DNA of 54,687 nucleotides from assembly GCF_947500325.1 (NCBI RefSeq), contig NZ_CANMRQ010000023.1, forward strand, positions 1 to 54,687. The letters are read 5' to 3'. The position numbers were made by a program, and so were the translations under genes. Shown in pieces: positions 1-54,687 of this stretch. Positions within the stretch are counted from its first letter, which is position 1; every line of letters starts with the position of its first letter. This DNA is from an uncultured Lacinutrix sp. (GTDB lineage Bacteria > Bacteroidota > Bacteroidia > Flavobacteriales > Flavobacteriaceae). The notes beneath the pieces were generated by a model. The model did not search any database. It saw only the letters and a program-made list of their open reading frames with translations, and was not told the DNA's origin.

Positions 1-1140
1 GGAGCATTAACAGGAAGTAATGTAGATTTAACATTATTAACTATAGGTTCGTATAACTTTACATATAGTATTACAGATGCAAATATGTGTAGTAGTAGTT
101 CTATCGTTACAATAACAGTAGACGATGCACCAGAATCTGGAACAGTAAATGGAACAGCAGAATTTTGTGAAGGAGCAGCACCATCGGTATACGATTTATT
201 TGATTTGTTAGATAATGAAGATCAAACAGGAACATGGTATATAGGAACAGATAATACAGGAACTGTAACTGCAAATCCAATAGATTTATCAGTATTAATA
301 CCAGGAACATACAATTACACTTACGATGTAGATGCGATTGGTACTTGTGATGATCCTTTGGTTACAGTTCAAGTTACAATCAACCCATTACCAAATACAG
401 GCTTAGCAACACCAGTAGTATTATGTGAGAATGATTTGGCAGCGAATTCACCATTAGATTTATTTGGACAGTTAGCTGGAAATGATTTAGGAGGTACATG
501 GACAGATGATAATGCAACAGGAGCATTAACAGGAAGTAATGTAGATTTAACATTATTAACTATAGGTACGTATAACTTTACATATAGTATTACAGATGCA
601 AATATGTGTAGTAGTAGTTCTATCGTTACAATAACAGTAGACGATGCACCAGAATCTGGAACAGTAAATGGTACAGCAGAATTTTGTGAAGGAGCAGCAC
701 CATCGGTATACGATTTATTTGATTTGTTAGATAATGAAGATCAAACAGGAACATGGTATATAGGAACAGATAATACAGGAACTGTAACTGCAAATCCAAT
801 AGATTTATCAGTATTAATACCAGGAACATACAATTACACTTACGATGTAGATGCGATTGGTACTTGTGATGATCCTTTGGTTACAGTTCAAGTAAATATT
901 AATGCTTTACCAAACACAGGAGTAGCAACGCCAGTAGTATTATGTGAGAATGATTTAGCAGCGAATTCACCATTAGATTTATTTGGACAGTTAGCCGGAA
1001 ATGGTTTAGGAGGAACTTGGACAGATGATAATGCAACAGGAGCATTAACAGGAAGTAATGTAGATTTAACATTATTAACTATTGGTTCATATAGCTTTAC
1101 ATATAGTATTACAGATGCTAATGTATGTAGTAACAGTTCT
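1..1140 (+). repeat. 519-bp (173-codon) tandem repeat inside the adhesin gene
   Basis: The sequence at 1 recurs at 520 and again at 1039, a period of exactly 519 bases. Copies 1-372 and 520-891 differ at only two positions that I could find (around 49 and 152); the later part of each unit (about 372-519 versus 891-1038) is more divergent. The third copy decays after about 1110. The near identity at DNA level points to recent duplication or gene conversion. More copies probably lie upstream of the window. Confidence 0.92.
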
Positions 1141-3228
1141 ACAGTTACAATAACAGTAGAAGATGCTCCAAACGCAGGTACAGTTAATGATGCACCAGAA
1201 TTTTGTGTTGCCGAAATAACAGCTGGGCAAACATTGAATCTTTTCGATTATTTAGATAACGAAGATCAAACAGGTACTTGGAACGATAATACTCCATCTA
1301 GCCAATTAGTTGGGAGTATTGTTACAATAGAAGGATTAGCACCAGGAACTTATACATTCACATATGATGTAGATGCTATTGGAATATGTGATGACCCAAA
1401 TATGCCAACAGTAAGTATAACGATAAGTGATACAATGGCACCAACAGCAGCAGCGACACAAGATTTTTGTGATACAGCTACAGTAGCAGATTTATCTGCA
1501 ACTGGTACAGTTATACAATGGTATGATGAAATTGTAGGAGGAACTCCTTTACCAGGAACAACAGTATTAGTAGATGGAGAAACATATTATGCTACGCAGA
1601 CAGATGCAACAACTTTATGCGAGTCTTCTACAAGAATAGAGGTTACAGTAGTAATTATTCCATTACCAAATTCTGGAGGCATAGCTACAACACCTATTAG
1701 TGTATGTAATAATACAACTGTAGATTTAAATTTAGGATTAGATGGTACTCAAGATACAACAGGAATATGGTATGAAGGAACAGATGCTACAGGAACAGTA
1801 GTAGCTAATCCATTAGTATATGATGTTACAGGATTTGGAATTGGAGATTATCAATTTACATATGTTGTTTCTGCCGCACCGTGTGCAGATGCTTCAACTA
1901 CGATAACAATAACAGTTCAAGCACCTTTAGATGCTGGAATAGATGGCACTCTAGATATATGTAATCTAGATGATGGTACAACATATGACTTATTTACACA
2001 ACTTGGAGGAACACCAGATACAGGAGGAACATGGGTACCAACTTTAGCAAGTAATACTAATATATTTGACCCTAATGTAGATACTGCTGGAACTTATACG
2101 TACTTTTTAACTAATGCTTGTGGTAATGCTACCAGTGATGTTGTTGTTACGGTAACAAATACACCAAATGCTGGAACAGATGGCGTTTTTAGTATTTGTG
2201 CAGTTGATGTAGATACAACAAATAATATGTTAGATCTACTAACAGTATTAAGTGGAACACCAGATACTTCAGGAACATTTACAAACGATGATGGTGCTAC
2301 AGGTTTTTCTGGAACAACGTTAGACTTATCATTAGTTATGTCTGGTACATATAATTTTACATATTTTGTTACAGCAGTTGCACCATGTACAATTAATGCC
2401 TCTGCAATAGCGACTGTTACAATAAATGATACAGCAGCAGCTATAATCGTTAATGCTAATCCAGATTTTTGTTTAGTTGATAACCCAACAGTTGCAGATT
2501 TAGATGCTTCTGTTACAGGAACAACAATCACATGGTATGCAGATATGAATGAAACAATAGCTTTAGATCCTTCTGAAACATTAGTAGATGGTGAAGATTA
2601 TTATGCTTCGCAGAACAGTGCAAATAATTGTGAATCTTCTGTTAGAGTTCAGGTTATTGTTTCTGTAAACGATGCACCAACACCAACACTAATAGATATT
2701 AATCAAGAATTATGTATTAATGATGCCCCAACAATTAATGACTTAACATTAAATATTACAGAGTTTAATTCAGCATTAAATAATGTAGTCTGGTATGATG
2801 CTATGGCTAATGGAAATGTGATTTCTAGCACAACAGAACTTATTACTAATACAACGTATTATGCAGTACTAATAGATCCTATATCTAATTGTGAAAGTAG
2901 TGTGCGTCTAGCAGTAACACCAGATCTTACAGGCTGTGGTCTCTTAGTTATACCCGATGGTTTTTCACCAAATGGAGATGGTGTCAATGATACATTTGAT
3001 ATAGATAATTTAGGAATTCTATTCCCAGATTATGATATGGAGATTTATAATCGCTATGGAAATATTGTTTATAAAGGAAACGCATCAACGCCTCGTTTTG
3101 ATGGGACTTCTAATCAATCAAGATCTCTAGGTTCTGGAGAATTACCAGTAGGTGTTTACTATTATATTTTCAATTACAACGATGGCATAAACAAACCTAA
3201 ACAAGGACGTTTATACTTAAGCAGATAA
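1..3228 (+). CDS. Giant repetitive surface adhesin with T9SS type-B (CHU_C) C-terminal domain, 5'-truncated
   Basis: The reading frame is open from base 1, so only the C-terminal 1075 residues are present; the Met at 85 lies inside a repeat and is not the start. The visible part is a chain of Ig-like modules rich in Thr, Asp and Gly with recurrent Cys (FCEGAAP, TCDD, VLCEND). It opens with 173-residue modules that are almost identical, then more divergent ones. The last ~95 residues carry SPNGDGVNDTF, a YNRYGNIVYKG segment and a final GVYYYIFNY...GRLYLSR, which is the gliding-motility-associated C-terminal domain that targets proteins to the type IX secretion system. Family knowledge makes it a secreted cell-surface adhesin of the SprB kind. 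PorP/SprF starts 29 bases after the stop, as downstream of known SprB-type adhesins. Ligand unknown. Confidence 0.88.
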   Translation, partial: GALTGSNVDLTLLTIGSYNFTYSITDANMCSSSSIVTITVDDAPESGTVNGTAEFCEGAAPSVYDLFDLLDNEDQTGTWYIGTDNTGTVTANPIDLSVLIPGTYNYTYDVDAIGTCDDPLVTVQVTINPLPNTGLATPVVLCENDLAANSPLDLFGQLAGNDLGGTWTDDNATGALTGSNVDLTLLTIGTYNFTYSITDANMCSSSSIVTITVDDAPESGTVNGTAEFCEGAAPSVYDLFDLLDNEDQTGTWYIGTDNTGTVTANPIDLSVLIPGTYNYTYDVDAIGTCDDPLVTVQVNINALPNTGVATPVVLCENDLAANSPLDLFGQLAGNGLGGTWTDDNATGALTGSNVDLTLLTIGSYSFTYSITDANVCSNSSTVTITVEDAPNAGTVNDAPEFCVAEITAGQTLNLFDYLDNEDQTGTWNDNTPSSQLVGSIVTIEGLAPGTYTFTYDVDAIGICDDPNMPTVSITISDTMAPTAAATQDFCDTATVADLSATGTVIQWYDEIVGGTPLPGTTVLVDGETYYATQTDATTLCESSTRIEVTVVIIPLPNSGGIATTPISVCNNTTVDLNLGLDGTQDTTGIWYEGTDATGTVVANPLVYDVTGFGIGDYQFTYVVSAAPCADASTTITITVQAPLDAGIDGTLDICNLDDGTTYDLFTQLGGTPDTGGTWVPTLASNTNIFDPNVDTAGTYTYFLTNACGNATSDVVVTVTNTPNAGTDGVFSICAVDVDTTNNMLDLLTVLSGTPDTSGTFTNDDGATGFSGTTLDLSLVMSGTYNFTYFVTAVAPCTINASAIATVTINDTAAAIIVNANPDFCLVDNPTVADLDASVTGTTITWYADMNETIALDPSETLVDGEDYYASQNSANNCESSVRVQVIVSVNDAPTPTLIDINQELCINDAPTINDLTLNITEFNSALNNVVWYDAMANGNVISSTTELITNTTYYAVLIDPISNCESSVRLAVTPDLTGCGLLVIPDGFSPNGDGVNDTFDIDNLGILFPDYDMEIYNRYGNIVYKGNASTPRFDGTSNQSRSLGSGELPVGVYYYIFNYNDGINKPKQGRLYLSR

Positions 3229-3257
3229 TTTTTAGATAACACAAAATTTTAGAAACA

Positions 3258-4214
3258 ATGAAAAATTTAAATATATATCATAAAATAGCTGTTATCGTTG
3301 GTTTAGCGTTAATAACGTTCAATAGTCAAGCGCAGCAAGATGTTCAGTTTACACAATATATGTATAATATGAGTGTGGTTAATCCTGCTTATGCAACAGC
3401 TACCGAAGACATATTAAATATTGGTGGATTGTATAGAACACAGTGGGTAGGATTAGAAGGTGCACCAAAAACAGGTAGCTTTTTTGTACATACACCATTA
3501 AGTGAGAAAGTAGAAGTAGGTTTATCCTTTACTAATGATAATATTGGAGATGTAGTAAATGAAAATAATATTTATGCAGATTTTGCTTATGTATTACCAG
3601 TAGGTTTAGAAAGTAAATTATCATTAGGATTAAAAGGAGGTGTAACTATATTTGATGCTAATTTTAATGGGTTTACTTTACAATCTGGTAATCAAACAAC
3701 AGATGTTGCTTTCAACGAAAATGTTAGTAAAGTATTTCCTAATTTAGGAATAGGAGCCTTTTTCTTTACAGAAAAGTACTATTTAGGGCTTTCTGCTCCA
3801 AATCTTTTAACAACAAAGCATTTGGAAAATGAAAACGGGATCCAATCAACAGGAGTACAAAGTATTCATTATTTCTTTACTGGTGGTTATGTTTTTGATA
3901 TCAATAAAGGTTTAAAGTTTAAACCTTCGTTTATGGCAAAGGCAGTGAGCGGAGCCCCATTATCAATAGATTTAAATGCTAATTTATTATTTAATAATAG
4001 ACTAGAGGCTGGTTTAGGATACCGTTTAGACGATGCTATTAGTGCAATGGCTAATTTTAGAATTACGCCACAACTTAGAGTAGGTTATGCTTACGATTAT
4101 ACTACTACTAACTTAGGAGACTATAACTCTGGATCTCATGAGATTTTTGTGTTATTTGATGTCGATTTATTTGGCTTAAAAGGCGGATACGATCGTTCAC
4201 CAAGATTCTTCTAA
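3258..4214 (+). CDS. PorP/SprF family type IX secretion outer-membrane protein
   Basis: 318 residues with a signal peptide ending in SQAQ, then QDVQFTQYMYNMSVVNPAYA, the typical start of the PorP/SprF family, and a repeated aromatic beta-strand pattern ending in FDVDLFGLKGGYDRSPRFF. Family members are outer-membrane barrels that work with a specific T9SS cargo adhesin; SprF of Flavobacterium johnsoniae is needed to put SprB on the surface. Position between the adhesin (29 bases upstream) and the OmpA protein (18 bases downstream) suggests one operon and a dedicated role for the upstream adhesin. Several paralogues are usual per genome, so no specific symbol is assigned. Confidence 0.9.
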   Translation: MKNLNIYHKIAVIVGLALITFNSQAQQDVQFTQYMYNMSVVNPAYATATEDILNIGGLYRTQWVGLEGAPKTGSFFVHTPLSEKVEVGLSFTNDNIGDVVNENNIYADFAYVLPVGLESKLSLGLKGGVTIFDANFNGFTLQSGNQTTDVAFNENVSKVFPNLGIGAFFFTEKYYLGLSAPNLLTTKHLENENGIQSTGVQSIHYFFTGGYVFDINKGLKFKPSFMAKAVSGAPLSIDLNANLLFNNRLEAGLGYRLDDAISAMANFRITPQLRVGYAYDYTTTNLGDYNSGSHEIFVLFDVDLFGLKGGYDRSPRFF

Positions 4215-4232
4215 ACTTAAAAGACTTATAAA

Positions 4233-6119
4233 ATGAAAAAAATTATATACATATTTACATGCCTTTTATTCGTTAGCGGAATCGCTTCAGCACAAAAAGG
4301 GAGTTTAAAAAGAGCTAATAAGCTTTTTGAAATGAAAGCTTATAAAGAAGCTGCTAATATTTATGAAACAAAAGATCGCTCAAGAGAAGTACTTCAAAAT
4401 TTAGCAGATAGTTATTACTATAATTCACAAATGCAAAAAGCAATTAAAACCTACCGTGAGTTTTTTGTAACGCATACAGATTCTATTGATATTGAACTAT
4501 ATTTTAGGTATGCACAAGCTTTAAAAGGGGCTAAAGATTATAAGGAAGCAGATAAATGGTTAAGTAGATATTATGCTAAACCAGTAAATACCTTAAGTTT
4601 TATAGATGAGAATACTAAAACAACGCCACACACATTCAAACTAAAGCAATTAGAGAATAAAAATTCTAGTAATGATTTTGGGATGTCTTTTTATGGAGAT
4701 GATAAAGTAGCATTTGCATCATCTAGAAATAGTGAAAATCCATCATTTGTATGGAATGATTTACCGTATTTAGATTTATATAATGCAACCATTACTAAAG
4801 ATGGAACATTAGAAGATGTGAAACCTTTTTCTAGTGATGTTAATACAGACTCTCATGAGAGTAATGCGACATTTAGTAAAGATGGAAAAACAATGTATTT
4901 TAATAGAACGAATAAGACGCGCACAAAAACAGGTGAAGAACGTGTAGCTCATATTAAAATTTATAAAGCTGAATTTGTTGATGGTAGTTGGAAAAATGTA
5001 AAAGCACTACCATTTACATCAAATAAATATAGTACAGAGCATCCAGCATTAAGTAAAGATGGCAAAACACTTTATTTTGCTAGTGATATGGATGGTGGTT
5101 TTGGAAGTTTTGATATTTATAAAGTAACAGTAAATGGCGATGGTACTTATGGAGAACCAGAAAATTTAGGAGAGAAAATAAATACTAAACATAGAGAACA
5201 GTTTCCATTTATTAGTGAAAACAATGTTTTGTATTTTTCATCAATTGGCCATTTAGGTTTTGGAGGATTAGATGTATTTAGAAGTAATTCTGTTAATGGG
5301 AGCTTTGATAAACCAGTTAATTTAGGTAGTTCAATCAACAGTAATTTAGATGATTTTGCTTATGTTATTCGTGAGAAAGATAATAGAGGTTATATGTCTT
5401 CTAATAGAACAGGGTATGACAGACTATATGGTTTTGGTCGTGAAGAGAATTATTTAACTAAATACCAAGTTGAAGGTGTTGTAACAGATAAGAATAGTAA
5501 AGAGTTATTAGATGGTTCGTTAGTAACATTAATGGATGAATCTGGAACTGTACTTCAAGATACTATTGTTGGAGATGATGCTACATATTTATTTAAGATA
5601 GAGCCTAACAAAAAATATACTGTAAGAGGTACGCGTAAAGCATATATACCTCAAGATGTAGAGTTTTCTACAGATAGCAAGGGAAAAGTTCAACATAATA
5701 TAGAGCTTATTTTGGAATCTTATGCAGATGCAGAAGCAGCTGTTAAAGAAGATGAAAAAGGAGATGTTAAAATTAATTTAGACAAAATATATTTCGATTT
5801 TAATAAATCTAATATTCGTCCAGATGCGGCAGTAACATTAGATGTGTTAGTAGGTTTAATGCAGAAATATCCAGACATGGAAGTTGAAGTATCTGCCCAT
5901 ACAGATGCACGTGGAAAAGATCAATATAATCTAGATTTATCTAAACGCCGTGCAGCGTCAACCTTAGAATATGTTGTTAGTAGAGGTATCGATAGAAACC
6001 GATTAAGAAGTATTGGTTATGGAGAAATGCAACCGTTAAATGAATGTGATAAAGAAGGTATTTGTGAAGATGAAGAATATGATATTAATAGACGTTGCGA
6101 ATTCAAGATTTTGAATTAA
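4233..6119 (+). CDS. PorE-like protein: TPR, PD40 propeller, CarboxypepD_reg-like and OmpA domains
   Basis: 628 residues. The signal peptide ends IASA/QKG. Then come TPR-like helices (about 25-120), PD40/WD40-like repeats with recurring SKDGKTLYF-type motifs (about 150-400), a carboxypeptidase-regulatory-like beta domain starting YQVEGVVTDKNSKEL (about 413-495) and a C-terminal OmpA domain (about 515-628) with FDFNKSNIRPDA and the peptidoglycan-binding HTDARG...NLDLSKRRA motif. This domain order matches PorE of the T9SS, which tethers the PorKLMNP complex to peptidoglycan; there is no lipobox, so it is a soluble or peripheral periplasmic form. It closes the adhesin-PorP/SprF-OmpA operon and is followed by a strong terminator. 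Flavobacteria have many such paralogues, so a role tied to the neighbouring adhesin is inference. Confidence 0.87.
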   Translation: MKKIIYIFTCLLFVSGIASAQKGSLKRANKLFEMKAYKEAANIYETKDRSREVLQNLADSYYYNSQMQKAIKTYREFFVTHTDSIDIELYFRYAQALKGAKDYKEADKWLSRYYAKPVNTLSFIDENTKTTPHTFKLKQLENKNSSNDFGMSFYGDDKVAFASSRNSENPSFVWNDLPYLDLYNATITKDGTLEDVKPFSSDVNTDSHESNATFSKDGKTMYFNRTNKTRTKTGEERVAHIKIYKAEFVDGSWKNVKALPFTSNKYSTEHPALSKDGKTLYFASDMDGGFGSFDIYKVTVNGDGTYGEPENLGEKINTKHREQFPFISENNVLYFSSIGHLGFGGLDVFRSNSVNGSFDKPVNLGSSINSNLDDFAYVIREKDNRGYMSSNRTGYDRLYGFGREENYLTKYQVEGVVTDKNSKELLDGSLVTLMDESGTVLQDTIVGDDATYLFKIEPNKKYTVRGTRKAYIPQDVEFSTDSKGKVQHNIELILESYADAEAAVKEDEKGDVKINLDKIYFDFNKSNIRPDAAVTLDVLVGLMQKYPDMEVEVSAHTDARGKDQYNLDLSKRRAASTLEYVVSRGIDRNRLRSIGYGEMQPLNECDKEGICEDEEYDINRRCEFKILN

Positions 6120-6141
6120 GATAAAATTAGAAGTAATAGAG

Positions 6142-6185
6142 AAAAGCCTTTCAGATTAATACTAAAAACTGAAAGGCTTTTTCTT
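6142..6185 (+). terminator. Rho-independent terminator after the adhesin operon
   Basis: A perfect 13-bp stem (AAAAGCCTTTCAG at 6142-6154 with CTGAAAGGCTTTT at 6169-6181) encloses a 14-base loop and runs into TTCTTT. The ruvB -7 box starts one base further on. Confidence 0.85.
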
Positions 6186-6193
6186 TATATTTG
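6186..6193 (+). promoter_or_regulatory. Bacteroidota -7 box (TATATTTG) for ruvB
   Basis: It matches TAnnTTTG and ends 7 bases before the ruvB ATG, so the transcript would be leaderless or nearly so. No clear -33 TTG was seen; that region is the terminator stem. Confidence 0.5.
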
Positions 6194-6200
6194 TTTTAAT

Positions 6201-7223
6201 ATGAACGAAAACCTAGATCCAACAAACGAGAATTTTTCTTCTGAAGAATTCGATATTGAAAAAACATTAAGACCATTATCTTTTGAAGATTTTTCTGGTC
6301 AAGATCAAGTGTTGGAGAATTTAAAAATCTTTGTTCAAGCAGCAAACCAAAGAAGTGAAGCATTAGATCATACCTTATTTCATGGTCCACCAGGTTTAGG
6401 GAAAACAACCTTGGCAAATATTTTAGCGAATGAATTAAATGTTGGTATTAAAGTAACTTCTGGACCAGTATTAGATAAACCAGGAGATTTAGCGGGGTTG
6501 TTAACAAATCTAGACGATCGTGATGTGTTGTTTATTGATGAAATACATAGATTAAGCCCAATAGTTGAAGAGTATTTATATTCGGCTATGGAAGACTTTA
6601 AAATTGATATAATGATAGAGTCTGGACCAAATGCAAGAACGGTTCAAATTAATTTAAACCCATTCACTTTAGTTGGAGCAACTACAAGATCTGGATTACT
6701 AACAGCACCAATGCGTGCTCGTTTTGGAATTCAAAGTAGATTGCAATATTACGATACTGAGCTTTTAAGTAATATAGTACAACGAAGTGCTAATATTTTA
6801 GATGTTCCTATTTCTATGGAAGCAGCAATAGAAATAGCAGGACGAAGTAGAGGTACACCAAGAATAGCAAATGCATTATTGCGTCGTGTTAGAGATTTTG
6901 CCCAAATAAAAGGAAATGGAAGTATAGACATTAAAATTGCAAAGTATGGATTGGGAGCATTAAATGTAGATGCTTACGGATTAGATGAAATGGATAATAA
7001 AATCCTAACTACTATAATTGATAAATTTAAAGGAGGACCAGTTGGTATTAGTACTATAGCAACTGCCGTTAGTGAAAGTACCGAAACAGTAGAAGAAGTT
7101 TACGAACCCTTTTTAATACAGCAAGGTTTTATTATGCGAACACCTCGTGGACGTGAAGTGACCGAATTAGCCTATAAACATTTAGGCAAAATTAAAGGAC
7201 CAATACAAGGCGGCTTGTTTTAA
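6201..7223 (+). CDS. ruvB: Holliday junction branch migration helicase RuvB
   Basis: 340 residues, the usual length. AAA+ ATPase with Walker [10 protein letters not shown] at residues 62-70, Walker B DEIH at 113-116, sensor region [20 protein letters not shown] and the C-terminal winged-helix part ending in [17 protein letters not shown]. RuvB forms the hexameric motor that drives branch migration with RuvA during recombinational repair. Its partner ruvA is at 21425, about 14 kb away, and ruvC is not in the window. The ATG follows directly on a -7 promoter box. queG starts 2 bases after the stop, so the two are probably co-transcribed. Confidence 0.97.
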
Positions 7224-7225
7224 TA

Positions 7226-8152
7226 ATGATAAATAATAAAGCTAAATACGCACAACAAATCAAAACCGAAGCTAAACGCCTCGGTTTTTTGTCTTGTGGT
7301 ATTAGCAAAGCTGAGTTTTTAGAAGCAGAAGCGCCACGTTTAGAAAGTTGGTTAAAGAATAATATGCATGGGGAAATGAGTTATATGGAAAACCATTTCG
7401 ATAAGCGTTTAGACCCAACAAAATTAGTTGAAGACTCTAAGAGTGTGATTTCGTTGTTACTTAACTATTTCCCACAAGATACTCAAACCGAAGACAGTTT
7501 TAAGCTCTCTAAATATGCTTATGGTAACGATTATCATCATGTTATTAAAAGTAAGTTAAAGGAATTAACACATTTTATTCAAGATGAGATTGGAGAAATT
7601 TCTGGACGAGCATTTGTAGATTCTGCCCCTGTTTTAGATAAAGCTTGGGCTGCAAAATCAGGCTTAGGTTGGATAGGTAAACACAGTAATTTATTAACGC
7701 AGCAAGTAGGTTCATTTTATTTTATTGCTGAATTAATTATTGATTTAGATTTAGAATACGACACTCCAGTAACAGACCATTGTGGCACCTGTACTGCTTG
7801 TATAGATGCTTGTCCAACGCAGGCTATTGTTGAACCTTATGTCGTAGATGGTAGTAAATGTATCTCATATTTTACTATTGAATTAAAAGACCAATTACCA
7901 AATAGTATGAAAGGACAGTTTGACAATTGGATGTTTGGTTGCGATGTTTGTCAAGACGTTTGTCCATGGAATAGATTTTCAAAACCACATAATGAACCTT
8001 TATTTAATCCGCATCCAGAACTTTTAGAAATGACCAAAAAGGATTGGGAAGAGATTACTGAAGACGTGTTTAAAAAAGTGTTTCAAAAATCGGCAGTAAA
8101 GCGAACAAAATTTTCTGGATTACAACGGAATATTAAGTTTTTAAAAGACTAA
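7226..8152 (+). CDS. queG: Epoxyqueuosine reductase QueG
   Basis: 308 residues. Iron-sulfur enzyme that reduces epoxyqueuosine to queuosine in tRNA, using cobalamin. Two ferredoxin-like clusters are visible: [12 protein letters not shown] (Cys 186, 189, 192, 196) and [11 protein letters not shown] (Cys 239, 242, 246, plus a nearby Cys). The N-terminal part ([28 protein letters not shown]) and [14 protein letters not shown] are typical of the family. The protein lacks the C-terminal HEAT extension found in longer QueG forms, which is common in Bacteroidota. It follows ruvB by 2 bases. Confidence 0.95.
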
Positions 8153-8213
8153 TTATTGTTTTAATAATTAAAAAGTATATTTTGGCTAAGTAAATTATTG
8201 CTATTAAGTTTTT

Positions 8214-10070
8214 ATGAGGAAAATTACTCTTTTATTAGGGCTTATTATTTTATTGTTTTTTGGTTGTGGTAAATTTAACACAGACCAAGAAATTTTAGAT
8301 AAAATTAATGAAATCAGTAAATTAAGAGTTTTAGAAAGAAAAACTAACGCCAATGACTCTACACTTATATATATAGAAGAGATTCAAAAAATTATTAATG
8401 GAGATCTAAAATTACCAGATACACTTCTTATAGAAAATCTCTTTAGAAAAGGCTATTATTATAAACAAATAAAAGAATTAGATTCTGCAGCACATTATTT
8501 TCATAAAACTATAAACTTGGTTAAAGCACCTAATAATAGAAAAAGAAACTATGTTTATTTTAGAAATGCTTGGGAAACAGAAGAGAATAGAAATAAATTT
8601 GCAAACGCTATTAGTATAGGTCAAAAATTTATTGACATTTCCAATAGAAAAGATCATCTTAAGGAATTAGTATATGCTTATAATTTCTTAGAACGTATAA
8701 ATATTAGTTTACGTGATTATAAACAGTCTTTATATTATAATTCTAAAGCTTTAGAAGCAGCTAAGGAATCTTCAAATATAAATATGTATGTTATTACAGC
8801 AAGTTCTAAAGCTAGAACGCTTTATTATTATTTAAACAAGAAAGAAGAAGCTTATAAGTTACTTGATAGTTTAAGTACAATAGAGTCTAATGGAGAACCC
8901 AAAAGACAATTACATAGAGAGTATGGTATAATACAATTTTATGATGGAAACTATAAAGAAGCGCTAAAGAATTATAAAACAGCACTAAAAATTACTAAAG
9001 AGAGAAAATCATCATCTAGATATAATTATAATTTACTAGAAGCCTATAATAATATTTCTGAAGCATACATTGAAATTGAAGACTATGACTTGGCAAAAAA
9101 ATATTTAGACTCTACTAAAGCAATTATAAAACCTAATTCTGATCCAGATTATGTTCTTTTTTATAATGAATTACTTTTTATACATAATTATAGAACAATT
9201 AATAGCGAAAAAAAAGCACTCAGTGCTTACAAATCACTAGTAGATAAAAATAGAAGTTTTCATGAAAAGAAAGTAAAAGAAGAGTTAGTTGCTTTAAAGT
9301 TAGCTAATGAAAAGGAAAAGATAATTACTAAAGAAAAAAACGAAACTGAACTAAGAAATTATAGACTACTAGCCTTGTTAGGTTTGGCTGTGTTATTATT
9401 ACTTATAGGGTACTTATTTTATAGACAGAGACGATTTAAATTCGAAAAGCAAGATATGCAAATGCAACAACGATTACTGGCGTCTCAAATGAATCCACAT
9501 TTTACTTTTAATACTTTATCAGTTATTCAAAATCAAATAGAAAAAAACAAAGAAGGGGCAGTAAATTATTTGTTGAAATTTTCGCGATTGTTACGATTAA
9601 TTCTAGAAAACTCTTTAAACGACTATGTACAAATTGAAAATGAATTAGAATCATTACGTAAATATATAGACCTTCAGTTATTACGCTTTCCTAATAAATT
9701 TAGTTATAATATTGTTTTAGAAAATTTTGAAGAAGAAGATTTCTTATTTATTCCGCCTATGTTAATACAGCCTTTTGTAGAAAATAGTATTGAGCACGGA
9801 TTTTTAGGAATCAACTATAAAGGAAAAATAGATATAAAGTTAGAACTACAAAATAAATATATAGCATGTGCTATAGAAGATAATGGAATGGGTATAAAAA
9901 AATCTAACAATAATTATAAAAAGTCGGTATCTACAAAACTAATTTCTACATTTATTAATAAAACAACTAAAAGTAACGTTGTTATACTAGATAAAAAAAA
10001 TAATGAGCCAACTAGTTCAGGCGTTTTAGTTAAGTTTTTAATTCCTTATAAATTTTCAGAAAATGATTAA
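8214..10070 (+). CDS. TPR-containing LytS-type sensor histidine kinase with lipoprotein-like N terminus
   Basis: 618 residues. The N terminus is a hydrophobic segment ending LLFFGCGK, a possible lipobox with Cys18 (Phe at -2 is unusual, so an uncleaved anchor is possible). TPR-like helices fill about 60-350, then a charged coiled-coil-like stretch, one membrane helix at about 379-402, and the His_kinase domain with QMNPHFTFN (phospho-acceptor His429). An HATPase part follows with PPMLIQPFVENSIEHGF and EDNGMGI. The sensor is therefore periplasmic TPR and the kinase cytoplasmic, without HAMP or PAS. The response regulator overlaps by 8 bases, so they form a two-component pair. The signal is unknown; the neighbouring lipoproteins and peptides are candidate targets by position only. 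Confidence 0.9.
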   Translation: MRKITLLLGLIILLFFGCGKFNTDQEILDKINEISKLRVLERKTNANDSTLIYIEEIQKIINGDLKLPDTLLIENLFRKGYYYKQIKELDSAAHYFHKTINLVKAPNNRKRNYVYFRNAWETEENRNKFANAISIGQKFIDISNRKDHLKELVYAYNFLERINISLRDYKQSLYYNSKALEAAKESSNINMYVITASSKARTLYYYLNKKEEAYKLLDSLSTIESNGEPKRQLHREYGIIQFYDGNYKEALKNYKTALKITKERKSSSRYNYNLLEAYNNISEAYIEIEDYDLAKKYLDSTKAIIKPNSDPDYVLFYNELLFIHNYRTINSEKKALSAYKSLVDKNRSFHEKKVKEELVALKLANEKEKIITKEKNETELRNYRLLALLGLAVLLLLIGYLFYRQRRFKFEKQDMQMQQRLLASQMNPHFTFNTLSVIQNQIEKNKEGAVNYLLKFSRLLRLILENSLNDYVQIENELESLRKYIDLQLLRFPNKFSYNIVLENFEEEDFLFIPPMLIQPFVENSIEHGFLGINYKGKIDIKLELQNKYIACAIEDNGMGIKKSNNNYKKSVSTKLISTFINKTTKSNVVILDKKNNEPTSSGVLVKFLIPYKFSEND

Positions 10071-10803
10071 AGCAATTTTAGTAGATGATGAAGCCTATAT
10101 TAGAGATAATGTTAGAGCTAAATTAGAAAAACACTTTAATGAAGATATTGAAATAGTTGGAGAGGCAGAAAGTGTTGAGTCAGCAATAAATATTATTGAA
10201 GAAAAAAAACCTAATTTACTGTTTTTAGATATTCAGTTAACAGATGGAACTAGTTTCGATATTTTAAATAAAATAGAAGATAAAAACTTTGATGTTATAT
10301 TTATTACAGGGTTTGATGATCATGCAATAAAAGCAATAAAAGTTGGTGCTTTAGATTATATTTTAAAACCAATAGATGAAGAAGAATTTAAAGAAGCCGT
10401 AACAAAAGCTATTGAAAATTCTATGGAAGATAATAATATAGAAAAATTAGTAGAAATATCTAGCGAGTATTTTCAAGGTGTAAAAAAGAAACGAATTATA
10501 TTAAAAACATTAGATAATGTATACGCTGTATATGAAGATGATATATTATACTGTAGGTCTGAGGGTAATTATACTACTTTTTACACGTTGCATTTAGAAC
10601 GTATACTAGTCTCTAAATCTATCAAAAAAGTTATTGAATTATTATCTGAAGATGCTTTTATTAGATGCCATCAATCTTACATAGTAAATAAAAAACATGT
10701 TATACGCTATAATAAACAAGGTGTACTAATTATTAATCCAGAAATAAAAGTCCCAGTATCTAGTAGACGTAAAGATTATGTTATTGAAAAGATTTTTAAA
10801 TAG
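10063..10803 (+). CDS. LytTR-family response regulator
   Basis: 246 residues. Receiver domain (1-125) with acidic DDE near the N terminus, phospho-acceptor Asp56 in LLFLDIQLTDG and the conserved Lys in DYILKPIDEEEF. A LytTR DNA-binding domain (about 140-246) shows KKRIILKTLDNVYAVYEDDILYC, SEGNYTTFYT and FIRCHQSYIVNKKHV. It is the output partner of the overlapping kinase gene. LytTR proteins bind direct repeats upstream of targets; none was convincingly identified. A decayed copy of part of this gene lies at 11668-11740. Confidence 0.94.
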   Translation: MIKAILVDDEAYIRDNVRAKLEKHFNEDIEIVGEAESVESAINIIEEKKPNLLFLDIQLTDGTSFDILNKIEDKNFDVIFITGFDDHAIKAIKVGALDYILKPIDEEEFKEAVTKAIENSMEDNNIEKLVEISSEYFQGVKKKRIILKTLDNVYAVYEDDILYCRSEGNYTTFYTLHLERILVSKSIKKVIELLSEDAFIRCHQSYIVNKKHVIRYNKQGVLIINPEIKVPVSSRRKDYVIEKIFK

Positions 10804-10885
10804 CATATTTGAACTCGTTAATAGCAAATATAGAATAGATATGTACGAATATGAAACAGGTATATAAATTATAAGCTATAAACTA

Positions 10886-10893
10886 TAAATTTG
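10886..10893 (+). promoter_or_regulatory. Possible -7 box (TAAATTTG) upstream of the first paralogous lipoprotein
   Basis: It matches TAnnTTTG. A TTG that could be read as an early start (10891) lies inside this box, which argues that translation begins at a later ATG (10909 or 10945). Confidence 0.35.
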
Positions 10894-10944
10894 AATAAAA
10901 AAATAGATATGAAAACAAAAGTAAATGTGGAAAAAAAATCAAAT

Positions 10945-11670
10945 ATGAAAACAATTTTTAAAGTATTGGTATTATTACTATTAGTTTCTTTTCAATCATG
11001 TAGTAAAGAAGAAGTTGAAGAGACTAACTTAGTTGAAGAAAAAGAATCTATAGAAGGAAAGAAAGCTTTTGCAGCTTCAAACAATCAAGCAGAAGAAGGT
11101 ACTCTTGAAAACAAAATGCAATGGGTAGCTTACTTAACAGCTAGGGCATTATTACAAGATAATCCTATTACAGGTAATTTAGCCGAGCAAGATTTTGTAA
11201 ATGTCTTAACAGGAGGTTATACTTCTAATGTAGTAAGGCTTGGCGATTTGCTTAATAGTAGTGATGGAGCTTTTAGAAATGCATTTGCAAAAGAATTTGG
11301 TTATTATAGCAATGTAGATGCTTGTGACACCGATGGAGGTAAACCTAAAGGAGCAGCAATACCTGATGATGAAGGTGATGGTAGATCAAGTTTTTCAGGA
11401 CAAGATAATGAGACGGCTTCTAGAGTAGGTCCATCTTTTCCTTCTAGTGCTGCAGAGATCTATATAAACCAACTTATAAATGATTATAATTTCGAAATAT
11501 ACTTGCCAAATGGATATAATGAAGTTGATAACGTAGTAATATCAACAGCTGTAACTATTGCTCTAATAAACGATGAAGCATACCGTCATACTCCTGGTGC
11601 TTGTAATGTTACTTACATAAACATGACAGCTCAAACACAAGGCAATATAATTATGCTGAGAGAATATTAA
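10945..11670 (+). CDS. Unknown lipoprotein, paralogue 1 of a tandem pair
   Basis: I do not recognise this family. The frame extends upstream, but ATG 10945 gives a clean lipoprotein signal (MKTIFKVLVLLLLVSFQSC, lipobox FQSC, Cys19) matching the start of the second copy; ATG 10909 would add 12 charged residues. The acidic stretch after the Cys (SKEEVEETNLVEE) resembles a surface-export-like signal. The rest is shared with the downstream paralogue: KAFAASNNQAEEGTLENKMQW, VRLGDLLNSSDGAFRNAFA, NVDACDTDGGKP, YINQLINDYNFEIYLPNGY and a C-terminal NMTAQTQGNIIMLREY, plus two conserved Cys outside the lipobox. No membrane segments beyond the signal. Co-location with the LytTR pair suggests regulation by it, which is inference. 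Confidence 0.7.
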   Translation: MKTIFKVLVLLLLVSFQSCSKEEVEETNLVEEKESIEGKKAFAASNNQAEEGTLENKMQWVAYLTARALLQDNPITGNLAEQDFVNVLTGGYTSNVVRLGDLLNSSDGAFRNAFAKEFGYYSNVDACDTDGGKPKGAAIPDDEGDGRSSFSGQDNETASRVGPSFPSSAAEIYINQLINDYNFEIYLPNGYNEVDNVVISTAVTIALINDEAYRHTPGACNVTYINMTAQTQGNIIMLREY

Positions 11671-11740
11671 AAAAGAAACGAATTATATTAAAAACATCAG
11701 ACAATGTCTATACAGTATATGAAGAAGATATAGTATGGTT
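11668..11740 (+). pseudogene. Relic of a duplicated LytTR response-regulator gene
   Basis: Bases 11668-11697 are identical to 10481-10510 inside the LytTR gene, and the match continues to about 11735 with roughly eight substitutions. Translated in the same frame it reads KKRIILKTSDNVYTVYEEDI against KKRIILKTLDNVYAVYEDDI in the intact gene, then stops. The homology begins exactly at the stop codon of the upstream lipoprotein. It is best explained as the remnant of a tandem duplication of a regulator-lipoprotein unit in which most of the second regulator copy was deleted. Confidence 0.85.
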
Positions 11741-11762
11741 ATTGATTTGAAAAAAAGTAAAT

Positions 11763-12506
11763 ATGAAAACATTTTTTAAAATATTAGTATTAGTACTATT
11801 AGTTTCTTTTCAATCATGTAGTAAAGGAGAAATTGAAGAGGTTAATCTAGTTGAAGAAAAAAAATCTATTGAGGCTAGTAAAGCTTTTGCAGCTTCAAAC
11901 AATCAAGCAGAAGAAGGTACTCTTGAAAACAAAATGCAATGGGGTGCTTATCTAGTAACACGAGCACTATTTAATAAAGCCGCTGAAGATGATTTTTTAA
12001 ATTTATTAACTAGTAGTTACAATAATAATAATAATAATAATACAGTAAGGCTTGACGATTTGCTTAATAGTAGTAATGGTGCTTTTAGAAATGCTTTTGC
12101 AGAAGCATTTGATTATTATACTAATGTAGATGCTTGTGACACAGATGGAGGTAAACCTAGAGGAGCAGCAGTGCCTGATAATGAGGGTAATAGTAGACCA
12201 GGTTTCCAAGCGCAAAATAATGAGACGACTTCAAGAGTAGGCCAGTCTTTTCCTCCTCCTGCTTCAGATTTATATATAAACCAACTTATAAATAATTATA
12301 ATTTTGAAATATTCTTGCCAAATGGATATGTAGAACTAAAAGAACTAGAAGAACTAGAAGATTTTTACAAAATAATATCAACAGCAGTAACTAATAATCT
12401 TATAACTAATGAAGCGTATAGTCATAGTGAGTATAATTGTCATATTGTTTATACAAACATGACAACTCAAACACAAGGCAATATAGTTATGATGAGAGAA
12501 TATTAA
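11763..12506 (+). CDS. Unknown lipoprotein, paralogue 2 of a tandem pair
   Basis: 247 residues, collinear with the preceding lipoprotein and unknown in function. Signal MKTFFKILVLVLLVSFQSC with lipobox Cys19 and an acidic SKGEIEEVNLVEE tail. Shared blocks include AFAASNNQAEEGTLENKMQW, DACDTDGGKPRGAA, ETTSRVGQSFP and NMTTQTQGNIVMMREY. It differs from copy 1 by a run of seven Asn encoded by (AAT)7 at 12021-12041 and by an inserted ELKELEELED segment near residue 190. The gene is preceded by the LytTR relic and followed by a terminator, so the lipoproteins and regulator may form one transcription unit. Confidence 0.7.
   Translation: MKTFFKILVLVLLVSFQSCSKGEIEEVNLVEEKKSIEASKAFAASNNQAEEGTLENKMQWGAYLVTRALFNKAAEDDFLNLLTSSYNNNNNNNTVRLDDLLNSSNGAFRNAFAEAFDYYTNVDACDTDGGKPRGAAVPDNEGNSRPGFQAQNNETTSRVGQSFPPPASDLYINQLINNYNFEIFLPNGYVELKELEELEDFYKIISTAVTNNLITNEAYSHSEYNCHIVYTNMTTQTQGNIVMMREY
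12021..12041 (+). repeat. (AAT)7 trinucleotide repeat
   Basis: Seven perfect AAT units in frame within the second paralogous lipoprotein, giving seven Asn. The first copy has no such run at the aligned place. Length changes would stay in frame. Confidence 0.9.
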
Positions 12507-12528
12507 AAAACACACACATAGAAAATAC

Positions 12529-12562
12529 AAACCTCTTGATTTACTTCAAGAGGTTTTTTGTT
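12529..12562 (+). terminator. Rho-independent terminator after the lipoprotein pair
   Basis: Stem AAACCTCTTGA (12529-12539) pairs with TCAAGAGGTTT (12546-12556), followed by a T-rich run (TTTTGTTTG). Confidence 0.85.
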
Positions 12563-12719
12563 TGTACTATTAAACTATAATCCAAATATTACTGTTAATT
12601 TAAGTAATACATTATTCGTACTACATAGATTATTAACATTTTAGTACTTTTAAATTTTGATTTATATTATATACAAATGATATTGTCGGAGTATTAATAT
12701 TTTGCCAAGTAATAATTAT

Positions 12720-14390
12720 ATGTTGCATAACTTATACAAATTTTCTAAAACGTTTATAGTAACAGTATTGTTAATGCTTTTTACTGCTTTTACAATACAA
12801 TCTCAAAGCGAATCTGCTGAAGTAATAATTACTGCTATTAAAAATTCTAATTTAGAAGCGTCAAAAACGCATGAATTAGACCTTTTAAATTTAAATCTTA
12901 CTAAGGAAAATATAGCTAACTATTATCTTGATATTGGATATAGCTTTTATAAAAAAGAAAGTTATACTAGAAGCTGCTATTATGTAGATAAAGCGATTCA
13001 TTTTGCAAATATGATTGATGATAATAAACTGCTTTCTTCTGCTTATATAAGGTTGGGAAATGTTTTTCTACTAGATTGGAAAAACCAGCAAGCTATAGAT
13101 GCCTATTATAAATCTATTAATTATTCAAAAAAAATAAAAGATTATAATAATGAAAAAATTGCGCTTACAAATCTAGCTTTAATATTTAGAAGAATGAAGG
13201 AGTATGACAAAGCATTAAAAATATGTAACTCTGCTTCAAAATTTATTAATGAAGATAAAAATCAAATTAACCTTATTACTATAAAAAGTGAAATATATCT
13301 TGATTTAAAACAATTGGATTCTTCCTTATATTCAATAGAAAAGGGTATAGAAATGAGTAAGGCTCTAAATTATAATGCTGGACTTATTGATCTATATATT
13401 AAAAAAGGAATTGTTCATTGTTTTAAAAAAGAATTTAAAAAAGCTGAAAATTATTTAAATATTGCCGAAGAAATAATTAACGATAATAATATTGATAATA
13501 AAAAGTTTTTAATAAATCTTAAATATGCTCAAGCACATTGCCTTTACGAAAAACAAGAATATAATAAAGCTATTTTACAATTAAACGAAGTTGTTAGCCT
13601 TTTTGGAGATTCAATTAATCCTAGAAAAGGGCATGTTCTAGATGCTCACTTATTGCTTTCAAAAAGCTATAAAAAAATAGAGGCGTTCGATGACTATAAA
13701 AAATGGTATGCTAGATACATTCAATTAAATGAAAAATTTCAATTAAATCAAGCACAAACAGTAAGTAAAATATATAAAGAAGATAATGAGTATTTAGACT
13801 CAGAGGTTGAGGCACTTAAAAGTGACAAGCTAAAACGAAAGAAAGCTAATACTTATGTTTTAATAGTTTTTTCTATAGGGATATTTGTCTTGATTGCGTT
13901 TGTTTTAAATTATAAAAGGAAACAAAAATCCAATAAAGTTTTGTTTAATGACTTGTTAAAAAAAGTAGATGCTTTAGAAGCTGCAGACAATAAGAATAAT
14001 ACCTCTACAAAAGAAGTTATTATAGACGACACTAAAGTAGCTACTGTTATTAAAGGCCTTGATAAATTAGAAGAGCAAGAATATTACTTAAATTATAATT
14101 GTAATTTAAGGTCAGTAGCTAAAAAAGTAAAAACAAATGCAACTTACTTATCAAAAATTATTAATACTCATAAAAATAAAAATTTTAACGATTATATTAA
14201 TGACTTAAGAATTGAGTATACAATTAAGCGTTTAAAGAATAATAAACAATTTAGATCATTTTCTATAAAATCTATAGCTACAGAAGTAGGTTACAAAAGC
14301 GATTATTCATTTGCAAAACATTTTAAAGCTAAAACAGGCTTTAATCCATCATATTATATTAAAGAAATAGAAAAGTTAAACGAGATTTAA
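12720..14390 (+). CDS. Membrane-spanning TPR/AraC-type transcription regulator
   Basis: 556 residues from ATG 12720; an in-frame TTG at 12702 is less likely. An N-terminal signal or anchor (FSKTFIVTVLLMLFTAFTIQSQ) leads to TPR repeats (about 45-330, such as AIDAYYKSINYSKK and AENYLNIAEEI). One membrane helix follows (TYVLIVFSIGIFVLIAFVL, about 380-400), then a C-terminal AraC-type double helix-turn-helix (about 460-556: LRSVAKKVKTNATYLSKIIN and IKSIATEVGYKSDYSFAKHFKAKTGFNPSYY). The design puts a TPR sensor in the periplasm and the DNA-binding domain in the cytoplasm, a one-component regulator common in Bacteroidota. It lies just upstream of two small peptide genes and a LanC gene, so it may control them; no binding site was identified. 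Confidence 0.88.
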   Translation: MLHNLYKFSKTFIVTVLLMLFTAFTIQSQSESAEVIITAIKNSNLEASKTHELDLLNLNLTKENIANYYLDIGYSFYKKESYTRSCYYVDKAIHFANMIDDNKLLSSAYIRLGNVFLLDWKNQQAIDAYYKSINYSKKIKDYNNEKIALTNLALIFRRMKEYDKALKICNSASKFINEDKNQINLITIKSEIYLDLKQLDSSLYSIEKGIEMSKALNYNAGLIDLYIKKGIVHCFKKEFKKAENYLNIAEEIINDNNIDNKKFLINLKYAQAHCLYEKQEYNKAILQLNEVVSLFGDSINPRKGHVLDAHLLLSKSYKKIEAFDDYKKWYARYIQLNEKFQLNQAQTVSKIYKEDNEYLDSEVEALKSDKLKRKKANTYVLIVFSIGIFVLIAFVLNYKRKQKSNKVLFNDLLKKVDALEAADNKNNTSTKEVIIDDTKVATVIKGLDKLEEQEYYLNYNCNLRSVAKKVKTNATYLSKIINTHKNKNFNDYINDLRIEYTIKRLKNNKQFRSFSIKSIATEVGYKSDYSFAKHFKAKTGFNPSYYIKEIEKLNEI

Positions 14391-14535
14391 TTAGATTAAA
14401 TATGAACCCTATTTTGTTTAATTTAGGGTTTACAAACTATGATATCATTGACATTAATGTTATTATTATTCCAAGGTTATATAATATAGATTACTAGTAT
14501 TATGTAAAATATTAATCATTTAAAATAATAACACC

Positions 14536-14703
14536 ATGAAAAAACAAGTAGAAAAAAAGATAGCTTTGAAAAAACTAGTCATAGCTAAGATTAACTCTAA
14601 CATAATGTGCAATATTAAAGGAGGTGATTGTTTGCCAACAGAGCCAGGTTGGTATGAGCATTTGGAATCTGACGCTCATTGTGATGGAAGAGAAACTCCT
14701 TAA
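14536..14703 (+). CDS. Candidate RiPP (lanthipeptide-like) precursor 1, double-glycine leader
   Basis: A 55-residue ORF starting ATG 14536 and ending TAA 14701-14703. The leader is basic and amphipathic (MKKQVEKKIALKKLVIAKIN, then SNIMCNIKGG), resembling the KLxLxKxxIxxL...GG leaders of Bacteroidota class I lanthipeptides. The core after Gly29-Gly30 is DCLPTEPGWYEHLESDAHC followed by DGRETP, with Cys32, Cys49, Thr35, Ser45 and Thr54 available for thioether rings. It is followed at once by a strong terminator, and the LanC gene lies 460 bases further on. The leader pattern is shared with the second peptide (both have a basic IxKxxSNxI segment). That it is dehydrated and cyclised is inference; no dehydratase gene is in the window. 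Confidence 0.68.
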   Translation: MKKQVEKKIALKKLVIAKINSNIMCNIKGGDCLPTEPGWYEHLESDAHCDGRETP

Positions 14704-14727
14704 TATTTAATTTTTTAAATAGTAAAT

Positions 14728-14756
14728 AAAAGCGTTGTATCTACAACGCTTTTTTT
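14728..14756 (+). terminator. Terminator after peptide precursor 1
   Basis: A 12-bp stem (AAAAGCGTTGTA at 14728-14739 with TACAACGCTTTT at 14742-14753) with a very tight loop and a T-run after it. It suggests peptide 1 is made from its own short transcript. Confidence 0.88.
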
Positions 14757-14911
14757 ATTACCCTATTTTATTCAATTTAAAGTACTCTGTCTTTTCATTT
14801 CGCTTATGCTTCTTTAATTTTAAATCAGCAATATTGTTAGTAAATATCATACAAGGGTAAACCGAAAACCTTTTAATAGAGTAGGTAATCTAAATTTTAA
14901 TTATTAATACC

Positions 14912-15061
14912 ATGAAAAAAGCATTAAAAAACTTAAAGTTGAATAAAGAAGTCATTAGTAAGTTGGAATCAAATAAAATCACAGGTAAAGGAGCTACTCA
15001 TTGCTGCCCTACTGCCGATGCTTTTAATTCATGTCCTCCTCCAGGAAGACAATGTTTTTAA
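14912..15061 (+). CDS. Candidate RiPP (lanthipeptide-like) precursor 2, Cys-rich core
   Basis: A 49-residue ORF from ATG 14912 to TAA 15059-15061. The leader MKKALKNLKLNKEVISKLES then NKITGKGA has the LxLNKxxIxxL pattern typical of Bacteroidota class I lanthipeptide and related precursors, and aligns with the leader of the first peptide. It lacks a Gly-Gly; cleavage after GKGA is the probable equivalent. The core THCCPTADAFNSCPPPGRQCF holds Cys31, Cys32, Cys41 and Cys48 with Thr29, Thr34 and Ser40, so up to three thioether rings are possible. The gene lies 100 bases before LanC and has its own terminator. Product activity is unknown. Confidence 0.7.
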   Translation: MKKALKNLKLNKEVISKLESNKITGKGATHCCPTADAFNSCPPPGRQCF

Positions 15062-15091
15062 GATTAAAAAGTTAATAGTTTTATTAATAGT

Positions 15092-15124
15092 ACAAGCTGT
15101 CAATTAATTTGGCAGCTTGTTTTA
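15092..15124 (+). terminator. Terminator after peptide precursor 2
   Basis: Stem ACAAGCTG (15092-15099) with CAGCTTGT (15113-15120), extended by T-G and C-G pairs, then TTT. It separates the peptide transcript from LanC, which starts 38 bases later. Confidence 0.75.
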
Positions 15125-15161
15125 GTTAATCCTCACAAATAATAATTATATATTCTGCTGT

Positions 15162-16379
15162 ATGAATCAAAGCACGTATTTATCTAATAAACTTGAAGAA
15201 ATAAATGAAATTCTTAGTCAAAATTATAAAGAAGTTGAAGATATAGGTGTTTTAACAGGATCTACTGGTATTGCTTTATTTCATTTTTATTATTCAAAAC
15301 TTAAAAGGCAAGAGATAAATACAGATATAGGCATGGAAATTATCTCAGAATCAATTTCAAAAATCAATGAAGGTTATAATATACCTACGTTTTGTAAAGG
15401 AATTGCTGGGGCTGCTTGGACAATAGAACTGTCTAAAGAGGAAGGATTTATTGATATCGATTCTGATGCTTTATTAAGTAGTCTGGATGGCTACTTAGAG
15501 AATTCTTTAAGTATTGAAGCGCAATATAATTTTTACGATTTTCTTCATGGTGTGATAGGAATAGGGTATTATTTTTTAAAACGTTATTTAAATACCGAAT
15601 CTGTAAAACTTAAGGCTAACTATAAAAAACTCTTATTAAAAATTATTAAGCAATTACGCGAAGCCGCTCAAATAGATGGAGGTACTGCTAAATGGGAATC
15701 TAATCTCATTTTTGAAGAAAAATTAAGAGGCTATAACCTTAGTTTATCCCATGGAATATCTAGTATTATTAATTTCCTAACTCGTCTTTCAGAACACAGT
15801 GATTTTAAAGTAATCACTCTTCCATTATTACAAAAGGCAATTAATTATGTTTTACAAAACGAGAATAATTCAGTGACAATATTTTCTTGTTTTCCAGACT
15901 GGATAACTGTAAACAATGAAAAAAGTGAAAGCGCTAGACTAGCATGGTGTTATGGAGATTTAGGAGTTGCTATTTCTTTATGGAAAGCTGGTAAGGTACT
16001 TGTAAATACAGAATTATGTGATAAGGCACTTACTATTCTTAAGCATACTACTAAATGTGTAGATGCCAAAGAGGCTAGAATTATGGATGCTGGTCTTTGT
16101 CATGGTGCTTATGGTGTAATACATATATATAATTATATGTATAAAGAAACGCAAGAGATTATATTTAAAAAAGCAGCTCAGCATTGGTTAGAAATAGCTA
16201 TAAACATGGCTATTCCAGAACAAGGCTATGCCGGATATGGTAAATGGCATGGTGGACCTAATCCGGGATGGGATCCAGAGGTTAATCTTCTAGAAGGTAT
16301 ATCTGGTATTGGCTTGGCTATAATATCTTATATAGCTCCTTTTAATGCTAAATGGGATGAGTGCTTAATGATTGGATAA
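15162..16379 (+). CDS. LanC-family lanthionine synthetase (peptide cyclase)
   Basis: 405 residues, the usual size for a stand-alone LanC. Zinc ligands are Cys263 in WCYG and Cys313-His314 in CHGAYG, as in NisC (Cys284, Cys330-His331). Other NisC active-site residues have counterparts at matching spacing: Asp126 in FYDFLHG, His197 in SLSHG, Arg259 four residues before the zinc Cys, and Tyr264 after it. The GxxG-type repeats (GSTGIALFH, HGVIGIGYY, EGISGIGLA) fit the alpha/alpha toroid. The enzyme should add Cys thiols to dehydrated Ser/Thr in the two nearby peptides. No LanB, LanT or LanP is in the window, so dehydration must be supplied elsewhere or the enzyme does something else. Converges with the next gene, 13 bases apart. 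Confidence 0.92.
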   Translation: MNQSTYLSNKLEEINEILSQNYKEVEDIGVLTGSTGIALFHFYYSKLKRQEINTDIGMEIISESISKINEGYNIPTFCKGIAGAAWTIELSKEEGFIDIDSDALLSSLDGYLENSLSIEAQYNFYDFLHGVIGIGYYFLKRYLNTESVKLKANYKKLLLKIIKQLREAAQIDGGTAKWESNLIFEEKLRGYNLSLSHGISSIINFLTRLSEHSDFKVITLPLLQKAINYVLQNENNSVTIFSCFPDWITVNNEKSESARLAWCYGDLGVAISLWKAGKVLVNTELCDKALTILKHTTKCVDAKEARIMDAGLCHGAYGVIHIYNYMYKETQEIIFKKAAQHWLEIAINMAIPEQGYAGYGKWHGGPNPGWDPEVNLLEGISGIGLAIISYIAPFNAKWDECLMIG

Positions 16380-16392
16380 GGTAATAGCTTTT

Positions 16393-18762
16393 TTATTTAG
16401 AACTAAACCCAAGAGAAAATTTAAACTCAAAATTATCATTTGCATTAGGTAACTTATAATCTCCATAACGATAAAAAGCACCAACACCCAATCCAATAGA
16501 ACCAATATTCATATAATTCATTCTATAAATATTTCTTAATTCTAATCCAGTTTCTAAAAAAACTTTATTTTTTGTGTTGAAGCCTATATTTTCATGTTTA
16601 AAACTGTCTTTTAGACTTCCATAACCTAAATTGTTATGCATAATTAAATCTGGTTGAAACGTTCCTGATTTTATTAATAAGCCTCCAAAATTATGTCTTG
16701 TAAATAGGTTTATAGATGCATCCGACAAAAATTCATAGGGTTGTAAGGTTTGAAAGGTGTTTTTTGCAATTATAAATGAGCCAGAACCTTGGCTACCTTC
16801 TCCAGTAAATAATAATCCATAAGGGAGAGAAGTGTCTATATAGCCAGCTTCTAGCCTATAACTAGTAATACCTATGTTTTTGGACTCAAATCGATGATCT
16901 AAGCTAAATCTATAAGCATTATAATTAAAGTCACTATCAAATAAATTTTTTATGCCTTTTGAATAAGTAAAACTTAAAACAGGAGCACCATTATCAACAC
17001 GTATTTTATTGCCAAAAGAGTTTATTAGCGCTTCTCTAAAATAATATTTAAGATTTAAATTAAATTCAGAATTCTTATATGCTGTGATTAAAGTATTGTC
17101 ATTATTAAATTGATAGTCATACTTTGGAGTTGTATTGGTGGTGCTAAGTTTTAAATTCCAATAAAAGTTGCGAATTAACTTTAATTTTGTTTCAAAACTA
17201 AAGCTTTTTGTTTGATCAAATTTTTCAGCTTGAAAACCTCTGTAAGAAAGTGGTTTCCATTTTTTTGAGATAGGGTTTGAACCAACTTCTCTTAATTCGT
17301 TTTCATATTTAAATGAAAATGAAATATCTTTTTTGGAAGGGATTTTAGCTTTTATTTCTGCACCATATTTCCAAGCTTCATCTTTAAAACCATATCCCGC
17401 AAAACCACCAATAGAAACATGTTTTAAAATATCATCATTAGTATAGAATCCAGTTCCTAGACGAGTGCCTTCATATTTATTAGCTTGTACTAACTTTGTT
17501 AAATCTAAATCAACATATTTAAACCTGTATTTTCCACTAATAAGGCTTTCCATAATTTTTAACTTTCTATCCAAATTATATTTTTCGCCAATACTATCAA
17601 GAAATTTATAAGTGCTTAGCTCTTTTTTATTTAATACTTCAACTCTATTTTTATTCCAAAAATCGTCATCTTTGTTAGTGGCATCTTTTAAAAAAGTAAG
17701 AGTTTCAAAAGAAAAATCAATGGGTTTTAATGGGATGCCTGTTTTTATATCGCTTAGGTAGCTTTTACCAGTGTAATTAATAGATATGTTGGCATCTGTG
17801 CCTACTGTAATTTCAAAATTTAATTGCTCAGGAAACCAGTATTTGTTATTTACATATGCATATTTTTGCTGAATTTTAATTGACACTTTTGTTTTGTTAA
17901 AAGGAGTTGCCTCAACATTTTGTACAGCATATTTATTAGAATTAATATATAATAGGCCTTTCAGTCCTTCGATGTTTTTGTTTTTTTTGGGTTTGAAAGA
18001 AATTATAAAAACAGTATCATTTTCTCTAACAATTTCTTCTTCTAAGACAAAATTATATTTCTTTAAGCTTCCTTTGCTAATTGGATTTAAGTAGTTTATG
18101 TCGTAAAGTAAAATGTTGTTTTCGTAAAAAGAAAAAGGTTGAAAAGTAGTAGGAAGAAAAGCGAAATTTGGATGCTTAAAACCCGATGTCTTTGTAGCAA
18201 TAACTTCATCTTCACTAAAATTAGGCTTTAAATACTTTCGTTTTGAAATGGTTTCTGTTATAAACAAGTTCTTGTCCTTAAAAACAGAACCTAGAGAATC
18301 TTTTGTTAGTTTATTAGCGCTATCGAATACAACCTTGCTATAAGATTTATAGGAAAAAGAGTTAATTTTTAAAGGGTTATTTAAATCTTTATTTTTAATA
18401 ACATTCCTAATAATTCTATTTGCGGGATTTTCGGCCGAATTTAAAACGACTTCTTCTAACTTGTTAAGCTTTGGTGTTAAAGTAATAATATTATTATTCA
18501 AAGAAGAAAGAGAAACCGTTTTAGGAGTGTAACCAATATAACTTATGGTAATGGTTTCTATTTGTTTTTTATTTACTTTAAAAACACCATCAATATCAGA
18601 TATGGTTCCTGTTTTAGAATTGTTGTCAAAAATAATATTTGCAAAAGCAATAGGTTCTTTTGTTTTTAAATCAACGATACTAAGTTTTGTGTTAGTTTGA
18701 GAAAATGAGTTGTAGACAATAATAAAAAATAATAAAATAAGTCTATTTGTTCGATTACACAT
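16393..18762 (-). CDS. DUF5686/carboxypeptidase regulatory-like outer-membrane barrel protein
   Basis: 789 residues. A signal peptide ending NSFSQ is followed by a CarboxypepD_reg-like beta domain (about 23-95, LSIVDLKTKEPIAFANIIF ... GTISDIDGVFKV ... ISYIGYTPKTVSLS), then the DUF5686 region starting AENPANRIIRNVIKNKDLNNP and running to the end as alternating aromatic beta strands, ending FKFSLGFSSK. The family is widespread in Bacteroidota, predicted to be an outer-membrane barrel, and its substrate is unknown. It is not a canonical SusC (no plug domain seen). It stands alone on the minus strand, convergent with LanC and divergent from the malic enzyme gene. Confidence 0.85.
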   Translation of the reverse strand: MCNRTNRLILLFFIIVYNSFSQTNTKLSIVDLKTKEPIAFANIIFDNNSKTGTISDIDGVFKVNKKQIETITISYIGYTPKTVSLSSLNNNIITLTPKLNKLEEVVLNSAENPANRIIRNVIKNKDLNNPLKINSFSYKSYSKVVFDSANKLTKDSLGSVFKDKNLFITETISKRKYLKPNFSEDEVIATKTSGFKHPNFAFLPTTFQPFSFYENNILLYDINYLNPISKGSLKKYNFVLEEEIVRENDTVFIISFKPKKNKNIEGLKGLLYINSNKYAVQNVEATPFNKTKVSIKIQQKYAYVNNKYWFPEQLNFEITVGTDANISINYTGKSYLSDIKTGIPLKPIDFSFETLTFLKDATNKDDDFWNKNRVEVLNKKELSTYKFLDSIGEKYNLDRKLKIMESLISGKYRFKYVDLDLTKLVQANKYEGTRLGTGFYTNDDILKHVSIGGFAGYGFKDEAWKYGAEIKAKIPSKKDISFSFKYENELREVGSNPISKKWKPLSYRGFQAEKFDQTKSFSFETKLKLIRNFYWNLKLSTTNTTPKYDYQFNNDNTLITAYKNSEFNLNLKYYFREALINSFGNKIRVDNGAPVLSFTYSKGIKNLFDSDFNYNAYRFSLDHRFESKNIGITSYRLEAGYIDTSLPYGLLFTGEGSQGSGSFIIAKNTFQTLQPYEFLSDASINLFTRHNFGGLLIKSGTFQPDLIMHNNLGYGSLKDSFKHENIGFNTKNKVFLETGLELRNIYRMNYMNIGSIGLGVGAFYRYGDYKLPNANDNFEFKFSLGFSSK

Positions 18763-19040
18763 GCGGTATTTTACTTTTATAACTTTATTAACTAATCTAT
18801 AACTATTCTTTTGCTAGTAATAATAAAATATGATCTAAAACTATGATTTCATATTTATTAAGACGTGAAAAAAAAGAAAAAGGTTGCCTAGAGACAATAA
18901 AACGTATTTGTGCTCTAAATAATTTTACTGTTTATATTATTTTTTATAGTCATTTTTGAAGCCTTATTACATTTAAAATTAATTTTAAAATTTAGAGAAA
19001 TCAATTTTAAAACCGTAGTCTAAAATGATTGAGTATTTAT
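18763..19040. other. Divergent intergenic region with AT palindrome
   Basis: The spacer between the DUF5686 gene (minus) and the malic enzyme gene (plus) is 309 bases and has no credible ORF. It contains an 18-bp perfect AT palindrome at 18972-18989 (TTTAAAATTAATTTTAAA), which could be an operator or chance in AT-rich DNA, and the malic enzyme -7 box at its right end (19041-19048, annotated separately). I see no promoter box for the minus-strand gene. Confidence 0.4.
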
Positions 19041-19048
19041 TACATTTG
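19041..19048 (+). promoter_or_regulatory. -7 box (TACATTTG) of the malic enzyme gene
   Basis: It matches TAnnTTTG and lies 23 bases before the ATG at 19072. No good -33 TTG was found at the normal distance. Confidence 0.5.
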
Positions 19049-19071
19049 TAAGTCAGAGTAAACGCTAAATT

Positions 19072-21366
19072 ATGAGCAAACAGAGTAAAAGAAGAGAGGC
19101 ATTAGTCTATCACGCTAAACCAACTCCAGGGAAAATAAAAGTTGTTCCTACTAAAAAATATGCAACGCAAAGAGATTTGGCATTAGCATATTCTCCAGGA
19201 GTAGCAGAGCCTTGTTTAGAAATTGAAAAAGACAAAAATAATGTCTACAAATACACGGCTAAAGGTAATTTAGTAGCTGTAATTTCTAATGGAACTGCGG
19301 TTTTAGGACTTGGTAATATAGGCCCAGAAGCTTCTAAGCCTGTAATGGAAGGAAAAGGGTTGCTTTTTAAAATATTTGCAGATATTGATGTTTTCGATAT
19401 TGAAGTTGGAACAGAAAATATTGAAGAGTTCATTCAAACCGTAAAAAATATAGCACCAACTTTTGGAGGTATTAATCTTGAAGATATAAAAGCACCAGAA
19501 GCATTTGAAATTGAAAGGCGATTAAAAGAGGAATTAGATATTCCAGTAATGCATGATGATCAACATGGTACTGCAATTATTTCAGCTGCAGCTTTGTTAA
19601 ATGCATTAGAACTTTCAGAGAAAAATATTGAAGACGTTAAAATTGTAGTTAGTGGAGCTGGAGCTGCAGCCATTTCATGTACACGTTTGTATTTAGCTTT
19701 TGGAGCTAAACGTGAAAATGTGGTCATGTTAGATAGTAAAGGAGTTATTAGAGATGATAGAGATAATTTAACTTCACAGAAAGCAGAATTTGCTACACAC
19801 AGAAAAATAGATACTCTAGATGAGGCTATGAAAGATGCCGATGTTTTTATTGGTTTGTCTACATCAGATATTGTGTCTCCAGAGATGTTAAAAGCAATGG
19901 CTATTAATCCCATAGTTTTTGCAATGGCTAATCCCGATCCTGAAATAAAATATCAATTAGCAATAGACACTAGAGACGATATAATTATGGCAACTGGTCG
20001 TAGTGATCATCCTAATCAAGTAAATAATGTATTAGGTTTTCCATTTATTTTTAGAGGTGCATTAGATGTTAGGGCTACAGCTATAAATGAAGCTATGAAA
20101 ATGGCTGCTGTAAAAGCTCTAGCTAACTTAGCAAAAGAGCCAGTACCAGAACAAGTTAACATAGCATACGGAGAAACACGTTTAACATTTGGGAAAGATT
20201 ATATTATTCCTAAACCTTTTGATCCGCGTTTAATCGCAGAAGTACCGCCAGCTGTTGCTAAAGCAGCAATGGAAAGTGGAGTAGCAAAAGAACCAATTAC
20301 AGACTGGGAAAAGTATAAAGATGAATTATTACAACGTTTAGGTTCAGATAATAAAATAGTTAGATTATTACTAAATCGTGCTAAAACAGGACCTAAGCGA
20401 GTAGTTTATGCTGAGGCAGATCATATAGATGTGTTAAAAGCTGCGCAAATAGTTTATGATGAAGGTATAGCGTTTCCAATTCTTTTAGGAAGAAAAGAAG
20501 TTATTGAGCAACTTAAACAAGAAATAGAGTTTGATGCTAATGTACCAATCATTGATCCAAAACATGATGAACAAATTGAGCAAAAAAATAAATATGCTCA
20601 AGTGTATTGGCAACAACGTAAACGCCGAGGTGTAACTTTGCTAGAAGCTCAAAAGTTAATGAGAGAGCGAAATTATTTTGCTGCAATGATGGTTAATCAA
20701 GGAGATGCAGATGCTTTAATTTCTGGTTACTCACGTAGTTATCCTCAGGTTGTTAAACCAATGTTAGAACTTATAGGTTTGGCGCCTGGTTCTACAAGAA
20801 TTGCAACCACAAATGTAATGATGACCGAACGAGGACCAATGTTTTTAAGTGATACGTCTATAAATATTAATCCATCCGCTAAAGATTTAATTAAGATTGC
20901 TCAAATGACAAGTGGTGTTGTTAAAATGTTTGGATTGGAACCAGTTATGGCTATGACTAGTTATTCAAATTTTGGATCTTCAAAAGACCAGACAGCAACT
21001 AAAGTAAGAGAAGCAGTCTCTTATTTACATCGTAGACATCCAGATTTGTTAGTTGATGGTGAACTGCAAACAGATTTTGCTTTAAACAGTCAAATGTTGC
21101 AAGATATATTTCCATTTTCAAAATTGTCAGGTAAGAAAGTAAATACGCTCATTTTTCCAAATTTAGAATCAGCAAATATTACTTATAAGTTGTTAAAAGA
21201 ATTGAATAAAGCAGACTCAATTGGACCAATTATGATGGGATTACGTAAACCTGTTCATATTCTTCAGTTAGATGCTAGTGTAGATGAAATTGTAAATATG
21301 ACTGCAATTGCAGTGATAGATGCACAACAAAAGAGTAAAGGTGATAAAAAAAAGACAGGGAAATGA
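19072..21366 (+). CDS. maeB: NADP-dependent malic enzyme with phosphotransacetylase-like C-terminal domain
   Basis: 764 residues, the length of the bifunctional-looking MaeB type. The N-terminal malic enzyme part (about 1-430) has [57 protein letters not shown] and the nucleotide-binding [12 protein letters not shown]. The C-terminal part (about 430-764) is phosphotransacetylase-like ([48 protein letters not shown]); in MaeB proteins this domain is thought to be regulatory, responding to acetyl-CoA. It converts malate to pyruvate with NADPH formation. ruvA follows after 58 bases with its own -7 box. Confidence 0.95.
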
Positions 21367-21393
21367 TTCCGTTTTTAGTCTAAGAATTTTTAT

Positions 21394-21401
21394 TACATTT
21401 G
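21394..21401 (+). promoter_or_regulatory. -7 box (TACATTTG) of ruvA
   Basis: It matches TAnnTTTG and sits 23 bases before the ruvA ATG, the same spacing as at the malic enzyme gene, so ruvA probably has its own promoter. Confidence 0.5.
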
Positions 21402-21424
21402 ATGGCTTAAGAACTCGCAGGTAA

Positions 21425-22006
21425 ATGATTACACATATAAAAGGGAAAATGGTGGAGAAAAATCCAACCGACGTTGTCATAGATTGCAATGGAGTTGGAT
21501 ATTTACTAAATATTTCGCTTAATACATTTTCTCAAATTCCAGACCAAGAAAACGTGCATTTATATACACATCTTCAAGTAAAAGAAGATGCTCACAGTTT
21601 ATATGGTTTCATTACTAAAGCAGAACGAGAAATTTTTAGATTACTTATTTCTGTTAGTGGGATTGGTACTAATACAGCACGTACAATGTTATCTTCTTTA
21701 ACACCTAAACAAATTCGTGAAGGTATTGCTACAGAAGATGTAGCTCTTATTCAATCTATAAAAGGAATTGGTGCTAAAACAGCACAGCGAGTTATTATCG
21801 ATTTAAAAGATAAAATCATTAAAATATACGATATTGATGAAGTTTCTGTTAATAGAAACAATACCAACAAAGATGAAGCGTTATCTGCTTTAGAAGTCCT
21901 TGGTTTTGCAAAAAAACAAGCAGAACGAGTTGTCGATAAAGTTGTCGTAGCTCAACCTGAGGCTTCAGTTGAAGCCATTATTAAACAAGCTCTTAAAAAT
22001 TTATAA
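21425..22006 (+). CDS. ruvA: Holliday junction DNA helicase subunit RuvA
   Basis: 193 residues, normal length. The N-terminal OB fold starts MITHIKGKMVEKNPTDVVIDCNGVGYLL. Two helix-hairpin-helix motifs follow (LISVSGIGTNTARTML and IQSIKGIGAKTAQRVI) and a C-terminal domain III (KDEALSALEVLGFAKKQAERVV) that contacts RuvB. It binds four-way junctions and loads RuvB. sprA starts 6 bases downstream, an arrangement I recall as usual in Flavobacteriaceae, so the two are probably co-transcribed despite unrelated functions. Confidence 0.96.
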   Translation: MITHIKGKMVEKNPTDVVIDCNGVGYLLNISLNTFSQIPDQENVHLYTHLQVKEDAHSLYGFITKAEREIFRLLISVSGIGTNTARTMLSSLTPKQIREGIATEDVALIQSIKGIGAKTAQRVIIDLKDKIIKIYDIDEVSVNRNNTNKDEALSALEVLGFAKKQAERVVDKVVVAQPEASVEAIIKQALKNL

Positions 22007-22012
22007 TAGATT

Positions 22013-25000
22013 TTGAATACAACTAACCTATTTTTTCATAAATCAATTAAAAAGAATATACTATTGTTAGCAGCTTTATTGCTGTCTTTCATTACTTATG
22101 CTCAAGATCCAGATCCTACAGTAGAACAGGATTCAGTAAAAACAGGTTTTAGTTTAGGTAATATAGAAATGCCAAACCCTAATAGTATAGAGTCTAAATA
22201 TACGTATGATCCAGTTATTGATCGTTACGTTTATACAGAGACAGTAGGTAGTTTTAGTATTAATTACCCGTTAATTTTAACACCAAAAGAATATCAAGAT
22301 TTAGTTTTTAAAGAATCTTTAAAAAGCTATTATCAAGATAAAATCGATGCTTTCGATGGAAAAAAAGGAGATTCTGAAGAACAAAAGAAAAATTTACTAC
22401 CAGAGTTTTATGTTAACTCAGGATTTTTTGAAAGTATTTTTGGAGGAAACACTATAGAGGTAGTTCCTCAAGGATCTATAGAAATGGATTTAGGAATTTT
22501 GTTTACAAAACAAGATAACCCGTCTTTTTCACCAAGAAATAGAAGTAATTTTACATTCGATTTTGACCAACGTATAAGCTTAAGTTTATTAGGTAAAGTA
22601 GGGACAAGGTTACAAGTGACTGCTAATTATGATACAGAATCAACTTTCGATTTTCAAAATTTAGTAAAATTAGAATATACACCAACAGAAGACGATATTA
22701 TTCAAAAAATAGAAGTTGGTAACGTTAGTATGCCATTAAATAGCTCGCTAATTACAGGAGCACAAAGTTTATTTGGTGTAAAAACGCAATTACAGTTTGG
22801 TAAAACAACCATAACAGGTGTGTTTTCTGAACAAAAATCAGACTCTCGTTCTGTAGTTGCTCAAGGCGGCGGAACTTTAGATGAATTCGATTTCTTTATT
22901 CGTGATTATGATGAGAATCGTCACTTTTTCTTAGCGCAATATTTTAGAGATACTTACGATAAATCATTAAGCAGATATCCTTTTATAGATAACCGCGGAC
23001 TTCAAATTACAAGAGCTGAAGTATGGGTAACTAATAGAAGTAACCGTACAGAAAATGTAAGAAATATTGTAGCACTACAAGATTTAGGTGAATCTGCTAT
23101 TATTGGTAACCCAGGAGTACAAGTAACAGCGGGACCAGATGCTTTTCCAAGCAATCAAAATAACCGTTTAGACCCAACTAATATTGGTGGAGCAGGATCG
23201 CAAATTACAGATGCAATTAGAGATATTGCTACAGTAGAACAAGGTATTTTAGTGCCTGGTTTTAATGAAGGATTCGATTATGCTAAATTAGAGAATACTA
23301 GGAAACTTACAGAAGGTCAAGAATATACATTAAATACGCAATTAGGTTATATTTCCTTAAATCAAAGGCTAAATAATGATGAGGTTTTAGCTGTGGCGTA
23401 TCAATTTACAGTTGGCGGACAAGTCTACCAAGTTGGTGAATTTGCTAATGATGGATTAGAAGCTACCGATGTAGAAAATGGAACTAATAGTTCTGGAGAC
23501 CCAACAACAATTGTTACTAATAATAATTTAATTTTAAAATTATTAAAAAGTAGTATAACAAGTGTCTCTCTTCCAATTTGGGATTTAATGATGAAGAACA
23601 TCTATGATACTGGTGCTTATCAATTAAGTCAAGAAGATTTTAAATTAAATATTTTCTATAACGAATCTACACCGTTAAATTATATAAATCCAGTTGCTGG
23701 AGAACCATTCCCATTATTTGATATTAATAATACAATAGATCCAAGTGATGATGTTGCTATTAATGAAACAACATTATTAAAATTATTCAATTTTGATAGG
23801 CTAAACTTTAATAATGATCCGCAAACTGGAGGAGACGGTTTCTTTGATTTTGTACCGTCAATGACAGTGATTCCTCAAAACGGTAAAATTGTATTTACAA
23901 AAGTCGAGCCTTTTGGGCGCTATTTATTTGATATATTAGATAATGATAGTAATACAGCAAATAATGCTTTAGATTATGAAGCAGATGTTTACACAAATGA
24001 GAATCAAGAAAAATACGTATACGATTTATTATATAAAGCCACAAAAACAGCTGCGCTAGACGAGATTGAAAAAAATAAATTCCAAATCAAAGGACGTTAT
24101 AAATCGCAAGGCGGCGATGGTATTCCTATTGGTGGTTTCAATATTCCAAGAGGATCAGTCAAGGTTACTGCTGGCGGTCGTGTTTTAGTAGAAGGTGTAG
24201 ATTATACGGTAAATTACCAATTAGGTCGTGTTCAAATTTTAGATGAAGCTTTAAAGGCATCAAACACACCTATTCAAGTAACTACAGAAAGTAACTCTAT
24301 TTTTGGTCAACAAACTAAACGTTTTACGGGTTTAAATGTTGAACATAAATTTAATGAAAACTTTGTTATAGGTGGTACTTACATTAATTTAAATGAAAGA
24401 CCAATTACCCAAAAAGCCAATTATAATAGTGAGCCAATTAATAATACTATCTTAGGTTTTAATGGTAACTATTCTACCGAAGTTCCATTTTTTACAAGAT
24501 TAGCCAATAAGCTACCAAACATAGATACAGATGCGCCATCAAACCTTTCGGTTAGAGGTGAGTTTGCTTATTTATTACCAGGTGCTCCAAAGGGAACAGA
24601 CTTTAATGGGGAAGCTACAGCTTATATTGATGATTTTGAAGGCACACAAAACGGTGTGGATTTAAAATCTGCTCAAGCATGGCGTATGTCAAGTAGACCT
24701 ATAGAATTACCAGCTGGTACTCCTGGAACAAACGAAAAAGGATTTAGAAATGGTTATGGTAGAGCATTATTAAACTGGTATACTATTGATCCTATTTTTT
24801 ATAGTAATCAACGTCCTAGTGGCTTAAGTGATGATGATGTTTCTGGATTATATACTTCACGTGTCTTTGTTCAAGAGCTATTTCCTCAGCAAGATATTGC
24901 TCAAGGACAAACAACAGTATTAAATACTTTAGATTTAACGTACTATCCAGATGAGCGTGGGCCATATAATTTTGATCCAAACAATATTGCTGCAGATGGG

Positions 25001-28000
25001 ACAACGATACAAAATCCTAATAATAGTTGGGCAGGTATAACTAGGCAAATATCTTCTACAGATTTTGAACAAGCAAATGTAGAGTATATTGAGTTCTGGC
25101 TTCAAGATCCTTTTCAAGAGAACCCATTAAATCCAGGAGGTACTTTAGTCTTTAATTTAGGAAGCATTTCTGAAGATATACTTAAAGATGGTAAGAAACA
25201 ATATGAAAACGGTTTACCAGATGATGGTAATGTTTCATTACTTGAAAATTTAAGTGTAACACCTTATGCCATACCTCAAAACCAAGCATTAATTTATGCT
25301 TTTGATACAGAAGGACAAGAACGTACTAATCAAGATGTTGGTTATGATGGATATGATGATGCCGAAGAAAGTACTATTGTAGATGAAACTATTGCTGGAA
25401 TGCCTTTAACTATGCCTGGAAACATTGCAGGACTTAATGATACATCGGGTGATAATTACACCTATTATTTAAATACAGATGGAGATGTTTTAGAACGTTA
25501 TAAAAGATATAATGGTGTTGACGGTAATTCCCCAGATACATTTAGTGATACCAATCGAGGATCTACAACGCAACCAGATGTAGAAGATATTAATCGTGAC
25601 AACACGATGAATACAATAGATAGTTATTTTCAGTATAACTTAGAACTAACAAGAGCGAATTTACCAGAAAATGATTTAGCAGAAATTACACCTACAAACC
25701 CAATAGGTGAGTTTATTGTTGATTTAAAAAATGTATCTCGTGTATTGCCTAATGGAGATACAGAGCAAGTACGTTGGTACCAGTTTAGGGTCCCTGTAAA
25801 TGTACCGCTTGCTACATTCGATGACCCAACGGTACCTCAATATAATAGAGTAAATGGAATTACAGATTTTAGATCTATTCGTTTTACACGTATGTTCTTA
25901 AGTGGTTTTCAAGAGCAAACAACATTGCGTTTTGGAACATTAGAACTAGTGAGAAGTGACTGGAGACGTTTTCAATTGGCTTTAGACGGTGGTCCAACAC
26001 CTCCAAATTTTGGTGATACAGATTTTTCTGTTGGAGCGATAAGTACCTTAGAAAATGATGGTAGTTATCAATCGCCTCCAGGAGTAGATCCAGAACGATT
26101 AAATAATAATAACTCAATTATTGATCAAAACGAGCAAGCTTTAGTAGTAAATGTTTGTGATTTACAGCCAAAAGATTCAAGAGCGGTGTATAAAAATATT
26201 GACGTAGATATGCGTCAATATAAGCGACTAAGAATGTTTTTACATGCCGAAGAAGGTGAAACTCCAGGGTTAGGAGATAATGATTTAGTAGGTTTTATTC
26301 GTATTGGTAATGATTTAACGCAAAACTATTACCAAATTGAAATTCCTTTACAGGTATCTCAAGGTGTATCTCGTGAAGCTTTATGGCCTAATGCAAATGA
26401 AATTAATCTAGATTTAGAGTTTCTTCAGCAAATAAAATCTATAGGGATATCTAATGGAACTTTAGCGAATCCTACAGCAACTTTTTACGATTTAGTTAAT
26501 GGAGAACTTATTCCAGTTCCTACAGGAGGTCAATTTACAGATTATGTAGCTGGACAGCATAGATTAGCAATTAAAGGTAATCCAAACTTTGGTGCTGTAA
26601 GAACTTTAATGGTTGGTGTTAAAAATGCTACAGATTTTGACCAATGTGGAGAAATTTGGTTTAACGAATTACGTTTATCTGGTCTTGATAATGAAGGTGG
26701 TTGGGCAGCTGTATTAAATATGGATACTAACTTTGCAGATTTTATGAATGTTAGTGCTACTGGTCGTATGAGTACTGCTGGTTTTGGATCGGTAGATCAA
26801 GGACCGCAAGAGAGAAGTCGTGAAGATGTTAAACAATATGATGTTGTTACTAATATTAATGTAGGGCAGTTATTACCAAAAAAATGGGGATTACAAATTC
26901 CATTTAATTATGGTCAAGGTGAAGAGATAATTACTCCTGAATATGATCAACAATATAAAGATATAAAATTACAAACTCGATTAGATGCTGCCGAGACAAA
27001 TGAAGAACGTGAGACAATTCGTGAACAGTCTGAAGAATTCACTAAACGTCAAAGTATTAATTTTATTGGTGTTAGGAAAGTTAGAACAGGAGATTCTAAA
27101 CCACGCTTTTATGATGTAGAGAATCTAACCTTTAATCATTCTTTTAATAAGGTAGACCATAGAGATTTTGAAATAGAACGCTCCGTAGATAAATTAGTTC
27201 GTACAGGAGTTAATTATGCCTACAGTTTTGAACCTAAAGTAGTAGAACCATTCAAGAAAAATGATTCATTATTTACTGGTAAATATTGGAAACTTTTAAA
27301 AGATTTTAATATTAATGTATTACCAACAAGTTTATCTGTTAATACAGATTATAATAGGCAATTTAATAGACAACGTTTTAGAGAAGTAGAATTAGGAGGT
27401 AATAATATTGGTCTTGAAGAATTATACAGAAGGAATTATACCTTCGATTTTCAAACAAATGTAAATTGGAATTTAACGCAAGCATTATCATTAAACTTTG
27501 CAGTAGCTAATAATAATATTGTTAGAAACTATTTTAGAGATGGTGATATTAGCGGAGAGCAAGATCCTACATTAGGTGTTTGGGATGGCTATTTTGATGT
27601 TGGAGATCCTAATAGGCGTTCTCAATTATTAGGTGTTAATTATGAATTACCTTTAAATAAAATCCCTACTTTAAGTTTCTTAAAAGTACAATATGCTTAT
27701 ACAGGACAATTTCAATGGCAAAAAGGATCAGATTTATATGGGAATCTTCCAATTGAAACAACAGATGCTAATGGAGTTACTACTACAAATACATACGATT
27801 TAGGTAATACTATTTCTAACGGAAACTCTCATAATATCAATTCTACTTTTGATATGAATAAGTTATATAAATATTTAGGTATAGCTAAGAAGAGAAACAG
27901 AAGATCAAATGGTAAAGTAAGTAGAAAGAGAAATAGTACGCCTCCAAGAGGAAAAGATAAAGATGCTAAAACAGCTCAAAAGCCAAAAAAGAAAAAAAAT

Positions 28001-29380
28001 GGCTTATATAATTTTGGTATTGGTCTATTAACTAGTGTTAAAAGAATTCAAGTTAATTATACCGAAAATAATGGAACATTTATTCCGGGTTATTTAGATA
28101 CACCAGGTTTTATAGGTACATCTAAACCTACATTAGGATATACATTTGGAAGTCAACGTGACGTAAGAGCGCGTGCAGCAAGAAATGGATGGCTAACTGT
28201 TTTTCCGGATTTTAACCAGCAGTATACTAAGAATTTAACAAGGCAATTAGATGTTTCAGCTAATTTAGAACCAATAAAAGATTTAAAAATAGATTTAGTA
28301 GGTTTTAGAACTTACGCAGAAAATTACACAGAAAACTATAGAGTTGAGAATGGTGAGTACCAATCATTAACACCTAACACATTTGGTAATTTTAGAATTT
28401 CAGCTTTTACTTTACCAACAGCATTTGGAAAAAGTGATGAGAATCAATCTCAAGCGTTTGATGATTTTAGAAGTAATAGATTAATAATTGCTCAACGTTT
28501 AGCCCAAGAACGTGGTATAGATATTACAGATCCTAATAATTTAGATGCTGAAGGTTATCCTTTAGGTTTTGGTAAAACAAGTCAAGCAGTATTATTACCT
28601 GCATTTGTTAGTGCATATTCTGGGCAGAAAGCTAATAAAGCTAAATTAGGAGCTTTAAGAAGTATACCTATTCCAAACTGGGATCTTAAATATACAGGTT
28701 TAATGAAATTAAAGTGGTTTAAGAAACGATTTAAACGTTTCTCTTTATCACATGGTTATCGCTCAGATTATAGTGTTGGTCAGTTTAGAACTAATCTAGA
28801 TTTTAATGGTATTAATTATAATATAGATTATGCCTTGCAACCAAACGATGATTTAGATCAAGCGGGTAATTTTAAAAATGAAGAAATATATAGTAATGTA
28901 AATTTAACAGAGTTATTTAGTCCATTAGTTAGAATAGATATGGAAATGAAAAACTCAGTTAAAATTCTAGCTGAAGTACGTAAAGATAGATTATTATCAT
29001 TAAGTTTTGATAATAATTTAATGACAGAGATTCAAGGAAAAGAATATACTTTAGGATTAGGATATCGTTTTAAAGATGTGAAAATTAAATCTAAATTAGC
29101 TGGGCCAAAAAAGAGTATTGTTAGTGATTTAGTTATGGAAGCAAACCTATCATTAAGAGATAACAAAACGATTATTAGGTATTTGGATCTAGAGAACAAT
29201 CAAATTACAAATGGTCAAACTATATACGGTATAAAGTATAATGCTAATTATTCATTTAGTAAAAACTTAACTGGTATTTTTTACTTTGATTATACATTCT
29301 CAGAGTATGCTATATCTACTGCATTTCCACAAACTACAATACGTTCTGGTATTACTTTAAGATATAACTTTGGTAATTAA
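22013..29380 (+). CDS. sprA: SprA, giant outer-membrane translocon of the type IX secretion system
   Basis: 2455 residues, the expected size for SprA/Sov. Translation must start at TTG 22013: the next ATG (about 22168) would remove the signal peptide (IKKNILLLAALLLSFITYA/Q). Features typical of SprA include the early ESIFGGNTIEVVPQGSIEMDLGI, the GKVGTRLQVTANYDTESTFDFQN strand, FNPRG-like GGFNIPRGSVKVTAGGRVL, the AYIDDFEGTQNGVDLKSAQAW segment and the terminal GITLRYNFGN. A basic, low-complexity loop (KKRNRRSNGKVSRKRNS, then KPKKKKNG) lies near residue 1960-1995. SprA forms the very large single-chain barrel through which T9SS cargo, such as the adhesins here, leaves the cell; it is needed for gliding in F. 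johnsoniae. It follows ruvA by 6 bases. Confidence 0.96.
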   Translation: MNTTNLFFHKSIKKNILLLAALLLSFITYAQDPDPTVEQDSVKTGFSLGNIEMPNPNSIESKYTYDPVIDRYVYTETVGSFSINYPLILTPKEYQDLVFKESLKSYYQDKIDAFDGKKGDSEEQKKNLLPEFYVNSGFFESIFGGNTIEVVPQGSIEMDLGILFTKQDNPSFSPRNRSNFTFDFDQRISLSLLGKVGTRLQVTANYDTESTFDFQNLVKLEYTPTEDDIIQKIEVGNVSMPLNSSLITGAQSLFGVKTQLQFGKTTITGVFSEQKSDSRSVVAQGGGTLDEFDFFIRDYDENRHFFLAQYFRDTYDKSLSRYPFIDNRGLQITRAEVWVTNRSNRTENVRNIVALQDLGESAIIGNPGVQVTAGPDAFPSNQNNRLDPTNIGGAGSQITDAIRDIATVEQGILVPGFNEGFDYAKLENTRKLTEGQEYTLNTQLGYISLNQRLNNDEVLAVAYQFTVGGQVYQVGEFANDGLEATDVENGTNSSGDPTTIVTNNNLILKLLKSSITSVSLPIWDLMMKNIYDTGAYQLSQEDFKLNIFYNESTPLNYINPVAGEPFPLFDINNTIDPSDDVAINETTLLKLFNFDRLNFNNDPQTGGDGFFDFVPSMTVIPQNGKIVFTKVEPFGRYLFDILDNDSNTANNALDYEADVYTNENQEKYVYDLLYKATKTAALDEIEKNKFQIKGRYKSQGGDGIPIGGFNIPRGSVKVTAGGRVLVEGVDYTVNYQLGRVQILDEALKASNTPIQVTTESNSIFGQQTKRFTGLNVEHKFNENFVIGGTYINLNERPITQKANYNSEPINNTILGFNGNYSTEVPFFTRLANKLPNIDTDAPSNLSVRGEFAYLLPGAPKGTDFNGEATAYIDDFEGTQNGVDLKSAQAWRMSSRPIELPAGTPGTNEKGFRNGYGRALLNWYTIDPIFYSNQRPSGLSDDDVSGLYTSRVFVQELFPQQDIAQGQTTVLNTLDLTYYPDERGPYNFDPNNIAADGTTIQNPNNSWAGITRQISSTDFEQANVEYIEFWLQDPFQENPLNPGGTLVFNLGSISEDILKDGKKQYENGLPDDGNVSLLENLSVTPYAIPQNQALIYAFDTEGQERTNQDVGYDGYDDAEESTIVDETIAGMPLTMPGNIAGLNDTSGDNYTYYLNTDGDVLERYKRYNGVDGNSPDTFSDTNRGSTTQPDVEDINRDNTMNTIDSYFQYNLELTRANLPENDLAEITPTNPIGEFIVDLKNVSRVLPNGDTEQVRWYQFRVPVNVPLATFDDPTVPQYNRVNGITDFRSIRFTRMFLSGFQEQTTLRFGTLELVRSDWRRFQLALDGGPTPPNFGDTDFSVGAISTLENDGSYQSPPGVDPERLNNNNSIIDQNEQALVVNVCDLQPKDSRAVYKNIDVDMRQYKRLRMFLHAEEGETPGLGDNDLVGFIRIGNDLTQNYYQIEIPLQVSQGVSREALWPNANEINLDLEFLQQIKSIGISNGTLANPTATFYDLVNGELIPVPTGGQFTDYVAGQHRLAIKGNPNFGAVRTLMVGVKNATDFDQCGEIWFNELRLSGLDNEGGWAAVLNMDTNFADFMNVSATGRMSTAGFGSVDQGPQERSREDVKQYDVVTNINVGQLLPKKWGLQIPFNYGQGEEIITPEYDQQYKDIKLQTRLDAAETNEERETIREQSEEFTKRQSINFIGVRKVRTGDSKPRFYDVENLTFNHSFNKVDHRDFEIERSVDKLVRTGVNYAYSFEPKVVEPFKKNDSLFTGKYWKLLKDFNINVLPTSLSVNTDYNRQFNRQRFREVELGGNNIGLEELYRRNYTFDFQTNVNWNLTQALSLNFAVANNNIVRNYFRDGDISGEQDPTLGVWDGYFDVGDPNRRSQLLGVNYELPLNKIPTLSFLKVQYAYTGQFQWQKGSDLYGNLPIETTDANGVTTTNTYDLGNTISNGNSHNINSTFDMNKLYKYLGIAKKRNRRSNGKVSRKRNSTPPRGKDKDAKTAQKPKKKKNGLYNFGIGLLTSVKRIQVNYTENNGTFIPGYLDTPGFIGTSKPTLGYTFGSQRDVRARAARNGWLTVFPDFNQQYTKNLTRQLDVSANLEPIKDLKIDLVGFRTYAENYTENYRVENGEYQSLTPNTFGNFRISAFTLPTAFGKSDENQSQAFDDFRSNRLIIAQRLAQERGIDITDPNNLDAEGYPLGFGKTSQAVLLPAFVSAYSGQKANKAKLGALRSIPIPNWDLKYTGLMKLKWFKKRFKRFSLSHGYRSDYSVGQFRTNLDFNGINYNIDYALQPNDDLDQAGNFKNEEIYSNVNLTELFSPLVRIDMEMKNSVKILAEVRKDRLLSLSFDNNLMTEIQGKEYTLGLGYRFKDVKIKSKLAGPKKSIVSDLVMEANLSLRDNKTIIRYLDLENNQITNGQTIYGIKYNANYSFSKNLTGIFYFDYTFSEYAISTAFPQTTIRSGITLRYNFGN

Positions 29381-29539
29381 TACCATTAGCATTATAAATT
29401 ATTGTTAAAGAAAATGGTTGTTTTTGCTTTATACAATTAATAAAAATAAAGCATAGCCTTAGTTATGGTTTATTTTTCTTAAGAAGTAGAAAGTGAAATA
29501 TGGACGTTTTATTACGGTAATTTATAATGCTAAATGGTA
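29381..29539. repeat. 159-bp element bounded by a 21/22-bp inverted repeat (MITE-like or structured RNA)
   Basis: The left arm (29381-29401) and right arm (29518-29539) are reverse complements over 21 bases with one extra A in the right arm. Both outer ends are TA next to flanking sequence, compatible with a TA target duplication. Nested inside is a perfect 8-bp hairpin (TGCTTTAT at 29425-29432 with ATAAAGCA at 29446-29453). No ORF. The element fills most of the sprA-gcvH spacer, just before the gcvH promoter. Confidence 0.7.
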
Positions 29540-29549
29540 TAGATTTGTG

Positions 29550-29580
29550 TTTGAAATACCAATACTATTAAATACATTTG
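29550..29580 (+). promoter_or_regulatory. gcvH promoter: -33 TTTG and -7 TACATTTG
   Basis: TTTG at 29550-29553 is separated by 19 bases from TACATTTG at 29573-29580, the best match to the Bacteroidota consensus in the window. The ATG is 22 bases after the -7 box. Confidence 0.65.
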
Positions 29581-29602
29581 TAAAAATTATAAATAAAATA
29601 CA

Positions 29603-29983
29603 ATGAATATTCCAGCAGAATTAAAATATACAAAAGACCACGAATGGATAAAAATCGATGGTGATACAGTAACCGTTGGTATTACAGATTTCGCGCAAAG
29701 TGAATTAGGTGATATCGTATATGTAGAAGTAGAAACTGTTGACGAAACCTTAGAGATTGAAGAGGTTTTTGGTACTGTTGAAGCAGTAAAAACGGTTTCA
29801 GATTTATTTATTCCAGTTTCTGGTGAGATTATAGAATTTAATGAGTCACTTGAAGATGAGCCAGAAAAGGTAAATACAGATCCTTATGGAGATGGTTGGA
29901 TGGTGAAAATTAAATGTTCTGATGTTTCACAATTAGACAATTTATTATCTGCGGAAGATTATAAAGCATTAATTGGTGCTTAA
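29603..29983 (+). CDS. gcvH: Glycine cleavage system protein H
   Basis: 126 residues, normal length. Small lipoyl-domain protein that carries the aminomethyl intermediate between the P, T and L proteins. The lipoylated Lys63 is in [14 protein letters not shown]; other signatures are [16 protein letters not shown] at the N terminus, [17 protein letters not shown] and [13 protein letters not shown]. The other gcv genes are not in the window. The 3' end overlaps the next gene by 8 bases, implying translational coupling with the VanZ-like protein. Confidence 0.97.
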
Positions 29984-30368
29984 AAAATATAGTTTATTAA
30001 TTAGTATCATTTATAGTATTGTTCTTGCAGCGTTAAGTTTATTTAAGATAAACACAGTCACTCAAGAACTACCATCTAATAGTGATAAACTATTTCATGC
30101 CTTAGCTTATTTAATATTTACATTACTTTGGTTCTTAGCTTTTTTTTTTAATAAAAAGCTAAGCAAAGTTAAAGCTTTAAGCTATGCTTTCTTATGTTCG
30201 GTATGCTTTGGTATTGCAATAGAAGTGTTGCAAGGGCTAATAACAGTAAACAGACAATGTGATGTTAATGATGTTATAGCCAATGTTATAGGAACAATTA
30301 TTGCAGCTATTATTATATTAAGTCTCAAGAAAGAGGTGTTAAAAAATAATAATACCTTGCTTTTTTGA
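29976..30368 (+). CDS. VanZ-like family membrane protein
   Basis: About 130 residues with four membrane helices. The start is GTG 29976 ([12 protein letters not shown]...), or TTG 29973 one codon earlier; both overlap the end of gcvH. VanZ-like motifs are [16 protein letters not shown] in helix 2, [14 protein letters not shown] in helix 3 and [17 protein letters not shown] in helix 4. The molecular function of these proteins is unknown; VanZ itself lowers sensitivity to teicoplanin. The gcvH-vanZ-tonB order is familiar from Flavobacteriaceae genomes (recalled, not searched). Confidence 0.85.
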
Positions 30369-30416
30369 TAAATAAATAGTTATTTTAGCAGTCACGACAA
30401 ACAATATTTTAAATTT

Positions 30417-31139
30417 ATGGAACTTAAAAAGAATCCAAAATCAAACGTAGGGAGAAATAGTTCTCTATATTTTGCAGTTGGTATGGTGTTAATGTTGTCA
30501 TTAACATACTTTGCTATCAATTACAAAACATACGATAGTAAAGTATATAATCAAGGTCTTATAGATGTTGAAGATGAATTGGAAGAGGAAATCCCAATTA
30601 CAAATCAAGCACCGCCACCGCCACCGCCACCACCGCCACCGCCACCAGCACCAGAAGTAATTGATGTTGTTGAAGATGAAGTGGAAATTGAAGAAACAGT
30701 AATCGAATCTACTGAAACTACTCAAGAAGAAGAAATTGTTGAGATTGAAGAAGTAGAAGTAGAGGAAGTTGAGGAAGATGTAGAAGTTTCTTTCGCGGTA
30801 ATTGAAAATGTACCAATTTTCCCTGGTTGTGAAAAAGGAACCAATGCACAGAAGAAAAAGTGTATGTCTGATAAAATCAACAAACTTGTTGGTAGAAAAT
30901 TTGATACTGAATTAGGTAGCGAATTAGGACTAAGTGGAAAACAAAAAATTAATGTATTCTTTACTATTGATAAAATAGGTAACATTACAAATGTTAAAAC
31001 ACGTGCGCCGCACCCACAATTAGAAAAAGAAGCACGTCGTGTAGTAGGATTAATTCCTCAAATGAAACCAGGTAAACAACGTGGAAAGCCAGTTAAGGTA
31101 ACGTTCTTCTTACCAATTACATTTAATGTACAAGACTAA
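30417..31139 (+). CDS. TonB-like energy transducer with Pro-rich linker
   Basis: 240 residues. One membrane helix (SSLYFAVGMVLMLSLTYFAI, about 15-35), then a polyproline run (PPPPPPPPPPPPPAPEV, about 65-80), a very acidic Glu/Val linker (about 80-125) and a TonB C-terminal domain (about 130-240: KQKINVFFTIDKIGNITNVK and PQLEKEARRVVGLIPQMKPG). A Cys pair sits in NVPIFPGCEKGTNAQKKKCMS, and the same motif recurs in the next two genes. TonB proteins pass proton-motive energy to outer-membrane receptors; ExbBD genes are not near. Terminator follows. Confidence 0.9.
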   Translation: MELKKNPKSNVGRNSSLYFAVGMVLMLSLTYFAINYKTYDSKVYNQGLIDVEDELEEEIPITNQAPPPPPPPPPPPPAPEVIDVVEDEVEIEETVIESTETTQEEEIVEIEEVEVEEVEEDVEVSFAVIENVPIFPGCEKGTNAQKKKCMSDKINKLVGRKFDTELGSELGLSGKQKINVFFTIDKIGNITNVKTRAPHPQLEKEARRVVGLIPQMKPGKQRGKPVKVTFFLPITFNVQD

Positions 31140-31165
31140 ATAAATAGAGTCTTTATATCATAATT

Positions 31166-31200
31166 AAAAATCCCGTTACAATTAAGTAGCGGGATTTTTG
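31166..31200 (+). terminator. Terminator after the first TonB-like gene
   Basis: Stem AAAAATCCCG plus TTAC (31166-31179) with GTAG plus CGGGATTTTT (31186-31199), including one G-U pair, and a T-run in the 3' arm. Confidence 0.85.
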
Positions 31201-31257
31201 TTTTTGGTATGCTTATTGTGTTTTCTTCATAATATTAACATATAAACTTTAATTATT

Positions 31258-32052
31258 ATGAACAATTCAAAAGAAAGTCGCAGTCTCGTTCGCCAAAACG
31301 AGAAAACTGTGCAGAAATCACACAAGCATGATGCAAATTTACAAAAAAACTCAACGCTTTACTTTCAAATAGGCTTGATACTCTGTTTGCTGGCTAGCTA
31401 CACTGCTTTAGAGGCTACGTTTGCTATTAAAGCAGATGTATATACTATGGGTCCTGTAGAAGATCATACTATCTACGAAATAGTGCAAAAAAAGTTTGTT
31501 ATTGAAGAGAAGGTAAAAGAAAAGAAGCCAGAGCCTATAAAGAAGCCAAAGAAATCAGATCAGATCAAGGCTGTAGATAATGATACAAAGATTGAAAAGG
31601 CAATTGAAGATATTCTTGTAATTACTAAGCCAACAAAACCTGTTAAAGTAGTTGATACTGATGATCCTTTAATAGATGTTGTTGAGGTAGAAGAGACGGT
31701 TAATATTTTAGCTGTACAAAAAGTACCAATCTATCCAGGTTGTGAAAAAGCAAAAAATAACAATGAAAGAAGAAAATGTATGAGTGATAAATTAAGCAAA
31801 CTTATTCAAAGAAAATTTAATGGTGACCTTGGAGCAGAATTAGGTTTAAGAGGTAAACAAAAAATCTTAGTTGCTTTTAAAATTAATAAAAATGGAGACG
31901 TTGAAATAGAAAAAGTAAGAGCGCCACATGATGAATTAGAAAAAGAAGCAATACGTGTGGTAAATAAAATACCGCAAATGGAACCTGGTAAGAATAATAA
32001 AAAACCAGTTAACGTATCGTATATGTTGCCTATTACATTTAAAGTACACTAA
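31258..32052 (+). CDS. TonB-like energy transducer, second copy, without polyproline
   Basis: 264 residues. A basic cytoplasmic N terminus (about 1-35) precedes a membrane helix (STLYFQIGLILCLLASYTAL). A Lys/Glu/Pro-rich linker (VKEKKPEPIKKPKKSDQIK) follows, then a TonB C-terminal domain (about 150-264) closely similar to the first copy, including VPIYPGCEKAKNNNERRKCMSDKL and PQMEPGKNNKKPVNVSYMLPITF. It is a tandem paralogue; the basic linker replaces the polyproline and acidic spacer of the first copy. Terminators before and after suggest separate transcription. Confidence 0.87.
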   Translation: MNNSKESRSLVRQNEKTVQKSHKHDANLQKNSTLYFQIGLILCLLASYTALEATFAIKADVYTMGPVEDHTIYEIVQKKFVIEEKVKEKKPEPIKKPKKSDQIKAVDNDTKIEKAIEDILVITKPTKPVKVVDTDDPLIDVVEVEETVNILAVQKVPIYPGCEKAKNNNERRKCMSDKLSKLIQRKFNGDLGAELGLRGKQKILVAFKINKNGDVEIEKVRAPHDELEKEAIRVVNKIPQMEPGKNNKKPVNVSYMLPITFKVH

Positions 32053-32082
32053 GAGTTCTTTCATCAATCATCAATCAAAATT

Positions 32083-32112
32083 AATATCCCGCTTTTCGCG
32101 GGATATTTTTGT
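32083..32112 (+). terminator. Terminator after the second TonB-like gene
   Basis: Perfect 10-bp stem AATATCCCGC (32083-32092) with GCGGGATATT (32098-32107), loop TTTTC, followed by TTT. Confidence 0.87.
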
Positions 32113-32179
32113 TTTGTACAATTAAACAAAAAAATTAAAAACAGTATCTTTCAAGAAAATTTAACCGCTTATTACTTTT

Positions 32180-34294
32180 ATGAAGTACTGCTTATTACTT
32201 TTATGTTTTTGTTTTCAATATGTTGTTTCTGCTCAAGAAGATATAACCTACGAGAAATCACCAGTTTTTGAAACTTGTGAAAACGAAACTTTAGATAATC
32301 TTCAAAAATGTTTTGACAATCAGGTCTTCAAATTATTATTCGAAAACTATAAAGTACCAGAAAAAGTATCTCAAGAGAATTATAAAGGCGATGTTGTTAT
32401 CTTATTTGAGGTAGATACAACAGGTGTTTTTAGAACCATGTATGTAGATGCCATTTATAAAGAACTAAAAGATGAGGCTAAAAGAGTAATACAATCATTT
32501 CCTAAAGTGCAACCAGCAACATATAATGGTAATCCAACATATAAGCAATATTCTATAGCTTTAAAGATACCATTAGAAGACCAAACGGTATCATTAGAGG
32601 ATTTAGCAGCTCAAAAAGAAAACGAAAATGAACTTTCTATATTAGAACAAAAAGCCAAAGCCGAATTTGATAGTGTAAAAGCATCAATTAAACCTTATAC
32701 AAATAAACGATACAAGAGCCAGTTAAATATTCCTTTTACGCATAGTGATTATGCAAGATTCGATCGTGCAATTAATTTAGTAGGTACTAATAGTCATACG
32801 GCTGCAAAACCATTTATTTTTGAAGATGTTTCTAAATATCATGATTTTGAAGCAGAAAAATTAGCACTTAAAAAAGAAACCAAATCTTGGACTGGTAGAA
32901 AACTATGGAACGAACATTTAGCAAGAGTTCAAAGTAAAGATTATTGGTTTGTTATAGATCCTATTTTCGATCTGGAAGTAGGAAAAGATACTGATGCTAG
33001 TTTTGGATCAACATATAATAATACAAGAGGTGTAAATATTCAAGGTGGCTTAGGTAAGAAATTTAACTTCTCTGCTCAAGTTTATGAAAGTCAAGGTCGC
33101 TTTCCTCAATATTATAATAACTATGCAGAAAGCTTAGCACCAGCAGATAATAGCCCAGCTGTTATTCCTGGTCGTGGTATAGCTAAACGATTTAAAAAGG
33201 ATTCTTACGATTATCCAGTAGCAGAAGCTTATTTAAGTTACACGCCAGCAAAGTTTATTAATATCCAATTTGGACATGGTAAAAACTTTATTGGTGATGG
33301 TTATCGCTCACTATTACAAAGTGATGTGGCTAGTCCATATCCTTTTTTTAAATTAAATACCAAGTTTTGGAAAATAAAATATACCAACACCTATACATGG
33401 TTAAAAGATTTAAGGCCGGAAACAATAAAAGAAGATGGTGCTTTTTTATCTAAATATATAGCCAATCATTATTTAAGTTGGAATGTTAGTAAGCGTTTAA
33501 ATGTGGGCTTTTTCGAATCTGTAATTTGGGCAAATACAAACGATCGTGGTTTTGATATTAATTATCTAAACCCTATTATATTTTATCGCGCTATAGAATT
33601 CGAAACGGGACAAGATGCAGGGAATGCTATTATTGGTTTCTCTTCTAAATACAAATGGAGTGACAATCTTAATTTTTACGGGCAGTTTATTATAGATGAA
33701 TTCTCTTTAGGAGATGTAAAAGGCGGTAATAAAAGTTGGAAAAATAAATTTGGTTACCAATTAGGAGCAAAGTATTACGATGCTTTTAAAGTAAAGAACT
33801 TAATGTTGCAGGCAGAATATAACCAAGTAAGGCCATATACTTATTCTCATAATAGTATAACGCTTAATTATGCACACAATAACCAACCCATGGCACATTT
33901 ATGGGGTGCAAATTTTAGAGAAATGGTGTTAATAGGCCGTTATAGATTAAAACGTTGGTTTGGTGAAGTAAAAATGATTGCTGGAGTTAGAGGTTTTGAT
34001 GTTAATGATGGTACAGATAATTTTAATTATGGCGGTGATATTTTTAGAAATGAAGAAGATCGCCCGTTCGATACAGGAGTAACAATTGGTCAAGGTATAA
34101 AAACCAATACCATTAATGCTAGTTTACAAGCAGGTTACCTTATTAATCCAGCATCTAATTTAAAGTTATTTGCAAATATTAATTACCGCAATTTTAATCC
34201 AGAGTTTGAAACCCTATCAACTCTAAATAATAGTGCTGTTTGGTTTAATGTTGGCTTAAGAACAGATTTATTTAATTGGTATTTTGATTATTAG
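32180..34294 (+). CDS. remB: RemB-like gliding protein: TonB-C-like domain fused to Wzi-type outer-membrane barrel
   Basis: 704 residues. The signal peptide ends VVSA/Q. Residues about 25-135 resemble the C-terminal domain of the two preceding TonB-like proteins (SPVFETCENETLDNLQKCFDN; VVILFEVDTTGVFRTMYVD; LKDEAKRVIQSFPKVQP). The rest (about 195-704) is a beta-barrel of the capsule-assembly Wzi type, with FIDGYR-like GHGKNFIGDGYRSLLQSDVASPYPFFKLNTKFWKI signatures split over strands and a final aromatic strand NWYFDY. I recall this arrangement as the gliding protein RemB of flavobacteria; the symbol is given on that memory and the gliding context, not on a search. Wzi-type barrels bind surface polysaccharide, so a role in exopolysaccharide handling is inference. 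Confidence 0.62.
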   Translation: MKYCLLLLCFCFQYVVSAQEDITYEKSPVFETCENETLDNLQKCFDNQVFKLLFENYKVPEKVSQENYKGDVVILFEVDTTGVFRTMYVDAIYKELKDEAKRVIQSFPKVQPATYNGNPTYKQYSIALKIPLEDQTVSLEDLAAQKENENELSILEQKAKAEFDSVKASIKPYTNKRYKSQLNIPFTHSDYARFDRAINLVGTNSHTAAKPFIFEDVSKYHDFEAEKLALKKETKSWTGRKLWNEHLARVQSKDYWFVIDPIFDLEVGKDTDASFGSTYNNTRGVNIQGGLGKKFNFSAQVYESQGRFPQYYNNYAESLAPADNSPAVIPGRGIAKRFKKDSYDYPVAEAYLSYTPAKFINIQFGHGKNFIGDGYRSLLQSDVASPYPFFKLNTKFWKIKYTNTYTWLKDLRPETIKEDGAFLSKYIANHYLSWNVSKRLNVGFFESVIWANTNDRGFDINYLNPIIFYRAIEFETGQDAGNAIIGFSSKYKWSDNLNFYGQFIIDEFSLGDVKGGNKSWKNKFGYQLGAKYYDAFKVKNLMLQAEYNQVRPYTYSHNSITLNYAHNNQPMAHLWGANFREMVLIGRYRLKRWFGEVKMIAGVRGFDVNDGTDNFNYGGDIFRNEEDRPFDTGVTIGQGIKTNTINASLQAGYLINPASNLKLFANINYRNFNPEFETLSTLNNSAVWFNVGLRTDLFNWYFDY

Positions 34295-34330
34295 TATAAT
34301 AATTTATTAAGTAAAAATATTTATTCATAA

Positions 34331-34400
34331 CTAGCGCTCGTCTGTGACGAGTGACGTTCTTGTCTTTTCTTTATTTGCACTCGTCGCAGACGAGCGCTAG
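34331..34400. repeat. REP-like palindromic element
   Basis: A 23-base left arm (34331-34353, starting CTAGCGCTCGTCTGTGACGA) and right arm (34378-34400) are reverse complements with one mismatch, around a 24-base spacer. Its G+C content is far above the surroundings. The GTCTGTGACGAG/CTCGTCGCAGAC core resembles REP sequences mobilised by RAYT (IS200-like) transposases in Bacteroidota, recalled from general knowledge. No RAYT gene is in the window. It could also end remB transcription. Confidence 0.75.
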
Positions 34401-34578
34401 CTGGGTAACTCCTGCTTTTTGTATTTCTTTAGCTTGGGGAACTATGTTAGGAACTGATTTATTTGAAGAAGTTTTAAATTAGAATGAGAGAGTAGAAGCA
34501 AATAATATAATGATAACAGAACAAAACAATAATGAATATGATCCATCAGTACCAATTAAAGGGAGTGCTTGCGAATAA
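34401..34578 (+). pseudogene. Probable gene relic next to the REP element
   Basis: From 34402 a frame reads WVTPAFCISLAWGTMLGTDL then FEEVLN and stops at 34480-34482. The same frame continues after the stop as NERVEANNIMITEQNNNEYD then PSVPIKGSACE, stopping at 34576-34578. There is no start codon before the first stop except Met in WGTM. It looks like the 3' end of a lost gene cut by the REP element, or a 22-residue ORF from ATG 34510. I do not recognise it. Confidence 0.35.
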
Positions 34579-35158
34579 ATTTAGATGTACAATAATTTTA
34601 TGTATATTATTTTTTTCGTGTATTAATAAAGAGCAAAATCAAGTAAATGATGATTATTTAATATTAAATAAAATTATAAAAACAACTAATACTCAAGTGT
34701 CAAATAGAATTACTGATTTAAAATTAAATAATAATAATGAGTATGTGGTTTCAATCGTAAACAAATTATATAAAGATGAAAAAAAGAATAATTTGAAAGG
34801 CTTAGATAGTCTAAAACAAGATATAGGAATTATTAAAGGAGATTCAATATTAGATTCAATTTTTAATTTAAAACAGTATGAGCATTTAATATCTCAGAAA
34901 CATAATACTAAATGGGATTTAAAATTGGTTAATGAATTATTTAAGGAAAAAGTAGATAATGAAAATGATTCAAAAATGATTTATATTTCAAAACCAATTT
35001 ATTCTTTAGATAAGAAAATTGCATTGGTTGGTATAAAGAGAAAAACATCAATGAGCATATCGATTTATAAAAAAACAAATGGAGAATGGATTGAACATAG
35101 ATTAATAGCTCCGCTTATTTTTCAACCTAAGGCAGAGAAGTTTATCTATGATAATTAG
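34532..35158 (+). CDS. Unknown lipoprotein A (34.5-35.8 kb pair)
   Basis: 208 residues from ATG 34532 (ATG 34538 also possible). The hydrophobic segment CTIILCILFFSC gives lipobox FFSC with Cys30; the unusually long n-region suggests the start may be later than annotated, but no closer ATG exists in frame. The rest is Lys/Asn-rich with a C-terminal beta pattern DKKIALVGIKRKTSMSISIY then KKTNGEWIEHRLI. That end resembles the C-terminal part of the following lipoprotein. Function unknown. Located in an accessory pocket between remB and the oxidase genes. Confidence 0.6.
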   Translation: MNMIHQYQLKGVLANKFRCTIILCILFFSCINKEQNQVNDDYLILNKIIKTTNTQVSNRITDLKLNNNNEYVVSIVNKLYKDEKKNNLKGLDSLKQDIGIIKGDSILDSIFNLKQYEHLISQKHNTKWDLKLVNELFKEKVDNENDSKMIYISKPIYSLDKKIALVGIKRKTSMSISIYKKTNGEWIEHRLIAPLIFQPKAEKFIYDN

Positions 35159-35215
35159 TTTTATATTAATAATCTACTAAATATTTTTAGTTCTCAATTT
35201 AGAAAACAGTAGTAT

Positions 35216-35854
35216 ATGCAATTAAAAATGAATTATCTAATAATGTTATTAACGTTTGTTTTTATTTCGTGTTCGAGTAAAACAAATATTAACGAGGATA
35301 TTAAAGTTGTTAATAAAGTATATAACTCTATACTAATACCTAAATATGTTCCTGCACCTCCACCAATATATAAAAATAGTGATAGTATAGAGCCACTTAA
35401 AAAGGTTGATTTTTCTAATATAGAGAAAATTAAATACGCTATATACAAGAAGTTTGTAAATTCTAAAATTGAAAATATTCCAAATAAATTTAGAGTTTAT
35501 AAGTCAGAAAAACTATTTGAACATATTAACCTAAGTGAAAAAGAGTATGTCTTATTGCAAAATTTGAATAATAATTCTGAGGGTTTTATAAACATAGAAG
35601 CATTTAAAAAACTAAATAAAGAAGATATAATTTTTGTAGAACAACAATTTATAAATAGAGAAGAGAAAAAAGAAAGTGGAATTGATGGTGTTGTGAGTTT
35701 TTCTAAAGTTTCTTTTTCATCTGAAAAAGATAAAGCAGTAGTAGCTGTAGGTGTTTATCGTTCTGGTTTAGACTCAAGCTATACACTTTATCTTTTAGAG
35801 AAAAAAGATAATAATTGGCAGATAAAGAGTTTCAAAGTTATTTCCGTTTCTTAA
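35216..35854 (+). CDS. Unknown lipoprotein B (34.5-35.8 kb pair)
   Basis: 212 residues from ATG 35216, or 208 from ATG 35228, which gives a more compact signal (MNYLIMLLTFVFISC, lipobox FISC). The mature part has PKYVPAPPPIYKNSDS near the front and a C-terminal beta region KDKAVVAVGVYRSGLDSSYT then LYLLEKKDNNWQIKSFKV, similar in layout to the end of lipoprotein A. No recognised domain. Probably an outer-membrane or periplasmic lipoprotein; a distant paralogue of A is inference from the shared C-terminal pattern. Confidence 0.65.
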   Translation: MQLKMNYLIMLLTFVFISCSSKTNINEDIKVVNKVYNSILIPKYVPAPPPIYKNSDSIEPLKKVDFSNIEKIKYAIYKKFVNSKIENIPNKFRVYKSEKLFEHINLSEKEYVLLQNLNNNSEGFINIEAFKKLNKEDIIFVEQQFINREEKKESGIDGVVSFSKVSFSSEKDKAVVAVGVYRSGLDSSYTLYLLEKKDNNWQIKSFKVISVS

Positions 35855-35867
35855 TTTAATAATTATA

Positions 35868-35904
35868 ACAAAAAACCACAAGGAAAAACCTTGTGATTTT
35901 TTGT
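35868..35904 (+). terminator. Terminator before cyoE
   Basis: Stem CACAAGG (35877-35883) with CCTTGTG (35889-35895), loop of five A, flanked by an A-run and a T-run, so it can act on both strands. It overlaps the presumed -33 region of cyoE. Confidence 0.8.
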
Positions 35905-35933
35905 TATAAATCTACTTTTACAGCGTATCTTTG
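35900..35933 (+). promoter_or_regulatory. cyoE promoter: TTTG and TATCTTTG
   Basis: TTTG at 35900-35903 and TATCTTTG (TAnnTTTG) at 35926-35933, 22 bases apart. The start codon lies 26 bases downstream. Confidence 0.5.
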
Positions 35934-35959
35934 CAAAAGCAAAAAAAACAGGTACTGTT

Positions 35960-36853
35960 TTGGGAAGAACGTCATCAACACCAATAGAACACAATTGGAT
36001 TTCAGATTTTAAAGAAATCACAAAAATGCGTTTAGCATTAAGCGTGGTGTTTTCTTCAGTAGCAGGTTATTTACTTGGTGTAGAAACTGTTAATTTCACA
36101 ACATTAATATTATTAGCTTTTGGTGGTTATTTTATGGTTGGTGCTTCTAACGCCTATAACCAAATTATAGAAAAAGACCTTGATGCTCTAATGGATAGAA
36201 CAAAAAATCGTCCTATTCCTGCTGGTCGCATGACTGTAAGAACGGCATTTATTATTGCTACCATTTTTACTGTTTTAGGAATTACTATATTATATAGTAT
36301 TAATCCACAAACAGCTATGTTTGGTGCTGTTTCTATATTTTTATACACTTGTGTCTATACGCCTTTAAAAACAAAAACCCCATTGGCTGTTTTTGTTGGG
36401 GCTATTCCAGGTGCTATACCATTTATGCTAGGTTGGGTAGCTGCGTCTAACGATTTTAGTATTGAGCCTGGAGTATTATTTGCACTACAATTTTTTTGGC
36501 AATTCCCACATTTTTGGGCTATAGGTTGGTTTTTGTATAACGATTATAAAAAAGGGGGCTTCTTTATGTTGCCTACAGGTAAACAAGATAAAGGAACTGC
36601 AGTACAAACTATTAGTTATACGGTTTGGACCATTTTAGTGTCTATCGTTCCTGTTTTTGGAGTCACTGGACAATTAAAATTAACAATTGTTTCGGCAGTT
36701 ATTGTTTTTGGAGCAGGACTATTTATGCTGTACTATGCGATTCAGTTGTTTAAAAAAATGACAGAAAAATCGGCTAAGCAATTAATGTTAGCAAGTGTTT
36801 CTTATATCACATTTATACAAATTGTTTACGTTATAGATAAATTTATTAGATAA
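35960..36853 (+). CDS. cyoE: Protoheme IX farnesyltransferase (heme O synthase)
   Basis: 297 residues with about eight or nine membrane helices. UbiA-type prenyltransferase that adds a farnesyl group to heme b to make heme O for the oxidase. The prenyl-diphosphate motif is NQIIEKDLDALMDRTKNRPIP (residues 67-87), and a second acidic region includes NDYKKGGFFMLP. The start is TTG 35960 (MGRTSSTPIEHNWISDFKEI); the first ATG, at 36027, would delete the conserved ISDFKEITK leader to helix 1. The oxidase subunit III gene follows after 3 bases. Confidence 0.95.
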   Translation: MGRTSSTPIEHNWISDFKEITKMRLALSVVFSSVAGYLLGVETVNFTTLILLAFGGYFMVGASNAYNQIIEKDLDALMDRTKNRPIPAGRMTVRTAFIIATIFTVLGITILYSINPQTAMFGAVSIFLYTCVYTPLKTKTPLAVFVGAIPGAIPFMLGWVAASNDFSIEPGVLFALQFFWQFPHFWAIGWFLYNDYKKGGFFMLPTGKQDKGTAVQTISYTVWTILVSIVPVFGVTGQLKLTIVSAVIVFGAGLFMLYYAIQLFKKMTEKSAKQLMLASVSYITFIQIVYVIDKFIR

Positions 36854-36856
36854 GTT

Positions 36857-37438
36857 ATGGATTTAACTCAAGGCACATTAGAAGAGAAGAATGAACGTGC
36901 AAAGAAGATGATGCTATGGTTTGGCCTTATTTCTTTGTTCATGTCTTTTGCTGGATTAACAAGTGCAGTTATTATTAGCCGAACAAGACCAGATTGGTCA
37001 GACGATTTACAATTACCACAAATTTTTCTGTACAGTGTTTTTGTTATTATAGCAAGTAGTATCACATTTATTATCGCTAAACGCGCATTAAAAAGCGGAA
37101 ATAGAGCAATGACATCATTGTTTTTAATACTAACACTAGTATTAGGAACTGTTTTTATATTTATGCAATTTGAAGGGTTTAATACCTTAATTAATTCTGG
37201 GTATTATTTAACAGGAGAAACAAGTAATCCAAAAGCATCTTTTATATTTTTAATTGCTTTTGTACATATTTTACACGTTGCAGTTGGACTATTTTGCCTG
37301 CTAGTTGTAATTTATAATCATTTTAAACAAAAATATATAGCTAACAAAATGTTAGGGTTAACCTTAGCAGGTACATTCTGGCATTTTATTGATATACTGT
37401 GGGTGTTTCTATATTTACTACTCTATTTTGTAGCCTAG
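36857..37438 (+). CDS. Cytochrome c oxidase subunit III family protein (short form)
   Basis: 193 residues, five membrane helices, typical of the short subunit III-like proteins. Signatures are RAKKMMLWFGLISLFMSFAGL, FAFVHILHVAVGLF-like AFVHILHVAVGLFCLLVVIY and the final GTFWHFIDILWVFLYLLLYF. It is an accessory membrane subunit of a heme-copper oxidase and sits between cyoE and a second, longer subunit III, the usual pair in Flavobacteriaceae. Confidence 0.9.
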   Translation: MDLTQGTLEEKNERAKKMMLWFGLISLFMSFAGLTSAVIISRTRPDWSDDLQLPQIFLYSVFVIIASSITFIIAKRALKSGNRAMTSLFLILTLVLGTVFIFMQFEGFNTLINSGYYLTGETSNPKASFIFLIAFVHILHVAVGLFCLLVVIYNHFKQKYIANKMLGLTLAGTFWHFIDILWVFLYLLLYFVA

Positions 37439-37539
37439 ATTTTAAGTAGAAAAACGCATGCAAAAAAAAGAAATAATTAATCATATTAAATAGGGCTTAA
37501 AAATTACACTTTAACATTTCTTTAGAAGAAGAAAATGAT

Positions 37540-37547
37540 TATTTTTG
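37540..37547 (+). promoter_or_regulatory. -7 box (TATTTTTG) before the second oxidase subunit III gene
   Basis: It matches TAnnTTTG and lies 30 bases before the ATG at 37578. A TTG inside it (37545) opens the frame but cannot be both promoter and start. Confidence 0.45.
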
Positions 37548-37577
37548 TGCCATATTAAAAAAAACGAATCCAACTAT

Positions 37578-38576
37578 ATGAACACTACAGTTGCAACTAC
37601 TGAAACAGAAACTAAAACTTGGGGTGGTGGAAACCAACCATTAAAAGCAAGTTACGGGAAAATGATGATGTGGTTTTTCATCGTTTCCGATGCTTTAACC
37701 TTTTCAGGTTTCTTAGCTGCTTATGGTTTTTCAAGATTTAAATTTATTGATTCTTGGCCTATTGCAGATGAAGTTTTTACTCACGTACCATTTTTTCATG
37801 GTAATTATCCAATGATTTATGTAGCGTTTATGACGTTTATATTAATTATGTCTTCTGTAACTATGGTATTAGCTGTAGATGCTGGTCACCATATGAAAAA
37901 GAATGCTGTAACATGGTATATGTTCTTAACCATTATTGGAGGTATTATATTTGTTGGTTCTCAAGCTTGGGAATGGGGAACATTTATTAAAGGTGATTAT
38001 GGTGCTGTACAAACTAAAGGAGGTAATATTCTTCAATTTGGTGAGTACAAAACTATAGATGGTGAAAAAGTATTTAAAAGAGTTGCTGTAAAAGATTTTA
38101 CGCATGCAACAGAAAAATATAGAACAGAGCACGAAAGAAAGAATGGTTTATGGTTTGTTCAAGAAAGTACGCTTCCTGAATATTCAGTAGAAGAAGTTTA
38201 TGCTGGTTTAGCAGCAAATGAAAATGTATTAGTAAGGACTCAAATTATTAATGAAGAAGGAGAAAAAACGGTATTATCTAGAGCAGAGTCTTTAAAGCAA
38301 ATTAAAGACAACGGTAAACTAGTAGTGCATGGTGCTAATCTTCAAGTTAACGAATATGGTTCGCCATTATTTGCAGATTTCTTTTTCTTTATTACTGGAT
38401 TTCACGGATTTCACGTATTCTCTGGAATTGTAATTAACATTATTATCTTTTTCAATGTTATTATTGGTACTTACGAAAGACGTAAGAACTATGAAATGGT
38501 TGAGAAAGTAGGGTTATATTGGCACTTTGTAGATTTAGTTTGGGTATTTGTATTCACATTCTTCTACTTAGTATAA
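37578..38576 (+). CDS. Cytochrome c oxidase subunit III, long form with soluble insert
   Basis: 332 residues from ATG 37578. Three N-terminal helices (MMMWFFIVSDALTFSGFLAA; IYVAFMTFILIMSSVTMVLA; YMFLTIIGGIIFVGSQAWEW) are followed by a hydrophilic insert of about 110 residues (roughly 137-262). The last helices follow (FADFFFFITGFHGFHVFSG and LYWHFVDLVWVFVFTFFYLV) with conserved His. The insert does not resemble standard subunit III and I do not recognise it. Subunits I and II are not in the window. A 63-base gap leads to the subunit IV gene, so the block is probably co-transcribed. Confidence 0.9.
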   Translation: MNTTVATTETETKTWGGGNQPLKASYGKMMMWFFIVSDALTFSGFLAAYGFSRFKFIDSWPIADEVFTHVPFFHGNYPMIYVAFMTFILIMSSVTMVLAVDAGHHMKKNAVTWYMFLTIIGGIIFVGSQAWEWGTFIKGDYGAVQTKGGNILQFGEYKTIDGEKVFKRVAVKDFTHATEKYRTEHERKNGLWFVQESTLPEYSVEEVYAGLAANENVLVRTQIINEEGEKTVLSRAESLKQIKDNGKLVVHGANLQVNEYGSPLFADFFFFITGFHGFHVFSGIVINIIIFFNVIIGTYERRKNYEMVEKVGLYWHFVDLVWVFVFTFFYLV

Positions 38577-38639
38577 TTTTTAAAAGTATTATTATCATTT
38601 TCTTTAAAAAAGGAAATCTATATAAAAGCATATTAAAAC

Positions 38640-39020
38640 ATGGCACACGAACATAAATTAGAAATATTTAGAGGTTTATTAAAGTTTAAATCTAACACTC
38701 AAAAAATTTGGGGTGTTTTAATTTTTCTTTCTCTTGTTACAGCAGTAGAAGTTGTTTTAGGTATTTACAAGCCTGAGTCATTAATGTCTCAAGTTCTTGG
38801 AATGAAAGGCCTTAACTGGATATTTATTATACTTACTATTGTAAAAGCATATTATATTACATGGGATTTCATGCACATGCGTGATGAAACTAAAGCGTTA
38901 AGACGCATGGTAGTATGGACTGCAATTTTCCTTATCTGCTATTTAATATTTATCCTTTTACAAGAAGGAGGATATATTGAAAGCGTTTATACAGACGGAT
39001 ATGTAAAACGTGATTTTTAA
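38640..39020 (+). CDS. Cytochrome c oxidase subunit IV family protein
   Basis: 126 residues, three membrane helices (KIWGVLIFLSLVTAVEVVLGIY; GLNWIFIILTIVKAYYITWDF; VVWTAIFLICYLIFILLQEGGY). The pattern with KAYYITWDFMHMRDE matches the prokaryotic COX4 family, a small accessory subunit that stabilises the oxidase. It follows the long subunit III and precedes a terminator, ending the structural part of the cluster. Confidence 0.88.
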   Translation: MAHEHKLEIFRGLLKFKSNTQKIWGVLIFLSLVTAVEVVLGIYKPESLMSQVLGMKGLNWIFIILTIVKAYYITWDFMHMRDETKALRRMVVWTAIFLICYLIFILLQEGGYIESVYTDGYVKRDF

Positions 39021-39068
39021 TTAAAATCACCTCTGCTTTACTATAAAAGTAAAGCGTTAAAAGATAGT

Positions 39069-39101
39069 AAAAGGTGGTTTATTTAAACCACCTTTTTTAT
39101 T
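39069..39101 (+). terminator. Terminator after the oxidase subunit IV gene
   Basis: Stem AAAAGGTGGTTTA (39069-39081) with TAAACCACCTTTT (39084-39096), then a T-rich run. A separate hairpin without T-run lies at 39035-39055 (GCTTTACT/AGTAAAGC). Confidence 0.87.
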
Positions 39102-39114
39102 TTTGTACCTATAA

Positions 39115-39122
39115 TAAATTTG
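39115..39122 (+). promoter_or_regulatory. -7 box (TAAATTTG) for the oxidase-assembly genes
   Basis: It matches TAnnTTTG and ends 7 bases before the ATG at 39130, so the mRNA is nearly leaderless. Confidence 0.45.
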
Positions 39123-39129
39123 AATTTAT

Positions 39130-39864
39130 ATGAGTGAAAAGCAGACTAAAAAATACATCATCTTAGGCGTATTATTTTTCTTACCAGTAGCCTTTTTACT
39201 CATGTTGTATCCTTCAACAAATAACTATAATGTATTAGATATAGTTAAAGAGGAAGTCTTAGATATTTCAAATTTATCATCTGTTACTAATTCAGAAGTT
39301 CTGCTTAAAGATCATATTACTGTTTTAGGCTTTTTAGGAAGTAATCCAGAATCTAAAATTGTAGAAGCATCCAATTTAAAAGAACTTATTTATAATAAGT
39401 TTAAAGGCTTTAAAAAGTTTCAAGTCGTAATGCTGGTGTCTCAGGATGCTGTGGAAGAAACGAAACGATTAATACAAGAACTAAATAAATACAGCGAGCA
39501 TAAGTATTGGCATTTTGTTTATGCTAGTGAGAGCGATATGAATAAGTTGTTTAATAGTTTAAGATCAAGTTTGCGTTTAGATGGTTCTTATGCTACTAGT
39601 AGTGTTTTTGTTATTGATAAAGAATTAAACCAGCGAGGTAGATTAGACGATAGAACTAAAAAAGAAATTGAAGCAGAAGATAAAATTAGACCTTTAACGG
39701 CTTATAATGCTTTAGAAGTTTCAATAATTAAAAACAAATTAGCTGCTGAAGATATGCGTGTTCTATTAGAAGAATATAGAAAGTCTGGTAGAAATAAGAT
39801 AGATTCATCAAATAGAAGAGCTAAAGAGTTAAATCCAGATAAAGAAACAGATGAAAAAGAATAA
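39130..39864 (+). CDS. Membrane-anchored thioredoxin-fold-like protein of the oxidase cluster
   Basis: 244 residues. One N-terminal membrane helix (YIILGVLFFLPVAFLLMLY, about 9-28), then a periplasmic domain with a thioredoxin-like pattern (HITVLGFLGSNPESKIVEA ... FQVVMLVSQDAVEETKRLIQE ... SSVFVIDKELNQRGRLDDRTKKEIE). No CxxC is present, so it is not a disulfide reductase or a copper-binding SCO. The last 14 bases overlap the SCO gene. Position suggests help in oxidase maturation, probably with SCO; this is inference and the family has no name I recognise. Confidence 0.7.
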   Translation: MSEKQTKKYIILGVLFFLPVAFLLMLYPSTNNYNVLDIVKEEVLDISNLSSVTNSEVLLKDHITVLGFLGSNPESKIVEASNLKELIYNKFKGFKKFQVVMLVSQDAVEETKRLIQELNKYSEHKYWHFVYASESDMNKLFNSLRSSLRLDGSYATSSVFVIDKELNQRGRLDDRTKKEIEAEDKIRPLTAYNALEVSIIKNKLAAEDMRVLLEEYRKSGRNKIDSSNRRAKELNPDKETDEKE

Positions 39865-40606
39865 CTATTCATACATCAGTATAGCTTTTATTATTTTATT
39901 ATTCGGTATTATTTTTATCCCAAAAATAGTAAATAGAGTAAAGGATAATAAAGTGGTTGTTAATAATGAAAACCGAAGCAAGCCGGCAGCAAAATTTACT
40001 GAAGAAGAAAAGAAGGCATCTGCTTTATCGTTTATTAAAATAGAAGGAGAGCCTAAAAAAGTGCCAGATTTTAGTTTTACCAATCAAGATGGTAAAACGA
40101 TAACACAAGAGGATTATCTAGGTAAAGTTTATGTTGTGGAGTTTTTCTTTACTACATGTCCTACTATTTGTCCAAGAATGAATAGAAATTTAGTATCTGT
40201 TCAAGACGTGTTTAAGGATAATAAAGATTTTGGAATAGCATCATTTTCAATTATGCCTGCTACAGATACTCCTGAGATTTTAAAAGCTTATGCTGAAAAT
40301 TATGGGGTTACTAATCCTAATTGGAATTTAATGACAGGGGAGCAAGAAAAGATTCATGCTTTAGCTAATACAGGTTTTAATATTTACGTTGGAGATGTAG
40401 AAGACGGAGAATTAGGTTTTGCGCATTCAGGCGATTTTGCTTTAATAGATAAAAATGGTTTTATTCGTTCGCGTACAGATGACTTTGGAAACCCTAAAAT
40501 ATTCTATAAAGGGATTATTAGTGAAAAAGAAAAAACGGATGAAGATGGTAATAAACAAGAAATTACCATGCTAAAAGAAGACATTAAAATACTTTTAAAC
40601 GAGTAA
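39851..40606 (+). CDS. SCO1/SenC family copper chaperone for cytochrome c oxidase
   Basis: 251 residues. N-terminal membrane anchor (YISIAFIILLFGIIFIP), then a thioredoxin-fold domain with the copper-binding CPTIC motif (Cys103, Cys107) in FFFTTCPTICPRMN and the distal His192 in GFAHSGDFALID. SCO proteins deliver copper to the CuA site of oxidase subunit II. It overlaps the preceding gene by 14 bases and is 18 bases before the DUF420 gene, consistent with an assembly operon. Confidence 0.94.
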   Translation: MKKNNYSYISIAFIILLFGIIFIPKIVNRVKDNKVVVNNENRSKPAAKFTEEEKKASALSFIKIEGEPKKVPDFSFTNQDGKTITQEDYLGKVYVVEFFFTTCPTICPRMNRNLVSVQDVFKDNKDFGIASFSIMPATDTPEILKAYAENYGVTNPNWNLMTGEQEKIHALANTGFNIYVGDVEDGELGFAHSGDFALIDKNGFIRSRTDDFGNPKIFYKGIISEKEKTDEDGNKQEITMLKEDIKILLNE

Positions 40607-40624
40607 TTACACTGAGAGTAAAAT

Positions 40625-41173
40625 ATGAGTACACAAGAAAATATACAAGACGAAAAGAAATACAATAAATGGATTGTAATATTATCTATATTTATTCCAG
40701 TAGCAGTAGCAGGTTTGTTTGCTGTTAAATTAAAAGACTTGGGCATTGATGTAGAGCCATTAACTTTTTTGCCGCCAATTTATGCTGCTATTAATGGTTT
40801 AACAGCTGTTGTTTTAATTATTGCTGTTTTAGCGATTAAGAAAGGAAATAGAAAATTGCATGAACGATTAATGAAGTTTGCAATTACCTTATCAGTAGCA
40901 TTTTTGCTTATGTATATTGCGTATCATATGACCAGTGATTCTACTAAGTTTGGTGGAGAAGGAACGATTAGATATGTTTATTTTTTTATTTTACTAACGC
41001 ATATTTTATTGTCCATTGTTGTTATTCCATTTGTGTTAATTACCTATGTTAGAGCGATTACAAATAACTTTGAACGCCATAAAAAAATTGCAAAAATTAC
41101 ATTTCCATTATGGTTGTATGTAGCAGTTACTGGTGTTATAGTATATTTAATGATATCGCCTTACTATATCTAA
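40625..41173 (+). CDS. DUF420 family membrane protein
   Basis: 182 residues with five membrane helices and conserved His at loop ends (KLHERLMKFAI, AYHMTSDSTKFGG, LTHILLSIVVIPF, ERHKKIAKITFPLWLYVAVTGVIVYLM). DUF420 proteins, including CtaM of Bacillus and Staphylococcus, are linked to heme-copper oxidase assembly. The position after SCO supports that here. Confidence 0.9.
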   Translation: MSTQENIQDEKKYNKWIVILSIFIPVAVAGLFAVKLKDLGIDVEPLTFLPPIYAAINGLTAVVLIIAVLAIKKGNRKLHERLMKFAITLSVAFLLMYIAYHMTSDSTKFGGEGTIRYVYFFILLTHILLSIVVIPFVLITYVRAITNNFERHKKIAKITFPLWLYVAVTGVIVYLMISPYYI

Positions 41174-41210
41174 ATATGTTATTTATAGCGTGCAAAGAAT
41201 CTTTTAAGTT

Positions 41211-41426
41211 ATGAAAGCAAAAGCCATTGTATTTCTTTTTTCTTTTCTCTTTTTTCTAAAGAGTAATGCACAATGCGCAATGTGCAGAGCTGTATTAGAA
41301 AGTGAAGAAGGTATGGGCACAGCAAAAAGTATAAATGATGGTATTATATATTTAGCTGCAATACCGTATATCTTAGTTTTTGGTGTAGGTTATTATATAT
41401 ATCGCAAGTATTTTAAGGTTAAATAA
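41211..41426 (+). CDS. Small membrane protein with N-terminal CAMC motif, end of the oxidase cluster
   Basis: 71 residues. A signal peptide (AIVFLFSFLFFLKSNA) is followed at once by QCAMCRAVLESEEGMG, so a CxxC sits at the very start of the mature protein. One membrane helix (GIIYLAAIPYILVFGVGYYIY) and a short basic tail follow. The Cys pair could bind metal or be redox-active in the periplasm, and the location suggests a part in oxidase maturation. It resembles unnamed proteins I recall at the same place in other flavobacteria; function unknown. Confidence 0.72.
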   Translation: MKAKAIVFLFSFLFFLKSNAQCAMCRAVLESEEGMGTAKSINDGIIYLAAIPYILVFGVGYYIYRKYFKVK

Positions 41427-41564
41427 GAGCTTGCCAAATAGGTTGTGTTATTCTAATTTTTTCTTTTTAACATATATTTTACAAAATTCCTGTAACAATT
41501 TTTGTCCTTTGTAGTCTAATGAATATGATGTAATAGAAACATCAATCAAAAAAACCGACCAATT

Positions 41565-42266
41565 ATGCTGAAAATCAATAAGCTTCACAAGTCTTATCCA
41601 ATAGGTGATTCCAGTTTACATGTTTTAAAAGGTATAGATCTTTCTGTCGAAAGTGGAGAGATGGTAGCTATTATGGGATCTTCAGGATCTGGAAAATCGA
41701 CATTACTTAATATTATTGGAATGTTAGATGAAGCAGATGAAGGAGAATATGTTTTAGATAATGTGCCTATTAAGAATTTAACAGAAAAGAAAGCTGCAAT
41801 TTATCGTAATAAGTTTCTTGGTTTTATTTTTCAATCTTTCAATTTAATCAATTATAAAAATGCATTAGATAACGTTGCTTTGCCATTATACTATCAAGGT
41901 TTAAAACGTAAAGAACGCATTGAAAAAGGATTATTCCATTTAGAAAAAGTAGGTTTAAGAGATTGGGCAGATCATTTGCCAAATGAATTATCTGGTGGGC
42001 AAAAACAACGTGTAGCAATTGCAAGAGCTTTGGCTGCAAATCCTAAATTATTACTTGCAGATGAGCCTACGGGAGCATTAGATACTAAAACGTCACATGA
42101 GATTATGGAATTTATCCAGTCTTTAAACGATGAAGGTAAAACAATATTAATGGTAACACATGAAGAAGATATTGCTAATATGTGTAAACGTATTGTGCGT
42201 CTTAAAGATGGTGTTATTATGGAAGATACATTTGTTGAACAAGTAAGAGCATCTCAATATGTTTGA
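41565..42266 (+). CDS. ABC exporter ATPase, MacB/LolD type
   Basis: 233 residues. Walker A GSSGSGKST, Q-loop FIFQSFNLI, signature LSGGQKQRVAIARALA, Walker B LLLADEPTGALD and switch His in VTHEED. The type pairs with FtsX-like permeases. It overlaps the first permease gene by 8 bases. With two permeases, an adaptor and TolC it forms a complete tripartite exporter, MacAB-TolC-like. Substrate not evident from sequence. Confidence 0.94.
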   Translation: MLKINKLHKSYPIGDSSLHVLKGIDLSVESGEMVAIMGSSGSGKSTLLNIIGMLDEADEGEYVLDNVPIKNLTEKKAAIYRNKFLGFIFQSFNLINYKNALDNVALPLYYQGLKRKERIEKGLFHLEKVGLRDWADHLPNELSGGQKQRVAIARALAANPKLLLADEPTGALDTKTSHEIMEFIQSLNDEGKTILMVTHEEDIANMCKRIVRLKDGVIMEDTFVEQVRASQYV

Positions 42267-43488
42267 TAGAGACCTTTGGAGGGAAATATTTCAAAGTATT
42301 AACATGAACAGAACCAGAAGTTTACTTTCTGGATTTACTGTTGCATTTGCAATATTGCTATTCGCAATACTCTTTGGTGTAGCTAACGGACTTCAAAATA
42401 CTTTTGCGGAAGCTTTTGTTGATGATGCATCAAATTCTATATTTATTAGAGCAGGTAGAACAACTAAGGCTAGTAATGGTTTACAGGCAGGAAGACGCAT
42501 TCAATTTAAAAATAAAGATTACGATTATATAAAGGAAGAGTTTGGAGATAAAGTGCAATATATTACTTCAAGATTATATAGAAATGTAAATGCTTCTTTT
42601 AGAAATGAGAAAAATAGTTATACAGTAAGAGCTTGTCATCCAGATCACCAATACTTAGAAAATACAAAAGTTACTTATGGTCGTTTCCTTAATCAGTCAG
42701 ATATGGAAAATAAGACAAAAGTAGTTGTTATTGGTCGTTTGGTTGAAGAGGATTTGTTTATAAAGACAACACCTGTTGGAAAATATATTAATCTTAGTGG
42801 CATTCAATATAAGGTCGTTGGTGTTTTTGAAGATGATGGTGGCGATAATGAAGAAAGACTAATATATATGCCGTTAACAACTGCTCAACAAGTTTATGGT
42901 AATAATGATTATGTAGATCAAATTAATTTAACATATAATCCAAATTTAAAATTTGATCAAGCTCTTGATTTTAGTAATCTTATTACAGAAAAGCTAAAAG
43001 ATAGATTCTCTGTAGCTTCAAGTGATCAAAGAGCCATTAGAGTAAGGAATTTAGCTAATGAGGCTCAGGCTATAAATCAAATGACTACCGGTTTAGGTAT
43101 TATTATTTTAGTTATTGGCTTTGGTACACTAATAGCGGGAGTTGTTGGTATAAGTAATATTATGATTTTTATTGTTAAAGAGAGAACAAAAGAAATAGGG
43201 ATTCGTAAAGCTTTAGGAGCATCTCCAAAATCTATCGTTTCTATTATTTTAATAGAGTCTATTCTAATTACTTTAATAGCTGGTTTTGTTGGTTTATTTA
43301 TAGGTATGGGAGTTGTAGAATTGGCAGGTCCAAGCTTAGAAAAATACTTTATAAAAGATGCAGGTGTAAGCACTTCTACTATTATAGGAGCTACTTTTAC
43401 ATTAATTGTAGCTGGTGGAATTGCGGGTTATTTACCAGCAAAAAAAGCATCACGTATTAAACCTATTGTAGCATTAAGAGACGACTAA
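42259..43488 (+). CDS. ABC exporter permease 1 (MacB/FtsX type)
   Basis: 409 residues. One N-terminal helix (SGFTVAFAILLFAILFGVANGL), a periplasmic MacB_PCD domain (about 50-260) and three C-terminal helices of the FtsX domain (IIILVIGFGTLIAGVVGISNI; IILIESILITLIAGFVGLFIG; TLIVAGGIAGYLPAKKASRI) with VKERTKEIGIRKALGASP. It starts within the ATPase gene and ends 1 base before permease 2, so a heterodimeric permease is likely. Confidence 0.92.
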   Translation: MFDRDLWREIFQSINMNRTRSLLSGFTVAFAILLFAILFGVANGLQNTFAEAFVDDASNSIFIRAGRTTKASNGLQAGRRIQFKNKDYDYIKEEFGDKVQYITSRLYRNVNASFRNEKNSYTVRACHPDHQYLENTKVTYGRFLNQSDMENKTKVVVIGRLVEEDLFIKTTPVGKYINLSGIQYKVVGVFEDDGGDNEERLIYMPLTTAQQVYGNNDYVDQINLTYNPNLKFDQALDFSNLITEKLKDRFSVASSDQRAIRVRNLANEAQAINQMTTGLGIIILVIGFGTLIAGVVGISNIMIFIVKERTKEIGIRKALGASPKSIVSIILIESILITLIAGFVGLFIGMGVVELAGPSLEKYFIKDAGVSTSTIIGATFTLIVAGGIAGYLPAKKASRIKPIVALRDD

Positions 43489-43489
43489 T

Positions 43490-44737
43490 ATGGTAAGATT
43501 TTTATTTGAAAGAGATACGTGGCAAGAAGTCTATGACAGTTTAACAAAAAATAAACTGCGAACAGTGCTAACTATGGTTGGTGTTTGGTGGGGTATTTTA
43601 TTGCTTATAGGCTTATTGGGTTCAGCAAGAGGATTAGAAAATTCATTTAATAGACTCTTTGGTAGTTTTGCGACCAATAGTGTTTTTGTTTGGGCACAAA
43701 GCACCAGCAAACCATTTAAAGGATTTCAAGAAGGGAGACAAGTGAAGTTGTCAATAAGTGACGCTGAGAAAATAGAAGAAAATGTCGAAGGGATTGAATT
43801 TGTTGTACCAAGAAGTCAAAGTCAAGCATTAGTAGTTCATGATTTTTTATCTGGAAATTTTGGTGTAAGTGGTGATTATCCATTACTAGATAAAGTTCAG
43901 AAAAAGAAAATGATGAAAGGTCGTTTTATTAATCAAATAGATATTGAAGAGAATAGAAAAGTAGCGGTCATTTCAGAAGATATTTATAAACAACTATTCA
44001 AGAAGGATGAAGAAATGTTAGGCGAGTATATTCAGCTTAATGGAATGAACTTTAAGGTTGTTGGTATGTTTGAGACAGGTAATGTTAATATGGGACCAAG
44101 GAGTGATATTCATATCCCTTTTACAACATTTCAACAAATTTATAATATGGGAGAAGAAATTGGTTGGATGATGATTACTGGAAAACCAGAATACGATATT
44201 GCTCAAATTGAAAGTGATGCAAAACTCTTACTTAAGAATTTAAACCAAATTCATCCAGATGATAAACGTGCCTTTGGTGGTTTTAACCTAGGAAAAGAAT
44301 TTGCAAAAGTAACGGGGTTTTTAAAAGGGATGCAATTCTTGACTTGGTTTGTGGGTATAGCGACTTTAATAGCAGGAGTTTTTGCTATTGGAAATATATT
44401 ATTAATTACTGTAAAAGAACGTACCAAAGAAATAGGAGTAAGACGGGCATTAGGAGCTACACCTTTCGAAATTAAAAGGCAAATTATTTTAGAAGCCGTT
44501 TTTATAACAATTATTGCTGGGCTTATGGGGATTATAAGTGGAGGCTTAATATTAATGTTATTAGATTCCTCATTTGGTCTAGGGTCAGAAACCGAAGTTT
44601 TAATTAATGCTTCTGTTTCAATTGCTGTAGTATTTATTGCATTAATAATATTGGTAGTATTAGGAACTTTAATAGGTTTAATACCTGCTAATAAAGCAAC
44701 AAGTGTAAAGCCTATTGATGCATTAAGAGAAGAATAA
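43490..44737 (+). CDS. ABC exporter permease 2 (MacB/FtsX type)
   Basis: 415 residues. Same layout as permease 1: helix VGVWWGILLLIGLLGSARGL, periplasmic MacB_PCD domain and FtsX domain with ITVKERTKEIGVRRALGATPFEI, then LIPANKATSVKPIDALREE. It is one base downstream of permease 1. It differs enough to be a distinct subunit rather than a recent duplicate. Confidence 0.92.
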   Translation: MVRFLFERDTWQEVYDSLTKNKLRTVLTMVGVWWGILLLIGLLGSARGLENSFNRLFGSFATNSVFVWAQSTSKPFKGFQEGRQVKLSISDAEKIEENVEGIEFVVPRSQSQALVVHDFLSGNFGVSGDYPLLDKVQKKKMMKGRFINQIDIEENRKVAVISEDIYKQLFKKDEEMLGEYIQLNGMNFKVVGMFETGNVNMGPRSDIHIPFTTFQQIYNMGEEIGWMMITGKPEYDIAQIESDAKLLLKNLNQIHPDDKRAFGGFNLGKEFAKVTGFLKGMQFLTWFVGIATLIAGVFAIGNILLITVKERTKEIGVRRALGATPFEIKRQIILEAVFITIIAGLMGIISGGLILMLLDSSFGLGSETEVLINASVSIAVVFIALIILVVLGTLIGLIPANKATSVKPIDALREE

Positions 44738-44788
44738 ATAAATCAATCAAAATACAAAAAACAACCAACTAAGAAAATCATATTTGAA

Positions 44789-45904
44789 ATGAAAAAAATA
44801 TTAAAAATCGTAGTAGTATTAGGATTACTAGTAGCCTTGGTTATGGTACTAAGTTATTTTAAAAAATCTAATGAAAAATCTATCGAAGAATTTAAAGTGT
44901 CTGAACCATTCTATACCTCTTTAAAGACTAAAACGGTTGCTACTGGTAAATTAAATCCAGAAGAAGAAGTTGAACTAAAGCCTCAGATTTCTGGAATTAT
45001 AGATAAAATTTTAGTAGAAGAAGGTGATATTGTTAAAAAAGGCGATCTTATAGCTAAAATTAGAGTAGTACCAAACGAGCAAAGTTTAGTAGGTGCAAAT
45101 GGTGAAATAGCTAATTCTAAAATTTCTTATAATAATTCAAAAACAATCTACGATAGAAACAAAAATTTATTTGATAAAGGTGTGATTTCTAGACAAGATT
45201 TTGAGAATAGTGAATTAGCATTAAATCAAGCAAAACAAAGATTAGATCAAGCACAAAATAACTATCAAATTATTAAAAGGGGATCATTATCTGGTGGCGG
45301 TTCTGCAAATACAAGTATTACAGCATTAATTCCTGGTACAATATTAGAAATCCCAATTCGAGAAGGAGATCAAGTCATTCAAAGTAATAACTTTAATGCT
45401 GGTACTACAATTGCTACAATTGCAGATATGAGTAAAATGATTTTTGAAGGAAAAGTTGATGAAGCTGAAGTTGGTAAATTAGAAGAAGGAAAAGAAATTA
45501 AAGTTATATTAGGAGCTATTAATGAAAAAGAATTTCCTGCTAAATTAACATTTGTTGCGCCTAAAGGACAAGAAGAAAATGGTGCAGTTCAATTTACTAT
45601 TAAAGCAGATGTAACCGTAGAGCAGTCAACAAAAATTAGAGCAGGTTATAGTGCTAATGCAGAAATAGAAATGGAGAGTAAAGATAGTGTGTTGGTGGTA
45701 AAAGAGTCTTTATTACAATTTAATAGAATTACAGAAAAACCTTTTGTTGAAATTCAAAAGGAAGATAATTCTTTTGAGAAAAAGAACGTAATCCTTGGGA
45801 TTTCTGATGGTATTAATGTAGAGATTACTGAAGGAGTAGAAGAAGGAGATAAAATAAAAGTATGGAATAAAGCATCAAAAGAAGATAACGAAGATGAAGA
45901 TTAA
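44789..45904 (+). CDS. Periplasmic adaptor (HlyD/MacA family) of the ABC exporter
   Basis: 371 residues. N-terminal anchor (IVVVLGLLVALVMVLSYF), a lipoyl-like half (VELKPQISGIIDKILVEEGDIVKKGDLIAKI), an alpha-hairpin (about 105-165, SRQDFENSELALNQAKQRLDQ) and a second lipoyl half plus beta-barrel (LIPGTILEIPIREGDQVI). The C-terminal tail is acidic. It bridges the permease pair with the TolC-like channel encoded by the next gene, which it overlaps by 11 bases. Confidence 0.93.
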   Translation: MKKILKIVVVLGLLVALVMVLSYFKKSNEKSIEEFKVSEPFYTSLKTKTVATGKLNPEEEVELKPQISGIIDKILVEEGDIVKKGDLIAKIRVVPNEQSLVGANGEIANSKISYNNSKTIYDRNKNLFDKGVISRQDFENSELALNQAKQRLDQAQNNYQIIKRGSLSGGGSANTSITALIPGTILEIPIREGDQVIQSNNFNAGTTIATIADMSKMIFEGKVDEAEVGKLEEGKEIKVILGAINEKEFPAKLTFVAPKGQEENGAVQFTIKADVTVEQSTKIRAGYSANAEIEMESKDSVLVVKESLLQFNRITEKPFVEIQKEDNSFEKKNVILGISDGINVEITEGVEEGDKIKVWNKASKEDNEDED

Positions 45905-47222
45905 TAATATAAAAATACTAGCGTTAAGTTTTTTACTTACTTGCACAGCTTACAGTCAAGATAAAGTATGGTCATTACAAGAATGTGTAAACCATGCTTT
46001 AGAGAATAATATATCGGTATTACAAGCTCAAAATACATTGTTATCTAATGAGCAGGATATTATTTCTTCTAAAGGTTCTTTTTTACCATCAGTAAATGGA
46101 AGTTTAGGTCATAGTTTGTCTTTAGGTAATGCAGAAGTGTTTCCGGGACAGTTTGTAGATAGAACTTCTAATAGTACAAATATTGGAATAGGAGCAAATC
46201 AAACAATATTTAATGGTTTTAGATTAACTAATTTATATAAGCAGTCTCAATTAAATTTAGAAACGAATAAGCTTGAATTGTCTAGAATTAAAGATGATAT
46301 TTCTCTTAATGTTGTTAATGCTTATTTAAATATCTTATTTAATAAAGAAAATTTAGAAACAGCCAAAGCACAATATGAATTTACCAAAAAACAATTAGAG
46401 CGTGTTAAAGAACTTGTAGATGCTGGAGTACAACCTAGAGCAAATATATATGATTCTGAAGCTACTTTAAGTCGTGACTTACAAAGTGTAACAGTTGCAG
46501 AAAATAGTTATGAATTATCATTGTTAACATTATCTCAATTATTACAAGTAGATTTTAATGGTTTTGATGTAGAAGTCATTGAAATTGATAATCCAACGGC
46601 AGAGTTAATGTATGATGATGTAACACCAATTTTAAATTACGCTATAGAAAATAGGAGCGAAATTAAAGTGGCGGAAAAAAATATTGAGCAATCAGTATTA
46701 AGCACAGAAATATCAAAAAGTGGTTTTTATCCTTCGGTTACTGCTGGATATAGTTTTGGATCTAATGCCTTTTATACTAATTTATTTGATACAGAAGATA
46801 CTTTTTTAAATCAATTAAATGACCAGAAAGCGCATAGTTTTAGGTTAAGTGTTAATATTCCTATTTTTTCTGGATTTCAAAATAAAACGGCGGTAGCAAA
46901 ATCTAAGATTCAAGAAGAAAATGCTAAATTAAGTTTAGACCAAACAAAATTAACTTTAGAATCTAATATTCAACGTGCTTTTACAGATGCTAAGTCAGCA
47001 TTTAGAGCATACGATGCAGCAAAAGCATCTTTAGAATCACAAGAACTTGCATTTAATAACTCGAAAGAACGATATGATATTGGTGCTATGAATGCTTTCG
47101 ATTTAGAACAATCTCGATTAGCATTAGTAAATGCACAAGCGTCTTTAATTAATGCTAAATATGATTTTGTTTTTAAAACAAAAGTGTTAGATTTCTACCT
47201 TGGAAAACCAATAACACAATAA
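45894..47222 (+). CDS. TolC-family outer-membrane efflux protein
   Basis: 442 residues. The signal peptide ends CTAYS/Q. Two OEP repeats: the first with LQECVNHALENNISVLQAQ and LSLNVVNAYLNILFNKENLE-like helices, the second with LNYAIENRSEIKVAEKNIEQ and SFRLSVNIPIFSGFQNKTAV. It is the outer-membrane channel of the exporter encoded upstream. tsaB starts one base after the stop. Confidence 0.94.
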   Translation: MKINNIKILALSFLLTCTAYSQDKVWSLQECVNHALENNISVLQAQNTLLSNEQDIISSKGSFLPSVNGSLGHSLSLGNAEVFPGQFVDRTSNSTNIGIGANQTIFNGFRLTNLYKQSQLNLETNKLELSRIKDDISLNVVNAYLNILFNKENLETAKAQYEFTKKQLERVKELVDAGVQPRANIYDSEATLSRDLQSVTVAENSYELSLLTLSQLLQVDFNGFDVEVIEIDNPTAELMYDDVTPILNYAIENRSEIKVAEKNIEQSVLSTEISKSGFYPSVTAGYSFGSNAFYTNLFDTEDTFLNQLNDQKAHSFRLSVNIPIFSGFQNKTAVAKSKIQEENAKLSLDQTKLTLESNIQRAFTDAKSAFRAYDAAKASLESQELAFNNSKERYDIGAMNAFDLEQSRLALVNAQASLINAKYDFVFKTKVLDFYLGKPITQ

Positions 47223-47223
47223 T

Positions 47224-47898
47224 TTGGCACTTATACTTAATATAGAAACCACAACAACAAATTGTTCAGTCTCACTTTCCAAAGAAGGTGAGACTTTACT
47301 TTTAAAAGAAGATTATAGTAACAATTATTCTCATGCAGAACGATTGCATGTTTTTATAGAATCACTTTTAAAAGAAGCAAAAATTAATAAATCGGAACTA
47401 GACGCTATTGCAGTAAGTAAAGGTCCTGGATCATATACAGGTTTACGTATTGGAGTTTCAGCAGCTAAAGGCTTGTGTTTTGCTTTAGATATTCCACTAA
47501 TATCTGTATCTACTTTAGAAGCTCTGGCTTATCAAGTTAAAGCTAAAAGCGGAATTATTGTTCCTATGCTGGATGCACGACGTATGGAAGTATATTCAGC
47601 TGTATTTTCAGCATCATATAAAATGCTACGTTCAATAGAAGCACAAATATTAGATGAGTCGTCCTTTAGCGAATATTTAAAATCTGAAACTGTATATTTC
47701 ATTGGAAATGGAGTTGAAAAAACAAAGACTTTAATTAATAATGATAAAGCTGTGTTTATTGAAGGGAAATTACCCTCAGCTAATGAAATGAGTATATTGG
47801 CATACATTAAATACAAAAAAAGCGACACCGAAGATGTCGCTTATTTTGAACCTTATTACCTAAAAGATTTTGTAGCATTAAAGCCTAAATCTAAATAA
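47224..47898 (+). CDS. tsaB: TsaB, tRNA t6A biosynthesis protein
   Basis: 224 residues. The start is TTG 47224 (MALILNIETTTTNCSVSL), one base after the tolC stop; no ATG lies near. Signatures are NYSHAERLHVFIESLL, AIAVSKGPGSYTGLRIGVSAAKGL and SVSTLEALAYQ. TsaB is the inactive-kinase-like partner of TsaD in making N6-threonylcarbamoyladenosine in tRNA. Its 3' end contains a hairpin that serves as terminator for the opposing mscS gene. Confidence 0.95.
   Translation: MALILNIETTTTNCSVSLSKEGETLLLKEDYSNNYSHAERLHVFIESLLKEAKINKSELDAIAVSKGPGSYTGLRIGVSAAKGLCFALDIPLISVSTLEALAYQVKAKSGIIVPMLDARRMEVYSAVFSASYKMLRSIEAQILDESSFSEYLKSETVYFIGNGVEKTKTLINNDKAVFIEGKLPSANEMSILAYIKYKKSDTEDVAYFEPYYLKDFVALKPKSK
47815..47841 (-). 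terminator. Terminator of the mscS gene, inside tsaB
   Basis: Read on the minus strand, AGCGACA (47841-47835) pairs with TGTCGCT (47827-47821) around a loop containing C(TTCG)G, followed by a run of T (47820-47815). It lies about 62 bases past the mscS stop within the tsaB coding sequence. Confidence 0.8.
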
Positions 47899-47902
47899 GT
47901 TA

Positions 47903-48715
47903 TTATCCTTCTTTTTGTATTTCAACACTGTGTGGATAAGGTATTTCTATACCAGCAGCATCAAGGGCTTCTTTACATTGTTCTAAAGTACCAAAATAGA
48001 CATCCCAGTAGTCTGCAACACTAGCATATGGCCTAACAGCAAAATCAATAGAGCTTTCAGCTAATGCACTTACGTTAACGCTAGGAGCAGGATCTTTTAA
48101 TACTTTGGGGTTAGACGTTAGAACATTCATTAAAACTTCTTTAGTCTTTTTTATGTCTTCATCATAACCAACACCAATAGTAAGGTCTACTCTTAACTTT
48201 CCTTCTGTTGTATAATTTGTAATGTTACCATTAGATAAAGTACCGTTAGGAATAATAATCTCCTTGTTTGTTGGAGAAACAATTTTAGTTGTGAAAATTT
48301 CAATTTCTTTTACTACACCAAGTTCTCCTTGAGCTTCAATTAAGTCACCAATTTTTATAGGTTTAAAAATCATAAGTAAAACACCTCCAGCAAAGTTTGC
48401 TAAAGAGCCTTGTAAAGCCATACCTATTGCTAAACCTGCAGCAGCTAAAATAGCAGCAAAAGAAGTTGTTTCTACTCCAAGTTTTGCAAGAATTGCAAGA
48501 ATTAATAAGATTTTTAATATCCAGCCAACTAAGTTTAATAAGAACTTTCTAAGGCTTTCATCATAACCTTTTTTGGACATTAGGTTACCAGCAGTTTTTG
48601 TTATTTTTTTAATAATCCAAGAACCTATTATCCATATAATAATAGCGCCAATAATTTTTAATCCATAATCTGATGCAAAGTCTATTCCTTTACTTATCAA
48701 TTTTTCAATATCCAT
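47903..48715 (-). CDS. Small-conductance mechanosensitive channel, MscS family
   Basis: 270 residues. Membrane helices at the N terminus (LKIIGAIIIWIIGSWIIKKI; WILKILLILAILAKLGVET) and the pore helix AAILAAAGLAIGMALQGSLA with the usual Gly/Ala pattern, then the beta domain FKPIKIGDLIEAQGELGVVKEI and a C-terminal alpha/beta vestibule. Releases solutes on hypo-osmotic shock. It is monocistronic and convergent with tsaB (4 bases apart). Confidence 0.94.
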   Translation of the reverse strand: MDIEKLISKGIDFASDYGLKIIGAIIIWIIGSWIIKKITKTAGNLMSKKGYDESLRKFLLNLVGWILKILLILAILAKLGVETTSFAAILAAAGLAIGMALQGSLANFAGGVLLMIFKPIKIGDLIEAQGELGVVKEIEIFTTKIVSPTNKEIIIPNGTLSNGNITNYTTEGKLRVDLTIGVGYDEDIKKTKEVLMNVLTSNPKVLKDPAPSVNVSALAESSIDFAVRPYASVADYWDVYFGTLEQCKEALDAAGIEIPYPHSVEIQKEG

Positions 48716-48835
48716 TTTTTATAATTTTATTATTATTAGTTACTAAATTAATGAGTATGTGTTATTTTTTTATTCTTAGGTTTAAATTATTTTTTAAAAT
48801 CCATGAGAGGCAAATATAATCGTTGAATAGATTTT

Positions 48836-49198
48836 CTAGAACATTTTAAATGCTATACTAATCAAAGCTATTATTGCAGGTACAGCTTGTACATAGAATA
48901 ACTTGATTTTTTTAGTAGAATATGCACCATAAATACCTGCGATAATAACGCAAACTAAGAAAAACATAGATAATCTCATGTCTTTAGTAACTAAAGAAAA
49001 AATAAGTCCTGCAGAAAGAAACCCATTATACAAGCCTTGATTGGCAGCTAATACTTTTGTGTCTTCCGCAAAAGCTTTGTCTTTAAGTCCAAAAGTTTTT
49101 ATTCCTTTAGGTTTTGTCCATAAAAACATTTCAAGAATTAAGAAATAAAAATGTAAAAGTGCTACAAATGCTACAAGTATTATAATTAGTTTTTCCAT
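48836..49198 (-). CDS. DUF1304 family membrane protein
   Basis: 120 residues and four membrane helices. Conserved family features include YFLILEMFLWTKPKGIKTFGL, ANQGLYNGFLSAGLIF and IIAGIYGAYSTKK. Function unknown. It begins 3 bases after the thioredoxin-like gene, so the two are an operon on the minus strand. Confidence 0.9.
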   Translation of the reverse strand: MEKLIIILVAFVALLHFYFLILEMFLWTKPKGIKTFGLKDKAFAEDTKVLAANQGLYNGFLSAGLIFSLVTKDMRLSMFFLVCVIIAGIYGAYSTKKIKLFYVQAVPAIIALISIAFKMF

Positions 49199-49201
49199 GA
49201 T

Positions 49202-51304
49202 TTATTTTTTTATATTATTTAGTGCTTCAATTATATCTTTTGTTGGTTTTTTACAGGTTTTGTTTATGCATACATATATATATGTTTCATTTTCAGTATA
49301 TCTATTTTTAAGTAAAGGTAAATTGTTGTCAATTAAACTTCCAGCAATTATTTTATTTGGTATGTAATGAGAATTTAATTCTTCAATTTTATCTAAAGCT
49401 TCTTCTCCTACTATTGCAACCTCATAAAATGAAGTACTAAAGTTAAGCATTAAATCTAACCAGTTTGAATAAGAAGAGGTATAAGTCTGTATTTCAGGTT
49501 TTATAGTGTTTAACATATTGCTTGAGGTCTCTAAGTAGAATTTATTATCGTAATAATGCGATAATTTAAATAGGTTTTTTGCCATAATAGAATTACTAGC
49601 AGGTATAACATTGTCTCGGTACTCAAACGTTCTAGAGATAAGAGGTTCATCTTTGTTAGAGGTAAAATAGAATAGTTGATTTTTTTTACTAAAGAAAGAA
49701 TCTAAAGAATAATCGGTAAGTGCTTTTGCTGTTTTAAGCCATTTTCCATCCAAAGTAACTTCGTATAATGAGATAAAGGCTTCAATGGTATTAGCATAAT
49801 CTTCTAAAAACCCATTAATATTAGCTTTTCCATTTTTAAAATTATGATATAGGCTGCCATCTTCCTTTATTAGATTATTAAGAATAAAATTAGCATTTTT
49901 CATGGCAATCTTTAAGTAGCTGTCATTTTTTAATGAACGGTAAGCATCTATATAGCCTTTAAGCATAATAGCATTCCATGAGGTTAAAACTTTATCATCT
50001 AACCTTGGTCTACTCCGTTTTTCTCTTTCAGTTAATAAAATGTGTTTCCAATGTTCTTTTTTCTTTTTGAAATTGTCTAATGAAATTTTATGTTTTTTAA
50101 TAAAATCACTGTCGCCTTCTTTTTTAATTAATACATAGTTTTTATGTTCCCAGTAACCATAGTTATTAATATTATAATAATTAGAAAAGAGTTCGTAATC
50201 TTCTTTTAAAAGCACTTTAAGTTCTTCTTTAGTCCAAACATAAAAAGCACCTTCTTCTAATTGCCCCATTTTAGATGAGCTGTCAGCATCTAATGAAGAA
50301 TAAAAAGCACCTTTAGAATTAGTTAATTCTCTTTCTATAAAATCTAAAGTTTCTATTATAACGTTTTTATATAATTGTTTTTTTGTTAACGTATAAGCAT
50401 CGGCGTATAAACTTACTAACTGACCGTTATCGTACAGCATTTTTTCAAAATGTGGTACATGCCACTTTGTATCAACAGAATAACGTGAAAAACCACCACC
50501 AATTTGATCGAAAACTCCACCGTAAGCCATTTGAGTTAGTGTTTTCTCTAGATAAGAAAGAATTTTTTCATTATTACTATGGTAGGCATACCTCAGTAGA
50601 AAATGATGGTTATTAGGCATCATGAATTTTGGAGCACCTTGCATGCCTCCTTTTTGAGTGTCAAAATCTTTAGCCCATTTTTTTACAACAGTATCTATAA
50701 AACTGCTTTCAAAAACTGGAGATTCAGAATTAGCTTTTATAGTATCCATAGCAACAATACCCTGAGTTAGTTTTGTAGCATAATCTTCTAATTTGTCTGG
50801 GTTAGCCTTAAATAACTTTGCGATTTGGTTTAATGCAGAAATCCATTGTTCTTTTTTAAAATACGTACCACCCCAAATAGGTCTTCCATCGGGTAGCGCA
50901 ATAACATTCATGGGCCATCCACCTTGCCCGGTCATTAACTGAACAGCGTTCATGTATATTTGATCTATGTCTGGCCGTTCTTCTCTATCAATTTTTATGT
51001 TTATATAATTAGTATTCATTATATGGGCAACTTCTTCATTCTCAAAACTCTCATGTTCCATAACATGGCACCAATGGCAGGCTGCATAACCTACACTTAT
51101 AATTATAAGCTTATTTTCTTGTTTTGCTTTTTCTAATGTTTTAATATTCCAGGCTTCCCAATTTACAGGGTTATGAGCATGTTGTAATAGATATGGACTC
51201 GTTTCATTTATTAAATTATTAGTGTATTTGTGTTGCATTTTATCATTTTTTTGTCCAAAAGAGCATAAAGAAAAGAGTAAAGAAATGTAAACGATAAGTT
51301 TCAT
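49202..51304 (-). CDS. DUF255/YyaL-type thioredoxin-fold protein with six-hairpin domain
   Basis: 700 residues. The signal peptide ends SLCSFG/Q, which is unusual because most relatives are cytosolic. The N-terminal thioredoxin-like domain carries [20 protein letters not shown] and a [12 protein letters not shown] active-site-like motif, then [13 protein letters not shown] and GQGGWPMNV. The rest (about 190-700) resembles an (alpha/alpha)6 glycosidase-like toroid, with [32 protein letters not shown] and the late [20 protein letters not shown]. Relatives (YyaL, human spermatogenesis-associated 20) have no settled reaction. Co-transcribed with the DUF1304 gene. Confidence 0.9.
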
Positions 51305-51561
51305 AAATCAAAGTTAATCATTACTTACCTAATACTAAATAAAGAGAAAGTATAGATATGTTAAAAAAATGAGGTTATGGTAGGGATTTATGTGTTGCAA
51401 TTGTTATACTCGTATAACAATCAAGCAAAATTTGATATTAATCTAAACCAATTATTAGTTATAAACAGTTTAACAGTCATATATAACCGTTGTACTGCTC
51501 ATAAAAACTTAGTAATTATTAGTAATATTGTAATCATTTTGACCACCAAAACTCAATTAAA
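51305..51561. other. Divergent intergenic region before the second adhesin
   Basis: This 257-base AT-rich spacer lies between the minus-strand YyaL-type gene and the plus-strand adhesin. I see no credible ORF, no full TAnnTTTG box close to the adhesin start and no terminator. Confidence 0.4.
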
Positions 51562-54500
51562 ATGAAGAACATTACGCTCATCATCATTCTATTTTTTATT
51601 TCATTAACTGTTACTGCTCAAGATATACTTATGCAGAATGGTACTTTTAATCAATGTTCAGGAACTTTATATGATTCTGGAGGAAGCGCATCTAATTATT
51701 CGAGTGATGAGAATTTTGTCTTAACACTTTGTCCAGATGGACCAGATCAATTTATTCAGATTGCTTTTACTTTCTTTAGTACGCAGCAAAATCTTGATGT
51801 TTTAACTATTTATGATGGTGATGATACCACAGCACCAGTATTAGGAACGTTTTCTGGAGGTGGTGCAGCTAATAATCCTGGGACAATAAGTGCTTCTACT
51901 ACAAGCGCAACAGGATGTATAACACTAGAATTTACTAGTGATGCAACTGGTAATACTATAGGTTGGGCAGCAGATATATCTTGTTTACAGTCTTGTCAAA
52001 CAATAACACCAACAATAGACACTACTGTTCCTGCAGCTACAGCTGGCGTTATTCAAATTCCTGCAGGTGGATCAATAGATTTTACTGGTAGTGCAGTGTT
52101 TTCAGATGATGGAACAGGTGCAACATATAGTTGGATTCCTGGTGACGGAACTGCAGCAGTAAATGGACAAACAGCTACAGTAACTTATAATAATATAGGG
52201 ACTTTTACAACAACCCTTTCTGTAACAGATACAAATCCAACAGGTTGTACAGAAACTACAACTATTACAGTTGAAGTATTAAGTCCATTAGTTATAATAA
52301 ACAACACCACTGATGCAGAGTCTACTTATGATATACAACAGTTAATATCAGATGTTCTAGTATCTGGAGGGTGCTCAGCTGTAGATAATTTTTCTTTCCA
52401 AGTTAATGGAGCTGCTGCGGATACAAATACCAAAAGTTATGGTTATTTTAGAAGAGGAGGAGCTGTCGGCTTTCCTTTTAATGAAGGAGTAATATTGAGT
52501 ACTGGACGGGCGTCTGGAGGAGGGAATACTACGGCTGTTCCTGCTAACCCTAATCCTAGTTTTAATAATGGTCAACCAGGAGATGCAGATTTAGAGGCCG
52601 CACTTGGTCAAACTAATACTAACGATGCCACATTTGTTAAGTTTAATTTTGTGCCTACTGCAGATAGTATTAGCTTCCGATTTGTTATGGCTTCAGAAGA
52701 ATATGACGGTAATACAGAATGTAACTTCGCTGATAGTTTTGCGTTTTTATTAAGGGAAGTAGGTACGGTGCCATACACTAACTTAGCGGTTTTACCAGAT
52801 GGAGTTACACCAGTTAGTGTAACTAACATTAATGGGTCTGCAGTGTGTAATGCAAACCCAGGCTTTTTTGCGGGTTATAATTTGCCAGATACAAACTATG
52901 GCGGAAGGACAGTTGTTTTAACAGCTACAGCAAATGTTTTAGCAAATACAACATATGAAATAAAGCTTGTAGTTGCAGATCAAGGTGATTCTATTTGGGA
53001 TTCAGCGATTTTCCTTGAAGCAGGAAGCTTTAACTTAGGAGGGGATTTAGGAGATGATATAACAATTGCTGCAGGTACAGCCCAATGTGAAGGAGAGATT
53101 GTAACTTTAGATACTCAAACTGATCCAACAGTTCCTCATGTTTGGTATTTAGATGGAGCAGTTATTCCCGGAGAAACAAGCTCTACAGTAGATGTTACAC
53201 AGTCTGGAACATATAGTGTAGATGTAGTATTCGCAGCTTCGTGTACAGCTTCAGATTCAGTAGTTATTGAATTTTTTCCAGGAATTGTTACAGCTACACC
53301 AGATAACTTATTCTTATGTAATCCTGGTACGCCACCATATGTTTTTGACCTAACTCAGAATGATGCTGTAGTTACTGCTGCAGATGCTAACCCTAGTGAT
53401 TTAGTCGTGACTTATTATGAAACTCAAATGGATGCAGATAATGAAACTAGTCCAATACCTAATCCTAATGCTTATAGTTCAAGTGCTGTTATTGGAACGC
53501 CGCAAACAATCTTTATTAGAGTAGAGTATTTAGCGTCAGATTGTTATGAGACAGAGTCTTTTACATTAAATATAACATCGCAACCAGTAATTAATCCAGT
53601 TCTGGACATGGAGTTGTGTGATGATGCTTCAAATGATGATACTGAGCCTTTTGATTTGGAATCACAATCAGCTACTATTTTAGGAGGTCAAATAGCTACA
53701 GATTATACTGTTACTTATCATCTAACTTTAGCAGAAGCAACAGCAGGAACAGGCGCATTAGTTAGTCTTTATAATAATATTGCCAATCCTCAACCAATAT
53801 TTGTTCGTGTAGAGTTAAATAGTGATGCATCATGTGTTAATGTAACAACAAACCCTTTAGGAGAGTTTAATCTTATAGTAAATGAAAGAGACGATGCTAG
53901 TTTTACAACAACGCCAACTTGTGATGGAGGAACTATAAACTCTGTTGTTGTACCAGGTGGAACATATGCTTTTAATCCTTTACCTACAGATACAGCGGTA
54001 ATTGATCCGGTTACAGGAGCTGTTACAAACGGAACTTCTGGTTCTACTTATACTATAGAGTATACAACCAATGGTGTATGCCCATCTACAGGTACAGAAA
54101 CAGTTACAGTTATTACAGCAGATGATTCTACATTTACAATGTTACCAACATGTGATGGAGGTACAGTTGATACGGTTGTTACTCCTGGAGGAACTTATAT
54201 ATTTAATCCATTGCCAACAGATACGGCTGTTATTGACCCTGTAACAGGTACAGTGACTGGTGGAACATCTGGAGCTACCTATACTATTGAATATACTAGT
54301 AATGGAGCATGTCCTACGACGATGACTCAGACAGTTACAGTACTTCCAATAGATGATTCCACATTTACAATGATTCCTACATGTGATGGCGGAACAGTAG
54401 ATTCAGTAGTTACACCTGGCGGAACTTATGTATTTAATCCATTACCTACAGATGCTGCAATAATTGATGCTACTACAGGAACAATAACCAATGGAACATC

Positions 54501-54687
54501 AGGAGCTTCTTATACTGTAGATTATACTTCAAATGATGTTTGCCCAACAACAAGTTCATTTACAGTAACAGTTAATATCACAAATGATGCGAGTTTTACA
54601 ATGCTACCAACATGTGATGGTGGAACAGTAGATTCAGTAGTTACACCAGGTGGTGTTTATGCCTTTAATCCATTACCAACAGATACC
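51562..54687 (+). CDS. Second giant adhesin, 3'-truncated: CUB, PKD, choice-of-anchor L and repeat domains
   Basis: The frame runs from ATG 51562 to the window end without a stop (1042 codons). Signal peptide ITLIIILFFISLTVTA/Q. Next are a CUB-like domain (about 20-140, FNQCSGTLYDSGG ... LTIYDGDDTTAP), a PKD-like domain (about 145-240, DFTGSAVFSDDG ... YNNIGTFTTTLSVTD) and a choice-of-anchor L domain (about 245-490, GVILSTGRAS ... SFRFVMASEEYDG ... FADSFAFLL). An Ig-like domain follows (about 495-570, CEGEIVTLDT, WYLDGAVIPGE), then two more beta modules. From residue 778 begin 76-78-residue repeats. The lost C terminus would be expected to carry a T9SS sorting domain. Likely a surface adhesin exported through SprA. 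Confidence 0.88.
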   Translation, partial: MKNITLIIILFFISLTVTAQDILMQNGTFNQCSGTLYDSGGSASNYSSDENFVLTLCPDGPDQFIQIAFTFFSTQQNLDVLTIYDGDDTTAPVLGTFSGGGAANNPGTISASTTSATGCITLEFTSDATGNTIGWAADISCLQSCQTITPTIDTTVPAATAGVIQIPAGGSIDFTGSAVFSDDGTGATYSWIPGDGTAAVNGQTATVTYNNIGTFTTTLSVTDTNPTGCTETTTITVEVLSPLVIINNTTDAESTYDIQQLISDVLVSGGCSAVDNFSFQVNGAAADTNTKSYGYFRRGGAVGFPFNEGVILSTGRASGGGNTTAVPANPNPSFNNGQPGDADLEAALGQTNTNDATFVKFNFVPTADSISFRFVMASEEYDGNTECNFADSFAFLLREVGTVPYTNLAVLPDGVTPVSVTNINGSAVCNANPGFFAGYNLPDTNYGGRTVVLTATANVLANTTYEIKLVVADQGDSIWDSAIFLEAGSFNLGGDLGDDITIAAGTAQCEGEIVTLDTQTDPTVPHVWYLDGAVIPGETSSTVDVTQSGTYSVDVVFAASCTASDSVVIEFFPGIVTATPDNLFLCNPGTPPYVFDLTQNDAVVTAADANPSDLVVTYYETQMDADNETSPIPNPNAYSSSAVIGTPQTIFIRVEYLASDCYETESFTLNITSQPVINPVLDMELCDDASNDDTEPFDLESQSATILGGQIATDYTVTYHLTLAEATAGTGALVSLYNNIANPQPIFVRVELNSDASCVNVTTNPLGEFNLIVNERDDASFTTTPTCDGGTINSVVVPGGTYAFNPLPTDTAVIDPVTGAVTNGTSGSTYTIEYTTNGVCPSTGTETVTVITADDSTFTMLPTCDGGTVDTVVTPGGTYIFNPLPTDTAVIDPVTGTVTGGTSGATYTIEYTSNGACPTTMTQTVTVLPIDDSTFTMIPTCDGGTVDSVVTPGGTYVFNPLPTDAAIIDATTGTITNGTSGASYTVDYTSNDVCPTTSSFTVTVNITNDASFTMLPTCDGGTVDSVVTPGGVYAFNPLPTDT
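53893..54687 (+). repeat. Tandem 76-78-codon repeats in the second adhesin
   Basis: Units start at 53893, 54121, 54352 and 54586, spacings 228, 231 and 234 bases. Each begins DASFT or DDSTFT, followed by PTCDGGTVDSVVTPGGTY, FNPLPTD, a TG.V.GGTSGA-type turn, and VCPTT-like Cys. The fourth unit is cut by the window end, so the repeat array probably continues. Confidence 0.9.

Follow-up and report, generated by a model that had tools for sequence, protein, structure and literature searches.

Two small genes between a membrane regulator and lanC

The locus analysed here raises the question of what is encoded by two very short open reading frames (ORFs) placed between a gene for a membrane-bound regulator and a gene for a LanC cyclase, and of how such products could be modified where no LanB dehydratase gene stands beside them. 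The window, i.e., the whole stretch of DNA that was analysed (54,687 nt), corresponds to the complete contig C23 of a 4.57 Mb genome assembled in 130 contigs.

The regulator gene (12702–14390, plus strand) encodes a protein of 562 aa when read from a TTG codon, with an ATG 6 codons in, and has matches to TPR_12 and HTH_18. It is followed on the same strand by pep1 (14536–14703, 55 aa), pep2 (14912–15061, 49 aa) and lanC (15162–16379, 405 aa; PF05147, E = 1.1e-45). A sequence-only reading had placed two ORFs (55 and 49 codons) between an AraC-type membrane regulator and LanC, and their exact coordinates and strand were reproduced. The leader of pep1 ends with GG and precedes the core DCLPTEPGWYEHLESDAHCDGRETP, and pep2 belongs to a family with the pattern (T/S)HCCPT..SCPPPGxQC(Y/F). 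The core counts given in the same reading (2 Cys and 3 Ser/Thr for pep1, 4 Cys and 3 Ser/Thr for pep2) also hold, each peptide combining a leader with a core that contains both Cys and Ser/Thr, as in class I lanthipeptides. The leader pattern IxKxxSNxI proposed there holds for pep2, whereas in pep1 the last place is taken by M, and the SN pair is not retained in orthologues; the feature common to both leaders is LxLxKxxIxxL-like with the end at or near GG. The NCBIfam model lant_leader_L1a (NF038153) matched pep1 with E = 4.7e-4 and 20.3 bits and pep2 with E = 0.017 and 15.3 bits, both short of the curated 22-bit cut-off.

The order regulator, pep1, pep2 and LanC was conserved in the genomes G138, G148 (both from the same family as the window genome) and G177. 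The pep1 peptides of these genomes were 68%, 67% and 49% identical to that of the window, respectively, and the pep2 peptides 80%, 79% and 59%. Between the window and G138, the differences at codon positions 1, 2 and 3 numbered 15, 7 and 27 in pep1 (53 codons) and 7, 6 and 16 in pep2 (49 codons). Pairwise dN/dS ranged from 0.13 to 0.56 for pep1 (five of six pairs, one being saturated) and from 0.04 to 0.30 for pep2 (six pairs), figures that are soft because dS was high in all pairs. Chance ORFs were ruled out by the conservation and constraint. The conserved core residues were largely Cys and Ser/Thr, as lanthionine chemistry requires, and both pep1 and pep2 are very probably genuine precursors of modified peptides.

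Two adjacent lipoprotein-like ORFs upstream of the regulator gene (10891–11670 and 11763–12506) look by eye like recent paralogues, and a family search gave no informative match for them. On the other side, a DUF5686 gene (16393–18762) separates lanC from a malic enzyme gene, which directly follows lanC at the G138 locus (L033).

LanC and the distribution of the cassette

Residues D126, H197, R259, C263, C313 and H314 of the window LanC were invariant among the eight LanCs aligned. They aligned with the NisC segments YD, GLAHG, R..WCYG and CHG, which hold the zinc and active-site residues, and all are retained in this PF05147 protein. In Bacteroidales, LanCs without LanB have been reported, and in those, unlike in the window LanC, key residues were lost according to the parts of PMC10352776 used here.

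A search of genome contigs with an alignment of four LanC sequences resulted in 24 loci, one of which, the short fragment L074, was left out of the further work. With the window LanC as the query, matches were found in 11 of the 199 genomes of the family. In a quick tree of 30 LanC proteins, built without bootstrap and omitting the L017 LanC from contig C7, 14 formed one clade (SH-aLRT 96), comprising those of the window, L051–L061 (the first of two LanCs in L054), L070 and L072. Profiles of pep1 and pep2 were built from four sequences each, and the training sequences are included in all counts. The profile search revealed 27 pep2 peptides above 60 bits and 11 pep1 peptides above 40 bits, in both cases with the window peptide included. 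The 27 pep2 cores contained PPPG (25 cores) or PPRG (two) and ended with CY, CF or CL, followed in one core by an additional G; the most frequent core was THCCPTxGALNSCPPPGxQC(Y/F). The pep1 cores were far more variable.

Within the LanC clade, pep2 was strong at 13 of 14 loci (12 of the 13 other loci scored above 40 bits, and the window pep2 is a training sequence), with a divergent copy of 24 bits at L055, and among the 31 loci searched no pep2 above 40 bits was found outside the clade. A pep1 gene was detected at 11 of the 14 clade loci. The L070 locus is truncated by the start of its contig, and L058 and L061 have no pep1 although their flanks are complete and pep2 and LanC are retained. 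The usual order was regulator, pep1, pep2 (1–4 copies) and LanC, with LanC located 3' of the peptides at all 14 loci. In the same genus, the cassette was found in one of 13 genomes, the window genome itself, and is therefore patchy. The proposal that the two ORFs are lanthipeptide precursors was supported by these data, as homologous leader–core peptides adjoin LanC in other genomes, where they had been predicted to occur, LanB is linked at half of the clade loci and the core residues are conserved.

A dehydratase and a probable exporter elsewhere in the genome

The only PF04738 match of the window genome, a LanB, was located on contig C2 (507470–509437, E = 3.6e-144), and this search of the genome showed no LanB on C23. 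Neighbours of the C2 gene include a separate PF14028 gene (E = 3.4e-75), a gene for a C39 peptidase–ABC transporter, another lanC and, by eye, an HlyD-like gene. Both parts of a class I dehydratase (PF04738 and PF14028) are thus encoded in the genome, unclustered with the precursors. As no LanB is present on the window contig, dehydration, and probably also export, would have to act in trans.

Among the 14 clade loci, LanB was found within about 7 kb of LanC at seven (L053, L054, L056, L057, L060, L070 and L072). At the other seven (window, L051, L052, L055, L058, L059 and L061), no LanB was seen close to the cassette, with a visible flank of only about 3 kb on the downstream side for L052 and about 5 kb on the upstream side for L055. 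For each of these seven unlinked cassettes, LanB was present elsewhere in the genome. Cultured relatives include Dokdonia pacifica DSM 25597, in which LanB is linked, and Aquimarina algiphila M91, in which it is unlinked. L055 and L070 come from one MAG, in which LanB occurs as two pieces on two contigs that may be one gene. Of the 199 family genomes, 18 held LanB; these comprised 9 of the 11 LanC-matching genomes versus 9 of the remaining 188 (Fisher p = 2e-9, relatedness ignored). The two LanC-matching genomes without a LanB match were G122, with a LanC 35% identical, and G162, where the end of a contig holds a fragment of LanC.

In the LanB tree, the C2 protein paired with the G138 LanB (99), the cassette-linked G148 LanB being next (96); the cassette-linked LanBs did not group together as a whole (3 changes needed for a single clade). 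Action of the C2 LanB on pep1 and pep2 in trans is suggested mainly because its nearest kin stands beside the cassette in the relative G148. Against this, the leaders encoded on C23 may not be substrates of the C2 LanB, and the C2 LanC could serve C2 precursors only.

Near the cassette-linked LanB of G148, a gene in L034 (599–2218, contig C40) encodes a 540-aa protein that combines C39-like, VKOR and thioredoxin domains, a composition compatible with the formation of disulfides in peptides with GG leaders.

Candidate operators, hairpins and an RNA element

Upstream of pep1, an imperfect palindrome, ACCCTATTTTGTTTAATTTAGGGT, was identified as a candidate operator (14406–14429, plus strand), with a second copy matching the pattern upstream of pep2 (14760–14783, plus strand); the consensus was derived from these own sites. 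The pattern ACCCTATTTTRTTYAATTTA occurred twice in the window, at these two positions, with 0 mismatches each. The expectation at up to 3 mismatches was 0.16 matches, and 2 of 100 shuffles reached two. The whole genome contained three further sites with up to 2 mismatches versus one for a reversed control pattern. In other cassettes, RCCCTATTTTNNNNAATNTAGGGY was found with up to 3 mismatches upstream of pep1 at 9 of 11 loci, 97–140 nt before the start (with poor matches at L055 and L052), and with up to 4 mismatches upstream of 15 of 29 pep2 genes, mostly 151–163 nt before the start. These counts are partly circular because the pattern was drawn from the same sequences. Better hints of an operator are the constancy of its position and the deviating sequence beside the second regulator of Dokdonia, where the palindrome reads ACCGTATTTT...AAAATACGG.

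Terminator-like hairpins were located on the plus strand 3' of pep1 (14728–14753, 11 pairs) and 3' of pep2 (15092–15120, 12 pairs). The search detected three such sites in 1 kb, two of them being both strands of one hairpin, against a mean of 0.1 in shuffles. In the G138 counterpart of the hairpin after pep1, changes in one arm of the stem are matched by changes in the other, as read from the alignment by eye. With a strict script demanding a perfect stem, a hairpin with a T run was present in 8 of 11 pep1–pep2 gaps and absent from those of L055, L056 and L059; that of L072 is the palindrome and not a separate terminator. A sigma-70 promoter scan gave 6 sites versus 6.9 in shuffles, with a consensus that is not the promoter type usual for Bacteroidota.

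Between the second operator and pep2, 25 nt before the start codon, lies a DUF805b RNA element (RF02914, clan CL00115; 14852–14887, plus strand). It scored 44.7 bits (E = 2.3e-11) against a gathering score of 35.6 and was also recovered in a whole-genome search. The element includes a hairpin and a GAGUAGG tail. The element is reportedly derived from a 2017 paper. At the gathering score, DUF805b preceded 23 of 29 pep2 genes versus none of 11 cassette pep1 genes (Fisher p = 5e-6, relatedness ignored), and it also preceded all three pep1-like genes of the second Dokdonia cassettes. In the window genome, at least 11 sites (L089–L099) exceeded the threshold among the 150 of 3317 candidates that were scored. 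The next gene, displayed for 7 of the 11 sites, was pep2 or one of six other proteins, and the elements lay 20–32 nt before the start codons. DUF805b is therefore a general element used here and not one specific to lanthipeptides. Among the papers searched, none on DUF805b and no link between it and lanthipeptide precursors was found. The presence of the element before pep2 and not before cassette pep1 provides a defined target set for an uncharacterised RNA. The sites in the window genome, at least 11, point to a wider regulon.

The regulator and its association with pep1

The regulator contains two hydrophobic stretches (residues 14–32 and 384–402), with the TPR matches before the second one and the HTH after it. 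A homologue was encoded upstream of pep1 at all 11 pep1 loci, and the regulator was missing at L058 and L061, the two complete loci without pep1. At L072 (G177), the regulator gene carries one internal TAA (L035, G177:C14:10968–12539), and pep1, pep2 and LanC are intact. In Dokdonia, loci L057, L060 and L070 encode a second regulator with its own pep1-like gene directly after it. Since pep1 tracks the regulator and not pep2, it may be a signal and not a second end product. That the locus makes two products, as had been proposed from the sequence, agrees with the two precursors with different cores but is for this reason one of two readings.

Regulators of this kind were located by eye within about 5 kb of LanB in at least 9 of the 18 LanB genomes, with up to 7 candidates scored per genome. 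A leader-like ORF was present within 700 nt after the regulator homologue at 8 of 30 loci. When the window and its three orthologues, used for training of the model, were removed, the proportion was 4 of 26 versus 1 of 26 control regions, which hints at signal–receptor pairing and does not prove it. Regulator homologues were rejected as a general marker of such peptides, given these proportions and the lack of such a neighbour for most distant homologues.

Proposed pathway and alternative readings

The locus is probably a lanthipeptide cassette of class I that encodes precursors and a cyclase of its own and is served by a dehydratase and an exporter in trans, with the following mechanism. Expression of pep1 and pep2 is most likely activated by the TPR-AraC regulator via the common palindromic operator, and the hairpins after both genes would make the peptide transcripts abundant relative to lanC. 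DUF805b may add control at the RNA level to pep2 alone. The only LanB of the genome (PF04738 and PF14028, two genes on C2) would bind the LxLxK-type leaders and dehydrate core Ser/Thr of pep1 and pep2 by glutamylation and subsequent elimination, and the local LanC would add core Cys to the dehydrated residues, closing the rings. For pep2, three rings at most are predicted; with 4 Cys and 3 Ser/Thr, one Cys would therefore stay free or go elsewhere. The C2 C39 peptidase–ABC transporter would cut after GG (GA in pep2) and export the products.

Alternatively, pep1 and pep2 could be partners in a two-component lantibiotic acting jointly on target cells. Dissimilar cores under one operator type, with one pep1 accompanied by one to four pep2, are compatible with this, but the two genes do not occur in a 1:1 ratio, pep1 cores vary much more than pep2 cores and the complete loci L058 and L061 encode pep2 without pep1; moreover, the two-component lanthipeptides named in the parts of PMC7268733 and PMC12328550 used here are class II, and the reading appears doubtful. 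Its strictly obligate form was rejected, since the two peptides are not always encoded together, L058 and L061 holding pep2 and LanC with neither pep1 nor the regulator. It is also improbable that the cassette is a remnant which lost LanB and whose peptides are no longer modified. The linkage of LanB at 7 of 14 sister loci and not in the window would agree with such a loss, but all seven unlinked cassettes occur in genomes that hold LanB, and the intact, constrained pep1, pep2 and LanC together with the kept catalytic residues led to the rejection of a decayed locus. A weak match of pep1 to the leader model of radical SAM-modified RiPPs (TIGR04149, E = 7.7e-4, 19.3 bits, cut-off 25) raises the possibility that the peptides are substrates of another RiPP system, e.g., of a radical SAM enzyme, and that LanC is incidental. 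This is highly improbable given that LanC follows the peptides at 14 of 14 clade loci, that its phylogeny matches the pep2 family and that half of these 14 loci have LanB as a linked neighbour.

A further reading is compatible with the class I cassette and changes the role of pep1, which would be exported, processed and sensed by a periplasmic TPR domain of the regulator, with activation of both promoters, pep2 being the effector or main product. The presence of pep1 at all 11 regulator loci and its lack at the complete, regulator-less L058 and L061 argue for such a role, as do the TPR and HTH matches on opposite sides of the transmembrane segment and the second Dokdonia regulators, each with its own pep1-like gene and a differently spelled palindrome. 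Against it, the regulator is much more widespread than peptides of this type (4 of 26 versus 1 of 26 control regions), L072 keeps pep1 although its regulator carries a stop, and the binding of pep1 by the regulator is putative; this role of pep1 is proposed tentatively. The pairing of regulator and pep1 makes the peptide–receptor hypothesis directly testable. Rather unlikely as a whole is an extended scheme, in which modified pep1 would be the ligand of a transmembrane TPR-AraC receptor, a Gram-negative counterpart of peptide quorum sensing, controlling pep1 and pep2 via one palindrome with pep2 further gated by DUF805b, and in which several cassettes per genome would share one class I dehydratase and transporter in trans.

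RRNPP receptors of Gram-positive bacteria are soluble cytoplasmic TPR proteins with an N-terminal XRE-type HTH, and some members lack the HTH. The window regulator resembles them in the coupling of TPR to a DNA-binding domain and in the adjoining peptide gene, but falls outside their definition, since its HTH is C-terminal and of the AraC type (HTH_18) and is separated from the TPR part by a transmembrane segment; its ligand is putative. An analogy between TPR proteins and pheromone sensing is mentioned in the part of PMC10352776 used here.

Comparison with known lanthipeptide systems

The statements on published systems below refer to the parts of the cited papers used in this work. Walker et al. 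2020 (PMC7268733) described Bacteroidetes class I systems with LxLxKx5L leaders, GG ends and C39 proteases, naming pinensin as the characterised Bacteroidota member. The window shares with these systems the LxLxK-type leader, the GG end, the C39-type protease, class I enzymes and a LanC similar to LanM cyclase domains (TIGR03897 match, 7.9e-23), and differs in that its LanB is unclustered with the precursors. The SCPPPG cores, the separate promoters and terminators and DUF805b are features of the window not described in those parts of PMC7268733. Neither the SCPPPG core family nor its link with DUF805b was named in the consulted parts of PMC7268733, PMC12328550, PMC3091789, PMC10734526, PMC10352776 and PMC9993889; the family may have been listed before, e.g., in the pinensin or Pedobacter lusitanus literature.

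In the same survey (PMC7268733, in the part used), LanCs without a dehydratase within seven genes were set aside as 3052 'unclassified' proteins, of which 1392 remained after removal of likely non-RiPP proteins and contig ends. Gene-cluster searches are prone to drop precursors and a cyclase that lack a nearby dehydratase, and the present data suggest that some dehydratase-less LanC genes belong to working class I systems with LanB elsewhere. They also provide a search rule at the genome level, i.e., the LanC clade and the leader family with LanB anywhere in the genome.

Prochlorosins are class II products in which one enzyme serves many scattered precursors (PMC7268733 and PMC12328550, parts used). 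As in that system, one modifying enzyme appears to serve genomically distant precursors; in contrast, the window system is class I, has a dedicated cyclase beside the precursors, would share only the dehydratase (and exporter) and uses another leader family. With two-component lantibiotics, for which the examples in the same part of PMC7268733 are class II, the window shares the dissimilar cores side by side, but its enzymes are class I, pep2 occurs without pep1 at two loci and any synergy is putative.

Further precursor-like loci in the genome

Precursor-like ORFs were also identified with the leader model and scripts on contigs C1, C2 and C3, 4 of 11 model matches exceeding the cut-off. On the minus strand of C3 (L015, 8050–11110), a second TPR-AraC regulator is followed by precursor-like peptides A, B, A' and B'. 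The two B genes are preceded by DUF805b-like sequences scoring below the Rfam threshold. No LanB or LanC was found in this region, the matches of the genome being located on C2, C7 and C23. The combination of further precursor-like loci with a single LanB thus resembles, within class I, the design in which one enzyme serves many precursors.

In L014 (7467–12616), L016 (1238–8129) and L040 (9573–16057), two of them in the window genome, leader-like small ORFs adjoin genes for CHAT-TPR proteins (PF12770). Sigma-factor-like and small lipoprotein-like genes were seen by eye at all three, and the L040 region also holds LanC. These loci look like a recurring cassette of CHAT-TPR and GG-leader peptides. 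On C7, a DUF805 RNA (RF03081, 70.4 bits), which is related to DUF805b, was detected in L017 (4656–9567) just before a 489-aa repeat-like ORF that neighbours the third LanC of the genome.
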